DNA from: Thermincola carboxydiphila
GTDB lineage: Bacteria; Bacillota; Thermincolia; Thermincolales; UBA2595
DNA length: 64,000 nt
Assembly: GCA_016841725.1 (NCBI GenBank)
Contig: JAENYP010000009.1
Coordinates: 62,001 to 126,000, forward strand
Reading direction: 5' to 3'
Shown here: one piece after another, positions 1 through 64,000 of the stretch
Position numbering within the stretch: position 1 is the first letter of the stretch
Layout of the letters: every line of letters starts with the position of its first letter
The notes under the pieces: generated by a model
The model's database searches: none
Told to the model about the DNA's origin: nothing
What the model saw: only the letters and a program-made list of their open reading frames with translations
Translations under genes and position numbers: made by a program

Positions 1-144
1 GAGTTATTAAATAAAATTGCTGAAATTACTAACCTTATAATTAAGGCAAACGGTAAATTAACTGTAGCTTCGCAAAATGAAGAATTTGTCCATTGGGTTA
101 AGGAAAAGCATATCAGTGGATTATCTGAGCTGTTTATAGGCTAA
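1..144 (+). CDS. C-terminal fragment of an unidentified protein
   Basis: The first reading frame is open from the window edge to a TAA at 142-144 and gives 47 residues ending in LSELFIG. The 5' part lies outside the window, so start and family cannot be fixed. The pattern of a small hydrophobic segment, KANGKL, and a helix ending in a Leu-rich tail is loosely like the end of a STAS domain, but that is only a guess. A good rho-independent terminator follows about 45 bases later, which supports this being the real end of a transcription unit. Confidence 0.5.
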   Translation, partial: ELLNKIAEITNLIIKANGKLTVASQNEEFVHWVKEKHISGLSELFIG

Positions 145-190
145 ATTATTATCAGGATTTCTCACAGATTTCCGTTAATTAAACTATAAC

Positions 191-230
191 AACAGCCGGT
201 CTGAAAAAGGACCGGCTGTTATTGTTTATA
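191..230 (+). terminator. Intrinsic terminator after the first gene fragment
   Basis: An 11-bp perfect stem (AACAGCCGGTC at 191-201 with GACCGGCTGTT at 210-220, 8-base loop) is followed by a T-rich run, ATTGTTTATA. It separates the partial upstream gene from the sensor kinase. Confidence 0.8.
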
Positions 231-275
231 ATTCTTAACAGGATATGTGTACTAATGGATGTAGTAAGCTTACAC

Positions 276-303
276 TTGGCAGCAGGTCTTAATATGTTAT
301 ACT
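276..303 (+). promoter_or_regulatory. Sigma-A type promoter for the sensor kinase operon
   Basis: TTGGCA at 276-281 and TATACT at 298-303 are separated by 16 bases. The first start codon of the kinase (TTG at 332) lies about 28 bases after the -10 box, with a GGGGGA ribosome site at 320-325. Assigned by consensus match only. Confidence 0.55.
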
Positions 304-331
304 AATTATATATGTTTTAGGGGGATAGTTT

Positions 332-1426
332 TTGACATTATTGATGACTAAGAAAATCTTGTCGATATTGTTTCAAGGGATGATGATAATGGTGTTGAAG
401 TGTAAACAAATAAACCTGGGGTTAAAAGTAACAATTAGAGCAACGGGAGTTATCCTGTTACTGGGGGCAGTCTCCGGTTTACAACAGAAGTGGATTTTAT
501 CAGGTGTTATAATATGGTTTTTTGGCTGGCTTACTGTATACTGGCTAACCAAGCATGTTACCGGGCCTCTGACGGAATTGGCAGCAGCCATGAAAACTTT
601 AGCCCATGGTGATTCCCACAATACCAAGGCATTAACTTCCAATGTATTTGAGGTGCGGGAATTAATTGCAGCTTTCAATTCCCTGAGATTAGATATACAG
701 AAATTCAGGTCTGAAGCTGAATTTATTAATATGAAAAGAAAAAAGATACTGGGTAAAATTATGAATGTTCAGGAGGAAGAGAGGAAGAAGATATCCAGGG
801 AACTCCATGATCAGGTAGGCCAATACCTGACGGCAATGAATCTGGAACTGCGGGTTATTGATGATTTAACAGGGTCAAAAAAGGTCAGGGAACGTACTCA
901 AAATATTAGGGTCATGATTGACCGCACTCAGAAATATATTAAAAATCTAATTTGGGAACTTCGCCCCAGCTCATTGGATGATATTGGGCTGGAAGCCGCC
1001 ATTACCAGGCATCTGCTTTCACCACTTAACAGAGCCGGAATAAATGCCGATATACAGGCCTACGCCATGGAAGGCATGGCTTTGCCTCCGGAGGTTAGTA
1101 CCTGTGCCTTCAGGGTTGCTCAGGAATCTGTAAATAATGCCGTTAAGCATGGAATAGCTAATAATATCAGTATAGTCCTGTTAAAACATGCCGGATATTT
1201 TTCGATAGTAATTGAAGATGACGGAAAAGGTTTTGAGGTTGATGAAGTTCTGAATAATGCTATATATAGTAGAAAATTTGGACTTTTGGGGATGGAAGAG
1301 AGGGCTTTATTGGTCAATGGGCAGTTGATAATTGAGTCTGGGCCGGGGAATGGGACCACCATCTATTTAAAAATACCGCTAAATGGGGAGGAAGTAAACG
1401 GTGACGATCAAGGTGTTACTGGCTGA
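332..1426 (+). CDS. NarL-family membrane sensor histidine kinase
   Basis: A 364-residue kinase that should autophosphorylate and pass phosphate to the overlapping response regulator. Two hydrophobic segments (about 33-50 and 54-75) with almost no loop between them anchor it in the membrane, so any signal is probably sensed in the membrane or cytoplasm. A HAMP-like linker (about 70-125) leads to a HisKA_3 dimerisation domain with the phospho-acceptor in RELHDQVGQ (His159). The ATPase domain shows an N box ([10 protein letters not shown], 264-273), a G1 box (EDDGKGF, 295-301) and a G2 box (GLLGMEER). TTG at 332 is chosen because GGGGGA precedes it by about 6 bases; ATG at 344 is the alternative. 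The gene overlaps the next by 26 bases, typical of a co-translated pair. The stimulus is unknown. Confidence 0.85.
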
Positions 1427-2042
1427 TGATCATAATGTGTTGCGAACAGGTTTACGCCTCCTGATTAACTCCCGGGAAGATATGGCAGTCATCGGTGAGG
1501 TCGGTGACGGTAAGGAAGTGGTCCATGCCGTGGTTTCTTTAAAGCCGGATGTACTTCTGTTGGACCTGTCATTTCCGGGCTATGACGGAATTAAAGTAAT
1601 CAAAGAATTAAGGGCACAGGGGCAGCAAACCTGTATCCTTATTCTCACTATGCATGAAGAAGAGGCGTATTTGAAAAAGGCCATTGAGGCCGGGGCGCAT
1701 GGGTATATTGTAAAAAAGGCAACAGACACGGCACTTATCAGTTCTATTAAAGAAGTAGCCAGGGGAGGGCGTGTAATTGACCCTGTAATGGCAGGAGCCC
1801 TTTTATCCAGGGTTTGGTCCCCGGAACCTGCTTTTCGCCAAAACTCCTCATTGAAGCTCAGTGAACGTGAAACAGAGGTATTAAGATTAATCGCTCTGGG
1901 GTATTCCAACTTAGAAATAGCCGAAGAACTGGTTATTAGCAGTAAAACTGTAGAATCCCATAAGGCCAGTATCAGGTCCAAGCTTGGAGTTCAGAAGCGG
2001 TCTGAATTGGTACGGTATGCGATGGAAAATAAAATAATATAA
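1401..2042 (+). CDS. NarL/FixJ-family response regulator
   Basis: A 213-residue DNA-binding regulator. The receiver domain (about 3-120) has the acidic pair Asp9-Asp10 and the phospho-acceptor Asp55 in [10 protein letters not shown] LuxR-type helix-turn-helix (about 147-211) starts with [18 protein letters not shown] and contains [21 protein letters not shown] at 1401 lies inside the end of the kinase gene, with GGGGAGGAAG just upstream, so the two proteins form a cognate pair by position. A strong terminator follows directly. Target genes cannot be told from the sequence; the next regulator downstream is a close relative and may share its kinase. Confidence 0.9.
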
Positions 2043-2061
2043 TAGGGAGAAATTTCTTACT

Positions 2062-2114
2062 AAAAGCTAACCTCTAATCAGGGATTATCCCTAATTAGAG
2101 GTTAGCTTTTTTAC
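2062..2114 (+). terminator. Intrinsic terminator after the two-component pair
   Basis: A 17-bp perfect inverted repeat (AAAAGCTAACCTCTAAT at 2062-2078 with its complement at 2094-2110) is followed by TTAC. It is A/T-flanked on both sides and could act in both directions. Confidence 0.85.
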
Positions 2115-2249
2115 GGGTTTTTACAGCAAAAAATAATTAAAAAGCCCGATGTGGCGGAACGGCAGCAGGTGGTAAAATAAGGATAGAGCTGAAAAATTTG
2201 TCGATATGTAAGAGATTATGTAAAAAAGAAAAGGCGGAAGGTGAAATAA

Positions 2250-2888
2250 TTGGAAATAACCAGGGTTTTCTTGGTTGATGACCATGAGGTGCTATTAGCC
2301 GGCCTGACATATATTATAAACAGCCAACCTGATATGGAAGTAGTTGGTATGGCCTTAGATGCTAATTATGCAGTCAATGCCGTTGCCGCTATGCTTCCAG
2401 ATATATTGTTACTTGACATAAGTTTGCCGGATATTAGTGGACTGCATATAATTGATACTTTAAAGGAGCGCGCCCATAAAACAAAAATAATCATGCTAAC
2501 TATGTATGATGATGAGGGGTACCTGAGGGAAGCTATCAGAAGAGGCGCCGCAGGCTTTATATTAAAACAGTCGCCACAGACCGAGGTCATCAACGCAGTC
2601 AGGAATGTTGTCAATGGGATGACATATATTGACCCTGTTTTAGCCGGAAATCTGTTCTGTGAGTTTTGGCAGAAACCAAGCGATGGCTCGCCCCGTCTTG
2701 AGCTTACAAAAAGGGAAGTTGATGTCCTGAGGTTGATAGCCCTCGGTTATTCCAACAAAGAAACAGCAGAGGAACTTGTTGTAAGTGTGAAGACAATCCA
2801 AAGCCACAGATCCAATATTAAGGCCAAATTAAACCTGAGGAGCAGGGCCCAGTTGGTCCGCTATGCCAAAGACAGAAAGATTATATAA
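2250..2888 (+). CDS. Orphan NarL/FixJ-family response regulator
   Basis: A 212-residue regulator with the same plan as the one at 1401: receiver domain with Asp10-Asp11 and phospho-acceptor Asp56 (LLLDISLPD), then a LuxR-type helix-turn-helix that starts [18 protein letters not shown]. The two align along their full length (both end YAMENKII / YAKDRKII), so they are paralogues. No kinase gene is adjacent, so it may answer to the kinase at 332 or to a distant one. The start is TTG at 2250 with GGCGGAAGGTGA upstream. The last 20 or so bases around the stop are duplicated in tandem (GACAGAAAGATTAT then GACGGAAAGATTAT). It lies 48 bases before the HD-GYP operon, which it might regulate. Confidence 0.88.
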   Translation: MEITRVFLVDDHEVLLAGLTYIINSQPDMEVVGMALDANYAVNAVAAMLPDILLLDISLPDISGLHIIDTLKERAHKTKIIMLTMYDDEGYLREAIRRGAAGFILKQSPQTEVINAVRNVVNGMTYIDPVLAGNLFCEFWQKPSDGSPRLELTKREVDVLRLIALGYSNKETAEELVVSVKTIQSHRSNIKAKLNLRSRAQLVRYAKDRKII

Positions 2889-2936
2889 AAGACGGAAAGA
2901 TTATTAAAAGAGGACTTTTTTGGGGGGCCGGATGTT

Positions 2937-4997
2937 ATGAATAAAAAGTTGATCAGGTTAACCACCCAGATTCAAAATCTGAAGGATGCCTGCGAGATTA
3001 ATAAATATCTAAGTTTTCCCGATGAAAATGCCAATATAAAACAAATAATCTGCCGGGCAGCCCTGAATGACCTGGAGGTGGATGCCGGCATGATATTTAT
3101 AGATACGGGGCAGGGCTTTAACCCTGAAGCGGTATTAAATCTTCCCCAGCTTACTGAAAAAATGCCGGGCAGCCCGGGCTGCCATGAGGTACTGGAAGAC
3201 CTGGCTTTCAGGGGTAAACATTTTGTTTTACATACCAAAAGAGAAATTAACAGTTTTATAAAATCCCCTCTGAAAGAGATAATAAATGGATATGAGTCTG
3301 CCCTGGTTCATTTTTCGCAGCGAAAGTCTATCCGGCAGGCAGTAATAGGCTTATCTCAAGCGCCCGGATATTTTAATAAAAAGATGATAGATTCTTCAAT
3401 ACAAGCCTTTGAAAAAACCCTGTTTGCCTTGGACAGGTATAAGAATAGTGATTTGATCCTTGATGAAAATATTGTTGATGAAGAATACAGCCTTTTTGCC
3501 CCGGTTTGTGCTTTATTGTCCAGACTATTCCGGGCAGAGAAGTCTATTATTGCTTTGCTTGGTCAACAAAACCGGTTTGTTGTCAAAGGCTTTTTTGGTG
3601 AGAGTAAATCTGTCTGGGGAACCGTACTGGAGGCAGCTGATGGAAACTCCATTAAGGATATAAGCGGACTTAATTATAAGAACATGCTTTGTGTTCCAAT
3701 TAAGTGTAACAATAGTCTCCAAGGTTTTGTCAGTGTTATCAATAAATGTGATGAATATTTTTCGCACTATAAGGACTTTGATTCAGAAGACCACCTCCTG
3801 TTGACCTTATTGGCCGGCCAGATTGGCCTGTTAGTGGAAAACAGATCGCTTTTCAGGATGCAGAGAGAGTCCCTTGAGACGACTATCCATTCCCTGGTCC
3901 AGGCATTGGATGCCAGGGACCCTTATACTAAAGGACACTCTGAACAGGTCTCCCAGCTTGCTATAATGATTGCCAAAGAGTTAAGTTTACCGGCAGAGGA
4001 AATTGAGGATATCAGGTTAGCAGGGCTGCTCCACGATATCGGGAAAATAGGTATTCCGGAAAAAATATTAAATAAGCCGGATAACCTTACTTCAATCGAG
4101 TTTAACCAGATAAAGGTTCATCCATATATCAGCGCCCAGATCTTAAAACCCATCGCGCTGTTTAAACCCCTGCTGCCTTTTGTTTACCACCACCATGAGC
4201 GCTGGGACGGCAAAGGCTATCCTGATGGATTAAGAGGTGAAGCTATTCCACTGGGAGCCAGGATACTGGCGGTTGCCGATGCCTTTGACGCCATAACGGC
4301 AGACCGTGTCTACCGACCGGGCAAAGGTAATAATGCTGCTGTAAATGAGCTGATTAAGTGGGCAGGCATTCAGTTTGATCCCTTGATTGTTGACGCTTTA
4401 CTAACCGGTCTGGAGAAAAAATTGTTTCAGGATAAAGTGGACTCTGAATGGCAGTTTGATAAATTAAGTAATGTTTTTGAGGATGTTCTGGATGCGGTTA
4501 CCAGAGGGCGTTTGGTTATTTCGGATGACTGGGATATTACCCGGCTGAGCAGTGAAGGGGAAAAACTGGGGCAGGCAGTTGTGAAAGAACCCGGTGATGT
4601 TAGGATGGTCCGCCAAGCAGTAAAAGACTATCTGAAATACAGGGTGCCTGACCCGGAAGTCAATAAATTCCTACTGTGTATTTCAGAGGTGGCTACCAAT
4701 ATGGTGAAACATGCTTCCGGAGGTATGCTGGCATGGTATTTGTGTAATGACGGTAAGATCAGGGTAATGGCTGAAGACTCCGGACCGGGTCTGAGCCTGC
4801 GGGATTTACCCAAGGCTACCCTTGTCAGAGGGGTGAAAGACAATAAAGCATTAGGATTAGGGTTTACTCTCCTGATGGAATTAATGAATAAAATATATTT
4901 AAAGACAGGTGAGCATGGTACTACCGTTATTCTGGAACAGAAACTGGATTACAGTACCGGTAACGAAGAGGTATCAACTGCCAATAAAGCAATTTGA
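2937..4997 (+). CDS. GAF / HD-GYP phosphodiesterase fused to an RsbW-like ATPase
   Basis: A 686-residue protein that unites two signalling outputs. The N-terminal ~310 residues look like one or two GAF-like sensor regions. An HD-GYP domain follows (about 318-490) with intact signatures: HD in LLHDIGKIGIP (His about 366), HHHERWDGKGYPDGL, and DAFDAITADRVYR; this family hydrolyses c-di-GMP. The last ~150 residues are a GHKL ATPase of the RsbW/SpoIIAB anti-sigma type, with SEVATNMVKHA as N box and EDSGPGLSL as G1 box. The ATPase is related to the C-terminus of the membrane protein at 9491, including the shared lead-in DAVTRGRLVI / HAVTQGKLSL. ATG 2937 follows GGGGGGCCGG. First gene of a six-gene run ending at 10780. 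The combination suggests that c-di-GMP turnover and a partner switch are controlled together; this is inference. Confidence 0.85.
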   Translation: MNKKLIRLTTQIQNLKDACEINKYLSFPDENANIKQIICRAALNDLEVDAGMIFIDTGQGFNPEAVLNLPQLTEKMPGSPGCHEVLEDLAFRGKHFVLHTKREINSFIKSPLKEIINGYESALVHFSQRKSIRQAVIGLSQAPGYFNKKMIDSSIQAFEKTLFALDRYKNSDLILDENIVDEEYSLFAPVCALLSRLFRAEKSIIALLGQQNRFVVKGFFGESKSVWGTVLEAADGNSIKDISGLNYKNMLCVPIKCNNSLQGFVSVINKCDEYFSHYKDFDSEDHLLLTLLAGQIGLLVENRSLFRMQRESLETTIHSLVQALDARDPYTKGHSEQVSQLAIMIAKELSLPAEEIEDIRLAGLLHDIGKIGIPEKILNKPDNLTSIEFNQIKVHPYISAQILKPIALFKPLLPFVYHHHERWDGKGYPDGLRGEAIPLGARILAVADAFDAITADRVYRPGKGNNAAVNELIKWAGIQFDPLIVDALLTGLEKKLFQDKVDSEWQFDKLSNVFEDVLDAVTRGRLVISDDWDITRLSSEGEKLGQAVVKEPGDVRMVRQAVKDYLKYRVPDPEVNKFLLCISEVATNMVKHASGGMLAWYLCNDGKIRVMAEDSGPGLSLRDLPKATLVRGVKDNKALGLGFTLLMELMNKIYLKTGEHGTTVILEQKLDYSTGNEEVSTANKAI

Positions 4998-5007
4998 GGT
5001 GAATACT

Positions 5008-6078
5008 ATGCGGGTGATTCCAGTGGATAAAGTTAAACCCGGAATGATTGTGGAGCGGGCAATAATCGGGTCTACAGGAGAAATCCTCCTTAATAAAGGT
5101 GTGCACATTGATGCCCGGTATATCCAGCGGTTAAAGGATATTGGTGTTCCCGCCATATACGTACGGGATGAAAATATTGGCAAAGTGGAATATGACGAAG
5201 TAGTTTCTAATCAAACGCGTCTGGAAGCTCTAAGTGTAGCCAGGGATGTGGTGACCAATCTGCGTCTGCGGTCTGATTTTGATATTAGAAGGGTAAATAA
5301 AGTCGTCGATGACTTAGTTTCAGAACTGGTTACATCCCGAGACTTGTTAGTTGCTCTCATTGATATGCGGGCAGCCAATGATGAAGGCTTCTACCATAGT
5401 GTAAATACTACCGTTCTCTCCGTAATCACCGGTTTAGGCATGGGATATAATGACAAACAGCTGAGACAGCTGGCATGTGGGGCTTTATTCCACGACATCG
5501 GGGTTATTCTGCTGCCTCCGGAGCTGCTAAAAAAGCCGACACCCCTTTCACCGGAAGAAAATAAACAGATTTTGAAACACCCGGAGCTGGGATTTCAGAT
5601 TTTAAGAAAAAAGGAGGGGGTCAGCCTGATGTCGGCACATGTAGCCTTACAGCACCATGAAAAATTCGACGGCTCGGGTTACCCCCGGGGCTTGGCCGAA
5701 GACGAAATTTGCGAATATGCCAGGATAGTGGCAATCGCTGCCATATATGACAATTTTGTAGGCCTTGGGTCTAGTAAACAACTGGTATTGCCTCATCAGG
5801 CCATTCAATACCTCATTAAGTATGGTGGCATCTGGTTTGATCCTGAAATACTGAAGGTGTTTGTGGGAATAATTGCGGTGTTTCCTATCGGTTCTGTGGT
5901 CCAATTGAATTCAGGAGTACAGGCCCTGGTTACCCGGGCAAACAAGAATTACCCCTCCCGCCCGGTGGTCCGGGTTTTTAAAAACAGGGTGGGAGACAGG
6001 GTAGCCCCTCCTTTCGAAATAGACCTGGAAGCAAATCCCGAGTATTTCATTCAAACAATTGTTGTCGAAGAACCATAG
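5008..6078 (+). CDS. HD-GYP-related protein with degenerate catalytic motif
   Basis: A 356-residue cytoplasmic protein. The N-terminal ~90 residues (MRVIPVDKVKPGMIVERAI) match the small beta-rich domain often found before HD-GYP domains. The HD-GYP part keeps HD (FHDIGVILL) and HHEKFDGSGYPRGL, but the Lys that normally follows HDIG is Val, and the usual DAFDAMTSDRPYR stretch reads AAIYDNFVGLGSSK. It may therefore bind rather than hydrolyse c-di-GMP, or act slowly. About 70 residues at the end (from GSVVQLNSGVQALV) form the extra C-terminal segment known in this group. ATG 5008 is chosen because GAGGTG lies 8 bases before it; a longer frame back to 4909 overlaps the previous gene and has no ribosome site. 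The stop of the preceding gene is 10 bases upstream. Confidence 0.82.
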   Translation: MRVIPVDKVKPGMIVERAIIGSTGEILLNKGVHIDARYIQRLKDIGVPAIYVRDENIGKVEYDEVVSNQTRLEALSVARDVVTNLRLRSDFDIRRVNKVVDDLVSELVTSRDLLVALIDMRAANDEGFYHSVNTTVLSVITGLGMGYNDKQLRQLACGALFHDIGVILLPPELLKKPTPLSPEENKQILKHPELGFQILRKKEGVSLMSAHVALQHHEKFDGSGYPRGLAEDEICEYARIVAIAAIYDNFVGLGSSKQLVLPHQAIQYLIKYGGIWFDPEILKVFVGIIAVFPIGSVVQLNSGVQALVTRANKNYPSRPVVRVFKNRVGDRVAPPFEIDLEANPEYFIQTIVVEEP

Positions 6079-6140
6079 CGGTATACGAGAGTTCCTGGAA
6101 GGGAGGGCTTATCGCGGAAGGCATCAATAATGAGAGAATC

Positions 6141-7331
6141 ATGTACCTTGTTTGTTCAACATTGTGGCGGGAGAATAGCGAAGCCGGTTTTACGACCCTA
6201 TGTAGAGAGATATGCAGTGAACTCGGATTGAAATGCTGCAGTATATGGTTAAACGGAGTCAACAGCCGGCACCGGATGGGTTATTTTGAAGCAGGCTGGA
6301 GCATTGATGACCTGACCATGTCCAATATGGACTATGAAATAAACAAGAGTATTATCTGTAAAAAAGCTCCGGTTTTAGTCAAGACTTTAGGAATTAAGGA
6401 TCCGGGAAGAGGGAGCGAACCTTCCCTGGATGTAATAGGAATGCCAATATTTAACTGCAATATTGTCACCGGAAGCATTACCTTATATTGTCCCGAGGGG
6501 AAAAGTGAAACCTTAACGGAAATACTGCATCATATGGCAACTGAGCTGGCTTTCGGAATTGAACAGTTCAAGAATGCGTTTACGAGCGCCAGGCAAAAAA
6601 GCCTGCGTAAAGAAATTGAACTGGCCGGCAGTATTCAGCAAAGTCTTTTGCCCCAAAAGGTACCGGAGGTTAAGGGGATAACGCTTTGGGGGCGGGCTGT
6701 ACCGACACATGAGACCAGCGGCGATTTCTATGATTTTATCATTACCCGGCACCAGAATCTGGGGATTGCTATTGGTGATGTTATGGGGAAGGGGATTCCG
6801 GCGGCACTATTTACGGCAATTGCCAGGACTTTAACCCGTTCTTTTGCCCAGCAGGACATTGCTCCAAATGCGGTCCTGTCAGAGATTAACCGCAGTTTAT
6901 ATCCCGATTTGTCGGTAAATGGGATGTTCCTGACCATGTTTTATGCTTTATATAACCCACTGCAGAAAGCCTTGTTTTATGCGAGTGCGGGACATAACCC
7001 GCCTTTAATCCGCAGAGGAGAGTCGGGAGAAGTCGAGCTGTTAAAGAGTAAAGGTTTTTTTGTTGGTGGGCGTCCCGAGCAGTCATATAAAATGCAGACA
7101 ATAAAATTAGGCAGGGGCGATATTGTGCTTTTTTATTCAGATGGCCTGGTTGAAGCTAAAAATATCCAGGGTGAACAGTTCGGTCTTCAGCGGGCGGCAG
7201 AATCCCTAAAGGATTATTACTGCCTTGGAGCAGCGGCTTTGGGAGATTTTTTGTCGATGCGCCTGATGGAGCATATCGGTTCATGTGAGCAGAGAGATGA
7301 TATTACCCTTATTGTTTTAAAGGTTGAATAG
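6141..7331 (+). CDS. SpoIIE/RsbU-type PP2C phosphatase
   Basis: A 396-residue serine phosphatase expected to dephosphorylate a STAS anti-anti-sigma protein, most simply the one at 9134. The first ~160 residues resemble a GAF-type sensor. A helical linker (ELAGSIQQSLLP) leads to the PP2C-SpoIIE domain with metal-binding and core motifs TSGDFYDF, GDVMGKGIPAALF, SAGHNPPLI, YSDGLVEA and, at the end, RDDITLIVL. The start is uncertain: a strong GGGAGGG at 6101-6107 is followed by an open in-frame stretch with no ATG, GTG or TTG until ATG 6141, which itself has only a weak GAGAG before it. A non-standard start near 6111 (ATC) is possible. Confidence 0.82.
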   Translation: MYLVCSTLWRENSEAGFTTLCREICSELGLKCCSIWLNGVNSRHRMGYFEAGWSIDDLTMSNMDYEINKSIICKKAPVLVKTLGIKDPGRGSEPSLDVIGMPIFNCNIVTGSITLYCPEGKSETLTEILHHMATELAFGIEQFKNAFTSARQKSLRKEIELAGSIQQSLLPQKVPEVKGITLWGRAVPTHETSGDFYDFIITRHQNLGIAIGDVMGKGIPAALFTAIARTLTRSFAQQDIAPNAVLSEINRSLYPDLSVNGMFLTMFYALYNPLQKALFYASAGHNPPLIRRGESGEVELLKSKGFFVGGRPEQSYKMQTIKLGRGDIVLFYSDGLVEAKNIQGEQFGLQRAAESLKDYYCLGAAALGDFLSMRLMEHIGSCEQRDDITLIVLKVE

Positions 7332-7345
7332 AGAGGTGCTTATTT

Positions 7346-9118
7346 GTGGATGGATCTATAACAATTACTGAAGGCAAAATAACTGTAATTAATCCCCCGC
7401 CGGGGGGGAGATACCCCACAATTGAACCATTACACAACCTTACGGTATTGGTTAATGGGGAACCTGTTACAAAAGCTGTTATTGTTGCTGCTGAAGATGA
7501 TATCAGGATCGAGACCCACAGTCAGGAACCATACCTGGAAATGAGTGTTGAAATTAGTGATGACCGGCTTAGTGCTTTCATGGTTGTTAACCGCTGTTTC
7601 GGCAGGGAATTCAGGGTAAGAGACTGCCCTTCCTGTCTGCAAGCCAGGGTTGGAACTGTGACGGCGGCGGAGATTCCGCCACGGAAAATTTCTCCCCGGG
7701 AAGTTATGCAATTATTAAAAGAGCGGGGCATTGCCAGTGTAAGTGAACAGGCTGTTTCACGAATCTGTGAATACAATATCGAAGGGGAGCAGAAAGTCCT
7801 TATTGCAAGGGGTCGTCCCGCAACGCCAAGCCAAAATGCGGTAATTGAATATACTTTCCTTGAAAAGACGGCTGCCGGCAGTCCACCGGAAAATCCCTTC
7901 CAAAAACCTCAGGACCTGTCGGTAGAGGTGGGGCAGGTGTTGGCTGTAAAAACTGAAGCGGTTGAAGGGGCGGGTGGTGTTGATTTATTTGGGGAACCCA
8001 TTGAACCTGAACCTCCCCAGGATGTTCAGATACTTGCAGGTGACGGTGTCAGACTATTAAAAAACAATACGGTGGCGGTGGCTTCACATGCCGGCAGACC
8101 GGTGCTGGATGGAAGGCGGCAAAAGGTACTTAAGGTTATCCCGGTGTACACAGTCCCCGGGGATGTAGATGTAAATCTGGGGAACATTTCCTTTAAAGGG
8201 GATATCGTTGTTTGGGGTGATGTACTGGAAGGATTTTCCCTTAAAGCAGGCAGAGATATCATTGTCCATGGTAATGTTATTCAGGCTGTATTATATGCCG
8301 GCGGTAATATGAATCTCTTTAAAAATGTAATCAGCAGTGAGCTTAATGCCGGTGGTGCGGCCATTGTCTTGAACAGGCTGCTGCCTCATCTCAAAAAGGT
8401 ATTTTCCTTAATTTATGGTTTGTTACAGGCTGTTCAGGTGTTGAAAAAGCATCATTCATTTAAGCTTAATGATTTACAGCGGGGTGAAGGCAGACTTTTT
8501 CAACTGTTGATTGATACCAAATTTAAGATGCTGCCAAAGTTAATTGAAGAAATATTTGAGATTATTAATTCCAGTAAAGTTTCCCTATCGGCTGAACATA
8601 TGCGTGACCTGGAATACCTGCAGAAGCTGACAGGCATCAATCCCTCAAGAATTAATAACGGGCAGGAAGTCTTAAATATTTTGAAGACCGTGGAAGGAAT
8701 ACTGCAGAAAATGCAGGAAGATAACAACTTCACGGAACCTTCCCACATAACTGCAGGCTATGTGCAAAATTCGGTTATTAATGCCACCGGTGATATCACG
8801 ATTACTGGACGCGGGGTCATAATTTCAAAGCTGTCGGCAGGAGGGAATATCAACATTAACAAAATTAATGCTGTAGTCAGGGGTGGCCGGCTTAGCGCAG
8901 CCGGTGTAACAAATGTAAAGGAATTAGGTTCCAATGCAGATGTGATTTGTATTGTTGAGATCAATGAAGGCTCGGTCCTGAAGGCCCAGGTAGTCCATCC
9001 GGCAGTAACTGTGAAATCGAGTTCCGGGAAATATCAATTTAACCGGCTGTCCAGAAGTGTCAAAGCATATATTAAACCGGACGGGAAGCTGGAAATTGAA
9101 AAACTAAACGCGGATTAA
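7346..9118 (+). CDS. FapA-family (DUF342) polymer-forming protein
   Basis: A 590-residue protein of the FapA/DUF342 family. The N-terminal third has a mixed alpha/beta head. A middle and a C-terminal segment show the stacked V-x-G-x-I repeats of a beta-helix (VPGDVDVNLGNISFKGDIVVWGDVLEG; later GDITITGRGVIISKLSAGGNININ), split by a helical hairpin of about 130 residues. Members often sit next to chemotaxis, flagellar or two-component genes and are thought to be cell-surface-signalling or scaffolding proteins; the Vibrio member FapA interacts with a phosphotransferase component. GTG 7346 has GAGAGGTG upstream. It lies 14 bases after the phosphatase stop and is followed immediately by the STAS gene, so it shares the operon. 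Confidence 0.8.
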   Translation: MDGSITITEGKITVINPPPGGRYPTIEPLHNLTVLVNGEPVTKAVIVAAEDDIRIETHSQEPYLEMSVEISDDRLSAFMVVNRCFGREFRVRDCPSCLQARVGTVTAAEIPPRKISPREVMQLLKERGIASVSEQAVSRICEYNIEGEQKVLIARGRPATPSQNAVIEYTFLEKTAAGSPPENPFQKPQDLSVEVGQVLAVKTEAVEGAGGVDLFGEPIEPEPPQDVQILAGDGVRLLKNNTVAVASHAGRPVLDGRRQKVLKVIPVYTVPGDVDVNLGNISFKGDIVVWGDVLEGFSLKAGRDIIVHGNVIQAVLYAGGNMNLFKNVISSELNAGGAAIVLNRLLPHLKKVFSLIYGLLQAVQVLKKHHSFKLNDLQRGEGRLFQLLIDTKFKMLPKLIEEIFEIINSSKVSLSAEHMRDLEYLQKLTGINPSRINNGQEVLNILKTVEGILQKMQEDNNFTEPSHITAGYVQNSVINATGDITITGRGVIISKLSAGGNININKINAVVRGGRLSAAGVTNVKELGSNADVICIVEINEGSVLKAQVVHPAVTVKSSSGKYQFNRLSRSVKAYIKPDGKLEIEKLNAD

Positions 9119-9133
9119 ATGGAGGTTAGCTAT

Positions 9134-9475
9134 ATGTTAGAGATTGAAACCAGTAAAGGGGAATCCGTTATTTGCTTAAAACTATCGGGTGAGCTGGAAA
9201 TTTCGACTGTGGAACAGCTGCGCATGTGTGTGGAACGGCTGTGCCTGTGTGTGGAACGGCTGCCTGACGGATTGACCGAAGTTCATTTGGATTTTTTCGG
9301 AATTGAATTTGTTGATTCGACCGGTATTGGCACACTTATAAATGTAATGAAAGATTTACGGGAACAGGATATTAAAGTAATGGTAACACGAATTCCCAAA
9401 GAAATATATGAAGTATTTGATTTGCTCAGTATCCCTGAGTTAATGGGTGAGGATTCATTTGAGTGTCTTAGCTGA
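9134..9475 (+). CDS. STAS-domain anti-anti-sigma factor with a 7-residue internal duplication
   Basis: A 113-residue single STAS domain protein, the expected switch component: it binds an RsbW-like ATPase when unphosphorylated. The conserved phosphorylatable Ser is in EFVDSTGIGTLINV. ATG 9134 follows GGAGGT by 7 bases; a frame extension to 9119 is unsupported. In the first helix the segment MCVERLC is followed by LCVERLP: a 21-base unit at 9221-9241 is repeated at 9242-9262 with 19 of 21 bases identical, adding exactly seven codons. This makes the domain slightly longer than usual. Partners by position are the phosphatase at 6141 and the ATPase proteins at 2937 and 9491. Confidence 0.85.
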   Translation: MLEIETSKGESVICLKLSGELEISTVEQLRMCVERLCLCVERLPDGLTEVHLDFFGIEFVDSTGIGTLINVMKDLREQDIKVMVTRIPKEIYEVFDLLSIPELMGEDSFECLS

Positions 9476-9490
9476 GGAGTTGAAAAACAT

Positions 9491-10780
9491 ATGAAACGGA
9501 AGACTTTAAAACAAAAGTCTAACAGCTATTTCGCAGTATATGCGGGTATTGTGGCATATTTTATACTGGGCTTGGTAATTGTCACACAGTTTATTGCTTA
9601 TCGGGATATAATGTATAAAAATTTTGTTCGGGATATCGAACTTGAAGCCAGTTTGCTAATACATGTCATAGAAAGTCCATCAGAAAATAAAGACCTATAC
9701 CGGAATCTTAATAAGCAATTGAGTGAACAGCTTCAAACAGAGATTAACCACAACAGGGGAAAATACCGGAATATTTTAAATATCGAAGTTTCCGGTTTTG
9801 ATTCCGGAACAGATAGTTTTTACAGTCTGGCATCTGTTGATGTCGGTATGCAGAGAAAACTAACCTGGCCGGAAAGGCTTTCTGCCAGGGTGGCTGATTA
9901 TATTAATCTCGGCACCCGGTCTGTTTGGTATAACGGGCATGGTTATATTGCCCAAGGGTCTTTTGATCATGTGTTAGACGGCAAAAAATACAGGATGAAA
10001 ATCACCAGTGATGCTAATGGTTATATTCAACAGCAGATTTGGGCAATTTTTGCTTTGGGGCTGCTGATGGCTGGGGTGGTAGTGGTTTTAGCACTGCAGT
10101 ACAGGGTTGTAGTCGGTCAGTTAAAGAAGTCCCAGGAAATTTTAGAGTCAGAGCTTGTGGTTACCAAACGGCAAAGAGAAAAAATATTTGCTGTCTACAG
10201 AGACGTCATTCACGCGGTCACTCAGGGAAAACTGTCCCTGGTCGGGCGGGAAGAGGTGCGGCAGCATACAGTTGAAGGCGAAAAAATTTTGGAAATACGG
10301 ATTAGGACCCAAGAAGATGTTACTTTGGCCAGAAGGGAAGCAAAGCGGATCATAAATTCACTGTATTCCGAATATGAAGGTTCAATGAAAGTGCTGCTCT
10401 GTATTGCGGAAGCGGCAGCCAATATTATCAAACACGCAGGGGCAGGAGTATTTATTATTAGAAAAGTAAGTGATTATTCAATGAAGTTTATATTTGAAGA
10501 TCAGGGCCCCGGTATGGATTTTGATGTACTTCCGGAAATGATTTTTTATAAGGGTTTTTCCACAAAAATTTCGGCGGGTTGTGGGTTCAGCTTAATTTAC
10601 GGTTTTGTAGATAAATTGGTTCTTTTCACATCAAAGGTCGGGACAACCCTTATATTTGATGTTGTATTTGCCAACCGGCAGCGTAACAGCCGCCAGGGTG
10701 CAGATATTTCCGTAACAGATAAGCGGGATAAGGGAATATCGGGATGTGGTGTAAACACGGAAGTGTCTCTGGAATTTTGA
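9491..10780 (+). CDS. Membrane sensor with RsbW-like anti-sigma/serine kinase domain
   Basis: A 429-residue membrane protein. A first transmembrane segment (about 15-37) and a second (about 183-203) enclose ~145 residues outside the membrane, a probable sensor. The cytoplasmic part (about 240-405) is a GHKL ATPase with an E-x3-N box (AEAAANIIKHAG) and EDQGPGMDF, ending GTTLIFDVVF, closest in style to anti-sigma kinases rather than to His kinases; no phospho-acceptor His domain is present. It resembles the C-terminus of the protein at 2937. A tail of about 30 residues is low-complexity. ATG 9491 has GAGGAGTTG upstream. It would be the sensory kinase arm of the partner switch, opposed by the phosphatase at 6141. 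No sigma factor gene lies in the window. Confidence 0.8.
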   Translation: MKRKTLKQKSNSYFAVYAGIVAYFILGLVIVTQFIAYRDIMYKNFVRDIELEASLLIHVIESPSENKDLYRNLNKQLSEQLQTEINHNRGKYRNILNIEVSGFDSGTDSFYSLASVDVGMQRKLTWPERLSARVADYINLGTRSVWYNGHGYIAQGSFDHVLDGKKYRMKITSDANGYIQQQIWAIFALGLLMAGVVVVLALQYRVVVGQLKKSQEILESELVVTKRQREKIFAVYRDVIHAVTQGKLSLVGREEVRQHTVEGEKILEIRIRTQEDVTLARREAKRIINSLYSEYEGSMKVLLCIAEAAANIIKHAGAGVFIIRKVSDYSMKFIFEDQGPGMDFDVLPEMIFYKGFSTKISAGCGFSLIYGFVDKLVLFTSKVGTTLIFDVVFANRQRNSRQGADISVTDKRDKGISGCGVNTEVSLEF

Positions 10781-10796
10781 GGCACTTCTTTTTATT
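10760..10796 (+). terminator. Intrinsic terminator at the end of the partner-switch operon
   Basis: Stem GAAGTGTCTC (10760-10769) with GAGGCACTTC (10779-10788), 10 bp with one G-T pair, followed by TTTTTATTG. The 5' arm lies within the last codons of the preceding gene. Confidence 0.75.
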
Positions 10797-10839
10797 GCGG
10801 TTTACTGTGTGAGGAAGCTTTGGTTAACATGTGATATTA

Positions 10840-10850
10840 CTTACAGTAAG
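10840..10850 (+). promoter_or_regulatory. Short palindrome upstream of the NO reductase genes
   Basis: CTTACAGTAAG is a perfect 11-base palindrome 52 bases before norC. It could be an operator half, but it matches no regulator consensus known to me. No clear FNR, NnrR or NsrR site was seen. Confidence 0.25.
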
Positions 10851-10902
10851 TTAATCCCAATCCTGATAAAGTTATCCCATAAGAATACAAGGAGGTGAAA
10901 CT

Positions 10903-11562
10903 ATGACATCCCTGCGAAACCTTTTGATATTGGTTGTACTTATTTCCGGGGCCGCATTAGCCTACCTGAGTTATGATTCCACGGCACAACTGGAGCAGCG
11001 CACAATGCCTCTGACGGAAGAAGTGGTTAAAGGTAAACAGGTGTGGCAGGACAACAATTGTATTAACTGTCATACCATATTGGGGAACGGAGCGTACTTT
11101 GCCCCGGACCTTACCAAGATAGCAGTAAAAAGGGACCAGGAATGGCTGACGCGGTTTTTCAAGGACCCCGGGGAAGTATGGCCGGGAACAGTGATGTCAA
11201 AGATTAGGCTGAATGTGGAAGATGCGGAAAACCTGACGGCGTTTCTCACCTGGGTAAAGGATATTGATACCAATGGGTGGCCGCCGGAACCGCCAGGGGG
11301 AAAAAACCCGGGTCAGCCACAGGATGGCAGGGAACCGGCCGGAAAAGTAATATTTGCCTCAAAGTGTTCTATGTGCCACCGGTTCAACGGTTCCGGAGGC
11401 ATTGCCGGTCCTGACCTGACCAACATAGGCCGGGAAAGAAGCAGAGAGTGGCTGAAAAGTTTTCTCCGGGACCCGCAGGAAATTAAACCGGATTCGGTGA
11501 TGGGGAATCCGGGATTGGGCAGTGAGGAAATAGATGCCATAACAGAATACCTGACCAGTTAG
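10903..11562 (+). CDS. norC: NorC-type cytochrome c subunit of nitric-oxide reductase, with two heme sites
   Basis: A 219-residue membrane-anchored cytochrome c. One N-terminal segment (about 5-24) anchors it, with the rest outside. The first c-type domain has CINCH with downstream methionine (VMSKIRL) as in NorC, which feeds electrons to NorB. After a Pro/Gly-rich linker (PPEPPGGKNPGQPQDG) a second cytochrome domain has CSMCH and its own distal Met (VMGNPG). Classical NorC has one heme and about 150 residues, so this is an extended two-heme form. ATG 10903 follows AAGGAGGTG. It lies 20 bases before norB in the same direction. No norD, norQ or norE neighbours are present. Confidence 0.85.
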   Translation: MTSLRNLLILVVLISGAALAYLSYDSTAQLEQRTMPLTEEVVKGKQVWQDNNCINCHTILGNGAYFAPDLTKIAVKRDQEWLTRFFKDPGEVWPGTVMSKIRLNVEDAENLTAFLTWVKDIDTNGWPPEPPGGKNPGQPQDGREPAGKVIFASKCSMCHRFNGSGGIAGPDLTNIGRERSREWLKSFLRDPQEIKPDSVMGNPGLGSEEIDAITEYLTS

Positions 11563-11582
11563 ACATAAGGAGGTGTTGTTAA

Positions 11583-12956
11583 ATGCATTACCGGTCACAG
11601 AAAGTTGCTTATCCATATTTTTTATTAAGTATAATCCTTTTTGCTCTGCAGGTGGTCTTTGGCCTGTTGATAGGAGCTCAGTTTATATGGCCTGATATAT
11701 TGTCAGGATTACTGCCCTTTGATGTGGGGCGCGAAATACACCTGAACACAATGGTTTTCTGGCTGCTCCTGGGCTTGATGGGAGCAACTTACTACCTGGT
11801 GCCTGAAGAAGCACAGCGGGAATTGTACAGTACCAAAATCGCCAGAGTTCAGTTTTGGCTGTTAGCCCTTACCGGGGTTGCCGCAGTAGTGGGATTTATA
11901 TTTGGCCTTACTGAAGGGCGGGAATACATAGAAGCGCCAAGGGTATTGGATTGGCTGATTGTAGCCGGCGCCCTGATGTTCCTTTACAACATTGTCATGA
12001 CGGTTATAAAGGGAAAAGGCTGGACTGTAACTTTGGGGATTCTTATCGGAGGACTGGCGGGTTTATCTGTTATGTATCTTTTCGGAATGAAGTTTTTTGG
12101 AAACCTTGTCCTTGACCAATATTACTGGTGGTGGGTAATCCATCTGTGGGTGGAAGGAACCTGGGAAATGATTGCGGCAGCAATTCTGGCTTTCATGCTA
12201 ATAAAAATTACAGGTGTTTCCAGAAAGCGCGTTGAAAAATGGCTCTATATAGAGGCTATACTTGTTTTGGCAACCGGAATTCTTGGTATTGGGCATCATT
12301 ATTTCTGGATCGGCACACCCAAATACTGGTTAGCGATAGGCGGCTTTTTCAGTATGCTGGAACCCATCCCGCTGGTTCTGATGGTATGGGATACACTTCA
12401 TGAGTATAAAAGCCGGACTATCAAACACCAAAACGAGGTTGCCCTTTACTGGATAGTCGGAGGAGTGGTACTGCACTTTATCGGTGCAGGAGTGCTTGGA
12501 GTCGTGCAGACTCTTCCGGTAGTCAACCAGTGGACACATGGGACCCAGATGACGGCATCACACGGTCATTTGGCCTTCTTTGGGGCTTTTGCCATGCTGG
12601 TTATTGCCGCCATATATTATATGCTGCCTGATATGGCCGGCAAACATGATTATAACCAAAGGCTCGGGAAATGGGCCTTCTGGACCATGACATCAAGTAT
12701 GGTGGTTATGACAGCCATTTTGTTAGGGGCCGGTATTGTCCAGGTTTATCTGGAACGAATTCTTGGGATGGCCTTTGTGACTGTGAAAAGCCAGTATCTG
12801 AGTACCTGGATGTTATGGCGCTTTATCACAGGACTGGTATTTACCGCAGGGGTAGGAATGCTGGTTGTAGATTTCTTTGGGCTGCCCATTTACGTTAACC
12901 GCCGGTTCAACAGCTCCGGCCAAAGCAGGAAACAGGAATCCACTGTTGAATTATAA
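11583..12956 (+). CDS. norB: Nitric-oxide reductase catalytic subunit (NorB-like heme-copper oxidase family)
   Basis: A 457-residue, about 12-helix membrane protein that reduces 2 NO to N2O using electrons from the cytochrome at 10903. Diagnostic residues: HLNTMVF for a low-spin heme ligand, HLWVEGTWEM with the paired glutamates of cNOR in place of the oxidase Tyr, GIGHHYFWIG with two His, the conserved Glu in FSMLEPIPLVLMV, and SHGHLAFFGAF for the other heme ligands. The size fits the short cNOR type, without the quinol-oxidase extension of qNOR. ATG 11583 is preceded by AAGGAGGTGTTG. The pair is the only respiratory unit in the window; in an anaerobe it may serve NO detoxification or denitrification. 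Confidence 0.88.
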   Translation: MHYRSQKVAYPYFLLSIILFALQVVFGLLIGAQFIWPDILSGLLPFDVGREIHLNTMVFWLLLGLMGATYYLVPEEAQRELYSTKIARVQFWLLALTGVAAVVGFIFGLTEGREYIEAPRVLDWLIVAGALMFLYNIVMTVIKGKGWTVTLGILIGGLAGLSVMYLFGMKFFGNLVLDQYYWWWVIHLWVEGTWEMIAAAILAFMLIKITGVSRKRVEKWLYIEAILVLATGILGIGHHYFWIGTPKYWLAIGGFFSMLEPIPLVLMVWDTLHEYKSRTIKHQNEVALYWIVGGVVLHFIGAGVLGVVQTLPVVNQWTHGTQMTASHGHLAFFGAFAMLVIAAIYYMLPDMAGKHDYNQRLGKWAFWTMTSSMVVMTAILLGAGIVQVYLERILGMAFVTVKSQYLSTWMLWRFITGLVFTAGVGMLVVDFFGLPIYVNRRFNSSGQSRKQESTVEL

Positions 12957-12994
12957 GTAAACAATTAATAATCATTGCCTGAAGTAAAATTAAG

Positions 12995-13030
12995 GAGCTT
13001 ATAAGCGTTATGCTTATAAGCTCTTTATTT
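12995..13030. terminator. Bidirectional terminator between norB and pepF
   Basis: A 12-bp perfect stem (GAGCTTATAAGC at 12995-13006 with GCTTATAAGCTC at 13012-13023) between two convergent genes. It is T-rich on the right (TTTATTT) and A-rich on the left, and covers the last codons of pepF. Confidence 0.8.
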
Positions 13031-14819
13031 GGTCAAATTGTTCCAGGCGCTGTTCAAAGAGGTCAAGGGCTTTATCCACCGGTTCCCCGCTTGCCAGGTC
13101 AACTCCCGCCTTCCGGAGTGTTTCCAGGGGATAGGCAGAACTTCCGCTCTTCAGGAATTCCACATAACGGTCCACAAAGCTTTTTCCTTGTTTTAAGACC
13201 ATCTCAGAGATGGCAATTGCAGCCGAAAAACCTGTAGCGTATTTATAAACATAAAAGGCCGAATAAAAGTGGGGGATTCTGGCCCACTCGCCCCGGATGT
13301 GGTCATCAAGGACCAGATGGGGGCCGTAGTATTCCTCCAGCAGCTTCCCGTAAACCTCACTGAACCGGGCCGGAGTGAGAGGCTCCCCTGCTTCAGCCAT
13401 AGCATGGACTTTCTGCTCAAACTCGGCAAACAGTATTTGCCGGAATACGGTGGTCCGGAACTGTTCCAGGTTTTTCTCCAGAAGAGCCGCTTTTTCGTCA
13501 GGTTCAGCCTGGGCCAGCAGGTGATGGAAGAGCAGGGCCTCATTGACAGTTGAAGCCACCTCTGCCAGCAGAATAGGATAGTGGCTGTAGACATAAGGCT
13601 GAGTTTCATTGGTATAATGGCTGTGCAGGGCATGCCCCATTTCATGAGCTATGGTAAATACGTTCTCCATACTGGGCTGGTAATTCAGCAGGACATAGGG
13701 ATGTATTCCGTAAACTCCCATAGAATAGGCGCCACTTCTTTTGCCTTTGGTCTCATAGACATCAAGCCAGCGGTTCCGGAAGCCTTTTTCCAGGAGGGCC
13801 GTATACTCCTCACCCATGGCGGAAAGCCCGTTGATAACTGTCTGCTGGGCCACCTCTATGGTTGGTTTCCAACTGCTCTCTCCGGTTAACGGCACATATA
13901 AGTCATAGGCCCGCAGTTCATCAAGTCCGAGCCGTTTCTTTTTCAGCTCCATATAACGGTGGACTGCCGGTAAATGACGGTGTACAGATTCCAGCAGCCT
14001 GTCATAAAAGGAGACCGGGAGGTTGTCAGGGTCCAGGGCTGCTTCCAGAGCAGAGTCATAGCGCCGTACCCGGGCCTGGAAAAGATCAGCTTTGATACTG
14101 CTGCTGTAAGTTGCTCCAATGGTATTGGAAGAGGCGGCAAAAGTCCCGTAAAGGGAGTTAAAGGCGTTCTGTCTTACCTCGCGAACCGGATTCTGCATGA
14201 AATCTATGAAATTGCCCTGGGTAAGCCGGATTTTTTCCCCGTCTGCTTCTATCTCGGGGAATTCCATATCTGCATTGGTCAGGAGGCTGAAGATGGTTCC
14301 GGGCGCCTGTGCCATTTCACCCGTTAGAGCCATTATTTCTTCTTCTTCCGGGGAGCGGAAGTGGTTTCTCTGACGTTGGAGATTCTCCAGGAAGTGGCGA
14401 TACTGTTGCAGCCTGCCTTCTTCCGCTAAAAATGATTTGAGTTTTTCCGGGACTAATTTCAGGATTTCCGGCATGATGAAGGAAAGCCTGCTTTCCGCCT
14501 GGACGCTGAGGGCAACGGCTCTGTCAGAGAGTCCCTGGTTGTGCTGGTCAGCAGTATTTTTATCCCTGTGCAGCATGGCATAAGCAGCTACCCGTTCCAG
14601 GATCTCAAAGGTTTTATGCTGCAGGTCAAGGGTGTTGCACAGATTCTCTGCTGTATCGGCCACACGGCCGCGGTACTGCTGTATCTGGTCCACATAACCC
14701 GGTATAGCCTGAAAATCCTTTTCCCACAATTCCTCACTGGGGTAAATATCCTCAAGTTTCCAGAGATACTGCTCCGGAATATTTTTTCTTTCCTGAAAGG
14801 TCTGGCTGGTTTCGTTCAT
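13014..14819 (-). CDS. pepF: Oligoendopeptidase F (M3B metallopeptidase)
   Basis: A 601-residue cytosolic zinc peptidase that cuts short peptides. The active site IAHEMGHALHSHY (HExxH, about residue 390) is followed by the third ligand Glu in the LLAEVASTVNEALL segment about 28 residues on. The long helical N-terminal part and full length match PepF. The start at 14819 has GGAGGT 7 bases upstream on the minus strand. Convergent with norB. Its promoter region touches the right end of the TnpB element, see the promoter entry. Confidence 0.92.
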   Translation of the reverse strand: MNETSQTFQERKNIPEQYLWKLEDIYPSEELWEKDFQAIPGYVDQIQQYRGRVADTAENLCNTLDLQHKTFEILERVAAYAMLHRDKNTADQHNQGLSDRAVALSVQAESRLSFIMPEILKLVPEKLKSFLAEEGRLQQYRHFLENLQRQRNHFRSPEEEEIMALTGEMAQAPGTIFSLLTNADMEFPEIEADGEKIRLTQGNFIDFMQNPVREVRQNAFNSLYGTFAASSNTIGATYSSSIKADLFQARVRRYDSALEAALDPDNLPVSFYDRLLESVHRHLPAVHRYMELKKKRLGLDELRAYDLYVPLTGESSWKPTIEVAQQTVINGLSAMGEEYTALLEKGFRNRWLDVYETKGKRSGAYSMGVYGIHPYVLLNYQPSMENVFTIAHEMGHALHSHYTNETQPYVYSHYPILLAEVASTVNEALLFHHLLAQAEPDEKAALLEKNLEQFRTTVFRQILFAEFEQKVHAMAEAGEPLTPARFSEVYGKLLEEYYGPHLVLDDHIRGEWARIPHFYSAFYVYKYATGFSAAIAISEMVLKQGKSFVDRYVEFLKSGSSAYPLETLRKAGVDLASGEPVDKALDLFEQRLEQFDQIKSL

Positions 14820-14847
14820 TAAGATACCTCCACAGCGTTTTTTCTTT

Positions 14848-14876
14848 ATTATAGTATTTCATACTCAAAATGTGAA
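14848..14876 (-). promoter_or_regulatory. pepF promoter, -35 box formed by the IS right end
   Basis: On the minus strand TTCACA (14876-14871) and TATAAT (14853-14848) are separated by 17 bases. The TTCAC part is the inferred terminus of the TnpB element, so the -35 box exists only because of the insertion, or was recreated by it. Inference from spacing and consensus. Confidence 0.5.
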
Positions 14877-15059
14877 CCTCCCCCACCTAGACTTCGTGTA
14901 GAGGATGGGGGCTTCCGGCTAGCTCAGAATGCATGTCTCATCGGCATCTCGGTTTCAAGTCGCCTCACCTGATGGGTGTGAGTACATCATCCTGATAGAG
15001 CCGGCAACTATATACCAATTGGCATACGGGCCAGGTTCATGGCATCTACTACTTTTCGC
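14872..15059 (-). ncRNA. Putative omega-RNA (guide RNA scaffold) of the TnpB element
   Basis: In this family the 3' end of the tnpB transcript through the right end forms the guide scaffold, and the bases just beyond the element act as the guide. Here 188 non-coding bases run from the tnpB stop to the right-end hairpin. The adjacent minus-strand sequence, ATTTTGAGTATGAAATACTA (14871-14852), would be the guide, aimed at the uninserted pepF upstream region. No direct evidence of expression. Confidence 0.5.
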
Positions 15060-16259
15060 TTATGCGATCCGTAGATACTTGTGTTCGGTCAGAGATATTT
15101 TCCGGAACTCCCCATACTTGTATTTGGTTAAGATGTTCTTCGCTCCATGAATATCCCTGTGCTCCTGATATCCGCACAGGCAGCTGTAATTTCTGGAGGA
15201 GGTTCTTTTCCTCCTCCCACAAACGGGACACGTTTGTGTTGTATAGGCTTCGTCTACTTTTTGCAGGCTTATCCCTTCGGCTGCCAGTTTGTATTGGAGA
15301 TATTCGGTGGTTCGGCCATATTGCCATTGGGACATTTTCTGGTTATGTCTGGGTGAACGTTTGTGCTTGTTTTTCTTCTTTTTGGGAGAGGTGTTACGTT
15401 CAATCCCGGCTACGTCTCCCACCACGACTTCCCTGACTTGATTTTCCAAGCACCAGTTAACAAATTCGCGGGTTGTTTTATGGAGGACATCAGTCAACTG
15501 GGCATTACTCTTGGCTAAAATGTAGTTAAAAGCCCGGCGGTATTTTTTCCACTGACGGGAGCCCTTTTCACATTTGGCCAGTTTCTTTTGCAGCTGTTTC
15601 AATTTCTTGTTGCGCAATCGTTTGATGCTTCGCTGCCTGCGACCGGTGATGATCATTCCTTGCCCATGATCGGTTACTGAGACAATTGTATGGATTTCAC
15701 CCAGGTCTATTGCGGCAATGCACAGGTTATTGTTTGCTTTGGGACCTTGGCTGTCATCGTAGGTAACAGCTAATTGCAAACCCCGGTCATAGATGAGTTC
15801 GATCTCTTTGACCTTACCGGGTGGCAGCTTCTTAATCCGCACCGCAATTGGCTTTTGGCGTTTGCCGCCAAAGAGACCAAGGCTTAACTTAATCTTCCCA
15901 TTTTCAAGAATTTGAAACCCATCCTTTTTCCACTTGGTATTGAAGTGCTGCTTCTCCTTATATGGATAGCGGATTTGGGTATAGCCCGATACCCGGGCTT
16001 GCCGGGCATTGTTCCTGGCATCCAGATATTTTTCAAATATGGCTTGGATAGACTGACTGTGGATTGGGTACTGCCCTTTGGTGGCATAGTGTAAAGACCT
16101 TTGGCCAATCCATTTACCGGTTTGTTGGAAGTGCTCTTTAGCCAGGCGCAGGCACTCATTCCAAACCTGTGCTGATACACGGTTGCAGGCGAATAGACGG
16201 TCGAGATTTTCTTTGGATGTACGGAACTTTGTTTTTAAGGCTCTTATAATACTGAACAC
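15060..16259 (-). CDS. tnpB: TnpB RNA-guided nuclease
   Basis: A 399-residue TnpB. It has an N-terminal helix-rich/OB part, an Arg/Lys-rich stretch at 205-245 and a split RuvC nuclease: Asp185 in AAIDLGEIH, the C-terminal Asp369 in HRDIHGAKNIL, and a zinc ribbon CPVC ... CLC (344, 347, 360, 362). At the RuvC-II position it has VVVGDVAGIERN rather than the usual E-D-L; the glutamate is replaced by Gly-Asp, and nearby candidates are Asp282, Glu287 or Glu337. The family makes RNA-guided DNA cuts that help keep the element at its site. Length is standard and the frame is intact. The start at 16259 has an AAAGGAGGTG site upstream on the minus strand. Confidence 0.88.
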   Translation of the reverse strand: MFSIIRALKTKFRTSKENLDRLFACNRVSAQVWNECLRLAKEHFQQTGKWIGQRSLHYATKGQYPIHSQSIQAIFEKYLDARNNARQARVSGYTQIRYPYKEKQHFNTKWKKDGFQILENGKIKLSLGLFGGKRQKPIAVRIKKLPPGKVKEIELIYDRGLQLAVTYDDSQGPKANNNLCIAAIDLGEIHTIVSVTDHGQGMIITGRRQRSIKRLRNKKLKQLQKKLAKCEKGSRQWKKYRRAFNYILAKSNAQLTDVLHKTTREFVNWCLENQVREVVVGDVAGIERNTSPKKKKNKHKRSPRHNQKMSQWQYGRTTEYLQYKLAAEGISLQKVDEAYTTQTCPVCGRRKRTSSRNYSCLCGYQEHRDIHGAKNILTKYKYGEFRKISLTEHKYLRIA

Positions 16260-16415
16260 CTCCTTTCATCCATTCTAACCTTATTTTACCACAATTGAGA
16301 ACGAAAGGGAACTGGTGTTCGGGGAAAATATTCAGAACGGCGATTCATTTCACCACCTGAAGAGGTGGGAGTCTTCTCGCCGCACAGGATAAAAACTTGA
16401 TATTACTGGGAAATT

Positions 16416-16432
16416 AGAGGGTTTCTCCCTCT
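16416..16432 (+). repeat. Small hairpin upstream of hsdM
   Basis: AGAGGG and CCCTCT flank a 5-base loop, 53 bases before the hsdM start. It has no U tract; its role is unknown. Confidence 0.3.
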
Positions 16433-16484
16433 TAATGGAGAAATTTGATGGATATCAAAAGCAAAATTGAAAAGGATGTGCAAG

Positions 16485-18044
16485 ATGGCTAAGAGTAACA
16501 AGAACAATAACGAAGAACCAATCGAAAAACAGCTTTGGAAGGCGGCAGACAAACTGAGAAAGAATATTGATGCAGCCGAATACAAACATATTATTTTGGG
16601 TCTGATTTTTTTACGATATATATCTGATGCCTTTGAAGAATTATACCGGAAATTAGCAGCAGGTGAAGGGGACTTTGCTGGCGCTGACCCTGAAGACAAA
16701 GACGAATATAAAGCAGAAACTGTCTTTTTTGTTCCGGAAAAGGCCCGCTGGTCTTACCTGCAGTCAAGGGCAAAACTACCGGAAATCGGTAAAGACGTTG
16801 ATGGCGCAATGGATGCGATTGAAAAAGAGAACCCGTCCCTTAAGGACGTTTTACCAAAAGTTTTTGCAAGAGGTAACCTTGACCCCGCAAATTTGGGCGG
16901 GTTGATTGACTTAGTCGGAAACATTGCCCTGGGTGATGCCAAAGCCAGGAGCGCCGACATTCTGGGTCATGTTTTTGAATACTTCCTCGGTGAATTTGCG
17001 TTAGCTGAAGGGAAGAAGGGTGGACAGTTCTATACCCCCAGAAGTGTTGTCGAGCTACTGGTGGAAATGCTGGAGCCTTACAAAGGCAGGGTGTTTGACC
17101 CCTGCTGCGGCTCAGGTGGAATGTTTGTACAATCGGAAAAATTTGTCCAGGACCACCAGGGAAAAGTAAACGACATCTCCATTTACGGGCAGGAGAGCAA
17201 CCAAACAACCTGGCGTTTGGCAAGAATGAACCTGGCCATCAGGGGGATTGACAGTTCACAGGTAAAATGGAACAATGAAGGTTCTTTTTTAAATGACCGT
17301 CACAAAGACTTAAAGGCCGACTATGTTATTGCCAACCCGCCTTTCAATGACAGTGACTGGAGCGGTGATTTACTCAGAAAAGATGGCAGATGGAAGTATG
17401 GTACGCCGCCCACCGGAAATGCCAACTATGCCTGGATACAGCACTTCATTTATCACCTCAGCCCCAGTGGACAAGCCGGGTTTGTGCTGGCCAAAGGGTC
17501 TTTGACCTCCAAGAGTTCCGGTGAAGGTGATATCAGAAAAGGACTTATTGATGCCCGGTTGGTTGACTGTATTGTGAATCTTCCGGCAAAACTCTTTTTG
17601 AATACACAGATTCCGGCCAGTTTGTGGTTTGTGAGCAGGAACAAAGCAAACGGTAAATTCCGCAACAGAGTTGAAGAAATTCTGTTCATTGATGCCCGGA
17701 ATATGGGACATCTGATAAACAGAAGAACACGGGAGTTATCGCAAGAAGATATTAAAACAATAGCGGATACTTACCATAATTGGCGTAATCCTGATGGCAA
17801 TTATGAAGACATAAAAGGCTTTTGTAATTCTGCAGCTATTGAAAGGGTCAGGGAACTGGATTATGTGCTGACACCGGGCAGGTATGTCGGTCTGCCTGAG
17901 GAGGAAGATGATTTTAATTTTGAAGAAAGATTTACAAGCCTGAAAAAAGAGTTTACCGAACAGCTTAAAGAAGAAGAAAGGCTGAATGCCTTAATCCTTG
18001 AAAATCTTGCCAGGGTGGTGATTGGTAATGGCAAAGATAGATAA
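16485..18044 (+). CDS. hsdM: Type I restriction-modification DNA methyltransferase subunit
   Basis: A 519-residue N6-adenine methyltransferase, the M subunit of a type I system. The N-terminal helical domain ([32 protein letters not shown]) is characteristic of HsdM. The catalytic part shows [17 protein letters not shown], the SAM motif [11 protein letters not shown] (about 205-215) and the catalytic NPPF (about 282). ATG 16485 is preferred to TTG 16467 because AAAGGA lies about 8 bases upstream. It leads the defence island; the rhuM remnant overlaps its end by 17 bases and hsdS lies about 1.7 kb downstream. Confidence 0.93.
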
Positions 18045-18913
18045 TATGAATGAAGTGCTGATGTATCAAACCGAAGATGGACAAACAAAAATTGAAGTGA
18101 GGTATCAGGATGAGACCGTGTGGCTATCCCTCAGCCAAATGGCCGAGCTGTTCCAAAGGGATAAGTCAGTTATCTCCAGACATATAAAAAATGTGTTTGC
18201 TGAAGGTGAATTAGAACATTTAGCAACTGTTGCAAATTTTGCAACAGTTCAAAAAGAGGGCGTTAGGACCGTCGGAAGAGATGTTGGTTACTACAACCTT
18301 GATGTTATAATTTCGGTAGGATACCGGGTGAAATCCCATCGGGGTACACAATTCAAAAAAGGTTTTCTGGCGGCAGGTTCTGGATATTTATGCCACCAGT
18401 ATTGATTACGATTCCAGGGCGAAGATTACCCAGACCTTTTTTAAAACGGTGCAGAACAAAATGCACTGGGCGACCCACGGGCATACTGCGGCAGAAATAA
18501 TTGCCGGCAGGGCTGATGGGACTAAAGATAACATGGGTATGACCAACTTTACAGGAAGCAGACCCAGCCTTGAGGAAGCAAAGGTGGCTAAAAACTATCT
18601 CAATGAACAGGAACTGGATGTCTTAAACCGCATTGTTTCCATGTACCTGGATTTTGCCGAACTTCAGGCTTTAAATGGCAGGCCGATGTATATGACTGAC
18701 TGGGCTAAAAAGCTGGATGATTTCCTGCGGACCAGTGAGCGGGACATACTCACCCACAGCGGCACGGTTTCCCATGCTGAGGCGCTGGAAAAAGCCCGTC
18801 GGGAGTATGATATATACCGGGAGCGGATCAAAGAACTGCCTACTCAGGTAGAAAAGCACTTTCTTGAGACTGAGAAGGAACTGAAAAGGCTGGCGAAGAA
18901 GGTTAAAAAGTAG
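18028..18913 (+). pseudogene. rhuM: Broken RhuM-family gene (internal deletion and frameshift)
   Basis: The 5' part (ATG 18028 to stop 18405) encodes the RhuM N-terminus: YQDETVWLSLSQMAELFQRDKSVISRHI and VGRDVGYYNLDVIISVGYRVKSHRGTQF. Just after GTQF the family sequence stops. From about 18361 the next frame encodes VFWRQVLDIYATSIDYDS and continues with TAAEIIAGRADGTKDNMGM, KNYLNEQELDVLNRIVSMYLDFAE and SHSGTVSHAEAL-type sequence to a stop at 18913. About 45-50 family residues between the two parts are missing and the frames no longer join. RhuM proteins are often found with type I systems; this copy should be non-functional. ATG 18028 has AGGGTGGTG upstream. Confidence 0.82.
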
Positions 18914-18961
18914 GGCAACTGAGAATGGTTACAGAAAGTTGTGCCAAGGTGGGGGTTAGCA

Positions 18962-19786
18962 ATGGCTAAGATTAATGTGATGAATAAGGAAATATCATTT
19001 TATACTGTGAATGAAGATGATTATATCTGCATTACGGATATTGCGAAGTATAAAAAGGAAGATGGTTCTGATGACATTATTAGAAACTGGATTCGAAATC
19101 GCAATACAATTGAATTTTTAGGTATATGGGAGCAGCTTAACAACCCGGATTTTAAACCCGTCGAATTCGACGGGTTTAGAAAGATGGCTGGGCTTAACAG
19201 TTTTACCCTTACTCCTAAGCAATGGATAGAAACCACCAACGCTATTGGGATAATCTCTAAATCTGGCCGGTACGGCGGGACATATGCTCACAAAGATATT
19301 GCTTTTGAATTTGCCTCATGGATATCGGTTGAATTCAAACTGTATCTTATTAAAGAGTTTCAGCGTCTTAAAGACCAGGAAAGAAAACAGCTCGGCTGGG
19401 ATATCAGAAGAAACCTGGCCAAAATAAACTGCCGAATTCACACAGATGCCATTAAGGAAAACCTTATCCCGGCTAAGCTGAGTAAAGCACAGATCAACTA
19501 TATTTATGCATCTGAGGCGGATATATTAAATATGGCGCTTTTTGGCATAACAGCAGCCCAGTGGAGGGATGAAAACTCTGACAAGAAGGGGAATATCAGG
19601 GACTACGCCAATGTTTCCCAGTTGGTCTGCCTGGCTAATCTGGAAAATCTTAATGCCCTTTTTATAAATGAAGGTATGCCACAAGAAGCCCGCCTTGAAA
19701 GGCTGAATAAAATTGCCATCCAGCAAATGCAAATTTTAGCCGACGGTTCAAGGCTAAGAAGGCTGGAGGGCAACAGTGATGAGTGA
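18962..19786 (+). CDS. KilA-N domain protein
   Basis: A 274-residue protein. The first ~150 residues match the KilA-N fold of phage and virus DNA-binding proteins: ICITDIAKYK, IIRNWIRNRNTIEFLGIWEQLNNPDFKPVEF and SKSGRYGGTYAHKDIAFEFASWISVEFKLYLIKEFQRLK. The C-terminal ~120 residues (INYIYASEADILNMALFGITAAQWR) occur with this domain in R-M neighbourhoods. ATG 18962 follows AGGTGGGGG by 8 bases. Its opening, MAKINVMN, resembles that of the rhuM remnant (MAKIDNMN), which points to a shared regulatory or phage-derived origin. It ends 8 bases inside the start of hsdS, so the two are translationally linked. Its role in the locus is unknown; DNA-binding regulation is likely. Confidence 0.82.
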   Translation: MAKINVMNKEISFYTVNEDDYICITDIAKYKKEDGSDDIIRNWIRNRNTIEFLGIWEQLNNPDFKPVEFDGFRKMAGLNSFTLTPKQWIETTNAIGIISKSGRYGGTYAHKDIAFEFASWISVEFKLYLIKEFQRLKDQERKQLGWDIRRNLAKINCRIHTDAIKENLIPAKLSKAQINYIYASEADILNMALFGITAAQWRDENSDKKGNIRDYANVSQLVCLANLENLNALFINEGMPQEARLERLNKIAIQQMQILADGSRLRRLEGNSDE

Positions 19787-20897
19787 GTGGAAGGAATGTA
19801 AGCTGGGGGATGTGGCGATTTTTCAAAGAGGTCATGATCTTCCCAAAAAAGAAATGTGTAATGGAATAATTCCGGTTGCTGGATCCAACAGTATAATTGG
19901 TTATCATAATAAATCTACAACTAAGGGACCTGGAATAACAATTGGACGAAGTGGGAATATTGGAACACCAAGATTTTATAAAACTGATTTCTGGGCTCAC
20001 AATACTACACTATACGTGAAAGACTTTAAAGGAAATGAAGAAAGGTTTATATTTTATTTATTGCAATCACTTGATCTTACAGGATTAAATGCTGGAAGTG
20101 CGGTTCCTACATTAAATAGAAACCATGTTCATGAAATCTCCGTAATTGTACCCCAACTCCCTGAACAAAAAGCCATTGCCTCCGTCCTAAGCAGCCTTGA
20201 TGATAAAATAGACCTGCTCCACCGTCAGAATGAAACCCTTGAAGCAATGGCAGAAACGCTATTCAGACAGTGGTTTGTGGAGGAAGCGGAAGAGGATTGG
20301 GAGGAGAAGAGTTTACTTGAAATTATTCAGTTAGTTGGTGGAGGAACACCAAAAACATCCGTAGAAGATTATTGGAATGGTAATGTTTTCTGGTTATCTG
20401 GTGGTGACATTGCTTCAAATCATAAGTCATTTGTTGTTTCTTCAGAAAAAACGATTACAGAAGCAGGCTTAAAAAATAGCTCTGCAAAGTTACTACCTCA
20501 ATATGCAACGGTTATTTCAGCAAGGGGCACTGTTGGAAAGTATTGCATTATATCAAAACCAATGGCTTTTAGCCAATCAAATTATGGAATATTACCTAAA
20601 GATAGAACTGGTTTTTTCTTTACTTATTTACTTATTAATCACATTGTTGCAGAATTACAGTCATCTGCTTATGGCAGTGTTTTTGATACAATAACTACAA
20701 CAACGTTTAAGGAAATAGTTGTTTCAGTACCGTCTAACGATGACATTAAAACATTTGAGGATGCTATAGATCCATATTTTCAAAAAATTCTTGCCAACAT
20801 AATGCAAATTCATGCGCTTGAAAAACTGCGGGATATTTTACTACCTAAATTAATAAGCGGAGAAGTTAGAGTATTGCTGGAAGGAAAGATGAGATAA
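19779..20897 (+). CDS. hsdS: Type I restriction-modification specificity subunit
   Basis: A 372-residue S subunit that sets the DNA target for HsdM and HsdR. Two target-recognition domains (about 1-120 and 180-310) are each followed by a conserved spacer helix: LPEQKAIASVLSSLDDKIDLLHRQNETLEAMAETLFRQWFV in the middle and DPYFQKILANIMQIHALEKLRDILLPKLISGEVRV at the end. The second recognition domain (VGGGTPKTSVEDYWNGNVFWLSGGDI) is of a common type. ATG 19779 follows GGCTGGAGGG; GTG 19776 is possible. The recognition-domain codons are more A/T-rich than hsdM, as is usual for exchanged S subunits. The target sequence cannot be read from this. Confidence 0.92.
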   Translation: MSEWKECKLGDVAIFQRGHDLPKKEMCNGIIPVAGSNSIIGYHNKSTTKGPGITIGRSGNIGTPRFYKTDFWAHNTTLYVKDFKGNEERFIFYLLQSLDLTGLNAGSAVPTLNRNHVHEISVIVPQLPEQKAIASVLSSLDDKIDLLHRQNETLEAMAETLFRQWFVEEAEEDWEEKSLLEIIQLVGGGTPKTSVEDYWNGNVFWLSGGDIASNHKSFVVSSEKTITEAGLKNSSAKLLPQYATVISARGTVGKYCIISKPMAFSQSNYGILPKDRTGFFFTYLLINHIVAELQSSAYGSVFDTITTTTFKEIVVSVPSNDDIKTFEDAIDPYFQKILANIMQIHALEKLRDILLPKLISGEVRVLLEGKMR

Positions 20898-20921
20898 TAA
20901 ATAGCATTCCTGCCTTAAGAA

Positions 20922-20950
20922 TTGATTATCACAGTCTTTAATTATTTATA
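20922..20950 (+). promoter_or_regulatory. Possible promoter for the SIR2 gene
   Basis: TTGATT (20922-20927), 17 bases, TTTATA (20945-20950), in the 124-base gap between hsdS and the SIR2 gene. A weak consensus match; if real, the defence gene has its own promoter inside the R-M operon. Confidence 0.35.
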
Positions 20951-21021
20951 GTGTCGGGGTGTATTCTGCATGTTAGTTAAGACATTAGGTGTGGATCTTC
21001 ATGGGGAGAGAGGTTATGTAT

Positions 21022-23976
21022 ATGGAGAAAGTCCATAAATACATTCAGGAACTGACAAAAGCTTCTAAACAAGGAAAACTCGTGTTTTTCCTAGGCGCAG
21101 GGCTTTCAGCGCTTTCAGAGTACCCTCAGTGGAAGGAATTAGTTGATAAATTTTATATAGAGCTAGATGGAAAAACGAAAGTAGGCTATTATTCATCCGA
21201 CGAATACTTGAAAATTCCACAAAAATTTTTCGCTGTAAAAGGCGAGGATGAATATGACAGAATTCTTGAGGAAGTGTTTTCGGTAAATAAATCTCCAAAT
21301 CCGATACATGATATGATTTTAGCAATGAATCCTGTACATATCATTACAACAAACTATGATGATTTGATTGATAAGGCATGTTGGCAACGGGGGCGATATT
21401 TCAGCATCATTAGCGCTGAGGAGGATGTTGCAAAAGTGACTTCCTCAAGGTATTTGCTTAAAGTACATGGCGACTTCAGACGAGGCTTTAAAGGTAGACA
21501 TGTAGTATTGAAAGAGAGCGACTACATAAATTATGAACACAAGTACGCATTGATTAGCAACCTTATGAAGACAATTATGGCTACCCATGTCATCGTTTTC
21601 ATGGGTTATGGTCTAGGGGATTACAATATTAATTTAATATTGAACTGGGTAAAACAGTTACAGAAAGATGGATACAATAAACCTTTTTTTATTCGTACAG
21701 ATTATGAACCTATTGAAGCAAAGGATGCTATATATTATGAAAATAAAGGGCTTCGCATCATAGATGCTGCCAGCATTAAAGACGTTGGTGAGAAAGAATA
21801 TATTACGCGGTACAGCAATGTAATGGATTTACTTATTGAGTCGAAGGACAATAACCTGCTATCCCAAGACGAGGATATCGTTGAATACCTATATCAAAAG
21901 CTTTGTCCGCTGTTTGTGCTTCGGTATGTTCGAAAAACTGATTTCAAGTATATTTTTGAATACGACTACCATTTCGAGGTACATGGCGTGGTAGTTCGTA
22001 ACAAGAACAAAGGTTTTGGATATTTGGAAAGGTTCTTCGAATTAAAAGAAAAGGACATAGATAATCTTTCCGAAGAGTCAAAGTGGAAATTCATAGCAAT
22101 CTCGGAATTCTTTGAGCGAAATGGCATCCTCTGCATGATGGAGGATAAAGGTAATATAACAATCAGTACTTCGTTAGAGATTGAAAGTTGGGCATATCAC
22201 TGCAATTACGATGAAATGGAGGGTTTTGTCCAACTGCAATTTAGTAATCTTGAAAACGAGTATAAAAAAGCGTTTTTTTTAGCAAATCTGGGTAGATGGA
22301 AAGAGGCATACAACCTATATTCAGACCTCTTGCTGAAATCAATTGACGAATCTAACTGGTGGATACACTATCTTTCGCAGGTCAACAGGTATTGGCTATA
22401 TCAATCTATTATTCAAACTGTCAAAAATTTTGGCAGCGTCCCTGGATTGTTGGCGTTCGGAAAGCACTACAAGCCATTTACAGAAGAATTCCTGAATTGT
22501 ATAGAAAGGGAAATGAAGAATTTTGACATCAATGATGTTTTTGATGGTATGCCATATGAGTTTCAGGATAAATACTTAATTCTCAAGTTTCTTAGCGACA
22601 ATGAGTTTTTGTATGATGACACGGTGAAATTGTTTGAACTGACAAACAAGGTTCGCTCTGAAATAAGTAAAGGTTCTTATTCACTTGGCGGTCTGACGCC
22701 TAATATCGAAGTACAGTTTCGTCTGAATGATAACATTCGTTTTCTTTATGAGAACGCTCTGTGGTTGACTTCCTTCCAGGAATTCAAGCAATACATGCGT
22801 AATTCACTTATGCTTCAGTTTGAAAAAGCTGAATACGAGCAAACCCGGGATATTGATGATTTCGGTGTTTTTCTTGGAGCAGAGAGATCAGACTTTTATA
22901 TTGATTATTATGATTTCGTCAATGTGGCCAAGTCATTTAGCATTGATGACATCAGATACGTTGAACGGAGCTGCAAGATTGAGCGGATTGAGTTTCGTGA
23001 TATGGAGGATATTGAATGCTATCTGGTACGAGTTGCAAAAGAGATTATCAAACATTTCTCGAAGGATGGTATGAGTATTGTTTTCTACAACTTGTTCATC
23101 CATGAAGCTAAAGCAGCGTTCTATTTCGCGAGATACATAAGACTTTCTGAGGAAGGTTTCATCACAATACTTAAAGCATTATTGTTTTATTTTCCTGAAA
23201 GGGATCTGGATATTGGGAAACGTTATCTATGGGTTAAACGCTTGACTCTGGGCAGTGGTCTACCTAGAAAAGCAATTTTTGTCATTGAGGAATTTCTAAT
23301 CGGTCAAGCTGATAAGCACAAAGACAGCAATTTTTTAGAACAAACATCTAACGGCCTATTTTCAAGTAACTTTGTAAATTTAATTCGGCATTTCGAAAAG
23401 GATTTTTTATCAAGCGATTTGTCCAAATATGCATTGAAACTTTCCGAAGACATGAAGAACCAAGTCGATTTCATGTACCGGTTATCGCCTCTCCTATCTA
23501 TTGAAGCTAAAAGTCATATTTCGAAGCTTAAGAAAATTGACGATATTGACAGCTTAATGGATAGTGTGCACATAGGTGTAGTTGAGGATGTGTCTGAATA
23601 TAAAGATATTATCATAAAGTTTATGGATAAACGTAAGTCAGATATTCTCGCAGATAAAGAGAAAGGAGTTATTGTAGGATATGCCGATAACTATTTTGTG
23701 ACGTTTGGCATTTGGTATTTTCTTGGTAAGTTTACTAATCCGAAGATGAAAGATTATCTTGGTGTTAACGAGGAATACGACATGTTCGTAGATCCAGATA
23801 ATTTCGACTATAAAAAGTTGAGTCCGGCTTGGCTTAAGAGTTATAGTGATAAACTTTTGAAGAAAATGGTTGAAAACGAGACTATGCGTACACATATAGT
23901 TGAAGTTTTAAAAGAGCGCATGCAAAATAGCAATGACAAAAAGTATTTCGAGATATTCACGAAGTGTTTAATATAA
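21022..23976 (+). CDS. dsr2: DSR2-type anti-phage SIR2 NADase
   Basis: A 984-residue protein with an N-terminal SIR2 domain (about 10-290) and a long helical C-terminal part. From memory of Bacillus DSR2, similarity runs the whole length: KLVFFLGAGLSALSEYPQW, SSDEYLKIPQ, HIITTNYDDLIDKACW, YLLKVHGDFRRGFKG, IVFMGYGLGDYNINL, EKGVIVGYADNYFVTFGIWYFL. Asn111 and His149 are 38 residues apart, as are the DSR2 catalytic Asn133 and His171, so NADase activity is probably intact. In DSR2 the C-terminal part senses a phage tail-tube protein, NAD is then destroyed and the cell stops growing; some phages block it with DSAD1. ATG 21022 is chosen for spacing from GAGAGAGG. The gene is visibly more A/T-rich than hsdM and hsdR, a sign of transfer. 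No DSAD1-like gene is nearby. Confidence 0.87.
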   Translation: MEKVHKYIQELTKASKQGKLVFFLGAGLSALSEYPQWKELVDKFYIELDGKTKVGYYSSDEYLKIPQKFFAVKGEDEYDRILEEVFSVNKSPNPIHDMILAMNPVHIITTNYDDLIDKACWQRGRYFSIISAEEDVAKVTSSRYLLKVHGDFRRGFKGRHVVLKESDYINYEHKYALISNLMKTIMATHVIVFMGYGLGDYNINLILNWVKQLQKDGYNKPFFIRTDYEPIEAKDAIYYENKGLRIIDAASIKDVGEKEYITRYSNVMDLLIESKDNNLLSQDEDIVEYLYQKLCPLFVLRYVRKTDFKYIFEYDYHFEVHGVVVRNKNKGFGYLERFFELKEKDIDNLSEESKWKFIAISEFFERNGILCMMEDKGNITISTSLEIESWAYHCNYDEMEGFVQLQFSNLENEYKKAFFLANLGRWKEAYNLYSDLLLKSIDESNWWIHYLSQVNRYWLYQSIIQTVKNFGSVPGLLAFGKHYKPFTEEFLNCIEREMKNFDINDVFDGMPYEFQDKYLILKFLSDNEFLYDDTVKLFELTNKVRSEISKGSYSLGGLTPNIEVQFRLNDNIRFLYENALWLTSFQEFKQYMRNSLMLQFEKAEYEQTRDIDDFGVFLGAERSDFYIDYYDFVNVAKSFSIDDIRYVERSCKIERIEFRDMEDIECYLVRVAKEIIKHFSKDGMSIVFYNLFIHEAKAAFYFARYIRLSEEGFITILKALLFYFPERDLDIGKRYLWVKRLTLGSGLPRKAIFVIEEFLIGQADKHKDSNFLEQTSNGLFSSNFVNLIRHFEKDFLSSDLSKYALKLSEDMKNQVDFMYRLSPLLSIEAKSHISKLKKIDDIDSLMDSVHIGVVEDVSEYKDIIIKFMDKRKSDILADKEKGVIVGYADNYFVTFGIWYFLGKFTNPKMKDYLGVNEEYDMFVDPDNFDYKKLSPAWLKSYSDKLLKKMVENETMRTHIVEVLKERMQNSNDKKYFEIFTKCLI

Positions 23977-24013
23977 TTTTGATTCATTACCGAAGATTGA
24001 AGGTGAAAATTTT

Positions 24014-27000
24014 ATGACTAAAATCACCGAATCTGCCATAGAAAAATTCGCCATAGAACTCCTCCAACGGCAGGGCTACCACTACATCTACGCCCCGGAT
24101 ATTGCCCCTGACAGCGACACCCCGGAAAGGCAGTCCTTTGAAGAGGTGCTGCTGGTGGATCGACTACAGACAGCTGTTGGCAGGATAAACCCAACGATTC
24201 CGCCTGATGTCCGGGAAGAGGCCGTCAAACAAATCCAGCGCCTCAACTCACCGGAACTGATAGCCAATAACGAAGTATTTCACCGGATGCTCACCGAAGG
24301 AATAAAAGTAAGCTGGCAAAAGGACGGAAACAACAGGGGAGACATAGTCTGGCTGATTGATTTTAAATACCCCGATAACAATGATTTTATTGTTGCCAAT
24401 CAGTTTACGGTAATCGAGAACGGAGTAAATAAACGCCCAGATATTATTCTTTTTGTAAACGGACTGCCTTTAGCTGTTATTGAACTCAAAAACCCTGCTG
24501 ATGAAAATGCCACCATAAACGCCGCTTACCGCCAGATGCAAACCTACCTGCAAGCTATTCCAAGTCTTTTCACTTACAACGGTCTTATAGTTATATCCGA
24601 TGGTTTGGAAGCAAAAGCAGGTTCACTGTCTGCCGCTTTAAGCCGTTTTATGACCTGGAAATCATCTGACGGTAAAACAGAGGCATCGCCATTAATCGGG
24701 CAATTGGAAACGCTGATTAAAGGAATGCTTAATAAGGATACATTGCTGGACACGATTCGCCATTTCATTGTATTTGAAAAATCAAAAAAAGAAGATCAGG
24801 ATACCGGCATTATCACTATTCAGACAGTTAAAAAATTAGCTGCTTATCACCAGTATTACGCGGTAAACAGGGCAGTAGAATCCACCTTAAGAGCTGCAGG
24901 ATTTTCACCATCGCCAACCGTAAATCTTGCTAAGGAATCACCCGAAAGTTACGGTGTGCCGGGTGTCAAGCTGCAGCCTGCCGGAGACCGTAAGGGCGGC
25001 GTGGTCTGGCATACCCAGGGAAGCGGGAAATCCTTGTCGATGGTGTTTTATACCGGGAAAATCGTACTTGTTATGGATAATCCTACCGTTGTGGTGATAA
25101 CGGACCGCAATGATTTGGATGACCAGTTATTTGATACATTCGCTTCTGCAAAACAGCTTCTCAGGCAGGAACCTGTTCAGGCAGAAAACAGAGAACATCT
25201 GAAAGAACTTTTAAGAGTGGCCTCCGGTGGCGTGGTTTTTACAACAATTCAGAAGTTCCAGCCGGATGAAGGCAATGTTTACGAACGGCTTTCAGACAGG
25301 AAAAATATCATTGTCATTGCCGACGAAGCCCACCGGACACAATACGGTTTTAAAGCCAAAACGGTTGATGATAAGGACGAACAGGGAAATGTAATCGGTC
25401 AAAAAACTGTTTATGGTTTCGCAAAATATTTGCGTGATGCCCTGCCCCATGCAACTTACCTCGGTTTTACCGGAACTCCTATCGAAAGCACAGATGTAAA
25501 TACACCTGCAGTTTTCGGCAATTATGTTGATGTTTACGACATTTCACAGGCTGTTGACGATGGGGCAACAGTAAGGATTTATTATGAAAGCAGGTTGGCT
25601 AAGATTTATCTCAGCGAAGAAGGTAAAAAGCTGGTTGCCGATTTGGATGATGAACTGCGTGAGGATGATTTGACTGAGGCCCAAAAGGCCAAGACAAAAT
25701 GGACTCAATTGGAGGCTTTGATTGGGAGTGCAGACAGGGTCAGACAGGTTGCCCGGGATATTGTTGACCATTTCGAGCAAAGACAGGAAGTGTTTGAAGG
25801 TAAGGCTATGATTGTTTCCATGTCAAGAAGGATTGCCGCCGATCTATATGATGAAATTATTAAAATTAAACCACATTGGCACAGTGACGATTTGAAAAAA
25901 GGCATCATCAAAGTGGTGATGACCTCAGCCTCTTCGGACGGACCAAAGATATCACAGCACCACACGACAAAAGAGCAGAGACGGGTATTGGCAGCTAGGA
26001 TGAAAGACCCGGGAGATGAGTTGAAACTCGTCATTGTGCGGGATATGTGGCTGACAGGTTTTGATGTTCCTTCCTTACATACTCTGTATATTGATAAACC
26101 TATGAAAGGCCATAACCTGATGCAGGCTATTGCCAGGGTAAACAGGGTTTATAAAGATAAGCCTGGCGGGTTGGTGGTGGATTACCTTGGGATTGCCTCA
26201 GACCTGAAAAAAGCGCTGGCTTTCTATTCTGACAGCGGCGGTAAAGGTGACCCGGCAATTACCCAGGAAAAAGCCGTAAGATTAATGCTGGAAAAACTGG
26301 AAGTTGTTTCTCAAATGTATCATGGATTTTCATATGAGGATTATTTTGATGCAGATACGTCAAAAAAACTGTCCCTTATCCTGGCAGCTGAGGAATATAT
26401 CCTGGGTCTGGAAAACGGCAAAAAAAGATATATTGATGAAGTGACAAAATTATCAAGGGCCTTTGCAATTGCCATTCCCCACGAACAGGCCCTGGATGTG
26501 AAAGATGAAGTCTCGTTCTTCCAGGCTGTAAAGTCCAGACTGGCTAAGTTTGACAGTGCCGGAGCAGGCAGGACAAACGAAGAAATTGAGACCGCAATCA
26601 AACAGGTAATTGATAAAGCCTTGGTAACTGAGCGGGTAATCGATGTTTTTGACGCAGCCGGGATTAAAAAACCGGATATTTCCATACTCTCAGAAGAATT
26701 TCTTATGGAAGTCAAAAATATGGAGCACAAAAATATAGCTCTTGAAGTCCTTAAAAAACTGCTTAATGATGAGATAAAGTCAAGGACTAAAAAGAACCTG
26801 ATACAAAGCAAGGCTTTAATGGAAATGCTGGAAAACTCAATTAAAAAATATCATAACAAGATAATAACCGCAGCAGAAGTTATTGAAGAATTGATTTCAC
26901 TGGGCAAAGATATTCAAAAAATGGATAAAGCGCCTCAGGAAATGGGTTTGTCCGAATATGAGTATGCCTTTTACACAGCCATTGCCAATAACAAAAGCGC

Positions 27001-27238
27001 CAGGGAATTAATGCAACAAGATAAATTGAGAGAATTGGCTGTGGTCCTCTATGAAAAAGTGAAAGCAAATGCATCAATAGACTGGACAATAAAAGAAAGT
27101 GTCAAAGCAAAATTAAAAGTGATTGTCAAAAGGACTTTAAGGCAATACGGTTATCCCCCCGATATGCAGAAACTGGCCACAGAAACAGTATTAAAACAGG
27201 CTGAATTGATTGCAGAGGAATTAAGCCCTAGTGGATAA
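24014..27238 (+). CDS. hsdR: Type I restriction endonuclease motor subunit
   Basis: A 1074-residue R subunit that translocates and cuts DNA. The N-terminal nuclease has the PD-(D/E)xK pattern in [20 protein letters not shown] (about 143-161). The helicase motor has Walker A [10 protein letters not shown] (about 335), [17 protein letters not shown] box [11 protein letters not shown] (about 435) and motif III LGFTGTP (about 485), later [33 protein letters not shown]. The helical C-terminus binds HsdM. Length and motifs are complete, so the system appears functional. ATG 24014 has GAAGGTG 11 bases upstream. It lies 37 bases after the SIR2 gene, suggesting shared transcription. Confidence 0.94.
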   Translation: [1074 protein letters not shown]

Positions 27239-27370
27239 AGACTTCGAGATTTTTATTTTTTGCAGTTTTTTACTGTTAAACCCGCCATTATTTGTCTATA
27301 TTATAATTGGTTTATTGGTATCTGCTTCATAATTGATTTATAACAAAAATGACAGACAAAAGGAGTAATC

Positions 27371-28531
27371 ATGAGATCTGTTATCTTCTTCTTTGTTGTG
27401 GCAATAATTATTTTTATTTATGCAGCATTTAATTATTATATAGGTTTCCGGGGCTGGCATTCCCTGGGGGGCAGTATTTCTTTTCTGAGCCGCAGGGTGT
27501 ATTGGGTTATTTTCTGGCTTCTGGTGGCAGCTTACCCCGCTGCCCAGATGGGCCAGCGGTTTCTTCCTGCCGGGATAGGCAGGTGGCTGACAATTACCGG
27601 AGCTTACTGGACGGCAGCTATGTTTTACTTCCTGCTGATAATCCTGGTAATCGATGCTGTCCGGCTGCTTGACAGGTTTTTTTACATCCTGCCGCAGGTA
27701 GTCAGGGAAAATCCCCTGACCCCGCCGGTTACCGGTGGAGTGGTGCTGGCACTGGTAGCAGGAATTCTTATTTATGGTACATTTAATGCCCTTAACCCCG
27801 TGATAACCAGGTATGACCTCACTATTGACAAAACGTCCGGCTCAGTGGAAAAACTGGATATTATCATGGTTTCCGATATCCACCTGGGTTCAATTGTACG
27901 TACAGGACGGCTGCAGAAATTAGCTGAGGAGGCAGACCGCATAAAACCTGACCTGATACTTTTGTCCGGAGATATTGTTGATGAGAGCATGGAACCCCCG
28001 GAAGTGGATAATATGGTAAAAGTTTTCGGGAAGATGCAGGCACGTTACGGCAAGTTTGCTGTTCCGGGGAATCACGAGTACATCAGCGGTCACGCCGATG
28101 CTGCCTTCCGCTACCTGGAACAGGGCGGTTTCCGTGTCCTCAGGGATGAGTATGTAAAAGTTGCCGACAGTTTCTATATAGTAGGCAGGGATAACAGCAG
28201 CCACCAGGCACCACGAACGAAACGGCAGGAATTATCGGCACTGATGGAAGGTGTAGACCGGTCACTGCCGGTTATTTTGCTGGACCATGAACCTGTTGAC
28301 CTGGAAAATGCCAGGGAAAACAGTGTTGACCTGCAGTTATCGGGACATACCCACCGCGGGCAATTGTTTCCCAATAACCTGATTACAGGAAAAATCTACG
28401 AACAGGACTGGGGGCTGCTGCAAAAAGGCGCCCTGAACCTGATTGTGTCATCAGGATATGGGACCTGGGGGCCACCCATCCGTACCGGGAACAAACCGGA
28501 GATAGTAGAGATAACGGTTCGGTTTCCTTAA
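27371..28531 (+). CDS. Membrane-anchored metallophosphoesterase (YkuE/YaeI-like)
   Basis: A 386-residue protein with about four hydrophobic segments in the first ~145 residues and a calcineurin-like phosphoesterase domain after them. The metal motifs are VSDIHLGS, SGDIVDE, GNHEY and SGHTHRGQLF, with LLDHEPV between. Relatives remove UDP from lipid A precursors or act on phospholipids and cell-wall intermediates; the true substrate here is unknown. ATG 27371 has AAAAGGAG 9 bases upstream. Its stop overlaps the end of the convergent asparagine synthetase gene by 4 bases, with no terminator between them. Confidence 0.85.
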   Translation: MRSVIFFFVVAIIIFIYAAFNYYIGFRGWHSLGGSISFLSRRVYWVIFWLLVAAYPAAQMGQRFLPAGIGRWLTITGAYWTAAMFYFLLIILVIDAVRLLDRFFYILPQVVRENPLTPPVTGGVVLALVAGILIYGTFNALNPVITRYDLTIDKTSGSVEKLDIIMVSDIHLGSIVRTGRLQKLAEEADRIKPDLILLSGDIVDESMEPPEVDNMVKVFGKMQARYGKFAVPGNHEYISGHADAAFRYLEQGGFRVLRDEYVKVADSFYIVGRDNSSHQAPRTKRQELSALMEGVDRSLPVILLDHEPVDLENARENSVDLQLSGHTHRGQLFPNNLITGKIYEQDWGLLQKGALNLIVSSGYGTWGPPIRTGNKPEIVEITVRFP

Positions 28532-30372
28532 AGGATTCTTACCTTATATTCTCTCAGCCAGATATCTGTCTGGATCAGGTAAGCGAATAGCTGCGGGCCT
28601 GTCATTAGCTGCCCGAACCAGGGCCTGTCAAAGGTATCTGCTTCTGCTGCAGCCATTTTCCGGATGTTTTTTACATCAATCAGGTCAAGCAGTGGTGAAG
28701 CAGGGTCACTGATTCTGGCAAGTAAATCGTCCCTGACAGCGGTCAGGTAACCGGGATTATGGGTTTTCGGATATGGACTCTTGCGGCGGTACAATACCTC
28801 TTGTGGGAGGATACCCTGAAGGGCGCGCCGCAGCAAGCCTTTTTCAATATTGTCACAGGTTTTCATTTCCCAGGGGACATTCCAGACATACTCAACTATC
28901 CTATGGTCACAGAAGGGTACCCGAACCTCCAGCCCTGCAGCCATGCTCATCCTGTCCTTGCGTTCCAGGAGAGTCTGCATAAACCAGTGAAAATTTAGAT
29001 AAAACATCTGGCGCCTTTCTGCCTCACGGGGGGACTCTCCCGGGAGGGGCGGGGTTGCGGCAGATGTTTCCCGGTAACGGTTGGCCATATATTCTGCGGG
29101 TTTTACCAGTTCTACCAGTTCAGGGGCGAAAACCTTCATTTTTGCCGCGATTTTTGCCGACCAGGGGAAGGTGTCTGTTTGCAGATCCTGCGGGTTGTGA
29201 TACCACGGGTAGCCCCCGAATATTTCATCGGCACATTCTCCGGAGAGGGCTACTGTGTGCCTTTTTTTTATTTCACGGCAGAACAGGAAAAGGGAGGAAT
29301 CGATATCAGCCATTCCGGGCAAGTCCCGTGCCGTTGCGGCCATACTGAGGGAGTCAACCAGGTCCGGTGTGTCAAAGCATATAGAATTGTGTGATGTATT
29401 GAGATAATCTGAGACATACTGTACCCAGTCGGAGTCTGAATTGGGCTGGAACCTGCCGGGCTTGAAATGACGGTCATTATCTACATAATCTATTGAATAG
29501 GTGTTCAGGGTTTCCCTCCCCTCACTCAGGTACTGTTCCGCTGCCACAGCGGTGATGGCGCTGGAATCAACACCGCCCGACAGGAAGGTACAGACCGGGA
29601 CGTCGGAAACCAGCTGTCTCCTGATGGCATCAATAACTAAATGGCGGACTTTTGACACAGTTGTCTCCAGATCGTCTTCGTGGGGTTTGCTCTCCAGTTC
29701 CCAGTATTTATCAATCCTCATACCTCTCCTATCAAATAACAGGGAATGTCCCGGTTTGAGTTCCCTGATACCATGGAATACACCATGACCCGGAGTCCGC
29801 GCCGGTCCGAGGACAAGGATTTCGGCCAGGCCTTCTGTGTCCACATCAGGGGAAATTTCCGGGTGGGCCAGCAGTGCCTTCAGTTCTGAGCCAAACAGGA
29901 AGCAACGTCCCCGTTCCGTATAAAAGAGAGGTTTAACGCCCATGCGGTCACGGGCAAGGAACAGGCTATGTTCTGCCTCATTCCAGATACCGAAGGCGAA
30001 TATTCCGTTGAGCCGTTCCAAACAGGCCGGTCCCCATTCTATATATGAGGTCAGCAGCACTTCGGTGTCCGAATGTCCGGAAAAGAAATGACCCCGGGCT
30101 TCCAGTTCCCGCCGCAGGTCATAAGTGTTGTAGAGTTCGCCGTTATAGATGATAACATATTCACGGTTTCCGCTCCTGCGGCTCATGGGCTGGCCCCCGC
30201 CGGCAGGGTCAATTACAGTCAGCCTGCGGTGTCCCAGAGCGGCCCTGGGGGACAGCCAATAACCTTCGGCATCAGGGCCGCGGCGGGCCAGGGTTGCTGT
30301 CATGGCTGTCAGGATCAGATTTTCTTTAGTCAGGTCTTTTTCCCAGTCTATCCAGCCGGTAATTCCACACAT
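28528..30372 (-). CDS. asnB: Glutamine-hydrolysing asparagine synthetase
   Basis: A 614-residue class II amidotransferase that makes asparagine from aspartate, glutamine and ATP. The glutaminase domain starts at catalytic Cys2 (MCGITGW) and shows RRGPDAEGYW, HRRLTVID, YNGELYN and SDTEVLL. The synthetase domain has the ATP-pyrophosphatase loop FLSGGVDSSAI, SGECADEIFGGYPWY and RMSMAAGLEVRVPFCD. The start follows AGGAGGA on the minus strand. Its leader holds two strong inverted repeats with a possible attenuator. Some family members modify peptides or cell-wall side chains instead, but all canonical residues are present. Confidence 0.9.
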   Translation of the reverse strand: MCGITGWIDWEKDLTKENLILTAMTATLARRGPDAEGYWLSPRAALGHRRLTVIDPAGGGQPMSRRSGNREYVIIYNGELYNTYDLRRELEARGHFFSGHSDTEVLLTSYIEWGPACLERLNGIFAFGIWNEAEHSLFLARDRMGVKPLFYTERGRCFLFGSELKALLAHPEISPDVDTEGLAEILVLGPARTPGHGVFHGIRELKPGHSLLFDRRGMRIDKYWELESKPHEDDLETTVSKVRHLVIDAIRRQLVSDVPVCTFLSGGVDSSAITAVAAEQYLSEGRETLNTYSIDYVDNDRHFKPGRFQPNSDSDWVQYVSDYLNTSHNSICFDTPDLVDSLSMAATARDLPGMADIDSSLFLFCREIKKRHTVALSGECADEIFGGYPWYHNPQDLQTDTFPWSAKIAAKMKVFAPELVELVKPAEYMANRYRETSAATPPLPGESPREAERRQMFYLNFHWFMQTLLERKDRMSMAAGLEVRVPFCDHRIVEYVWNVPWEMKTCDNIEKGLLRRALQGILPQEVLYRRKSPYPKTHNPGYLTAVRDDLLARISDPASPLLDLIDVKNIRKMAAAEADTFDRPWFGQLMTGPQLFAYLIQTDIWLREYKVRIL

Positions 30373-30404
30373 ACAATAATCCTCCTGTTTGCATAGATTT
30401 GTCC

Positions 30405-30452
30405 AAAAGCAATGAGGCCACAGGGTGTGTTAATTCACCCTGTGGCCTCATT
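30405..30452 (-). terminator. Strong hairpin with U tract in the asnB leader
   Basis: On the minus strand a perfect 17-bp stem (AATGAGGCCACAGGGTG / CACCCTGTGGCCTCATT, loop of 8; 30452-30411) is followed by GCTTTTGG. It sits about 40 bases before the asnB start codon, inside its leader, where it would act as an attenuator if the promoter lies upstream. A competing short hairpin (GTGGC / GCCAC at 30457-30453 and 30446-30442) uses part of its 5' arm. Confidence 0.6.
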
Positions 30453-30461
30453 GCCACCTGA

Positions 30462-30481
30462 CCGGCACAGCGCTGTGCCGG
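30462..30481. repeat. 20-base perfect palindrome in the asnB leader region
   Basis: CCGGCACAGCGCTGTGCCGG is fully self-complementary. It is a candidate operator for a dimeric regulator or a leader stem; there is a TATAAT-like box on the minus strand about 25 bases further upstream (around 30508-30503). The rest of the 306-base gap, 30482-30660, is A/T-rich with no other clear element. Confidence 0.5.
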
Positions 30482-30678
30482 GAATTTGCAGCTTACAGAG
30501 TTATTATATGATATATGCCGGAGAATTGCGCCTGGGGGATAAAACTAACAAGCTAATTAAAATTATTGTCATATAATTGAAAATTTTATTATATAAAGAG
30601 GGGAAAAAGGATTCAGATAGAAAGGTAGTAAAAAACGCCCAAAAACTGTGTTCTTAGCCTAAAGGAGGGATGCTCACC

Positions 30679-33600
30679 ATGGAAAGTGAAAGTCGGAATA
30701 TACAGGAATTTGAGTATGCCCTCAGGTTGAAATCAGAAAATGTTCTGGCTGGCAGGGACAAAGAGCTGGAAGCAGTAAAAAAACAATTTGATCATATCCT
30801 CCAGGGGCATTCAGCCCTGACAGTTGTAGCCGGTGATATCGGGATTGGAAAAACCGCCCTCATCAGAACAGCTCTGGCAGATATGCTGAAGGTTGGTCAA
30901 ACCTGTGCATACGGTAAATTTGAACAGTTTAAAAGTGAAGAGCCATACATAGGAATTATACGGATTATTGAAAATATAGCAGGGCATATGCTGACCCTTC
31001 CTGAGGGAAAACTCCTCCGTATTAAGAAGGAGCTTAAAAAAAAGCTGGGTAAAGACGGTGCCTTACTGACAGAAATAGTACCCCGGCTGGAAAAGATAAT
31101 TGGTAAACAGAGTAAAGCCAAAGTTAATGATTATCAAAAACTGAAAATAAGGCTGGAAGGATCCTTTCAATCATTTATTGAAGCTGCTGCCGGTCAACTG
31201 TATCCCCTTGTTATTGCCATAGATGATCTGCAGTGGGCGGACAAACCATCCCGGGATATCATAAAATCCCTTAATGACTCCTTAACCCGGCATGATTTGT
31301 ACATTATACTGGCCTATAGAAATAACCTCCCGGAATATCAGGCCCGAATAAAGCCAATGATAAATGAATTAACCGGGACAGAACACTTGCTCCAGATAAA
31401 TTTGGAGAGCATTTCATATGAAGCTGTCAAAGTTATACTGAGGGGTATTTTTACTGAAGGTGTCGAAAATGTTCATGAAATGGCCCGGCTGCTTCATAGA
31501 AAAACAATGGGTAACCCACTGTACATCAAACAAATGGTTAACCTGTTCCTGGAGAAGAAAGGACTCCGTTATAATCCTGAGAAGGGGACATGGCATTTTG
31601 AGGCTGGGCATGCAGGGGATTTTGACCTTCCCAGGGGAATAGAGGATATTATTGCCAGGAAAACAGCCAGCCTGAATCAGGAGACAAAGGAATTCCTGGA
31701 AATACTGGCCTGTATTGGAAGCAGATTCAGCATGGAAGTGCTGGAAAAAATCCAAAACAAAAATGGCCTCCAAAGGGATACAGATGATGATCTGAAGGAA
31801 AGGGTCCAGGAAAAACTGCAGGAAAAGCTGCAGGGATTATGCCGTGCAGGCCTGATTGTAGAGATTAGTGAACCTTCAGAGGAAGGCCGGATAAAAGAAT
31901 TTGAGTTTTTTCATGACCGGATTTATCAGAATGTATACGAACAAATCGGCCCTGACAGGAGAGAGCAGCTGCATTATACATTGGCAACAGAGCTATTAAA
32001 TAATTCCGACAGGGTCTATGTTGCCGAAAATCTGCTGTCCATTACCGCACATCTGTTAAACTGTAAAGGTGTTATCAAAAGAGAAGGCAGTGCGGATAAG
32101 TTAATTGTTGACCTGTATTTTGCGGGTATCAGGGCAAAACAATCTGCTGCCATTGAACTTGCCCTGAAACTGTTCATCCTTTGTGAAGAACTTCTGGAGA
32201 GTTCATGCCGGCAGTTGGATTATGACACAACTTTAAAAATTAAGCTTGAGCTGGCGCAGTGTGAGTATATCTGCGGCCTGTATGATGCCTCAAAGGCACA
32301 CTTTGAGGAACTGCTGACCCGGGCCAGCAGTGAAGAGCACCTGGCAGAAATCAAAAAACAGTATATGGTCCTGCAGTCATATACAGGTGACTATGACAAG
32401 GTTATTGAATTAGGAATTCAGGCTTTAAGACACCTGAACTTTCACATTAATACAGAAAAACTGCAGCCGGCAATTATAAAAGAAGTCCTTCTTGCCAAGT
32501 TTTTGTTTCGCAGCAGGAGACTGGAAGCCATCAGGAATGCCCCGGTGGTCAGTAATCAAAAACTGATAAACATTTTTGAGATATTGACTAAAATGGAACC
32601 TGCCGCCAATTTGACCAATGAGAACCTTTTTGCTTTAATATCCCTCAAAATCGGCAATCTGTCGGCCCGGTACGGTAACTCTCTGTATTCGCCAATCGGG
32701 TATATCGCATACAGCCTGGTCCTGACTTTATTGGGTGACTACAAAAAGGCCAGGCATCTGGAAGAGATGTCCCTGAATCTGGCGGAAGTTATTAATGATG
32801 ATGGAATTAATTGCACCGGCTATTTTGTGATAGGCACCTTTATAGACCACTGGACATCTCCCGCTGCCCAGAGTTTCAGCCTCCTGCAAAAGGCTTTTGA
32901 CTGTGGCATAAGGTCAGGCGAATTCCTCTTTGCCGGTTTTACCATTACTTCCATGATTGAAATGAAGTATTCCATGGGTGAACCTCTTATGGAACTGGAG
33001 AATTTCCTCAGGATGAATCACAAATACGGTAAGAAAATGAACCATGACATTTTGCTGCGCCTGATTAATATTTTCTCAGACCATATTAAACTGTTAACAT
33101 CACCTCATTTTTCACTGGCAGACAGGCTTATCGGGGATGAGGAAATAGCAGGACTGCATACCAGTGAATCTATGACCTATTACCTGCTGAACCTGCAAAG
33201 GCTGTATTTGGAAGGCAGAACAGATGAGGCCTATGAAATATCATTAAAAACTATCAGGCAGCTGGATTCTGTAAAAGGATATTACATGCAGGCTGACTTT
33301 GTGTTTTTCTTCCTGCTGTTAAACATGGAGGTAAAAAAACAACAAACCGCCAGGTACAGGCAGGATGGCAGGAAAAATGAAAAGGCATTTAAAAAATACC
33401 GGAAAAAACTAAAAGAATGGGCAAACTTGAGTCCTGATAACCAACTGGGTAAACATCTTCTTGTTGAAGCCGTGTTTAAGAGTCTCAATAATCAAAAGCA
33501 TGATGCCACAGGCCTTTTTAATGAAGCTATTGACCATGCCCAGGGGAGTAATAACCTGCTCTTAGAGGCACTGGCTAATTACCTGGCGGCCGACCATTTC

Positions 33601-34518
33601 AGAGATACTGCGAAAATCGCAAAACTTTATGCCGGTGATGCCTGTCGCTTATTTCACCAATGGGGTGCCGGGAAGACAGCCTACAGGATACGCAGGCTGT
33701 ATGGTATTGACGATGACTCTGGGTCAGCTGAGTTGAGCGCCGCAGGTACTGCTGATGAGATCTTAGCAGAAGACAGACTTATGAGCACATCCCTTGAAGA
33801 AAAGCTGAGGTGCCGGTACAGAGAGTTGGAAGCACTGAAACTGGAGGCAGCCTTCACGTATTTCCTGAACACGGTGTGTGAAGAAACCGGAGCAAATTTT
33901 GGTGCCATTATGCTGGAAAATGAGGACCAAATCAGGATGACATATATTTGGCAGGGTGATAATGAAATTTCTGAATGTCCTCCGGATACAGACCCGGAAC
34001 AGGTTGAATATCTGCCCAAAAAGGTTATCCGTTATGCCGGCAGGACCTATGAAGAAGTGATAATTAACACAAAACCCATTGAGGGCCTTTTTGCAAATGA
34101 TGACGATATCAAAAACAGGACAGCTGTATCTATCCTTTGTTTACCTTTAAAATATAATAATATTTTTGCCGGATTAATCTATATGGAAAGTCGGAACAAT
34201 CATCAGTTTAGTCCTATGACAATTGAATATATCAAAAACCTGTCTTTTCACCTGATCGCCAAACAGGCACTGGAAAAGGAAGAGGAAGGAAAAACTAAAG
34301 TATTTTTAGATGATATGGTATATGAAGAGTTGACAGAGCGGGAAACAGAAGTGCTGCATCAAATGGCTGAGGGAATGTCCAATAAGGAAATAGGTGAAAA
34401 ACTCAATATTTCTTCAAGCACTGTAAAAACACATACACTGAATCTTTACAGAAAGCTGGGTGTCACCAGCAGGGTACAGGCTGTAACCAAAGCACAGAAA
34501 CTGGGACTGGTAAATTAA
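30679..34518 (+). CDS. Giant LuxR-type regulator with AAA ATPase, helical repeats and GAF domain
   Basis: A 1279-residue STAND-like regulator of the LAL/MalT type. The N-terminal AAA_16 ATPase has Walker A GDIGIGKTALIR (about 55) and Walker B LVIAIDDLQWADKPS. A long helical region (about 430-1000, TPR-like) probably binds the inducer or partners. A GAF-like domain follows (about 1050-1200, CLPLKYNNIFAGLIYMESRN). A LuxR helix-turn-helix closes the protein (LTERETEVLHQMAEGMSNKEIGEKLNISSSTVKTHTLNLYRKLGV). ATG 30679 lies 9 bases after AAAGGAGGG; ATG 30670 abuts the ribosome site and is less likely. It precedes the surface-protein genes in the same direction and may regulate them, but a terminator separates them. 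Confidence 0.85.
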   Translation: MESESRNIQEFEYALRLKSENVLAGRDKELEAVKKQFDHILQGHSALTVVAGDIGIGKTALIRTALADMLKVGQTCAYGKFEQFKSEEPYIGIIRIIENIAGHMLTLPEGKLLRIKKELKKKLGKDGALLTEIVPRLEKIIGKQSKAKVNDYQKLKIRLEGSFQSFIEAAAGQLYPLVIAIDDLQWADKPSRDIIKSLNDSLTRHDLYIILAYRNNLPEYQARIKPMINELTGTEHLLQINLESISYEAVKVILRGIFTEGVENVHEMARLLHRKTMGNPLYIKQMVNLFLEKKGLRYNPEKGTWHFEAGHAGDFDLPRGIEDIIARKTASLNQETKEFLEILACIGSRFSMEVLEKIQNKNGLQRDTDDDLKERVQEKLQEKLQGLCRAGLIVEISEPSEEGRIKEFEFFHDRIYQNVYEQIGPDRREQLHYTLATELLNNSDRVYVAENLLSITAHLLNCKGVIKREGSADKLIVDLYFAGIRAKQSAAIELALKLFILCEELLESSCRQLDYDTTLKIKLELAQCEYICGLYDASKAHFEELLTRASSEEHLAEIKKQYMVLQSYTGDYDKVIELGIQALRHLNFHINTEKLQPAIIKEVLLAKFLFRSRRLEAIRNAPVVSNQKLINIFEILTKMEPAANLTNENLFALISLKIGNLSARYGNSLYSPIGYIAYSLVLTLLGDYKKARHLEEMSLNLAEVINDDGINCTGYFVIGTFIDHWTSPAAQSFSLLQKAFDCGIRSGEFLFAGFTITSMIEMKYSMGEPLMELENFLRMNHKYGKKMNHDILLRLINIFSDHIKLLTSPHFSLADRLIGDEEIAGLHTSESMTYYLLNLQRLYLEGRTDEAYEISLKTIRQLDSVKGYYMQADFVFFFLLLNMEVKKQQTARYRQDGRKNEKAFKKYRKKLKEWANLSPDNQLGKHLLVEAVFKSLNNQKHDATGLFNEAIDHAQGSNNLLLEALANYLAADHFRDTAKIAKLYAGDACRLFHQWGAGKTAYRIRRLYGIDDDSGSAELSAAGTADEILAEDRLMSTSLEEKLRCRYRELEALKLEAAFTYFLNTVCEETGANFGAIMLENEDQIRMTYIWQGDNEISECPPDTDPEQVEYLPKKVIRYAGRTYEEVIINTKPIEGLFANDDDIKNRTAVSILCLPLKYNNIFAGLIYMESRNNHQFSPMTIEYIKNLSFHLIAKQALEKEEEGKTKVFLDDMVYEELTERETEVLHQMAEGMSNKEIGEKLNISSSTVKTHTLNLYRKLGVTSRVQAVTKAQKLGLVN

Positions 34519-34536
34519 GGGAAATCAGAAGAATGG

Positions 34537-34566
34537 CCCGCATTAGTGCGGGTTTATTTTTTTTGT
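34537..34566 (+). terminator. Intrinsic terminator after the LuxR-type regulator
   Basis: Stem CCCGCA / TGCGGG (34537-34542, 34547-34552) followed by TTTATTTTTTTTG. Confidence 0.85.
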
Positions 34567-34586
34567 AAAAAAATTTTTGTAAAAAA

Positions 34587-34602
34587 TCCACCATTTGGTG
34601 GA
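34587..34602 (+). repeat. Second small hairpin before the tail-collar gene
   Basis: TCCACCA TT TGGTGGA, a 7-bp stem with a 2-base loop and an A-rich run before it. It may terminate minus-strand transcription or protect an mRNA end. Confidence 0.4.
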
Positions 34603-34680
34603 GGACAAATATTTTGAGATTTATATAATTAGACAAATAAAGCTAAAAGACAAATAAAGATAAAGTGACGGGGGTTAATG

Positions 34681-34923
34681 ATGAACGCATATTTGGGAGA
34701 AGTGCGGCTTTTTCCGTATGGGAAGATACCGGGCGGCTGGCTGTTCTGTGAGGGACAGACCCTGTATATTCAAGAATATCCCAGGCTTTATATGCTGCTG
34801 GGCACAAAGTTCGGCGGTGACGGCAGACAAAAATTCAAAATTCCGGACCTGAGGACAAAATCACCGGAAAAGCTGATGTACTGCATGGCGGCAGAGGGTG
34901 AATTCCCTGAGGTTTGGCAGTAG
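34681..34923 (+). CDS. Small tail-collar domain protein
   Basis: An 80-residue protein that is little more than one phage Tail Collar domain: YLGEVRLFPYGKIPGGWLFCEGQTL and YPRLYMLLGTKFGGDGRQKFKIPDLR. Such domains occur in phage tail fibres and in microcystin-dependent-protein-like bacterial proteins, usually followed by a longer C-terminus that is absent here. ATG 34681 lies 6 bases after a GGGGG run; ATG 34678 is the alternative. It is 71 bases upstream of the giant Ig-like protein and points the same way, so it may belong to the surface-structure operon rather than to a prophage, since no other phage gene is nearby. Confidence 0.75.
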   Translation: MNAYLGEVRLFPYGKIPGGWLFCEGQTLYIQEYPRLYMLLGTKFGGDGRQKFKIPDLRTKSPEKLMYCMAAEGEFPEVWQ

Positions 34924-34994
34924 AGGGGGAATTCCAGGAGATGCATGAGTGATGAATTCCCGAGGTACAGCATAATGAAAAGGAGTGTGGCAAC

Positions 34995-37900
34995 ATGAGA
35001 TTTAAAGGATTTGCCAGGGCGGTTTTTTTATTGATTGCGGTTTTGGCAGCGACTGCTATATGTGCGGTGATTGCCCCCGGCAGGGCCCTGGCGGCTGCGC
35101 CGGCGGCGTCAGATATACTCTACCGGGAGGATAAGGGACTGGATGCCTTCCCGCGTTTTAGTAAAAAGAACAATTTTAAGTTCTTTGAACTGGCTCAGAA
35201 CAGTGGGGCCACGATTACCACAAACAACGGAGTTCCCTGGAAGATTAAAACAAATAATACCGTTGATAACTGGATAGTCAAATATTCCCTGGACCTGACC
35301 GGACTTTCTGAAGCGGACCAGAAGGGTGACCTCTGGATCCAGGTGGCCTTTGATGTAAGGAATGCTAAAAGGTACGGTGCCGGGATTGACTCTTTTGCGG
35401 AAGATGATATAGCTCTTTTCAGACTGTGGGCCAATGACAATATACCTATGGCTACGATTAACGGTGATGTAGATACCAGGATAAAAGCGGACAGCACCTT
35501 TTCAGATATCACCACAGACTGGATTCCCCTCCAGTATATCCAGAATGTGGATTTAGAATTTACCACTATCCGGGGTGAAGATAATGATAATGTGGTCTAT
35601 TTCTCCAATATCCGGGTTTATATTCATGACTCTACAGGGCCCAAGGCCCTTAAAGTCTCCAATGGATCTTCATATAAATCATATTACACAGGTGGGGAAA
35701 GCATTGATTTCCAGGTGGAGTTCGATGAGCCGGTCAAGATAGACGGCACTCCTTCATCCATGACAGTAATCGGGGCCAAGACTGAAAATATAAATGAAAG
35801 TGTCACCATGACGGCCCAATGCCTGGGGGTAAATGCCACCGATGGGAAAAGGATTGACTATCGCCTCACAGTGCCTGAAGGAGTGGAACTCCAGGGAGTC
35901 CATATAAGTGAACAATCTTTAAATAAAACCGGGGGTGCCTTTGACAATGTGACCGACAATGCAGGGAATGCCTATCTGGGTCCTAGGGTTGACGGGTCCA
36001 CAGGATTTAACCAGGGGTTTTTGCCATATTTTAAGATGGACAGTATTGCCCCATCTGTGGAGAAGGTTGAAATAATCAAGGATAATCCCAATAAGAGTTA
36101 TTTCGGTGCCGGGCATAAAATCTATTTTGATGTCACCTTCTCAGAAGACTTAAATGTCGATGCCTCACAGCTGCAGTTCCTTAAGCTGGAGCTGAATAAC
36201 GGTGTGGTCCTCAATGGTGATACTACATGGCCTGATGCAGGTCATGACAAGGTGCGTTTTACATATACCATTGCTGAGGGAGAAAACAGCGGCCGTATCG
36301 ATGTGAAAACAACTGATCAGGGTGACGGCACCTGGAATATGGCCCTGACAGATTTGGCGGCACCTACCCAGAATACAATCAAGGACAGGGCAGGCAATTT
36401 TACCACAACCGTAAAGTCACCCATAATCGGGGTGGAGAACGGGATTGCCTATGTCTGTTCCCAAAGGGTCAGGGTGGATACCACACCGCCAACCATTTCA
36501 GTTGTCCTGCCTCCGGCAGACAGTGTCTTAAAACGGCATACATTTGAGGTACAGGTGACTGATAATGACGGTGGTGCCGGGGTATCGGGCTACACCTTTA
36601 CGGTGGGCACACCTTATAAGGCGCGGGTCAGGACCGGAGAGGCCACTGATGAAGAGATTCCCATGGGGGATATTAACAGCGGGCCTTCGGAGATCGAACA
36701 CTATCTGGATATTGAGACAAATCGGAGAGGACAGCACCTGATAACCCTTATTGCCAGGGATGGGACAGGGAATACGAGACGATACAGTTTCCTGCGTATC
36801 TTTGATCCCACTCCTCCCAGTATTAATATCAGTTATGTGTCCTATTCATCTGATAGTGCTATCCTCGAATTCGGTGCCGCGGATGTGGACAACAATTTGG
36901 ATGAAGTGGCATACCAGTGGGCCACATATGACAATACCGGTGAAGAATGGGTGCTGGATCCCGCCGGGTGGGAAACCCCGGTTAATTTCAGCGCTGACAC
37001 CGCTAAGGCATATACTTCGGGCAATATAGAGATGCCTGTTATTCCCGGTGAGATTAACTTCAGAAAGCTCTATGTTAAAGCCATGGATACCAACGGCAAT
37101 GTGAGACAGATTGCCGGGTCCCCCATTTATTTTGACCTGCGGGAACCATGTTTTGATCTGCAGCTCCCTGAGGATGCCTCTGAAATCAGGCCGGACTTTG
37201 ACATCACCGTAGCCGGGGCCGTATATCCTGCCACCGATGTGTGGGTACAGTGGGTAAAAGACGGTTCTCAGCCTCTTAGACAGTACACCCTTTCCACAGA
37301 CCTTCCAGGTACTGTAGGAAGTACTGATACTCAGAAATATTTTAATAACAGCAAGCCTTTTAACGGGATCTGGCTCCTGAATATCAGGGCCAAGCGTGCC
37401 GATAATTCCGGTGACTATATTTATCTTGATAACCCTATCCCGTTCAAGTTTGATAACCAGGCTCCCATGGTGGACATTGCTTCTGTGGATAACACCCCGG
37501 CAGCGGCAGTCGGCCCCATTGAGGTTACTGTCAAGGATTACCAGATAAGGGTTGGTGACCCCGGTTATGAAGACGGACCGTTCTATGAACCTGACTATTC
37601 CAGTCCTGACTCCCATTACTGGCTCACAGATCCCTCAGGTACCAAGGTTTTAGACATACCCCTGCCGGAGACAGATCCCCTGGAGCATAAGTTTACTGTA
37701 AATCTGAGTGATTATGTCTATGGGACCGGCATGTATACCCTTACCGTAACTGCGATGGGTCATGACGGCATCCCGACCACCGGACCTTGGAACAAAAAAA
37801 CGGAATTCTATTACCTCGATGTTGATGCCCCCCGGGACGGGACCATTGAAAACCTGCCCCGTTATGTGAATACTGCTAATGTTACCGGGGTGAAATTTAC

Positions 37901-40900
37901 CGCCCAGGATATAACAGGTGCAGTCGAGTATTCCCTGGTTTATAACTATGCAGTGGGCGGAGCCTGGCAGTATGATATCGGGGACTCTTCCGGCTGGCCT
38001 GACTGTGGCAGCCCGGTCTCCTTTGTGCCGGTGGCCGGCAGCACCAATGCCAATGATTATTTTTACCGGACAGGTGCGGTGAACTTAAGTATCCCTGATT
38101 TGGAAGGTGAGCACACCGTAAGCTGGGTTTTTGCCGACAGTGCCGGAAACTACAGTGAGGAATTCACCGAAACCATAATCCTTGATAAAACTCCGCCCTC
38201 AGGCGGGCTGGGTTTTGACAATACCCTGCCCACCAACCAGAATATCAACGTTGTGCTGGACTGGACCACAGATAACTATACTTCATATGAGGATATGCAG
38301 ACCTTTAATCAGGGCAGCAGTACCTGGGCGGCTGCCGACCAGTGGAGCTATACTGTCACCCAGAACGGCACGGTTACCTGTACCATCAGGGACCTGGCTG
38401 GAAATGAGGCTGCAATAACCGGGGAAGTCACCTGGATTGACAAGCAGAAACCTGTTATTGATACAGAGATTGACCGGGCTCCCCCGATAACCAATACCGA
38501 CCTGGCCCAGTTCGATGTTTCGGCTTATGACCAAACACCTGCAGGCGGCAAAGACCCTGTCAAGCTCTTTTACCAATATGACTGGCATTCGGCAGACCAG
38601 GAGTGGCACCCTTTTGCCGAATGTGACACACCTTCCCTGAAAATAACCAGGACCCAGGATGCTGAAGGGCTTGATGTCTGGACATTCCGGACCTCCTTCC
38701 AATATACCGCATCGCTGTCCGATAACGGCATTTTTGACAGGTGGGTCAATGTCAAAGCTGTTGATGCTGTGGGTAATGAGACGATATCATCATATACTTC
38801 CAGTAACCCGCTGCCATCACCGGAGTGGCATTATCTCAACCTTCCTCCCCAAATTGCCTTACAGAGCTTCTCACCTGCCAGGAAGTATGGGACGTCTGTT
38901 GGCCCGGTGGTCCTGAAGCTGTACTTTAAACAGGATGTTGTCGCTGCCCTGGATGATGAGATTCTGGCACCGACTCTGTTTAATGAATACGGGGACAGTG
39001 CCACAGATGATGGAAGCAGCACCCCGTTTTGGGGGGGGAGCGGTTTTGATATCCCCATCCATGAAAACGGCACCTATGACCTGACCTATGCGGACCGGTT
39101 CGGGAATACATATACCCTTTATGATTATATAGCAGTTGACTGGATAGATAATGCCATGCTCCCTGAGGTAACCCATTCACCTGAAGGGATGACCAATGGT
39201 GAGGTGACGGTAACCATTGATGCCACCGGCAGGAATGGTGTCTACCTGTATAATGTGGCCCTGCCGGCAGGTTCATCAGTAACGGCCACAGAGGGGGCCA
39301 AGACCGTTAATATTGGCGGCAGCCCCGTCACGGCATACAAAAAGGTGCTCTGCCAGGCGGGGAGTAACGGAAAAATCAACTACAGTGTCTATAGTGAAGA
39401 AACGGGCCAATATGAGGCCACTTATACGGTGGTAGACACTATTGATACCGGGGCCCCGGCGGCAGAAATCGCCTATACCTCTGATGCCCCGGTTGATGAT
39501 GACGGCCTGACCAGGGGAAACATTACCGCCTCAGTGGTTAATGTTACTGACAACTCAGGTGCATCCCAGGTTACATGTGTAAACACCGGAGGAAGCACCC
39601 ATATATTCACCGATAACGGCACCTTTGATTTCATCCTCGAAGATGGGGCCGGCAACCGGACTGTGCTGACAGCAGAGGTAACCAATATTGACCGTACGCC
39701 TCCTGTCGCGGATATCACACCCCCGGGGTTTGAGCTGAGGTATTTTGTCAATATGCCGGGCGGTAGTATTGATGTGCGCCGTACAGATGGCACATACAAA
39801 ATAACCGGCTATGATGTCCATGTCCAGATAATTCCCCAGGATGAGAGCAGTGTGACGGCTGAGACCTTAACTCCCATAACGGAAAATGACCCCGTAACCT
39901 GTGATGATGAAGCCATGGAATATGTCTTCACTGAGGATGCAGTTATCGGTATCCGGCTGACTGATGCTGCCGGCAACACAACCGATGCCAATATAAATGT
40001 AAACAACATTGACAAACTGCCGCCACAGGGGACGGTCACTTATTCCCAGGATAATCTGACCCATGATGTGGAGGCCCTGCTGACGGCTTCTGACGACAAA
40101 ACCCCCGTCGGCAGCCTTAATTACTTTAATTCTGATGACCTTCAGTTCAATGGGACAGGGCAGGCATACTATGTATTTACCGATAACGGGTCATATACAT
40201 TTGTGGTCGCCGATGAGGCGGGCAATATGGCCAGGTTCCCGGCAGATGTGCGCTGGATAGACAGGGTCGCCCCCACCTTTACCCTGAGCCCGGCCGATCC
40301 GGCAGGACTGGCTCCTATTAGCAGTGATGTCAATGTATTTATCACTCCGTCGGAGCCTTATGCCGATGCCGGGTTTGTGGGGACCAGGCCGGAGGGGGTA
40401 GACCTTACCCTGGGTGTAGAAAGAATTAAGCTGACATTTAGCAAGAATGCCACAGTGGCCATGCGGGTATATGACAAGATCGGCAACAGCAGTGACCTTA
40501 TGGTAACGGTCAACTGTATCGACAAAGAGGTCCCCACTGCTAATTCCCAGGTGGATTATGATGTCCCTGCATTCGGGTATGCCACCATCAAACTGATAAA
40601 TACCAGTGAGACCGTCAGCTTAGAACAGCAGAACGGCACCGTGACCTCCGCCCTGCAGCAAGTGGTGGATCAAAACGGCAGCTATGACCTGGTTATCCGG
40701 GATGAGGCCGGCAACCGGGCCACAGTATCAGTTGAAGTCAGCGGTATCGATGCCGAGCCTCCCCAACTGCAGGCTAACTATACACCTGAAGGGTGGACCC
40801 GGGGACCCGTTACCGTGTCCTTGACCGCTGATGAAGATATTGTTCTCAACGAGAAAGGCAGGGAGGTGGCGGTGCCTGCAGGCACCTCCTATGATGTGGT

Positions 40901-41564
40901 CATGGACCGCAACGGGGCCCATACTTTCTATGCCAAAGACGCCAAAGGCAACACTTCTTATGTTACGGCCAGGGTATACCAGATAGATGACATTGCTCCT
41001 GTAATCAGTTTCAGCGGTCCGGCCAAGCCTGTCTTTATCCAGGGCCAGACCATAACCCTTGATGACTGCACGGCCGCAGACAATGTGGATGGCGACATCA
41101 GTGCCGGTATGAATATTAATTACAACGGATTAGACGTAAGTGACCCTCAAAATAACCCTCCCCAGCCGGGTAAATACATTGTCCAATACAGTGTTACCGA
41201 CAATGTGGGCAATCAGACTACTACCGAACGGGATGTGACAGTGCTCTCACCTGATGATTTCCGGGTCTTTGTCAATGATCAGGATGTGCTTCAGGGTCCG
41301 GTGCTGGTAAATACAGCCGATATTGATCTCTGTCTTATCAATTTAAAAGGCGGGGTGACGGTGAAGTGGAAACGGGGTTATTACAGTGTGGGTGAGATGA
41401 AGCACGGAGGCAGTTCCATCAGTGACTCTGACCTCACCACAGACAGCACCGGCAGGCATGCCCTGTTCACCGTGGCTAAGACCGGCTGGTACACGGTGCT
41501 GGTCCGGGAGCAGGAACGACAGACCTGCCTGGTGCACATTTACGTATCCGGGCTGGATAACTGA
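34995..41564 (+). CDS. Giant secreted protein with Ig-like repeats
   Basis: A 2189-residue exported protein. A signal peptide covers about 1-34 (hydrophobic FLLIAVLAATAICAVIAPG, Ala-rich cleavage region). The rest is a chain of bacterial Ig-like modules. Each ends in a pattern like T-D-x-A-G-N followed by V-x-x-I-D-(K/R)-x-x-P, seen for example as IDKQKPVID, IDRTPPVADIT, IDKLPPQGTV, IDRVAPTF, IDKEVPTAN and IDDIAPVISF. The last full module (about 2000-2085, NVDGDISAGMNINYNGLDVSDPQN) is of the HYR/DUF5011 type. No sortase signal or SLH domain is present, so it may be held by the SLH protein encoded next. Adhesion or extracellular assembly is inferred. ATG 34995 has AAAAGGAGTG upstream. Confidence 0.8.
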   Translation: MRFKGFARAVFLLIAVLAATAICAVIAPGRALAAAPAASDILYREDKGLDAFPRFSKKNNFKFFELAQNSGATITTNNGVPWKIKTNNTVDNWIVKYSLDLTGLSEADQKGDLWIQVAFDVRNAKRYGAGIDSFAEDDIALFRLWANDNIPMATINGDVDTRIKADSTFSDITTDWIPLQYIQNVDLEFTTIRGEDNDNVVYFSNIRVYIHDSTGPKALKVSNGSSYKSYYTGGESIDFQVEFDEPVKIDGTPSSMTVIGAKTENINESVTMTAQCLGVNATDGKRIDYRLTVPEGVELQGVHISEQSLNKTGGAFDNVTDNAGNAYLGPRVDGSTGFNQGFLPYFKMDSIAPSVEKVEIIKDNPNKSYFGAGHKIYFDVTFSEDLNVDASQLQFLKLELNNGVVLNGDTTWPDAGHDKVRFTYTIAEGENSGRIDVKTTDQGDGTWNMALTDLAAPTQNTIKDRAGNFTTTVKSPIIGVENGIAYVCSQRVRVDTTPPTISVVLPPADSVLKRHTFEVQVTDNDGGAGVSGYTFTVGTPYKARVRTGEATDEEIPMGDINSGPSEIEHYLDIETNRRGQHLITLIARDGTGNTRRYSFLRIFDPTPPSINISYVSYSSDSAILEFGAADVDNNLDEVAYQWATYDNTGEEWVLDPAGWETPVNFSADTAKAYTSGNIEMPVIPGEINFRKLYVKAMDTNGNVRQIAGSPIYFDLREPCFDLQLPEDASEIRPDFDITVAGAVYPATDVWVQWVKDGSQPLRQYTLSTDLPGTVGSTDTQKYFNNSKPFNGIWLLNIRAKRADNSGDYIYLDNPIPFKFDNQAPMVDIASVDNTPAAAVGPIEVTVKDYQIRVGDPGYEDGPFYEPDYSSPDSHYWLTDPSGTKVLDIPLPETDPLEHKFTVNLSDYVYGTGMYTLTVTAMGHDGIPTTGPWNKKTEFYYLDVDAPRDGTIENLPRYVNTANVTGVKFTAQDITGAVEYSLVYNYAVGGAWQYDIGDSSGWPDCGSPVSFVPVAGSTNANDYFYRTGAVNLSIPDLEGEHTVSWVFADSAGNYSEEFTETIILDKTPPSGGLGFDNTLPTNQNINVVLDWTTDNYTSYEDMQTFNQGSSTWAAADQWSYTVTQNGTVTCTIRDLAGNEAAITGEVTWIDKQKPVIDTEIDRAPPITNTDLAQFDVSAYDQTPAGGKDPVKLFYQYDWHSADQEWHPFAECDTPSLKITRTQDAEGLDVWTFRTSFQYTASLSDNGIFDRWVNVKAVDAVGNETISSYTSSNPLPSPEWHYLNLPPQIALQSFSPARKYGTSVGPVVLKLYFKQDVVAALDDEILAPTLFNEYGDSATDDGSSTPFWGGSGFDIPIHENGTYDLTYADRFGNTYTLYDYIAVDWIDNAMLPEVTHSPEGMTNGEVTVTIDATGRNGVYLYNVALPAGSSVTATEGAKTVNIGGSPVTAYKKVLCQAGSNGKINYSVYSEETGQYEATYTVVDTIDTGAPAAEIAYTSDAPVDDDGLTRGNITASVVNVTDNSGASQVTCVNTGGSTHIFTDNGTFDFILEDGAGNRTVLTAEVTNIDRTPPVADITPPGFELRYFVNMPGGSIDVRRTDGTYKITGYDVHVQIIPQDESSVTAETLTPITENDPVTCDDEAMEYVFTEDAVIGIRLTDAAGNTTDANINVNNIDKLPPQGTVTYSQDNLTHDVEALLTASDDKTPVGSLNYFNSDDLQFNGTGQAYYVFTDNGSYTFVVADEAGNMARFPADVRWIDRVAPTFTLSPADPAGLAPISSDVNVFITPSEPYADAGFVGTRPEGVDLTLGVERIKLTFSKNATVAMRVYDKIGNSSDLMVTVNCIDKEVPTANSQVDYDVPAFGYATIKLINTSETVSLEQQNGTVTSALQQVVDQNGSYDLVIRDEAGNRATVSVEVSGIDAEPPQLQANYTPEGWTRGPVTVSLTADEDIVLNEKGREVAVPAGTSYDVVMDRNGAHTFYAKDAKGNTSYVTARVYQIDDIAPVISFSGPAKPVFIQGQTITLDDCTAADNVDGDISAGMNINYNGLDVSDPQNNPPQPGKYIVQYSVTDNVGNQTTTERDVTVLSPDDFRVFVNDQDVLQGPVLVNTADIDLCLINLKGGVTVKWKRGYYSVGEMKHGGSSISDSDLTTDSTGRHALFTVAKTGWYTVLVREQERQTCLVHIYVSGLDN

Positions 41565-41581
41565 AAGGGGTGAGAGTGAAG

Positions 41582-44500
41582 ATGAAGAATAAGAGTTCTA
41601 AGGCATGTTTCGGGAAAAGCTTTAAAGCATATTTCAAAAATGGGTTTAAGAAGGTTTTAACCATGAGCCTGGTTGCAGCCATGATGTTTAACCTGATGGC
41701 TCCGGCCATTGCCGAAGCGGTGGAAGGTCCGGAAATCCTGAATGTGCAGAACCGGTTTGTCCAGTTGATGGTCAACAAGGAAAACGGCGGGTTTGTGGTC
41801 AAGACAGTGGAAGGGAGCCTGGCCCGAAAGAGTGACCAGAACAAAAACCTCCTTTACCAGGGGGAAAACTACGATACATCATTTGCCACCTTTCGGATTG
41901 ATGGTAAGGATTACATATTTGGCAACAATTACGGTTTTTTGGGGCTGGGGGGTCAGTTTATCACTCCGCCCGTTAATGACGGCCTTGCCAATGACTCTGT
42001 CTGGAAGGTCGGGGATATTGAGATAGAACAGAAACTGGAAGTAGTCAATGATGTCAGCAGCCCATATATCGGTAATGTAGTTATTAAATACAACGTGACT
42101 AATAAGGGGTCATCTGCCGCCGATATCGGGGCCAGGATTATGCTGGATACGATGCTGGGTTCCAATGACGGGGCCCCCTTTGAATTGGGTGATGATATCA
42201 GTTCCCGCATCGAAGCGGAACAGCGGCTGACCGGTACTGATGTACCTAATTTTTGGAAGGCCTATGATTCTTTTGACGCCCCGGGAGTGATTGCCTATGG
42301 TTTCAATGCCGGATGGCAGGGGTCCAGTAAGCCTGACGAGTTTGTCATGGCTCACTGGAACAATCTGGCCGCAACCAAGTGGGATTGTGCAGTTAATCCC
42401 CTGGTTAACTTCGCTACCATAGATAATGATTACGGGACCGCGGACAGTGCGGCAGCCATGTACTGGGACCCCGCCAGCCTGGCGGTGGGGCAGACGGTGT
42501 CCTTTGAGACGGTCTATGGTGTTATGACAGGTAATGAAGATGCCCTGACAGCGGGTTTTGACATCAATGTGATGGCCCCCCGCGAAATTGAGCTGACTGC
42601 AGATGCCAACGATTATGAAAATGACGGGCTTTTTGATATCCAGTTGGAGATTGACAACACCCTGGCAGCGGCAGAAGACCTGACTATGCTGACAGCCCAG
42701 CTTCAGCTGGAAGACGGCCTGGTGCTGGCACCGGGTGAGGAAAGTGTGGCTTATATCAATGAACTGCCTGCAAATGACACCCAGATCATCAGGTGGCAGG
42801 TAAAGGCAGAGACCCAGAATAATTATAGTATCAGGAAGTTTAAGGTGGATGTTACCAGGAGCGGGTACTCTCCTGTGGCTGAGACCGGATTTATTATTCT
42901 GCCCGGCAAACGGGGTGCGCCGCCTGATATCCAGTTCAATGTAATCGGCCCGGAAAAGATTTATTATGAGGGTGAAAAAATCATCAGTATTGAGGGGATT
43001 GGGCTGGACAATTACCGTGACAAGGGACACTGGGACCTGTACATGGAACCGGTGGACAATAACGACCCGGCAAAAGTTACTCAGATACCTGATGATAATG
43101 TATTCCTGTCTACTGATTATTCCCAGATGACGGTTATTGTCAATGATGACCTGGACTTAGGTGAGCACCTGCTCTATTTTAATTGGACCGAAGATGCGGC
43201 CTTCCCTAAAGATACCCGCCAGGAACTGCCTTATGACGTGATGGTCACCAATGATGAGAGGGACCGGAGCGACAGGTACGGTATCTTATGTGTAGTTAAG
43301 AATTCCGGTAATGACTATGAACTGCAGGCTTACCGGAGTGAAGATGCACTGGCAGATGCTGCCCTGGGAGACAAACTGCTGATGGAACTGCGCGGTGTGG
43401 CTAAAAAGGTAGACCCGACAAGTAATAATTTTGTTATTGATACCTCTTTGGAGCCTGTTATCATAAACGGTATTGTCTCCTATTCCGGGGACCTGATGAA
43501 TGTAAATGATGAGAACGGAACAATTACCGTTTCCGGGAACGGCCCTATTCAGGTCATCGGGGCCCTGACCTTCTGGAAGTGGGAGTTTGAGATACCATTT
43601 ACCGACGGTGAGGATTATGTCCTTACTGAAGAACTGCAGGCAGGCGAAAGCCCGATACAGGTTGACCTCCTGGGTCTGGGCTCCCTCCTGCAGGGTATCG
43701 GCGGTTTTGTCATGGACCTTGACTATGGGGTGTTCCGCCGCATTGAGAAGTCAGGGGAAAAGTATAATGCCATCTCCTTTGGCGGCAGGATGTCCCTGCC
43801 TATCTTCCCGGGGAGCATCAGCACGAGTAGTGACAATTCTAACAGCGGCTCATCTGGGGGGACAGGGGGCGCCTCAGGAGGGACATCAGATGGGTCCTCC
43901 ACTGATACCAATTCCGGAATTCCTGTCATGGGCGGTATCACAGCTGATGTTGATGATGTTCTGTTCGGTGAAAGACAGAACAAAGACCCCGGCTTTATCG
44001 GTATAGATGTGACCACATCCATTGCGATGCCGGACAATGCCTTTGGCGGTCTGATTCAAAACGGGTTTAGCGCCTCAGTAATGATAAACACTATAGACAA
44101 TATATATAGTGTCCAATTTGGGGTCCAGGTTCAGATTATCCAGTGTTCGGGGGAACTGACCCTGATGCTCCATGAGGGCAAGTATCCGGTGCCGGACACG
44201 CTCCTTGTTTCGGGCGGCGGTGATCCCGGTATACCGGTGGTACCCGGTATATTCTATATTACCAACATTGGGGGCGGGTACAGTGACCTGTACGACTCTA
44301 TTTTCGGTGACAGCTACCTGCTGCCCCTGACCCTGCACCTGAGCGCCGGAGCCAGTCTGTTTGACGTGCTGGATATTAATGCCGAAATGGAAATGGCCAT
44401 GACGCACTTCAGCATAAGCGGTGATGCCCAGCTTTTCGGTATCATTCCGATAATGGAGGACCTCACCCTATATATGAGCTGGGTTGATGGATTCTATACC

Positions 44501-47500
44501 CAGATTCGGGGGACAATTTACCTTTACCAAGGTTTTATCGAAGGCTCTGCCTGTATTACTATTACCGATGACTTTGTTGAGGGCTGGGCCAGGGTGGCCC
44601 TCCAGATACCCAACTACATACCGATTGTCGGCGGTTTTAATATTGCCGGTGCCGAGGTTGGTATCGGGACGATTAAGGTCTGGGGAAAGGTCTTTTTCCT
44701 GGGGCTGCAGATCGGAGTAATCTATTACTGGGAGACCAATGATGTCGAGGTGGTTACCGGTGAGGATGCCGATCAAATAGCCGCAGTAGTGGCGTCGTCC
44801 CTGGGTGATTTTGAGACATTTGACAGGAACGGCCGTAAAGTTCATGCCTATTTGGGGACTAATACGGTTACCATAGCATCGACCGGTCCGGGGATAAGGG
44901 ATGTGCTGCCCAGGTCCGGAGGTGTCCTTGCAAGTGCGCCTACTATTACTTCCAATTCGGACCGGACAGAGCATACCTTAACATTAAACGGTATGTACGG
45001 TGCCTTTATCAAGACAGAGTATTTTGACAGCAAACCTAGTGTAACTGTAACCAAACCGGACGGGTCCAACTATAACCTGGTGGATGCCGATGTCACCGGT
45101 GATTATCAGAATGCCAATATGCGCACCCAGATTATCCCGGCTGATTATGAGGCTGGGACCACAGAGAAGAAATATATTATCATCTCAATTCCTCCGTCTG
45201 AAATGGCTGACGGTGACTGGACAGTAAGCGCCACAGCGCCCATTGAGGTCAGCCTGACTGAGGTTGGGGCCCTGCCCACCCTGACCGGTGCTGAGGCCAC
45301 TCTGAATCCAAACCCCGTGACAGGAGATACCGTCACTGTTAACTGGAAAGCGGAAAATGCCGGTTCTGCCCTGGTGGATATCTACCTGTGTAAGGATGCA
45401 GAGAGTGATTCGGGTACCCCCTTGAACGAGGGACTGACTACTAACAGCAGCGGACAGGGAAGCTGTACGGCAGAACTGCCGGCTACCCTGGCGAGCGGGC
45501 AGTACTATATCCGCACAGTCATGAAACAGGGTGACTCCAGTTATGAGTTTGAATATGCGGAGAATACAGCCACCGGCGGGACAGCCTTTGATTATGTGAA
45601 TAGCAACCAGCCCCAGCCGCCCGCAGGGGTAACCGCTCAGGCGTTTGGCAGCGGGTATCTCTCTGCTGATGTATCTTATATCAACTCCGGTGATATTGAC
45701 GGCTATATGGTCGATGTCCTCGATGACGGTGGAAATCCGGTAACCACCTTCAATGAAGAGTATTTTGGCGTGGATGACACTATTATTGTGGGAGGATGGA
45801 CCACCTCAACGCCAATGGACTTTTCCACAGACCCGCCAACCGAGCTGGCACCCATCAGTGTCGGTTTGGAGCCGGGACACTCGTACCGGGTGCGGGTCAG
45901 GGCATATAAGAATATTGCCGTTCCCGGAGAAGGGGAATTCAAACTGCTGTCTGCTCCTGCGGCGTCAGGGACGGTATTCCTCCCGGTACCTGACCCGGCT
46001 GAGATAACGGTGACATATGGTGATGGCTTCACAGACTCGGTAGATGATGCCGGTTACCCTGTCAAATTGACCAATGGTGCGGCAACCAAACTGCATTTTG
46101 CCGCTGACATGGATGTGGAGGCAACTCTCATGGTGAACGGCAGTTATTACGGGGAGTTCAGCGGACAGGAATGGGATGCTGCCATTCCCCTGGAAGACGG
46201 GAACCATGTCATTAAGGTTATCGCCTATAATGACAATAACGATAATACTGTACTGACAGTACCGGTGACGGTAGATACCACTCCGCCGCATCTGATGGTT
46301 TCAAGCCCTGTTAAGGGGGGCGTATATGAGGGTGGAAAAGTGACCCTGAAGGCTGCCGTGGAAGTGGGGGCACAGTATACCATTACAGTTGACGGGAATC
46401 CGGTGGTTAGTGATGACCCCTTAACCGGAGCCATTTCTGCTGACGGTCTTTTAGAATACACTGTTCCTGTAACAGGTTCGCAGCTGGTTCATAATATATC
46501 AGTTTCTGCCACTGATGAGGCTGGCAATACTTCCACATACAACGCCCCGGTGCTCAACGGTGCCATGGGGGCCTTAGATCAGGCATTTATCCGGGCGGCG
46601 GAGATATCTGATGATCAGCTGACTATAAAAGAGGGTGACACTGTGCAGCTAGAGCTTATCGGCAGTGATGCCGGTAATGAGGAATTTGTACTTAATTCGC
46701 CACAGACTGACTGGACAGTTCTGGAAGGCAGCGGCAATGTATCTGTGACCCCGGACGGAGAAGTAACCGGAATTACCTCCGGTACTGCAGTAGTGCTGGG
46801 CTCCTTCTCCATTGCCGCAGACTACTCTTTTGCCGATGCCCTGGTAGTGGAGGTGACTCCTGGCGGGAATCTGCCACCTGCTGCAGGCGGCAGCCAGAGC
46901 TTTGATGTGAGAGTGAACAGTCCGGCAGCTATAAATCTGGATAAGATATTTACTGATCCCAATGGTGACCCGATGACGTATAGTGCTTCTCTGGGCACGG
47001 TGACGGGGAGTACATGGGAATACACACCCACTTCAACCGGGATTGTTACGGTGTACATAACTGCTGCTGATTCGTACGGTGCGGCAACGGTAAGTACCCT
47101 TACCCTGAATGTGTATAAAAAAGGTGATCACGATAATATTCCCACTGTTATGAAGGGACTCAGTCCTGAGAATGTTGATTCACTCATCAGTGATGCCATC
47201 GGGAAGGGGACGGGTAAGCTTATCATTGATGCGGTAATTCCCTCAGCCCCCAACTTACAAATGCGTTTACCGGCCGACCTCCTGAAGAGGGCCGGAGAAG
47301 CGGGTCTCAATCCGATAGTGATCAAGACTGCTCTTGGTGAAATATCATTTGATACCGATGCTTTTGATATTGATGCCCTTAATACTGGTGCTCCTGATGT
47401 TTCAGATGTCAAGTTTATTCAACTGGATTTCGGTCGTGTCAGCCCACTGGAATTAAGTGTGGCCGCACAGCAGGAAACCGGGAACAGGCCTGTTTATAAC

Positions 47501-48307
47501 ATTGGAATCACAGCTATCAGAGAGGACGGTTCGGAGCGTGAGTTAACCGAGTTTGCCTCACCGCTAAGAATCCAACTGCCTTATGCCCTCCGGCCCGGAG
47601 AGAATCTGGAACAGGTTACGGTATTCTGCCTGGATCCGGACGGCAGCCTGGAAAACATGGCTGGCACATACACGGGCGGTGGGATATGGTTTACCACAAA
47701 TCACCTCAGCTATTTCCTGGCCAGGTTCAATGAGGTGACCTTCAGTGACGTACCTGATTCTGCCTGGTACAGTACGGAAGCAGAGGCGCTGGCGGCCAAA
47801 GGTATCATTAACGGGATGGGGAACGGTCTGTTCCGGCCTGAAGGGAATGTTACCAGGGCTCAGTTTGCCGCCATGCTGGCCCGCCTGCTGAAACTGAAAC
47901 TTGACCCCGACACCGGCAGGTTTAAGGATGTTACTGCAGGTGCCTGGTATGCCGGGTCCGTAAATGCCTGTGCCGCCGCTGGAATCGTTAATGGCAGCAG
48001 TGACGGGATCTTTGCCCCCGACGCCCGCATTTCCCGTCAGGATATGGCGGTAATGCTGGGGCGGGCCCTGGAATATGTCAACGGATACCGGACAGCGGAA
48101 CAGGATGCCAACCAGGTCTTATTCGCTGACCGGGGTAAGATCGCCCCTTATGCCCTGAATCAGGTTGGAGCCGCGGTAAAACACGGGATAATCAGCGGCA
48201 AGCCCGGTAATGTTTTTGACCCACAGGGAACTGCCACCAGGGCTGAAGCTGCCAGAGTATTTTATGTCCTGTATGGAATGCGGAAAGGTTTTGCAGGTTG
48301 TGGATAA
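41582..48307 (+). CDS. Giant S-layer-homology surface protein
   Basis: A 2241-residue exported protein anchored to the cell wall by three SLH domains at the C-terminus (about 2054-2241: FSDVPDSAWY ... GNGLFRPEGNVTRAQFAAML; FKDVTAGAWY ... SRQDMAVML; FADRGKIAPYAL ... ATRAEAARVFY). A signal peptide follows a Lys-rich start (VLTMSLVAAMMFNLMAPAIAEA). A Ser/Gly-rich spacer lies at about 745-780. Fibronectin- or Ig-like modules follow, including one cadherin-like module (NLDKIFTDPNGDPMTYSASLG). The middle part (about 790-1070) with repeated hydrophobic beta strands is not recognised. ATG 41582 lies 7 bases after AAAGGGGTGAG; GTG 41570 is less likely. It starts 17 bases after the previous stop, so the two giant proteins are co-transcribed. 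Confidence 0.87.
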   Translation: MKNKSSKACFGKSFKAYFKNGFKKVLTMSLVAAMMFNLMAPAIAEAVEGPEILNVQNRFVQLMVNKENGGFVVKTVEGSLARKSDQNKNLLYQGENYDTSFATFRIDGKDYIFGNNYGFLGLGGQFITPPVNDGLANDSVWKVGDIEIEQKLEVVNDVSSPYIGNVVIKYNVTNKGSSAADIGARIMLDTMLGSNDGAPFELGDDISSRIEAEQRLTGTDVPNFWKAYDSFDAPGVIAYGFNAGWQGSSKPDEFVMAHWNNLAATKWDCAVNPLVNFATIDNDYGTADSAAAMYWDPASLAVGQTVSFETVYGVMTGNEDALTAGFDINVMAPREIELTADANDYENDGLFDIQLEIDNTLAAAEDLTMLTAQLQLEDGLVLAPGEESVAYINELPANDTQIIRWQVKAETQNNYSIRKFKVDVTRSGYSPVAETGFIILPGKRGAPPDIQFNVIGPEKIYYEGEKIISIEGIGLDNYRDKGHWDLYMEPVDNNDPAKVTQIPDDNVFLSTDYSQMTVIVNDDLDLGEHLLYFNWTEDAAFPKDTRQELPYDVMVTNDERDRSDRYGILCVVKNSGNDYELQAYRSEDALADAALGDKLLMELRGVAKKVDPTSNNFVIDTSLEPVIINGIVSYSGDLMNVNDENGTITVSGNGPIQVIGALTFWKWEFEIPFTDGEDYVLTEELQAGESPIQVDLLGLGSLLQGIGGFVMDLDYGVFRRIEKSGEKYNAISFGGRMSLPIFPGSISTSSDNSNSGSSGGTGGASGGTSDGSSTDTNSGIPVMGGITADVDDVLFGERQNKDPGFIGIDVTTSIAMPDNAFGGLIQNGFSASVMINTIDNIYSVQFGVQVQIIQCSGELTLMLHEGKYPVPDTLLVSGGGDPGIPVVPGIFYITNIGGGYSDLYDSIFGDSYLLPLTLHLSAGASLFDVLDINAEMEMAMTHFSISGDAQLFGIIPIMEDLTLYMSWVDGFYTQIRGTIYLYQGFIEGSACITITDDFVEGWARVALQIPNYIPIVGGFNIAGAEVGIGTIKVWGKVFFLGLQIGVIYYWETNDVEVVTGEDADQIAAVVASSLGDFETFDRNGRKVHAYLGTNTVTIASTGPGIRDVLPRSGGVLASAPTITSNSDRTEHTLTLNGMYGAFIKTEYFDSKPSVTVTKPDGSNYNLVDADVTGDYQNANMRTQIIPADYEAGTTEKKYIIISIPPSEMADGDWTVSATAPIEVSLTEVGALPTLTGAEATLNPNPVTGDTVTVNWKAENAGSALVDIYLCKDAESDSGTPLNEGLTTNSSGQGSCTAELPATLASGQYYIRTVMKQGDSSYEFEYAENTATGGTAFDYVNSNQPQPPAGVTAQAFGSGYLSADVSYINSGDIDGYMVDVLDDGGNPVTTFNEEYFGVDDTIIVGGWTTSTPMDFSTDPPTELAPISVGLEPGHSYRVRVRAYKNIAVPGEGEFKLLSAPAASGTVFLPVPDPAEITVTYGDGFTDSVDDAGYPVKLTNGAATKLHFAADMDVEATLMVNGSYYGEFSGQEWDAAIPLEDGNHVIKVIAYNDNNDNTVLTVPVTVDTTPPHLMVSSPVKGGVYEGGKVTLKAAVEVGAQYTITVDGNPVVSDDPLTGAISADGLLEYTVPVTGSQLVHNISVSATDEAGNTSTYNAPVLNGAMGALDQAFIRAAEISDDQLTIKEGDTVQLELIGSDAGNEEFVLNSPQTDWTVLEGSGNVSVTPDGEVTGITSGTAVVLGSFSIAADYSFADALVVEVTPGGNLPPAAGGSQSFDVRVNSPAAINLDKIFTDPNGDPMTYSASLGTVTGSTWEYTPTSTGIVTVYITAADSYGAATVSTLTLNVYKKGDHDNIPTVMKGLSPENVDSLISDAIGKGTGKLIIDAVIPSAPNLQMRLPADLLKRAGEAGLNPIVIKTALGEISFDTDAFDIDALNTGAPDVSDVKFIQLDFGRVSPLELSVAAQQETGNRPVYNIGITAIREDGSERELTEFASPLRIQLPYALRPGENLEQVTVFCLDPDGSLENMAGTYTGGGIWFTTNHLSYFLARFNEVTFSDVPDSAWYSTEAEALAAKGIINGMGNGLFRPEGNVTRAQFAAMLARLLKLKLDPDTGRFKDVTAGAWYAGSVNACAAAGIVNGSSDGIFAPDARISRQDMAVMLGRALEYVNGYRTAEQDANQVLFADRGKIAPYALNQVGAAVKHGIISGKPGNVFDPQGTATRAEAARVFYVLYGMRKGFAGCG

Positions 48308-48404
48308 CTTATGTCAAAAAAGGTAAATATGCGGATGAATTTTACCGATTCTGTAATAGCTGTGCTTAGGGTTTAGTATAACACCGGAAAAAATAAAAAA
48401 AGTA

Positions 48405-48433
48405 TTGACTGGTGAAACTAACCATGCTAGAAT
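48405..48433 (+). promoter_or_regulatory. Sigma-A type promoter of the first ammonium transporter gene
   Basis: TTGACT (48405-48410) and TAGAAT (48428-48433), spacer 17 bases. The start of transcription would be near 48440, just before the antitermination leader. The bases 48308-48404 hold nothing else recognised. Confidence 0.7.
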
Positions 48434-48452
48434 TAATCCAAATTAAATATCT

Positions 48453-48526
48453 GATACGTTGATGTATCTGTTAGCAATGACGCTTTTTGGAAAGGGGTAC
48501 TTTCTATAAAAGCGTTTTTTATTTTG
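48453..48526 (+). promoter_or_regulatory. ANTAR-type antiterminator/terminator 1 in the amt1 leader
   Basis: Hairpin P1 GATAC-GTTGAT-GTATC (48453-48468) and hairpin P2 AGC-AATGAC-GCT (48473-48484) carry six-base loops; P2 has A at position 1 and G at position 4 as ANTAR proteins require. The 3' arm of P2 is also in the terminator ACGCTTTT ... AAAAGCGT (48480-48487, 48508-48515) with TTTTTTATTTT after it. P2 and the terminator exclude each other, so a bound ANTAR protein would allow read-through to amt1. Confidence 0.82.
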
Positions 48527-48566
48527 GATTTTCATGCCCCAAAATTCTTTGAAGTGTTTTTGGGTT

Positions 48567-48627
48567 GAGCAAAGATGCTCTCTGTAGGGAATTGGCGCCG
48601 ATTCCTGAAGGAGAGCATTTTTGTTTG
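48567..48627 (+). promoter_or_regulatory. ANTAR-type antiterminator/terminator 2 in the amt1 leader
   Basis: A second P2-like hairpin GAGC-AAAGAT-GCTC (48567-48580; loop A1, G4) overlaps terminator ATGCTCTC ... GAGAGCAT (48575-48582, 48611-48618) followed by TTTTGTTTG. Its upstream partner is unclear: only a larger hairpin CCCAAAA ... TTTTGGG (48538-48564) is seen. Two switches in tandem before one gene is unusual. Confidence 0.75.
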
Positions 48628-48658
48628 ATCTGATAAATTTTTGTTAGGGGTGACGCCG

Positions 48659-50047
48659 ATGAAGACTTCAAAATTAATTCTAACTTTAACAATGCTGTTA
48701 GTATTTGCTCTGCCTGGTATGTCCTGGGCTGCCGAAGCCCCGGCGGTTGATACCGGGGATACCACATTTATTTTGATATCTGCAGCCATGGTTTTGTTAA
48801 TGACTCCCGGTCTGGCTCTTTTTTACGGAGGTATGGTGCGTAAAAAGAATGTTTTAGGTACTACAATGCAAAGTGTTATTGCCATGGCTCTGATTTCTGT
48901 GCAATGGGTCTTTATAGGATACACTTTGGCTTTTGGGCCTGACATAGGCGGACTTATCGGTGGATTGGACTGGTTTGGCCTAAAGAGTGTTGGGCTGGCT
49001 CCAAATCCGGACTATGCGGCAACTATTCCCGCCCAGTTATTTATGGCCTTTCAGATGATGTTTGCCATCATTACTCCGGCTCTTATATCCGGTGCTATTG
49101 CCGAAAGGATGAAATTTCCGGCCTACCTTGCTTTTATTCTGCTTTGGGCAACCCTGGTTTATGATCCGGTGGCTCACTGGGTATGGGGTGTGGGTGGCTG
49201 GATCCGCAGCCTGGGCGCCCTTGATTTTGCCGGTGGTACTGTAGTGCATATAATTTCCGGGGTATCTGCCTTGGTGGCTGCCTTGGTACTTGGAAAGCGT
49301 AAAAACCGCGCCAGTGAACCTACCTTACCACATAACATACCAATGGTAGTTTTGGGTGCAGCTTTACTCTGGTTTGGCTGGTTTGGTTTTAATGCCGGAA
49401 GCGCCCTGGGCGCTACCGGGATCGCCGTGGCTGCTTTTGTAAACACAAATACGGCTGCCGCCGCTGCTGCTTTGGCCTGGCTGTTAGTAGAATGGAGGCA
49501 TCATGGCAAACCTACCGTGCTTGGTCTGGTCAGCGGCGCTATAGCCGGTCTGGTTGCCATTACCCCGGCTGCCGGTTTTGTTACCCCAATGGCTGCAATT
49601 ATAATTGGCTTAATTTCCGGAGTTTTGTGTTACTTCATGATTGCTGTAGTCAAAGGCAAGCTTGGTTATGACGATTCTCTTGACGCCTTTGGGATCCACG
49701 GTATTGGTGGTACTTGGGGGGCTATTGCAACAGGCTTTTTCGCTACCACTGCAGTTAATCCGGGGGGCGCTAACGGCCTTTTTTACGGGAATCCTTCCCT
49801 GGTAATCAAGCAAATCATTGCTGTAATAGTTACTTACTTGTTCGCCGCAATTGGCACCTTTATAATTCTGAAAGCGATTGGTCTGGTATTTGAACTCAGG
49901 GTATCCCCTGAGGAGGAAGAAGCAGGTTTGGATATCACCCAGCATGGCGAGGATGCATATCGGGATTTTGCCACAGGCGGATCAGCAATCAGAAGCCCAA
50001 AAGTATCAGGCCATACTCCGGTGATTGAAGCAAAGTCTATTAATTAG
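48659..50047 (+). CDS. amt: Ammonium transporter
   Basis: A 462-residue Amt/Mep channel that takes up ammonium. A signal-peptide-like first segment (LILTLTMLLVFALPGMSWAAEA) is typical of this family, followed by about 11 membrane helices. Conserved stretches include FYGGMVRKKNVLGT, GAIAERMKFPAYL, DFAGGTVVHIISGVSALV (pore region), FGWFGFNAGSALG and DSLDAFGIHGIGGTWGAIATGFF, with the two pore His in VHI and GIHGIGG. ATG 48659 has TAGGGGTGAC upstream. It is followed by glnB 12 bases on, whose product gates the channel. Transcription appears controlled by the two tandem antiterminators in its leader. Confidence 0.93.
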   Translation: MKTSKLILTLTMLLVFALPGMSWAAEAPAVDTGDTTFILISAAMVLLMTPGLALFYGGMVRKKNVLGTTMQSVIAMALISVQWVFIGYTLAFGPDIGGLIGGLDWFGLKSVGLAPNPDYAATIPAQLFMAFQMMFAIITPALISGAIAERMKFPAYLAFILLWATLVYDPVAHWVWGVGGWIRSLGALDFAGGTVVHIISGVSALVAALVLGKRKNRASEPTLPHNIPMVVLGAALLWFGWFGFNAGSALGATGIAVAAFVNTNTAAAAAALAWLLVEWRHHGKPTVLGLVSGAIAGLVAITPAAGFVTPMAAIIIGLISGVLCYFMIAVVKGKLGYDDSLDAFGIHGIGGTWGAIATGFFATTAVNPGGANGLFYGNPSLVIKQIIAVIVTYLFAAIGTFIILKAIGLVFELRVSPEEEEAGLDITQHGEDAYRDFATGGSAIRSPKVSGHTPVIEAKSIN

Positions 50048-50398
<351 letters not shown>

Positions 50399-50402
50399 AT
50401 AA

Positions 50403-50480
50403 CCAATACATTGGCTGAGCAGTGGCGCTCTCTTATAGGGGAAACGGCGTCTTCCCTTTTGGAGAGCGCTTTCCGTTTGT
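50403..50480 (+). promoter_or_regulatory. ANTAR-type antiterminator/terminator before the second amt gene
   Basis: P1 candidate CCA-ATACAT-TGG (50403-50414, G4 missing) and P2 GAGC-AGTGGC-GCTC (50417-50430; A1, G4) precede and overlap terminator GCGCTCTC ... GAGAGCGC (50425-50432, 50462-50469) followed by TTTCCGTTT. It lies between glnB and amt2 and would allow amt2 to be controlled apart from amt1-glnB. Confidence 0.75.
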
Positions 50481-50512
50481 CATATAATCAATCAACCAAG
50501 GAGGAGATCTTA

Positions 50513-51868
50513 ATGTTTGACAGGTTATTACGTATTTCTCTTATTACTATAGTGTTAGTACTGCTTAGCACCGGGGTGGTGTGGGCTGCAGACGGACCTA
50601 CAGCCGAATCCAATGCCATCGCTATTGATACTGTCTGGCTGATAGTGGCAGCTGTATTGGTATTTCTGATGCAGGCCGGTTTTGCCATGGTTGAAACCGG
50701 ATTTACCAGGTCAAAAAATGCCGGAAATATTATCATGAAAAACACAATGGATTTTGCGGTTGGCTCATTAATTTACTGGCTGATTGGGTTTGGGCTGATG
50801 TTTGGGGTGGATTCTATGGGCTTGATTGGAAGTACCGGTTTTGCAATGAATGGAACCTTTGAACATCTGGGCCTTACGGTTCCCATTCCGGCGTTCCTGA
50901 TTTTCCAGACTGTTTTTGCCGCTGCTACTGCTACAATTGTATCAGGAGCCATGGCGGAAAGAACGAAGTTCTCTTCTTATTTTATTTACAGTATAGTAAT
51001 TACCGCATTTATCTATCCGGTTGTAGGCCACTGGGCCTGGGGTGGCGGCTGGTTATCAAAAATCGGTTATATCGATTTTGCCGGTTCTTCAGTAGTCCAT
51101 TCTGTAGGCGGCTGGGCAGCTCTTGTGGGAGCATCAATCCTGGGCCCGCGTATTGGTAAGTATGGCAAGGATGGGAAAGTGAATGCTATTCCGGGACACA
51201 GCATTACTTTAGGAGCTTTGGGTGTATTTATCCTGTGGTTTGGTTGGTTCGGGTTTAACCCTGGCAGCACCCTGTCCGGGACAACTCCTGATATTGCGTA
51301 TATTGCCGTTACCACGAACCTGTCCGGGTCAGCTGCTGCTGTATTAACAATGATCCTAACCTGGTTAAAATATGGTAAGCCTGATGTCAGTTTGACCCTC
51401 AACGGGGCCTTAGGCGGTCTGGTGGCTATTACGGCCGGTTGTCAGGCTGTAAGCCCTATTGGAGCTGTTATCATCGGCGCTCTGGCAGGGATTCTGCTGG
51501 TGTTTTCCATAGAGTTTATTGACAGAGTGCTAAAAGTTGATGACCCTGTTGGAGCGGTTACCATACATGGGGTTTGTGGCGCTTTTGGAACCATCATGGT
51601 AGGTTTCTTCGCTCAAGACGGAGGCCTATTTTATGGGGGCGGTATTTCCCAGTTACTTATCCAGCTAATTGGTGTTGGCGCTATCTTCATCTGGACAACA
51701 GCTGCTGCATTTATCCTGTTTAAAGGTATTAAGGCTACTGCCGGACTACGGGTTACCCCTCAAGAGGAGGAAGAAGGTTTGGATATTGGTGAACACGGAA
51801 TATCTGCTTATGGTGATTTTGTCATCCGGACTGCCTCAAAAAAATCTGTACCTCACCCGGGAGCCTAA
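50513..51868 (+). CDS. amt: Ammonium transporter, second copy
   Basis: A 451-residue Amt/Mep channel, clearly different from the first: it lacks several of its residues and has LVFLMQAGFAMVETGFTRSKNAGNIIMKNTMDFAVGS, the form typical of the AmtB subgroup with a twin-Glu-like entrance. A signal-peptide-like segment (ISLITIVLVLLSTGVVWAA) starts it, and DFAGSSVVHSVGGWAALVGA and GAVTIHGVCGAFGTIMVGFF carry the pore His pair. ATG 50513 follows AAGGAGGAG by 8 bases; longer frames run back through the leader and are false. It is followed by its own terminator and then by a second glnB, repeating the amt-glnB pairing. Confidence 0.93.
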   Translation: MFDRLLRISLITIVLVLLSTGVVWAADGPTAESNAIAIDTVWLIVAAVLVFLMQAGFAMVETGFTRSKNAGNIIMKNTMDFAVGSLIYWLIGFGLMFGVDSMGLIGSTGFAMNGTFEHLGLTVPIPAFLIFQTVFAAATATIVSGAMAERTKFSSYFIYSIVITAFIYPVVGHWAWGGGWLSKIGYIDFAGSSVVHSVGGWAALVGASILGPRIGKYGKDGKVNAIPGHSITLGALGVFILWFGWFGFNPGSTLSGTTPDIAYIAVTTNLSGSAAAVLTMILTWLKYGKPDVSLTLNGALGGLVAITAGCQAVSPIGAVIIGALAGILLVFSIEFIDRVLKVDDPVGAVTIHGVCGAFGTIMVGFFAQDGGLFYGGGISQLLIQLIGVGAIFIWTTAAAFILFKGIKATAGLRVTPQEEEEGLDIGEHGISAYGDFVIRTASKKSVPHPGA

Positions 51869-51928
51869 AATTTTATGGAAATGAGGTAGAAACATGAATG
51901 GGTGATACAACATAGGAATATGGGATTT

Positions 51929-51958
51929 CAGGCCCTGAGGGGCCTGGATTTTTTTATC
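51929..51958 (+). terminator. Intrinsic terminator after the second amt gene
   Basis: CAGGCCC TGAG GGGCCTG (51929-51946) followed by GATTTTTTTATC. Confidence 0.85.
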
Positions 51959-51971
51959 TAGAAAATTAGTG

Positions 51972-52001
51972 TTGACCGGCCTGAAATTTTTAACGTATAA
52001 T
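51972..52001 (+). promoter_or_regulatory. Sigma-A type promoter of the second glnB gene
   Basis: TTGACC (51972-51977), 18 bases, TATAAT (51996-52001). The gene therefore has its own promoter and, unlike its neighbours, no ANTAR element in its short leader. Confidence 0.75.
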
Positions 52002-52037
52002 ACGTAGTAAGAAAAGTCAACCAATGGGCTGAGATGA

Positions 52038-52388
<351 letters not shown>

Positions 52389-52468
52389 CCCTAATTAAAT
52401 ATAACAGAGTAATTAATACCGGCAAAGATAATGAATAAATTTGATGTTGCAATCTTGAAAAATTCTGC

Positions 52469-52474
52469 TATAAT
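52469..52474 (+). promoter_or_regulatory. -10 box of the ANTAR regulator promoter
   Basis: TATAAT at 52469-52474 with TTGCAA (52447-52452) 16 bases upstream. Transcription would start near 52481, before the ANTAR hairpins. Confidence 0.6.
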
Positions 52475-52513
52475 ATTTATATAGAAAATATATCATTCAA
52501 ATACAATCAAATA

Positions 52514-52600
52514 TTTGATACAGCGAAGTATCAAAATGTGGCGAGGAAGCCCTCTGAATTTTAAGCGAAAAGCTTTTAATTCGAGGGCTTTTTTATATTA
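52514..52600 (+). promoter_or_regulatory. ANTAR-type antiterminator/terminator before the ANTAR gene itself
   Basis: P1 TTTGATAC-AGCGAA-GTATCAAA (52514-52535) is the best hairpin of the set, an 8-bp stem with loop A1, G4. P2 GGC-GAGGAA-GCC (52540-52551) has a shorter stem and G at position 1. Its 3' arm overlaps terminator AGCCCTC ... GAGGGCT (52548-52554, 52583-52589) with TTTTTTATATT after it. The regulator would thus promote its own expression. Confidence 0.82.
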
Positions 52601-52620
52601 TATAGGAAGGAGGGATTGCT

Positions 52621-53202
52621 TTGGGGGAAGCAAGGGTGGTCATAGCAGACCCGGATGCCCAGTCGCGAAAAGCGCTTAAATCGATACTGCAGCAGGCTGG
52701 ACATCTGGTTACCGGAGAGGCGGAAGACGGTTTAACGGCCCTGAAGCTGATAAGGACCAGACAGCCTGACCTGGTAATTTTAGATGCCAGAATGGCTGTC
52801 ATGGATGGCTCCGAATTTGCTTATATAGTTGAAGAAGACGGTTTGGCTCCGATAATATTGTTGACTTCCGGAGATCAGTTTGCTATACAAAAAGAGACTG
52901 ATGAGCAGCAGCTCTTCGCTTATGCTATAAAGCCGGTTACCGAGCAGAGCCTGCTTCCCGTTATTGACATCGTGATCAAGAACTACACGAGAATTAGAAA
53001 TCTTGAACAGGAGGTATCAAGGCTCAAGGATGTTATTGCAACCAGGAAACTGGTTGAAAAGGCCAAGGGAATTCTGATGGATAGTTATAAAATGACCGAA
53101 AACGAGGCCTTCAAGAAGATACAGAAACAGAGTATGAACAAGCGTGTTTCAATGAAATCTGTGGCCAAGGCAATCATTCTGGCTCATGAAATAAACATGT
53201 AA
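52621..53202 (+). CDS. ANTAR-domain response regulator (RNA-binding antiterminator)
   Basis: A 193-residue two-domain protein. The receiver domain (about 4-120) has the acidic pair in IADPDAQ and phospho-acceptor Asp in LVILDARMAVMDG. A coiled linker (IRNLEQEVSRLKDVIATRK) leads to an ANTAR domain: LVEKAKGILMDSYKMTENEAFKKIQKQSMNKRVSMKSVAKAII. Dimers of such proteins bind pairs of hexaloop hairpins and stop terminators from forming. TTG 52621 lies 7 bases after GGAAGGAGGG. No kinase gene is in the window. Nitrogen-locus ANTAR regulators (NasR, AmiR relatives and clostridial nitrogen regulators) are known; by position and target motifs this one should regulate amt1, amt2, glnA and itself. Confidence 0.93.
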   Translation: MGEARVVIADPDAQSRKALKSILQQAGHLVTGEAEDGLTALKLIRTRQPDLVILDARMAVMDGSEFAYIVEEDGLAPIILLTSGDQFAIQKETDEQQLFAYAIKPVTEQSLLPVIDIVIKNYTRIRNLEQEVSRLKDVIATRKLVEKAKGILMDSYKMTENEAFKKIQKQSMNKRVSMKSVAKAIILAHEINM

Positions 53203-53262
53203 GAAATCATACTGGATATCTTGAAATGATAAGTAACAGGCAATTGAAAAAAGAATATTCGG

Positions 53263-53349
53263 GGGTACAAGGTTGTATCCACATCAACAGCAATGACGCT
53301 TCGAAATCAAGGTTTTTTCATACCTTTATTTTGGGCGTTTAATTTTTTC
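53263..53349 (+). promoter_or_regulatory. ANTAR-type antiterminator/terminator in the glnA leader
   Basis: P1 GGGTAC-AAGGTT-GTATCC (53263-53280, one G-T pair; loop A1, G4) and P2 AGC-AATGAC-GCT (53289-53300; loop A1, G4, same core as in amt1). P2 overlaps a long terminator from ACGC (53296-53299) to GCGT (53335-53338), followed by TTAATTTTTT. No strong promoter is seen in 53203-53260, so read-through from the regulator gene is possible. Confidence 0.82.
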
Positions 53350-53385
53350 TCCGAAAAATAAAATTTCTGAAAGGTGTGTGTTTAC

Positions 53386-54708
53386 ATGGATAAGAAACAA
53401 GTATTGGAAAAAGCAAGAGAAATGAATGTAAAGTTCGTCCGCTTGCAGTTTACCGACATTTACGGTGTGATGAAAAACATGGCCATTACTGTTGAACAGT
53501 TGGAAAAGGCCCTTGACGGTGAATTAATGTTTGACGGTTCCTCTATCGAAGGCTTTACCCGGATTGAAGAATCTGACATGTACCTGAGACCTGACCCGGA
53601 TACCTTTCTGGTTTTTCCCTGGAGGCCTAAAGATGGCTCGGTGGCCAGGCTGATCTGTGATGTTTATATGCCGGACGGAACTCCCTTTGAAGGTGACCCC
53701 CGTTATGTCCTTAAAAAGGCTCTTAAAGAAGCGGCTGATATGGGTTACTCCATGTATGTAGGCCCTGAGGCTGAGTTTTTCCTCTTCCTGGTTGATGAAC
53801 ATGGCAGGCCTACTACGATTACCCATGATACTGCCGGTTACTTTGACCTAACTCCTGTGGACCTGGGTGAAAACGCCCGCCGTGACATGGTGCTAAATCT
53901 GGAGCAGATGGGATTCGAAATTGAGGCTTCACACCACGAGGTGGCCCAGGGTCAGCATGAAATTGATTTTAAATATGCCGATGCCCTCGATGTTGCTGAC
54001 AAAGTAATGACTTTTAAGCTGGTTGTAAGGACAATCGCTCAGCGCCACGGGCTGCATGCCACCTTTATGCCCAAACCGATATTCGGGATTAACGGTTCCG
54101 GGATGCATATAAACCAGTCACTCTTCAAAAACGGCACCAACGCCTTTTATGACCCCAATGGCATGAAGAAACTCAGTGAGGAAGCTTACTACTATATCGG
54201 GGGATTATTAAAACATGCCCGCTCCTTTGCAGCCCTTACCAATCCGACAGTTAACTCATACAAAAGGCTGGTTCCCGGATATGAAGCTCCTGTTTACCTG
54301 GCCTGGTCAGCAGCTAACAGAAGCGCCCTGGTACGAATCCCTGCCAAGCGCGGCGCCAGTACCCGTGTTGAGCTGAGAAACCCGGACCCGTCCTGCAATC
54401 CGTACCTTGCTATAGCTGCCGCCCTTACTGCCGGTTTAGACGGTATCAAGAACAAGATCAGTCCCCCTGCGGAAATGGCTGCTAACATATACAATATGAC
54501 CGCCGCAGAAAGGGAGTCTGCCGGAATCCGGAGCCTGCCGGGCAGCCTGGCGGAAGCAGTGAAGGAACTGAAACATAACGAGGTCATGAAAAAAATGCTT
54601 GGAGAACATGTGTTTAACAAGTTTATACAGGGCAAACAGATGGAATGGGATGATTACAGGACAAGAGTCAGCCAGTGGGAGATCGACTCCTATTTGAGCA
54701 CATATTAA
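53386..54708 (+). CDS. glnA: Glutamine synthetase type I
   Basis: A 440-residue GSI-alpha enzyme that makes glutamine from glutamate, ammonium and ATP. Motifs: [99 protein letters not shown] and [12 protein letters not shown]. The length and the end [24 protein letters not shown] fit the Gram-positive type without adenylylation site, controlled by feedback and regulators. ATG 53386 has GAAAGGTG upstream. Expression should depend on the antiterminator directly before it. Confidence 0.96.
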
Positions 54709-54782
54709 TTACGGCTTGTCAGCATAAGTCTTTTGTGCCTTTTAGATTATTGCAAACCTCCTTTTAATTAATTGCTTATTAG

Positions 54783-54906
54783 GATGAGGGTAGATGTGTT
54801 CTGGAAGGCGGAGTCTGTCGTCCGTCCGGCCAGCGACCGCGAAGCGGGAGCTGTTGCCGGCGGAGATGTAGCCCGCCGGAAGAATACATCTGCCCTCATC
54901 TTTTTA
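54783..54906 (+). ncRNA. Long structured RNA element of unknown class
   Basis: A 20-bp outer stem (54783-54802 with 54881-54900; GATGAGGGTAGATGTGTTCT pairs with AGAATACATCTGCCCTCATC, with G-T pairs) encloses GGCGG / CCGCC (54806-54810, 54873-54877) and an inner arm TCCG-t-CCGG-c-CAGC-ga-CCGC-gaa-GCGG-ga-GCTG-ttg-CCGG-CGGA (54821-54863), whose GA/GA internal loop is notable. It ends in TTTTT. It lies between glnA and the TetR gene and may be a terminator of glnA, a small RNA or a leader. The inner part is more G/C-rich than its surroundings. No known family recognised. Confidence 0.5.
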
Positions 54907-54916
54907 TACAAATATA

Positions 54917-54945
54917 TTGACGCTGAGGTTTGTCGGTTTTATAAT
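54917..54945 (+). promoter_or_regulatory. Sigma-A type promoter of the tetR-RND operon
   Basis: TTGACG (54917-54922), 17 bases, TATAAT (54940-54945). Transcription would start near 54952. Confidence 0.75.
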
Positions 54946-54960
54946 TATTTATGGGTATAA

Positions 54961-54977
54961 TTTGCATGCTGTGCAAA
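54961..54977. promoter_or_regulatory. Candidate operator for the TetR-type repressor
   Basis: TTTGCA-TGCTG-TGCAAA, an inverted repeat with perfect 6-base half-sites just downstream of the promoter and before tetR, as expected for autoregulation. AATGCAAA follows 11 bases on as a third half-site. Confidence 0.55.
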
Positions 54978-55013
54978 AATACATAGAATGCAAAAATGAG
55001 GAGGAGGGTTTGG

Positions 55014-55652
55014 ATGACTGACCAGACAATGCGGGAACGCAAAAAAGAAGCCACCAAAATCGGAATTTTAACTGCTGCTATTGAACTGATAAACAAAAAT
55101 GGCTTTGCGGAAACAACTATGCAGCAAATATCTGAAAAGGCAGATGTGGCCCTGAGGACCCTCTACAATTATTTCCCTACGAAAGAATCTATTGTAGCAA
55201 CATATCTACATATTGTTGTCGAGGAACAGGCACAGAAAAGGTGGGACCAGATTATCAGCCTGGATTCAACATATGACCGGCTGCTTGCTATGTGCCGGAT
55301 ATCAGCCCAATGGATGGCTGAAAATTCAACTTTAATTGAGGTTTATGCATTAGATCCGAGGCATTATTTTTACGGATCGGAAACTGATGAAATACCAAGA
55401 AGCGGTTACGAGGATTTTGTGGAACAGGTGATTGCCATGGGGCAGAAGCAGGGGGATGTTTCCATAATATTTTCCGCTGCCCTGATTACGCAGCAATATA
55501 TGGGTGTGTATTACTCTAATATTCTTACCTGGCTGGGAAAACCGGAGCGGGACTTACTGGAGATATTAAAAGAGGGGCTGGATGTTTTTTATCATGGGAT
55601 AAAAGCAGAAAGTGTTGATGCCGGGGTTGTTCTTGCAGGGATATTCTTTTGA
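55014..55652 (+). CDS. TetR-family transcriptional regulator
   Basis: A 212-residue repressor with an N-terminal helix-turn-helix (ILTAAIELINKNGFAETTMQQISEKADVALRTLYNYFPTKESIVATYL) and an all-helical ligand domain. ATG 55014 lies 6 bases after GAGGAGGG; an ATG at 54996 precedes that ribosome site and is unlikely. A palindrome between its promoter and start suggests autoregulation. It lies 33 bases before the RND pump gene and should sense pump substrates or a membrane stress signal; the ligand is unknown. Confidence 0.9.
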   Translation: MTDQTMRERKKEATKIGILTAAIELINKNGFAETTMQQISEKADVALRTLYNYFPTKESIVATYLHIVVEEQAQKRWDQIISLDSTYDRLLAMCRISAQWMAENSTLIEVYALDPRHYFYGSETDEIPRSGYEDFVEQVIAMGQKQGDVSIIFSAALITQQYMGVYYSNILTWLGKPERDLLEILKEGLDVFYHGIKAESVDAGVVLAGIFF

Positions 55653-55685
55653 TTCCGGTTAAGGTTTTTGGGGAGGGGCTTGAAG

Positions 55686-58600
55686 ATGAAGGTAACTGAA
55701 CTTGCGATTAAGCGTCCATCAGCAATGTCGATGATTATAATGTTTTTCGTGGTCATGGGTATGTTCGGCTATTCCAAGATTGGTTCTGACCTGTTTCCCA
55801 AGGCAGATATTCCTGTTGTTACTGTTATTAGTGTTTACCCCGGTGCCGGGGCTGAGGAAATGGAGAACCAGGTTGTTAATGAAATAGAGGAGGCCGTCTC
55901 CTCCCTCAGCGGTCTAAAGGATACCAGGTCATGGATTTCCGAAGGTATAGCCACAACTGTAATGGAATTCACCATGGCCACAGATGTTGACATAGCATCA
56001 ATGGATGCCCAGAAGGCTGTCGACAGGGTGATGATGAGCCTGCCCCAAGACATGGAAAAACCCATCGTTCAAAAGGTTGATATGAATGCCGATCCTGTGC
56101 TCATCCTGGCGGTTTCCGGGGAACGGCCCTTAAATGAAATCTATGACCTGGCAAATGATACGGTTAAGGAACGTTTACAGACAGTACCCGGAGTTGCATC
56201 TATTAATATCGTTGGAGGTGAAAAACAACAGGTAAGGGTAGAGATCGACCGTGTTAAGCTGGAGTCTTACGGATTATCTGTGAATCAGATAGTCAGCCTT
56301 TTGCAGGCCGAGAATCTCAATGTCCCCAGTGGCAACATCAAGGGAGATACAATACGTCATGATGTCAGACTGGTGGGGAAATTTCAAAGCCTCGCCGATA
56401 TTGAAAAGCTGCCGGTTCCCCTGCCTACGGGCACGACCGTACCCCTGCGGGAAATTGCTTCAGTAGAAAACTCCTTCGCCGAGGTGGAAGAGTACAGCCG
56501 GCTCAATGACAATGAGGCTGTAGGGCTGATTATCCAGAAACAGAGCGATGCCAGTATTGTTGAAACCGCTGAGGGCCTCAGGGTTGAACTGGACAGCTTA
56601 AAGGCTGTTCTGCCAGAGGATATCAATATTGTTGTATCAGACGACAGTTCAACCTTTACCAAAGATTCCCTGGCAGATACCCAGCGTACCCTGGTGGAAG
56701 GGGTTATTATGACCGGACTGGTCCTCCTGTTTTTCCTCCGGGAGTGGCGGTCAGTGGTCATAGTAATGCTGGCAATCCCCACCTCAATTATTGCTACTTT
56801 TATGATGATGTACTTCTTTGATTATACCTTCAATATGCTCTCACTTATGGGGTTGTCCCTGTGTGTCGGTATCCTGGTTGATGATTCCATTGTGGTCCTG
56901 GAAAATATCCACCGCCACCTGAAAATGGGGAAGGACCCTGATACGGCGGCCATAGAAGGACGGGGTGAAATAGGGATGGCCGCTATTGCCATCACTCTTT
57001 CTGATGTGGTGGTCTTTGGACCCATTGCCTTTATGCAGGGTATGGTGGGGCAGATGTTTAAGCAGTTTGGTCTAACTGTGGTTGTGGCCACCCTGTTCTC
57101 ACTTTTTGTGTCTTTTACCCTTACTCCGATGATGGCAGCCAAGTTTTATAAGTATATTCCCGAGGGCGAGGGGCTGAAGAAGAAAAACCGCCTCTGGTCA
57201 TGGATCGGCAGCAAATCCGGGAGCCTGGGTGAATTTATTATGGCTTTTTACCGGACGACACTTATCTGGGCGCTGGATAACCGCTTAAAAGTGATTGCCG
57301 TGGTACTCGCAGGGGTTATTGCTTCCCTTTGCCTGATTCCGATAATCGGCTTTGAATTTATGACCAAGGCTGACCAGGGTAAGTTTAAAGTAACTGTGGA
57401 AATGCCGCCCGGGACAACACTGAATGTTACTGATAAGGTCGTCAGGGACCTGGAAGGCAGGCTGGAGAAAATCCCTGAAGTGTCACACACCTTTTCTACT
57501 GTGGGCGGCGGGACCAGTAACACCAGCTTTATCGGTGGTGTCAGTTCACCTCACCTGGCAAGCATCCAGGTAATCCTGAAACCTAAAAACGAGAGGGATA
57601 AAAGTGTCTGGGAAGTTGCTGACATAGCCCGGGGCTGGGAGGATTACCCGGGAGTTACCATAAAAATCCTGGAAGCCCAGATGGCCGGTCTTAATTATAT
57701 GGAGGCTCCTATTATCGTAGAGATTCGCGGGTCAGATATGAACATCCTGGCAGACCTTACCGGGAAGGTCAGGGAAATTGTAGAGAAAACCCCCGGGACT
57801 GATGATGTATATATGTCATGGGATGAAAACGCCCAGCCCGAATACAAGGTGGTTATAGACCGTGACAAGGCATCAGCCATGGGCCTGACCACCGGTGAGG
57901 TGGCTCAGGCGATGCGAGCCGCTATCGCCGGTGAAGAGGCATCAACTGTAACCATTGACAACAAGGAACTGGATATTTGGGTTCAGTTAAGTGATGTCAA
58001 CCGGAAAAGCCCTGAAGACATAGGCAATATTACGGTCTCCAACCGTTTTGGGCAGACATTTTTAATCAAACAGCTGGCAGATATAAACCCTGCAAAGGGC
58101 CCAACCGAAATCAGACATAAAAACAGGACCCGGATGATATCGGTACTGGCCAATTACAAGGGTGTATCCCTATCAACAATTGTAAACAGCATTGAGACCG
58201 AAGTTGCCAAACTTGATGTACCCAATGGTTATGACATCGGCTATGACGGTGAAATAAAACAGATGAATGATTCCAATACAGACCTGGCCCAAGCCCTGAT
58301 CCTGTCCCTGGTGCTTGTCTACATGATTCTGGTGGTTCTTTATGAATCGTTCCTGACCCCTTTTATCCGGATGCTTTCCCTTCCCTGTGGGATTATCGGG
58401 GCCATGCTTGCCCTTCTGCTGACGGGTAATACCCTGAATATCTTGTCAATAATAGGCTTGATTATGCTGGAGGGCCTGGCGGCAAAGAACGGTACCCTGC
58501 TGATTGACTATGCCAATACACTGATGGAGAGGGGCGCCAGCCTCAGGGATGCACTGCTGGAGGCAGGAACAACAAGGCTGAGGCCAATTTTCATGACTTC

Positions 58601-58823
58601 AACCACAATGATTTTCGGGATGCTTCCAACTGCCCTGGCCCTGGCTGCAGGTTCGGAAATCAGAAGGGGTATGGGTGTAGTGCTGGTCGGGGGACTGCTG
58701 ACTTCCACCATTCTGACACCTATTTTAATTCCGGTTGCTTATACTCTTTTGGATGACCTGAAACAGTGGCTGATACGGAAAATCAGAAAAAGAAGGGAAA
58801 ACAGGGCTGCTATGAGCGGCTAA
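55686..58823 (+). CDS. RND-family efflux permease
   Basis: A 1045-residue inner-membrane transporter of the AcrB/SwrC type. It has 12 membrane helices in two halves, each followed by a large outer loop. Seen: LFPKADIPVVTVISVYPGAG near the N-terminus, GLSLCVGILVDDSIVVLENIHRH (helix 4 Asp pair for proton relay), PIAFMQGMVGQMFKQFGLTV, and GLIMLEGLAAKNGTLLIDYAN in helix 10. ATG 55686 follows GGGGAGGGG. There is no membrane-fusion or outer-membrane partner gene, as in Gram-positive SwrC/YerP pumps, which act alone to export surfactants or antibiotics. The TetR gene upstream should control it. Confidence 0.9.
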   Translation: MKVTELAIKRPSAMSMIIMFFVVMGMFGYSKIGSDLFPKADIPVVTVISVYPGAGAEEMENQVVNEIEEAVSSLSGLKDTRSWISEGIATTVMEFTMATDVDIASMDAQKAVDRVMMSLPQDMEKPIVQKVDMNADPVLILAVSGERPLNEIYDLANDTVKERLQTVPGVASINIVGGEKQQVRVEIDRVKLESYGLSVNQIVSLLQAENLNVPSGNIKGDTIRHDVRLVGKFQSLADIEKLPVPLPTGTTVPLREIASVENSFAEVEEYSRLNDNEAVGLIIQKQSDASIVETAEGLRVELDSLKAVLPEDINIVVSDDSSTFTKDSLADTQRTLVEGVIMTGLVLLFFLREWRSVVIVMLAIPTSIIATFMMMYFFDYTFNMLSLMGLSLCVGILVDDSIVVLENIHRHLKMGKDPDTAAIEGRGEIGMAAIAITLSDVVVFGPIAFMQGMVGQMFKQFGLTVVVATLFSLFVSFTLTPMMAAKFYKYIPEGEGLKKKNRLWSWIGSKSGSLGEFIMAFYRTTLIWALDNRLKVIAVVLAGVIASLCLIPIIGFEFMTKADQGKFKVTVEMPPGTTLNVTDKVVRDLEGRLEKIPEVSHTFSTVGGGTSNTSFIGGVSSPHLASIQVILKPKNERDKSVWEVADIARGWEDYPGVTIKILEAQMAGLNYMEAPIIVEIRGSDMNILADLTGKVREIVEKTPGTDDVYMSWDENAQPEYKVVIDRDKASAMGLTTGEVAQAMRAAIAGEEASTVTIDNKELDIWVQLSDVNRKSPEDIGNITVSNRFGQTFLIKQLADINPAKGPTEIRHKNRTRMISVLANYKGVSLSTIVNSIETEVAKLDVPNGYDIGYDGEIKQMNDSNTDLAQALILSLVLVYMILVVLYESFLTPFIRMLSLPCGIIGAMLALLLTGNTLNILSIIGLIMLEGLAAKNGTLLIDYANTLMERGASLRDALLEAGTTRLRPIFMTSTTMIFGMLPTALALAAGSEIRRGMGVVLVGGLLTSTILTPILIPVAYTLLDDLKQWLIRKIRKRRENRAAMSG

Positions 58824-58827
58824 AGTT

Positions 58828-58854
58828 ACAGGGGCTGTCTGGGACAGCCCCTGT
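58828..58854 (+). terminator. Hairpin after the RND pump gene
   Basis: ACAGGGGCTGT CTGGG ACAGCCCCTGT (58828-58854), an 11-bp stem. There is no real T run after it, so termination may be partial. Confidence 0.55.
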
Positions 58855-58864
58855 TAACAATTGA

Positions 58865-58893
58865 TTGACAGTTTATGGTTTTTGGTGTTTAAT
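58865..58893 (+). promoter_or_regulatory. Sigma-A type promoter of the zinc-ribbon gene
   Basis: TTGACA (58865-58870), 17 bases, TTTAAT (58888-58893), followed by GGAGGTGG and ATG 58923. Confidence 0.65.
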
Positions 58894-58922
58894 TAATTTA
58901 AAATAGTTCTGGAGGTGGTTTG

Positions 58923-59345
58923 ATGAGTTTTTTCAAGAAGCTTACAGATACTGCCAAGAGTACCGCCAATACACTCAGTTCAAAGTCACAGGAACTTTAT
59001 ACTGCAGGGAGATTGAAAATAGAGCAGACACAAATTGAGGGCAGGATTAAGGACAAGAAAACACAACTGGGAGACCTGGTATATCAGGCCTATGCCTTAG
59101 GACAGGAGCCGGGCAGTGCGGCTGCCGCGATCTGTGAGGAAATCAGGGACCTGGAAAAACAGGTGGCTGAGCTTGACCAAAAGATGCAGGAAGAACAGGC
59201 ACAGGGACAGCAGGTACAGGGACAGCAGGCGCCACTATCGGAGCAGGATTTACAACAGTCGGCACCTGCAGCCAACTGCCCCAGATGTGGGGCTATGGTC
59301 GAACCGGGAGGCAAATTCTGTCCGGGGTGTGGCAGCCAACTGTAA
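58923..59345 (+). CDS. Small coiled-coil protein with C-terminal zinc ribbon
   Basis: A 140-residue protein. The first ~95 residues are helical with a coiled coil (ICEEIRDLEKQVAELDQKMQEEQ). A Gln-rich linker (AQGQQVQGQQ) leads to a four-Cys zinc ribbon, CPRC ... CPGC (about 121-140). There is no membrane segment. Similar small zinc-ribbon proteins are common in Clostridia and have no known function. ATG 58923 follows GGAGGTGG by 4-5 bases; a TTG 3 bases earlier is less likely. It stands alone between a promoter and a terminator. Confidence 0.75.
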   Translation: MSFFKKLTDTAKSTANTLSSKSQELYTAGRLKIEQTQIEGRIKDKKTQLGDLVYQAYALGQEPGSAAAAICEEIRDLEKQVAELDQKMQEEQAQGQQVQGQQAPLSEQDLQQSAPAANCPRCGAMVEPGGKFCPGCGSQL

Positions 59346-59375
59346 AAACATACTTGTTCGCGTGTCGAAAAATGT

Positions 59376-59408
59376 CGCTAATTTATCGTAATTGGCGGCG
59401 TTTTTTTC
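59376..59408 (+). terminator. Intrinsic terminator after the zinc-ribbon gene
   Basis: CGCTAATT TATCGT AATTGGCG (59376-59397, one G-T pair) followed by GCGTTTTTTT. Confidence 0.75.
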
Positions 59409-59437
59409 ATGACATTCTTGGGCGATTTTGTTACAAT
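59409..59437 (+). promoter_or_regulatory. Promoter of the SpoIIM-like gene
   Basis: ATGACA (59409-59414), 17 bases, TACAAT (59432-59437). Consensus match only. Confidence 0.5.
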
Positions 59438-59488
59438 AGCATGTAAATATGTTGTAAAAATCTAAAAAATGTTTTACTGAGGTATCAA

Positions 59489-60163
59489 ATGGAACATATT
59501 AAGAAAAATACTTTAATTATTCACTTCAATCCGGTATTTTTTACCCTGTGCTTTGGCAGCCCCGTTTTTGCCTTCATAGTATCACTCTTTATAATTAATG
59601 CATTAACCGCAGCCGGAGGGGAGGCCTCCCTTACAAGCCAGTGTCTCAGAGAGTTTTTGGAGTATTACGACCGCTACATGGCAAATGAATTCCTGAAGAT
59701 CTTTCTGAACAATTATTTTATTGTTGTGCTGCTGGTATATTTTACTCCCCTTGCTCTTCTCCTGCGCAGGGTGTGGCAGAAATTCCGCAACCGAAATGAT
59801 GAGATTTCGGCTTTCGAAAAGGTACTGTTGTACCTGTTTCCGGCTGTTTTTCTGATTCGCCAGGCTGTGAATATTGCTATTATCTTAAACGGGACTTCTA
59901 CCAGTATCAGCAAAAATGTGCTGCTTACCTTTGCGGGAATTATTCTCCCGCATGGACTGCCCGAGCTGCTTGCCGTAAGCCTGGCCGGTGCCATTGGCAT
60001 GGAAGTAACCCGAAAGGTACTCTTCTCAAATGTTTCCGGTCCCCTTGTAAAAGGCCGGGTATTGGGGCTTTTAGGTCTGTTCACTGCTTTATGTGCCTTT
60101 GTTGAGGTATATTTTACTCCGAAAATTTTTTCAATATTAATGGTGGCCACAGGAATCAATTAA
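59489..60163 (+). CDS. SpoIIM-like membrane protein
   Basis: A 224-residue protein with about five or six membrane helices. The segment LTFAGIILPHGLPELLAVSLAGAIGMEV carries the P-H-G-x-x-E motif of the SpoIIM/DUF95 family, whose founding member works with SpoIID and SpoIIP in engulfment during spore formation. The N-terminus and length suit a stand-alone family member, but no spoIIP or other sporulation gene is near, so a general membrane role is also possible. ATG 59489 has ACTGAGGT upstream. Confidence 0.65.
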   Translation: MEHIKKNTLIIHFNPVFFTLCFGSPVFAFIVSLFIINALTAAGGEASLTSQCLREFLEYYDRYMANEFLKIFLNNYFIVVLLVYFTPLALLLRRVWQKFRNRNDEISAFEKVLLYLFPAVFLIRQAVNIAIILNGTSTSISKNVLLTFAGIILPHGLPELLAVSLAGAIGMEVTRKVLFSNVSGPLVKGRVLGLLGLFTALCAFVEVYFTPKIFSILMVATGIN

Positions 60164-60208
60164 ATGGCCGGTAAACCGCCTCTGCGGATACCGGTCATTT
60201 AATTTTTT
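60162..60208 (+). terminator. Intrinsic terminator after the SpoIIM-like gene
   Basis: AAATGGCCGGTA ... TACCGGTCATTT (60162-60173, 60189-60200) with an inner CCGC / GCGG stem, then AATTTTTT. Confidence 0.85.
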
Positions 60209-60264
60209 ACGGCAAATGATATAATATAGTATATGGTATCCAATGAAAAAACGGAGCTGATTTT

Positions 60265-60705
60265 GTGAATTTTGAGGAGATGAAGGATTTAATAAAACCG
60301 GTACTCAAAAGAATGCCGGCATATATAAAACTGGCATGGGCATTATCCAGAGAGCCTTCACTGACATCCGGTCAAAAGGCACTGTTGGCTATGGGCGCTT
60401 TTTATGCCGTTTCACCGATTGACCTTGTCCCGGGATTTATCCCCGTTATAGGACAGCTTGATGACATTATAGTCGCCCTGGGAAGTCTTAAAATGGTCCT
60501 GAAAGGTCTGTCTCCGGAAATTGCAGCCTGCTATCAGGCTGATTATGGTATCACAATTGAAGAAATCAACAGTGACCTGGATGCTGCCAAACGAATTTCA
60601 GCAGCGCTGCTGGGGAAGGCAGTCAAATTGTCTGCCAAAGGGATATATGTAGCCGGCAGGGCAGGTTTCGGACTGTTGGGAAGGCTTGTGAATAAGAAAA
60701 AATAA
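60265..60705 (+). CDS. YkvA-like DUF1232 protein
   Basis: A 146-residue protein with the DUF1232 core PSLTSGQKALLAMGAFYAVSPIDLVPGFIPVIGQLDDIIVALGSLKMVLK (about 30-80), a short hydrophobic hairpin ending in LDD. The remaining residues are helical and end in a basic tail (GRLVNKKK). The function of the family is unknown. GTG 60265 has CGGAGCTG 7 bases upstream. Confidence 0.8.
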   Translation: MNFEEMKDLIKPVLKRMPAYIKLAWALSREPSLTSGQKALLAMGAFYAVSPIDLVPGFIPVIGQLDDIIVALGSLKMVLKGLSPEIAACYQADYGITIEEINSDLDAAKRISAALLGKAVKLSAKGIYVAGRAGFGLLGRLVNKKK

Positions 60706-60719
60706 AGTGTGAAATGGGG

Positions 60720-60748
60720 TTGACATCGGACGAGGCGGTTATTATAAT
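60720..60748 (+). promoter_or_regulatory. Sigma-A type promoter of the siroheme reductase operon
   Basis: TTGACA (60720-60725), 17 bases, TATAAT (60743-60748), a perfect consensus. The 93-base leader before ATG 60842 shows no clear regulatory hairpin. Confidence 0.85.
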
Positions 60749-60841
60749 AAAACTATACCAAATTAGTAAACAATGTTTTTTGTCTGGAATGTCTACAAAA
60801 ATGGTGTGCAAAATAGTAATTGTTAGAAGGGGGTACATAAC

Positions 60842-61570
60842 ATGGAGCCAAATGAATTGAAAAAGGATATTCTGGAGCAGGGCGCAATTGTACAAAGGGA
60901 CCGGGAAACTTTTGCCATTGCTCCCCACTTGCCGGGCGGGATTACCGATACGGCTGCTTTGAGAAAGCTGGCTGATGTCGGTGATAAATACGGATGTAAA
61001 CTGGTTAAGGTAACCTCAGCCCAGCGTATCGCTTTGGTGGGCTTAAGGGAAGAGGATCTGGAAAACGTTTGGGCCGACTTAGGCATTGAGAAGGGTGCAG
61101 CGATAGGGTTTTGTGTCCGTAGTGTAAAGATCTGCCCCGGCATCGATTTTTGTAAAAGGGCCAAACAGGACTCTGTGGGAGTTGGCCTGGCCATAGACAG
61201 GAAATATCACGGTATGCAGCTGCCAAACAAATTCAAAATAGGTGTCAGTGGTTGTCCTAACTGCTGTGCCGAAAGTGCGGTAAAAGATATTGGAATTGTT
61301 GGGACGTCGAATGGTTTCAAGGTTATGGTTGGCGGAAATGCAGGCGGACAGCCAAGGATTGCCGATACTATTAGTGAAGGAAAGACCGGCGAGGAGGTTT
61401 TGGAGATAGTTGACAGTATCATCACCCTGTATCAAAAAGCGGCCCGTAAAGGTCAGCGCCTCAGCAAATTCATCGACAAGGTTGGTATAGACAGCCTGAC
61501 CAGATTTATTGACATACCTGCCGGAGAGAAAGGAAAAGCTATGGAGGAAATAAGCCAGATGAACTCTTAG
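60842..61570 (+). CDS. Small siroheme/4Fe-4S reductase (sulfite or nitrite reductase-like)
   Basis: A 242-residue monodomain protein of the nitrite/sulfite reductase family. A ferredoxin-like N-terminal half (TSAQRIALVGLREEDLENVWADLG) leads to the siroheme-4Fe-4S cysteines CPGIDFC and, about 38 residues on, GCPNCC (pattern C-x5-C ... C-x3-C, with Cys in GVSGCPNCCAES as the shared ligand). It is half the size of assimilatory enzymes and resembles the small low-molecular sulfite reductase group of anaerobes. The substrate (sulfite, nitrite or another) is not certain. ATG 60842 has AGAAGGGGG 7 bases upstream. Its stop adjoins the desulfoferrodoxin gene, so both act together, probably against reactive oxygen or nitrogen species. 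Confidence 0.85.
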   Translation: MEPNELKKDILEQGAIVQRDRETFAIAPHLPGGITDTAALRKLADVGDKYGCKLVKVTSAQRIALVGLREEDLENVWADLGIEKGAAIGFCVRSVKICPGIDFCKRAKQDSVGVGLAIDRKYHGMQLPNKFKIGVSGCPNCCAESAVKDIGIVGTSNGFKVMVGGNAGGQPRIADTISEGKTGEEVLEIVDSIITLYQKAARKGQRLSKFIDKVGIDSLTRFIDIPAGEKGKAMEEISQMNS

Positions 61571-61591
61571 ATGAAAAAGGGGGACTTCAAA

Positions 61592-61966
61592 ATGACAGAG
61601 TTAAACCAGGTTTACAAATGCGATGTCTGTGGGAACATAGTAGAATTGCTCCATACCGGGATAGGGCAGCTAGTCTGTTGTGAAAAGCCGATGGCATTGA
61701 AGAAGCCCAATGTTCAGGATGCCAGTATGGAAAAACATGTACCGGTAGCTGAAATCACCGGTAACGGAATAAAGGTCAATGTTGGCAGTGTATTGCACCC
61801 GATGGAGGATAAACACTATATCGAATGGATTGAAGTTATCGGAGGTGATAGAACTGAGCGGAAGTTTCTAAAACCGGGAGACGAGCCGGCAGCTGAGTTT
61901 TGTCTCAATACGGATAATATAGAGGTCAGGGCATACTGTAATTTGCATGGTCTGTGGAAGAAGTAG
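61592..61966 (+). CDS. dfx: Desulfoferrodoxin (superoxide reductase)
   Basis: A 124-residue superoxide reductase that turns superoxide into peroxide without making oxygen. The N-terminal desulforedoxin centre has CDVCG and CC (QVYKCDVCGNIVELLHTGIGQLVCCEKPM). The catalytic iron site has EKHVPV, HPMEDKHYIEWIEV and CNLHGLW. ATG 61592 lies 7 bases after AAGGGGG; an ATG at 61571 follows the previous stop directly and is weaker. It shares the promoter at 60720 with the siroheme reductase. Confidence 0.95.
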   Translation: MTELNQVYKCDVCGNIVELLHTGIGQLVCCEKPMALKKPNVQDASMEKHVPVAEITGNGIKVNVGSVLHPMEDKHYIEWIEVIGGDRTERKFLKPGDEPAAEFCLNTDNIEVRAYCNLHGLWKK

Positions 61967-61986
61967 TGCCGGCCATTGTTTAAAAA

Positions 61987-62022
61987 AGAGGCCATTCCCC
62001 TTCAGGAACGGCCTCTTTTTTC
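61987..62022. terminator. Intrinsic terminator after desulfoferrodoxin
   Basis: AGAGGCC ... GGCCTCT (61987-61993, 62010-62016) with inner TTCC / GGAA pairs, then TTTTTTC; an A run on the other side may serve the convergent gene. Confidence 0.85.
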
Positions 62023-62041
62023 AAAACTTTTTCAAAACCTT

Positions 62042-62350
62042 TTACTTAAATTTCACAGTTACATCTTTGGGAAGCGCCAGTCCGGTAGATGCCTCTACTG
62101 CTCTCAATATTCCAATGGGAACCGGGCAGGTGAGATGGGGAAGTGTCTCCTGAGCTGCGGCCAGGACCTGGGACTTACCTTTCTTAAATAATTCATCCAT
62201 TGCATTGACTTCATCCAGTTTTTCCGCTAACTTCAGCACGTGTTTACACTGGCTTTCGATATTAAGTTTACACTGATATTTGGACTGACTCTCTGCCTGT
62301 ACATTTGTTGAAAAACCGCAGATTCCTGCATCAATTTCAACTTGGGCCAT
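62042..62350 (-). CDS. Small conserved cysteine-containing protein
   Basis: A 102-residue cytosolic protein starting MAQVEIDAGICGFSTNVQAE. It has Cys in GICGF, YQCKL, SQCKHV and LTCPVP, and ends VEASTGLALPKDVTVKFK. I recognise the pattern from small uncharacterised proteins of anaerobes (probably the DUF6951 family) but can name no function. The start at 62350 lies 9 bases after GAGGAG on the minus strand; an ATG at 62359 touches that site. It is divergent from the ferredoxin at 62592, and both share a promoter-proximal GGTAGGGGTAT box, which suggests common control, perhaps by a metal- or sulfur-sensing CsoR-type repressor. Confidence 0.75.
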   Translation of the reverse strand: MAQVEIDAGICGFSTNVQAESQSKYQCKLNIESQCKHVLKLAEKLDEVNAMDELFKKGKSQVLAAAQETLPHLTCPVPIGILRAVEASTGLALPKDVTVKFK

Positions 62351-62388
62351 GTTTCTCATCTCCTCTGCGTTATTTTAGAAACATAGGG

Positions 62389-62399
62389 GGTAGGGGTAT
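62389..62399. promoter_or_regulatory. GGTAGGGGTAT box of the minus-strand small-protein gene
   Basis: Identical 11 bases occur at 62553-62563 before the divergent ferredoxin. Here the wider site reads CATAGGGGGTAGGGGTATG (62382-62400). It lies about 25 bases downstream of the minus-strand -10 box (ATTTTA, 62423-62428), a repressor position. Confidence 0.55.
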
Positions 62400-62422
62400 G
62401 TGCCCCATGGAGTTATGTTTCT

Positions 62423-62451
62423 ATTTTAAGCATTCACAAACCATATGTCAA
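62423..62451 (-). promoter_or_regulatory. Sigma-A type promoter of the minus-strand small-protein gene
   Basis: On the minus strand TTGACA (62451-62446), 17 bases, TAAAAT (62428-62423). Confidence 0.75.
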
Positions 62452-62510
62452 CCAAAAACTATGGGTTTTAACCACTTTAAGGGTAACCATAAAATACATT
62501 CAAAGAGCTA

Positions 62511-62540
62511 TTGACAAGGCGAAACAGGCGGTGCTAAAAT
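62511..62540 (+). promoter_or_regulatory. Sigma-A type promoter of the ferredoxin gene
   Basis: TTGACA (62511-62516), 18 bases, TAAAAT (62535-62540), the same boxes as the divergent promoter. Confidence 0.75.
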
Positions 62541-62546
62541 ATAGAC

Positions 62547-62563
62547 ATACCCGGTAGGGGTAT
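62547..62563. promoter_or_regulatory. CsoR-like operator before the ferredoxin gene
   Basis: ATACCC-GGTAG-GGGTAT is an inverted repeat of 6-base half-sites. It resembles operators of CsoR/RcnR/CstR repressors (copper, nickel or persulfide sensing), which have ATACCC / GGGTAT half-sites. It overlaps the transcription start region. Confidence 0.55.
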
Positions 62564-62591
62564 AAACAATTCCCGTAAGAGGTGAAGTTAT

Positions 62592-62795
62592 ATGGCTATT
62601 GCCAAAATTGATCTGAATTTATGTGAGAAATGTGCAGTATGCAATGCCATGCTGGCATGTCCCATAGATGCTATAACACACCACTGGGCCGAAGACCTTG
62701 TTCATAATGGTCCTGTGGAAATAGACACCAAAAGATGTCTCGGCTGTGGCAAGTGTGAAAGGGCATGCCGCGGCCAGGCAATTACAATGAGCTAG
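62592..62795 (+). CDS. Small 2[4Fe-4S]-type ferredoxin
   Basis: A 67-residue electron carrier with two cluster motifs: CEKCAVCNAMLACP (the last Cys spaced by 4 rather than 3 residues) and CLGCGKCERACRG (no Pro after the last Cys). A 20-residue insert with HHWAEDLVHNGP separates them. The loose spacing differs from clostridial ferredoxin and suggests a special partner. ATG 62592 follows AAGAGGTGAAG. Confidence 0.85.
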   Translation: MAIAKIDLNLCEKCAVCNAMLACPIDAITHHWAEDLVHNGPVEIDTKRCLGCGKCERACRGQAITMS

Positions 62796-62824
62796 CTGAA
62801 CTCACTTAACAATAGATTCTTGCA

Positions 62825-62852
62825 CCCCGGGACCAGCAACCCGGGGCCACCT
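62825..62852 (+). terminator. Hairpin after the ferredoxin gene
   Basis: CCCCGGG ACCAGCAA CCCGGGG (62825-62846), then CCACCTTTT. The T run is short. Confidence 0.6.
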
Positions 62853-62854
62853 TT

Positions 62855-62884
62855 TAAAAAAAGAAAATGGGGAAATGTTTCCCC
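62855..62884 (-). terminator. Intrinsic terminator of the first CAP-domain gene
   Basis: On the minus strand GGGGAAA CA TTTCCCC (62884-62869) is followed by ATTTTCTTTTTTT. Confidence 0.85.
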
Positions 62885-62905
62885 ACTTTCTTTAAATCGA
62901 TAAGT

Positions 62906-63577
62906 TTAGTTGGTGAACCACTGGGTCCAGAAGTGGTGGTAGCTGCCGGCGGTTGTATATGCATAGCCGACACCGATTTTATTAAATTTGGAACTCATAA
63001 TATTTGCCCTGTGTCCGGGGCTGTTCATCCAGGCGCGGACAACAGATTCGGGTGATGTCTGGCCTGAGGCAATGTTTTCACCTGCATAGCGGTAACTGAT
63101 GCCAAAAGTTTTCATCATTGCAAAAGGTGAACCATACTTCGGTGATGTATGGCTGAAGTACCTGTTAGCAACCATATCTTGTGATTTTGCGCTGGCGCCT
63201 TTCATCAACAGGGCATCAGCAGCCAAAGGACGCAAACCTTCCTTTTGACGCTCAATGTTAACCAGCTCGACCACTCTTTTTTGGGATGCACTCATTTGGT
63301 ATCCGGGAGCCGGTTGCGGAGCCGGCTGTGGTGCTGGCTCAGGAGCAGGCTGTGGTGCTGGCTCAGGAGCAGGCTGCGGTGCTGGCTCAGGAGCAGGCTG
63401 CGGTGCCGGCTGCGGTGCCGGCTGTGGAGCTTGGGAAGCAGCCCTGATTTTGTATATCAAACTCCATACCGACTGGAACGAGGTATAGTTGTATGTAGCC
63501 GCCTGGACAGGAGCCACAAAGGCAGCTGAAAGAAACATGGTTACAATGAGAAGGGACAGTATTCTTTTTAATTTCAT
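62906..63577 (-). CDS. Secreted CAP-domain (YkwD-like) protein with Pro-Ala repeat linker
   Basis: A 223-residue exported protein. The signal peptide is about 1-26 (ILSLLIVTMFLSAAFVAPVQA). A short N-terminal part is followed by a linker of repeated PAPQ and PAPE units (about 50-92). The CAP domain (about 97-223) has SHTSPKYG, GENIASGQTSPESVVRAWMNSPGHRANIM and the final GVGYAYTTAGSYHHFWTQWFTN, with the usual His and Glu cavity residues. Such proteins lie on spores or cell walls (YkwD, SafA-neighbour types); the activity is unknown. The start is set by GGAGAC upstream. A second gene of the same kind follows to the right. Confidence 0.88.
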   Translation of the reverse strand: MKLKRILSLLIVTMFLSAAFVAPVQAATYNYTSFQSVWSLIYKIRAASQAPQPAPQPAPQPAPEPAPQPAPEPAPQPAPEPAPQPAPQPAPGYQMSASQKRVVELVNIERQKEGLRPLAADALLMKGASAKSQDMVANRYFSHTSPKYGSPFAMMKTFGISYRYAGENIASGQTSPESVVRAWMNSPGHRANIMSSKFNKIGVGYAYTTAGSYHHFWTQWFTN

Positions 63578-63699
63578 TAGTTGTCTCCTTTCAAATCTAA
63601 AAATTTGCGGAATTTTTTTGGATCATTTGCGGGTACTGCGGATTCTGATATATGATACTGTTTAATCCGATGTATCACCTCCTTTACGAAATTAACCAT
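63577..63699 (-). CDS. Possible 40-residue leader ORF overlapping the CAP gene start
   Basis: An open frame from ATG (63699-63697, minus strand) encodes MVNFVKEVIHRIKQYHIS and continues to a TAA that overlaps the CAP start codon by one base (TAATG). It has no ribosome site of its own; instead, a perfect AAAGGAGGTGAT lies inside it (about 63687-63676). A real start may therefore be further down, or the frame may be chance. Listed as tentative. Confidence 0.25.
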   Translation of the reverse strand: MVNFVKEVIHRIKQYHISESAVPANDPKKFRKFLDLKGDN

Positions 63700-63721
63700 T
63701 AGTAAACTAGTGTATGGTTAA
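63692..63721. repeat. Inverted repeat upstream of the first CAP gene
   Basis: TTAACCAT ... ATGGTTAA (63692-63699, 63714-63721) with an inner TAGT / ACTA pair. Possible operator. The rest of the gap 63722-63830 shows nothing clear. Confidence 0.45.
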
Positions 63722-63834
63722 CATAAAAAGCCTTTTTTAAGTGTTTCAACCATCATCTCTGATTCCCTTTAAGTAAAATTTGCCAGTACTTGCAGAGGTA
63801 ATATGTGCTAAACTCTATGGTTGACATAAGAAAG

Positions 63835-63855
63835 GGAGCGCCTTTTGAGCGCTCC
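63835..63855 (-). terminator. Intrinsic terminator of the second CAP-domain gene
   Basis: GGAGCGC CTTTTGA GCGCTCC, with CTTTCTT after it on the minus strand. Confidence 0.75.
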
Positions 63856-63872
63856 TTATATCGGTCGAATGT

Positions 63873-64000
63873 TTAGCTGGTAAACCACTGGGTCCAGAAG
63901 TGGTGGTAGCTGCCGCCGGTTGTATATGCATAGCCGACACCGATTTTGTTAAATTTGGAACTCATGATATTTGCCCTGTGTCCGGGGCTGTTCATCCAGG
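63873..64000 (-). CDS. Second CAP-domain secreted protein, C-terminal part only
   Basis: The minus strand is open from the window edge to a TAA at 63875-63873. It encodes the C-terminal ~41 residues of a CAP domain, ending NKIGVGYAYTTGGSYHHFWTQWFTS. It is nearly identical to the end of the gene at 62906: only about five of the last ~125 bases differ. This points to a recent tandem duplication or gene conversion. The rest of the gene lies beyond the window. Confidence 0.85.
   Translation of the reverse strand, partial: WMNSPGHRANIMSSKFNKIGVGYAYTTGGSYHHFWTQWFTS

Follow-up and report, generated by a model that had tools for sequence, protein, structure and literature searches.

DarTG2 of EPEC is embedded between hsdS and hsdR (PMC12255303), and comparable positions are held by TgvAB of V. 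cholerae and RloF of C. jejuni (PMC11411939); the hsdS-hsdR junction was thus already known as a place for cargo. Protection by TgvAB is independent of HsdR cleavage (PMC11411939), and the embedded systems studied experimentally in this slot are read as complementary defenses (PMC11411939, PMC12255303). PrrC, whose gene lies within a type IC locus, is set off when EcoprrI is inhibited (reviewed in PMC12707154).

In the 64,000-nucleotide stretch of DNA that we analyzed (the window), the junction holds a gene for a DSR2-type NADase, dsr2. The protein is of a known kind and its operon address is new; the embedding itself is not peculiar to DSR2 but one more use of a known slot for interchangeable cargo.

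The dsr2 gene and its host operon

The operon is transcribed from the + strand in the order hsdM, a broken rhuM, a KilA-N gene, hsdS, dsr2, hsdR. HsdM, HsdS, and HsdR are all intact with their domains and make up a type I restriction-modification operon: hsdM (16467 to 18044) encodes a 525-aa DNA methyltransferase subunit with an NPPF motif (Pfam N6_Mtase, 2e-110; HsdM_N), hsdS (19776 to 20897) a 373-aa specificity subunit (Methylase_S), and hsdR (24014 to 27238) a 1,074-aa restriction subunit (HSDR_N, SWI2_SNF2, and T1RH-like_C) with PD-ExK, Walker A, and DEAH motifs. Between hsdM and hsdS lie the gene for a 281-aa KilA-N protein (18941 to 19786; Pfam KilA-N, 3.8e-24; PADLOC PDC-S22, 8.7e-136) and the rhuM-like gene (18022 to 18913, +; PADLOC PDC-S05), which survives as fragments 18022 to 18405 and 18449 to 18913 and has lost 134 bases at about position 18355 relative to an intact 338-aa copy in a congener (G002; locus L046). 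We rejected the idea that the operon is broken, since the hsd genes are intact and rhuM alone is damaged. The gene abutting the operon upstream (15060 to 16259, − strand) is of the IS605 OrfB/TnpB type and encodes a Cas12f1-like TNB domain.

The dsr2 frame (21022 to 23976, +) is intact (984 codons, 984 aa) and comprises a SIR2 domain (about residues 1 to 288), a middle domain, and a C-terminal sensor domain. The frame stays open as far up as GTG 20989, but ATG 21022 is the likely start because a purine-rich, Shine-Dalgarno-like run read directly from the sequence, GGGGAGAGAGG (21002 to 21012, +), ends nine bases before it. The coordinates agree with the placement given in the preliminary description, between hsdS (ending at 20897) and hsdR (starting at 24014), with 37 bases between the dsr2 stop and hsdR. 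The same description credited dsr2 with its own weak promoter, which our scans do not bear out: the 124-bp gap between hsdS and dsr2 contains no consensus promoter, and a relaxed scan of it gave only 9-of-12 matches, two of them poorly spaced, a class of site that is not above chance (37 over the whole region versus 28 ± 5 in shuffles). The gap could still hold a promoter. No + strand terminator-like site was found between hsdS and dsr2, which fits read-through from hsd. At 36.2% GC, dsr2 is indeed more A/T-rich than hsdM (44.6%) and hsdR (43.1%), as had been noted; however, low GC does not single it out, because hsdS is equally A/T-rich (36.3%). Codon usage in dsr2 is not unusual for the neighborhood and therefore does not speak for recent transfer; the argument for transfer is one of synteny.

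On sequence grounds, positions 21022 to 23976 encode a full-length orthologue of the NADase DSR2. A phmmer search against all PDB chains matched the B. subtilis DSR2 structures to residues 6 to 980 (E = 0, 1,331 bits), and 582 of 971 aligned residues (60%) are identical, with homology running through the SIR2 (67% identity), middle (62%), and C-terminal sensor (52%) domains. The identification as a full-length DSR2-type protein is thereby upheld. Alignment with B. subtilis DSR2 had been set beforehand as the refuting test, and in it similarity extends well beyond SIR2; the alternative of similarity confined to the SIR2 domain is ruled out by alignment through the middle and C-terminal domains. 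A structure prediction from a four-row alignment was unusable (pLDDT 40, pTM 0.28) and was discarded.

Using pairwise alignment, we mapped onto the window protein the residues reported in the DSR2 cryo-EM papers (PMC10981675, PMC11087589). The proposed catalytic pair, Asn111 (codon 21352 to 21354, +) and His149 (codon 21466 to 21468, +), aligns exactly with N133 and H171 of DSR2, with a spacing of 38 residues. D135 and W59 of the C-pocket (D113 and W37 in the window protein) and Y282 are likewise identical, as are 10 of 11 X-dimer residues and five of six relay residues between the SIR2 and middle domains. At the head-to-head tetramer interface I259, Y260, and V94 are kept, and Y71, D188, and I90 are changed. 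The window protein would very probably kill phage-infected cells by destroying NAD. Tail-tube contacts are identical at 7 of 10 positions in site 1, 6 of 8 in site 2, and none of 3 in site 3; sites 1 and 2 together (13/18) do not clearly exceed the 60% background identity, so these residues do not prove a tail-tube trigger, which orthology makes likely. The differences at site 3 and the changes at Y71, D188, and I90 mean that the trigger may differ.

Exchange of cargo at the hsdS-hsdR junction

The congener carries the same operon and flanking genes at 93 to 97% identity (hsdM 97.5%, kilA-N 94.7%, hsdR 95.8%), with rhuM intact. Its HsdS, however, is only 33% identical to that of the window, with different target-recognition parts, and at its hsdS-hsdR junction a 219-aa Abi_C protein stands where the window has dsr2. 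DNA homology between the two runs up to position 19816, reappears only in the central repeat of hsdS (20157 to 20303), and resumes at 24074; this break indicates a joint difference in hsdS and cargo. A more distantly related operon (L047) has nothing in its junction, with about 50 bases from the hsdS stop to the hsdR start, so that the window has about 3 kb of extra DNA. We found no direct repeats of at least 8 bases joining both ends of the dsr2 insert.

We surveyed the slot in 26 related operons with a readable junction, consisting of the window and loci from a 399-genome sample of its phylum. Nine junctions were empty, two held transposases only, and 15 held other genes, of about ten kinds; these counts are descriptive, because some of the loci come from one and the same genome and the genomes sampled represent one phylum. 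The occupants were DSR2 (the window), Abi_C, DUF1828/1829, an OLD-like ATPase, FRG, and GmrSD (two operons each for the last five), and, once each, an AbiP2-type reverse transcriptase, DUF3644, KilA-N, and a SIR2-HerA pair, the last at positions 3400 to 11492 of L063 (G147:C33:82001-94000). The short Abi_C proteins (216 to 219 aa) fill this slot in two of the phylum's genomes (L046, 4854 to 5513; L049, 3753 to 4403), and no PADLOC model matched them at the thresholds used.

Distribution of DSR2

The other close dsr2 relatives that we found are in two Bacillaceae chromosomes (L003, L004), in one further genome from their order (L043), and on a Priestia plasmid (L005); none of the four has hsd genes beside it. 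Profile searches detected full-length DSR2 in 1 of 399 genomes of the window's phylum (the window itself) and, around L003, in 2 of 399 genomes of the order and 2 of 400 of the class (the same two genomes); a similar search in the class of G093 reached just four genomes and is uninformative. Within the 60 nearest relatives searched, dsr2 turned up in no genome but the window's own. The preliminary description had called for a survey of dsr2 between hsdS and hsdR; the window is the only case found, in a quite incomplete survey, in which the large genome collection was scanned a single time with six short peptide patterns. Among plasmids, the Priestia protein was the one full-length DSR2, and 380 other records matched, those listed being confined to the SIR2 part; phage records gave one match, SIR2-only. 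Viral contigs scanned with the protein and with its alignment yielded no relative, and the window's own genome has no match to Phage_TTP_1, the one tube-protein family searched there. We did not find DSR2 in a type I operon in the papers searched (subscription papers and preprints were outside the search).

Several neighboring features came to light in these searches. A 923-aa protein that is DSR2-like in SIR2 only (L045, 9376 to 18347) adjoins two HsdM-like genes and one HsdS-like gene. A conserved, divergent gene of 164 aa lies just upstream of the stand-alone Bacillaceae dsr2 (9186 to 9680, − strand, in both L003 and L004), with a serine-recombinase-like gene close by; this is probably a mobile element.

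The PADLOC model named Dsr2 (PDLC02184) matches neither the window protein (E up to 0.01) nor the L003 or L043 DSR2 (E up to 1e-10) and evidently describes a different protein set, so annotation with this profile would miss DSR2 of the B. subtilis type. No NCBIfam model names the window protein.

Proposed function and comparison with known systems

We favor, with good confidence, the reading that the window carries a chromosomal DSR2 orthologue, acquired as interchangeable slot cargo, that serves as an autonomous, tube-triggered suicide sensor cotranscribed with hsd. This reading builds on the orthology, the intact catalytic and relay residues, the intact hsd genes, and the slot exchange between congeners; from these we infer NADase activity, the tube trigger, cotranscription, and independence from the Hsd proteins. 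The hsd transcript would yield DSR2 alongside the restriction enzyme, and DSR2 would stay idle as a tetramer. A siphophage that escapes restriction would make tail-tube protein late in infection, and the monomeric tube protein would presumably bind the middle and C-terminal domains of DSR2; the SIR2 domains would then hydrolyze NAD+, and the infected cell would stop before phage release. Restriction and DSR2 would act independently and at different stages, the former on incoming DNA and the latter in answer to tail-tube protein made late, an order suggested by their known modes of action; they would have in common their transcription and their horizontal movement as a single block. The layered defense put forward in the preliminary description is thus a fair reading insofar as it means two complementary defenses in one transcription unit, which is also how the studied slot systems have been read.

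The sensor raises the question of whether this DSR2-fold NADase answers instead to a different trigger, another phage structural protein. We regard this as unlikely: the C-terminal domain has drifted most (52% identity versus 67% for SIR2) and no site 3 contact is identical (0/3), but the hydrophobic contacts of sites 1 and 2 are mostly kept (13/18). Decay of rhuM in the same operon, which lost 134 bp, the lack of another dsr2 among the 60 nearest relatives searched, and the three changed tetramer-interface residues would suit a passive or decaying passenger that came with the hsdS exchange and, like rhuM, is unexpressed or no longer working. That dsr2 retains 984 intact codons, its catalytic, dimer, and relay residues, and a good ribosome-binding site makes such a fate quite improbable.

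A tighter coupling, in which the restriction complex regulates DSR2, would make it a guard in one coupled system, silenced by or sensing the type I enzyme and firing, PrrC-like, on an anti-restriction protein or when a phage disables or escapes that enzyme. The precedent of PrrC, triggered by EcoprrI inhibition in a type IC locus (PMC12707154), indicates that coupling to restriction is possible, and dsr2 has a comparable operon setting; the SIR2-HerA pair in the same slot would, if the guard model were true, be in keeping with a broader link between sirtuins and type I restriction. We found no regulatory connection of dsr2 to restriction. We nonetheless consider a guard very improbable, because DSR2 brings a phage sensor of its own, made up of tube-binding domains (the middle one 62% and the C-terminal one 52% identical to the protein of known structure), and has no extra domain for Hsd contact, its length matches that of the stand-alone proteins, and the other four dsr2 loci lack hsd neighbors. 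Since those four lie outside restriction operons, DSR2 does not need Hsd and probably works alone, as in the autonomous sensor that we favor. The congener pair, with dsr2 or Abi_C in the same operon, offers a natural test of whether cargo is autonomous or restriction dependent.

The closest relative of known structure is DSR2 of Bacillus subtilis 29R (WP_029317421; PDB 8k98, 8wkt, and others), a collinear full-length orthologue at 60% identity with the same catalytic pair and similar dimer and relay residues. The window protein differs from it at the site 3 tube contacts and at Y71, D188, and I90; its gene lies inside a type I restriction operon; and its host is outside the Bacillaceae, which host the other copies found. 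DSR2 of the B. subtilis type, found here otherwise in Bacillaceae chromosomes and on a plasmid, is thus now known from a type I operon, and a structurally solved suicide sensor joins the genes that use the hsdS-hsdR junction. The SIR2-HerA pair of L063 likewise places a SIR2 NADase-type system in this slot, within the same phylum, but it consists of two genes, SIR2 and HerA, is not DSR2, and stands beside an hsdR split in two frames. Like DarTG2, TgvAB, and RloF, dsr2 is a second defense placed in the slot of a restriction operon; unlike them, it encodes one sirtuin of the NAD-depleting type, and at the head of the operon, inspected by means other than a profile search, we noticed no RptR-like repressor gene. 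PrrC of the EcoprrI type IC operon is also an abortive-infection effector inside a type I operon, but it fires when the restriction enzyme is inhibited, whereas DSR2 carries a sensor for phage within itself and stands alone at other loci.
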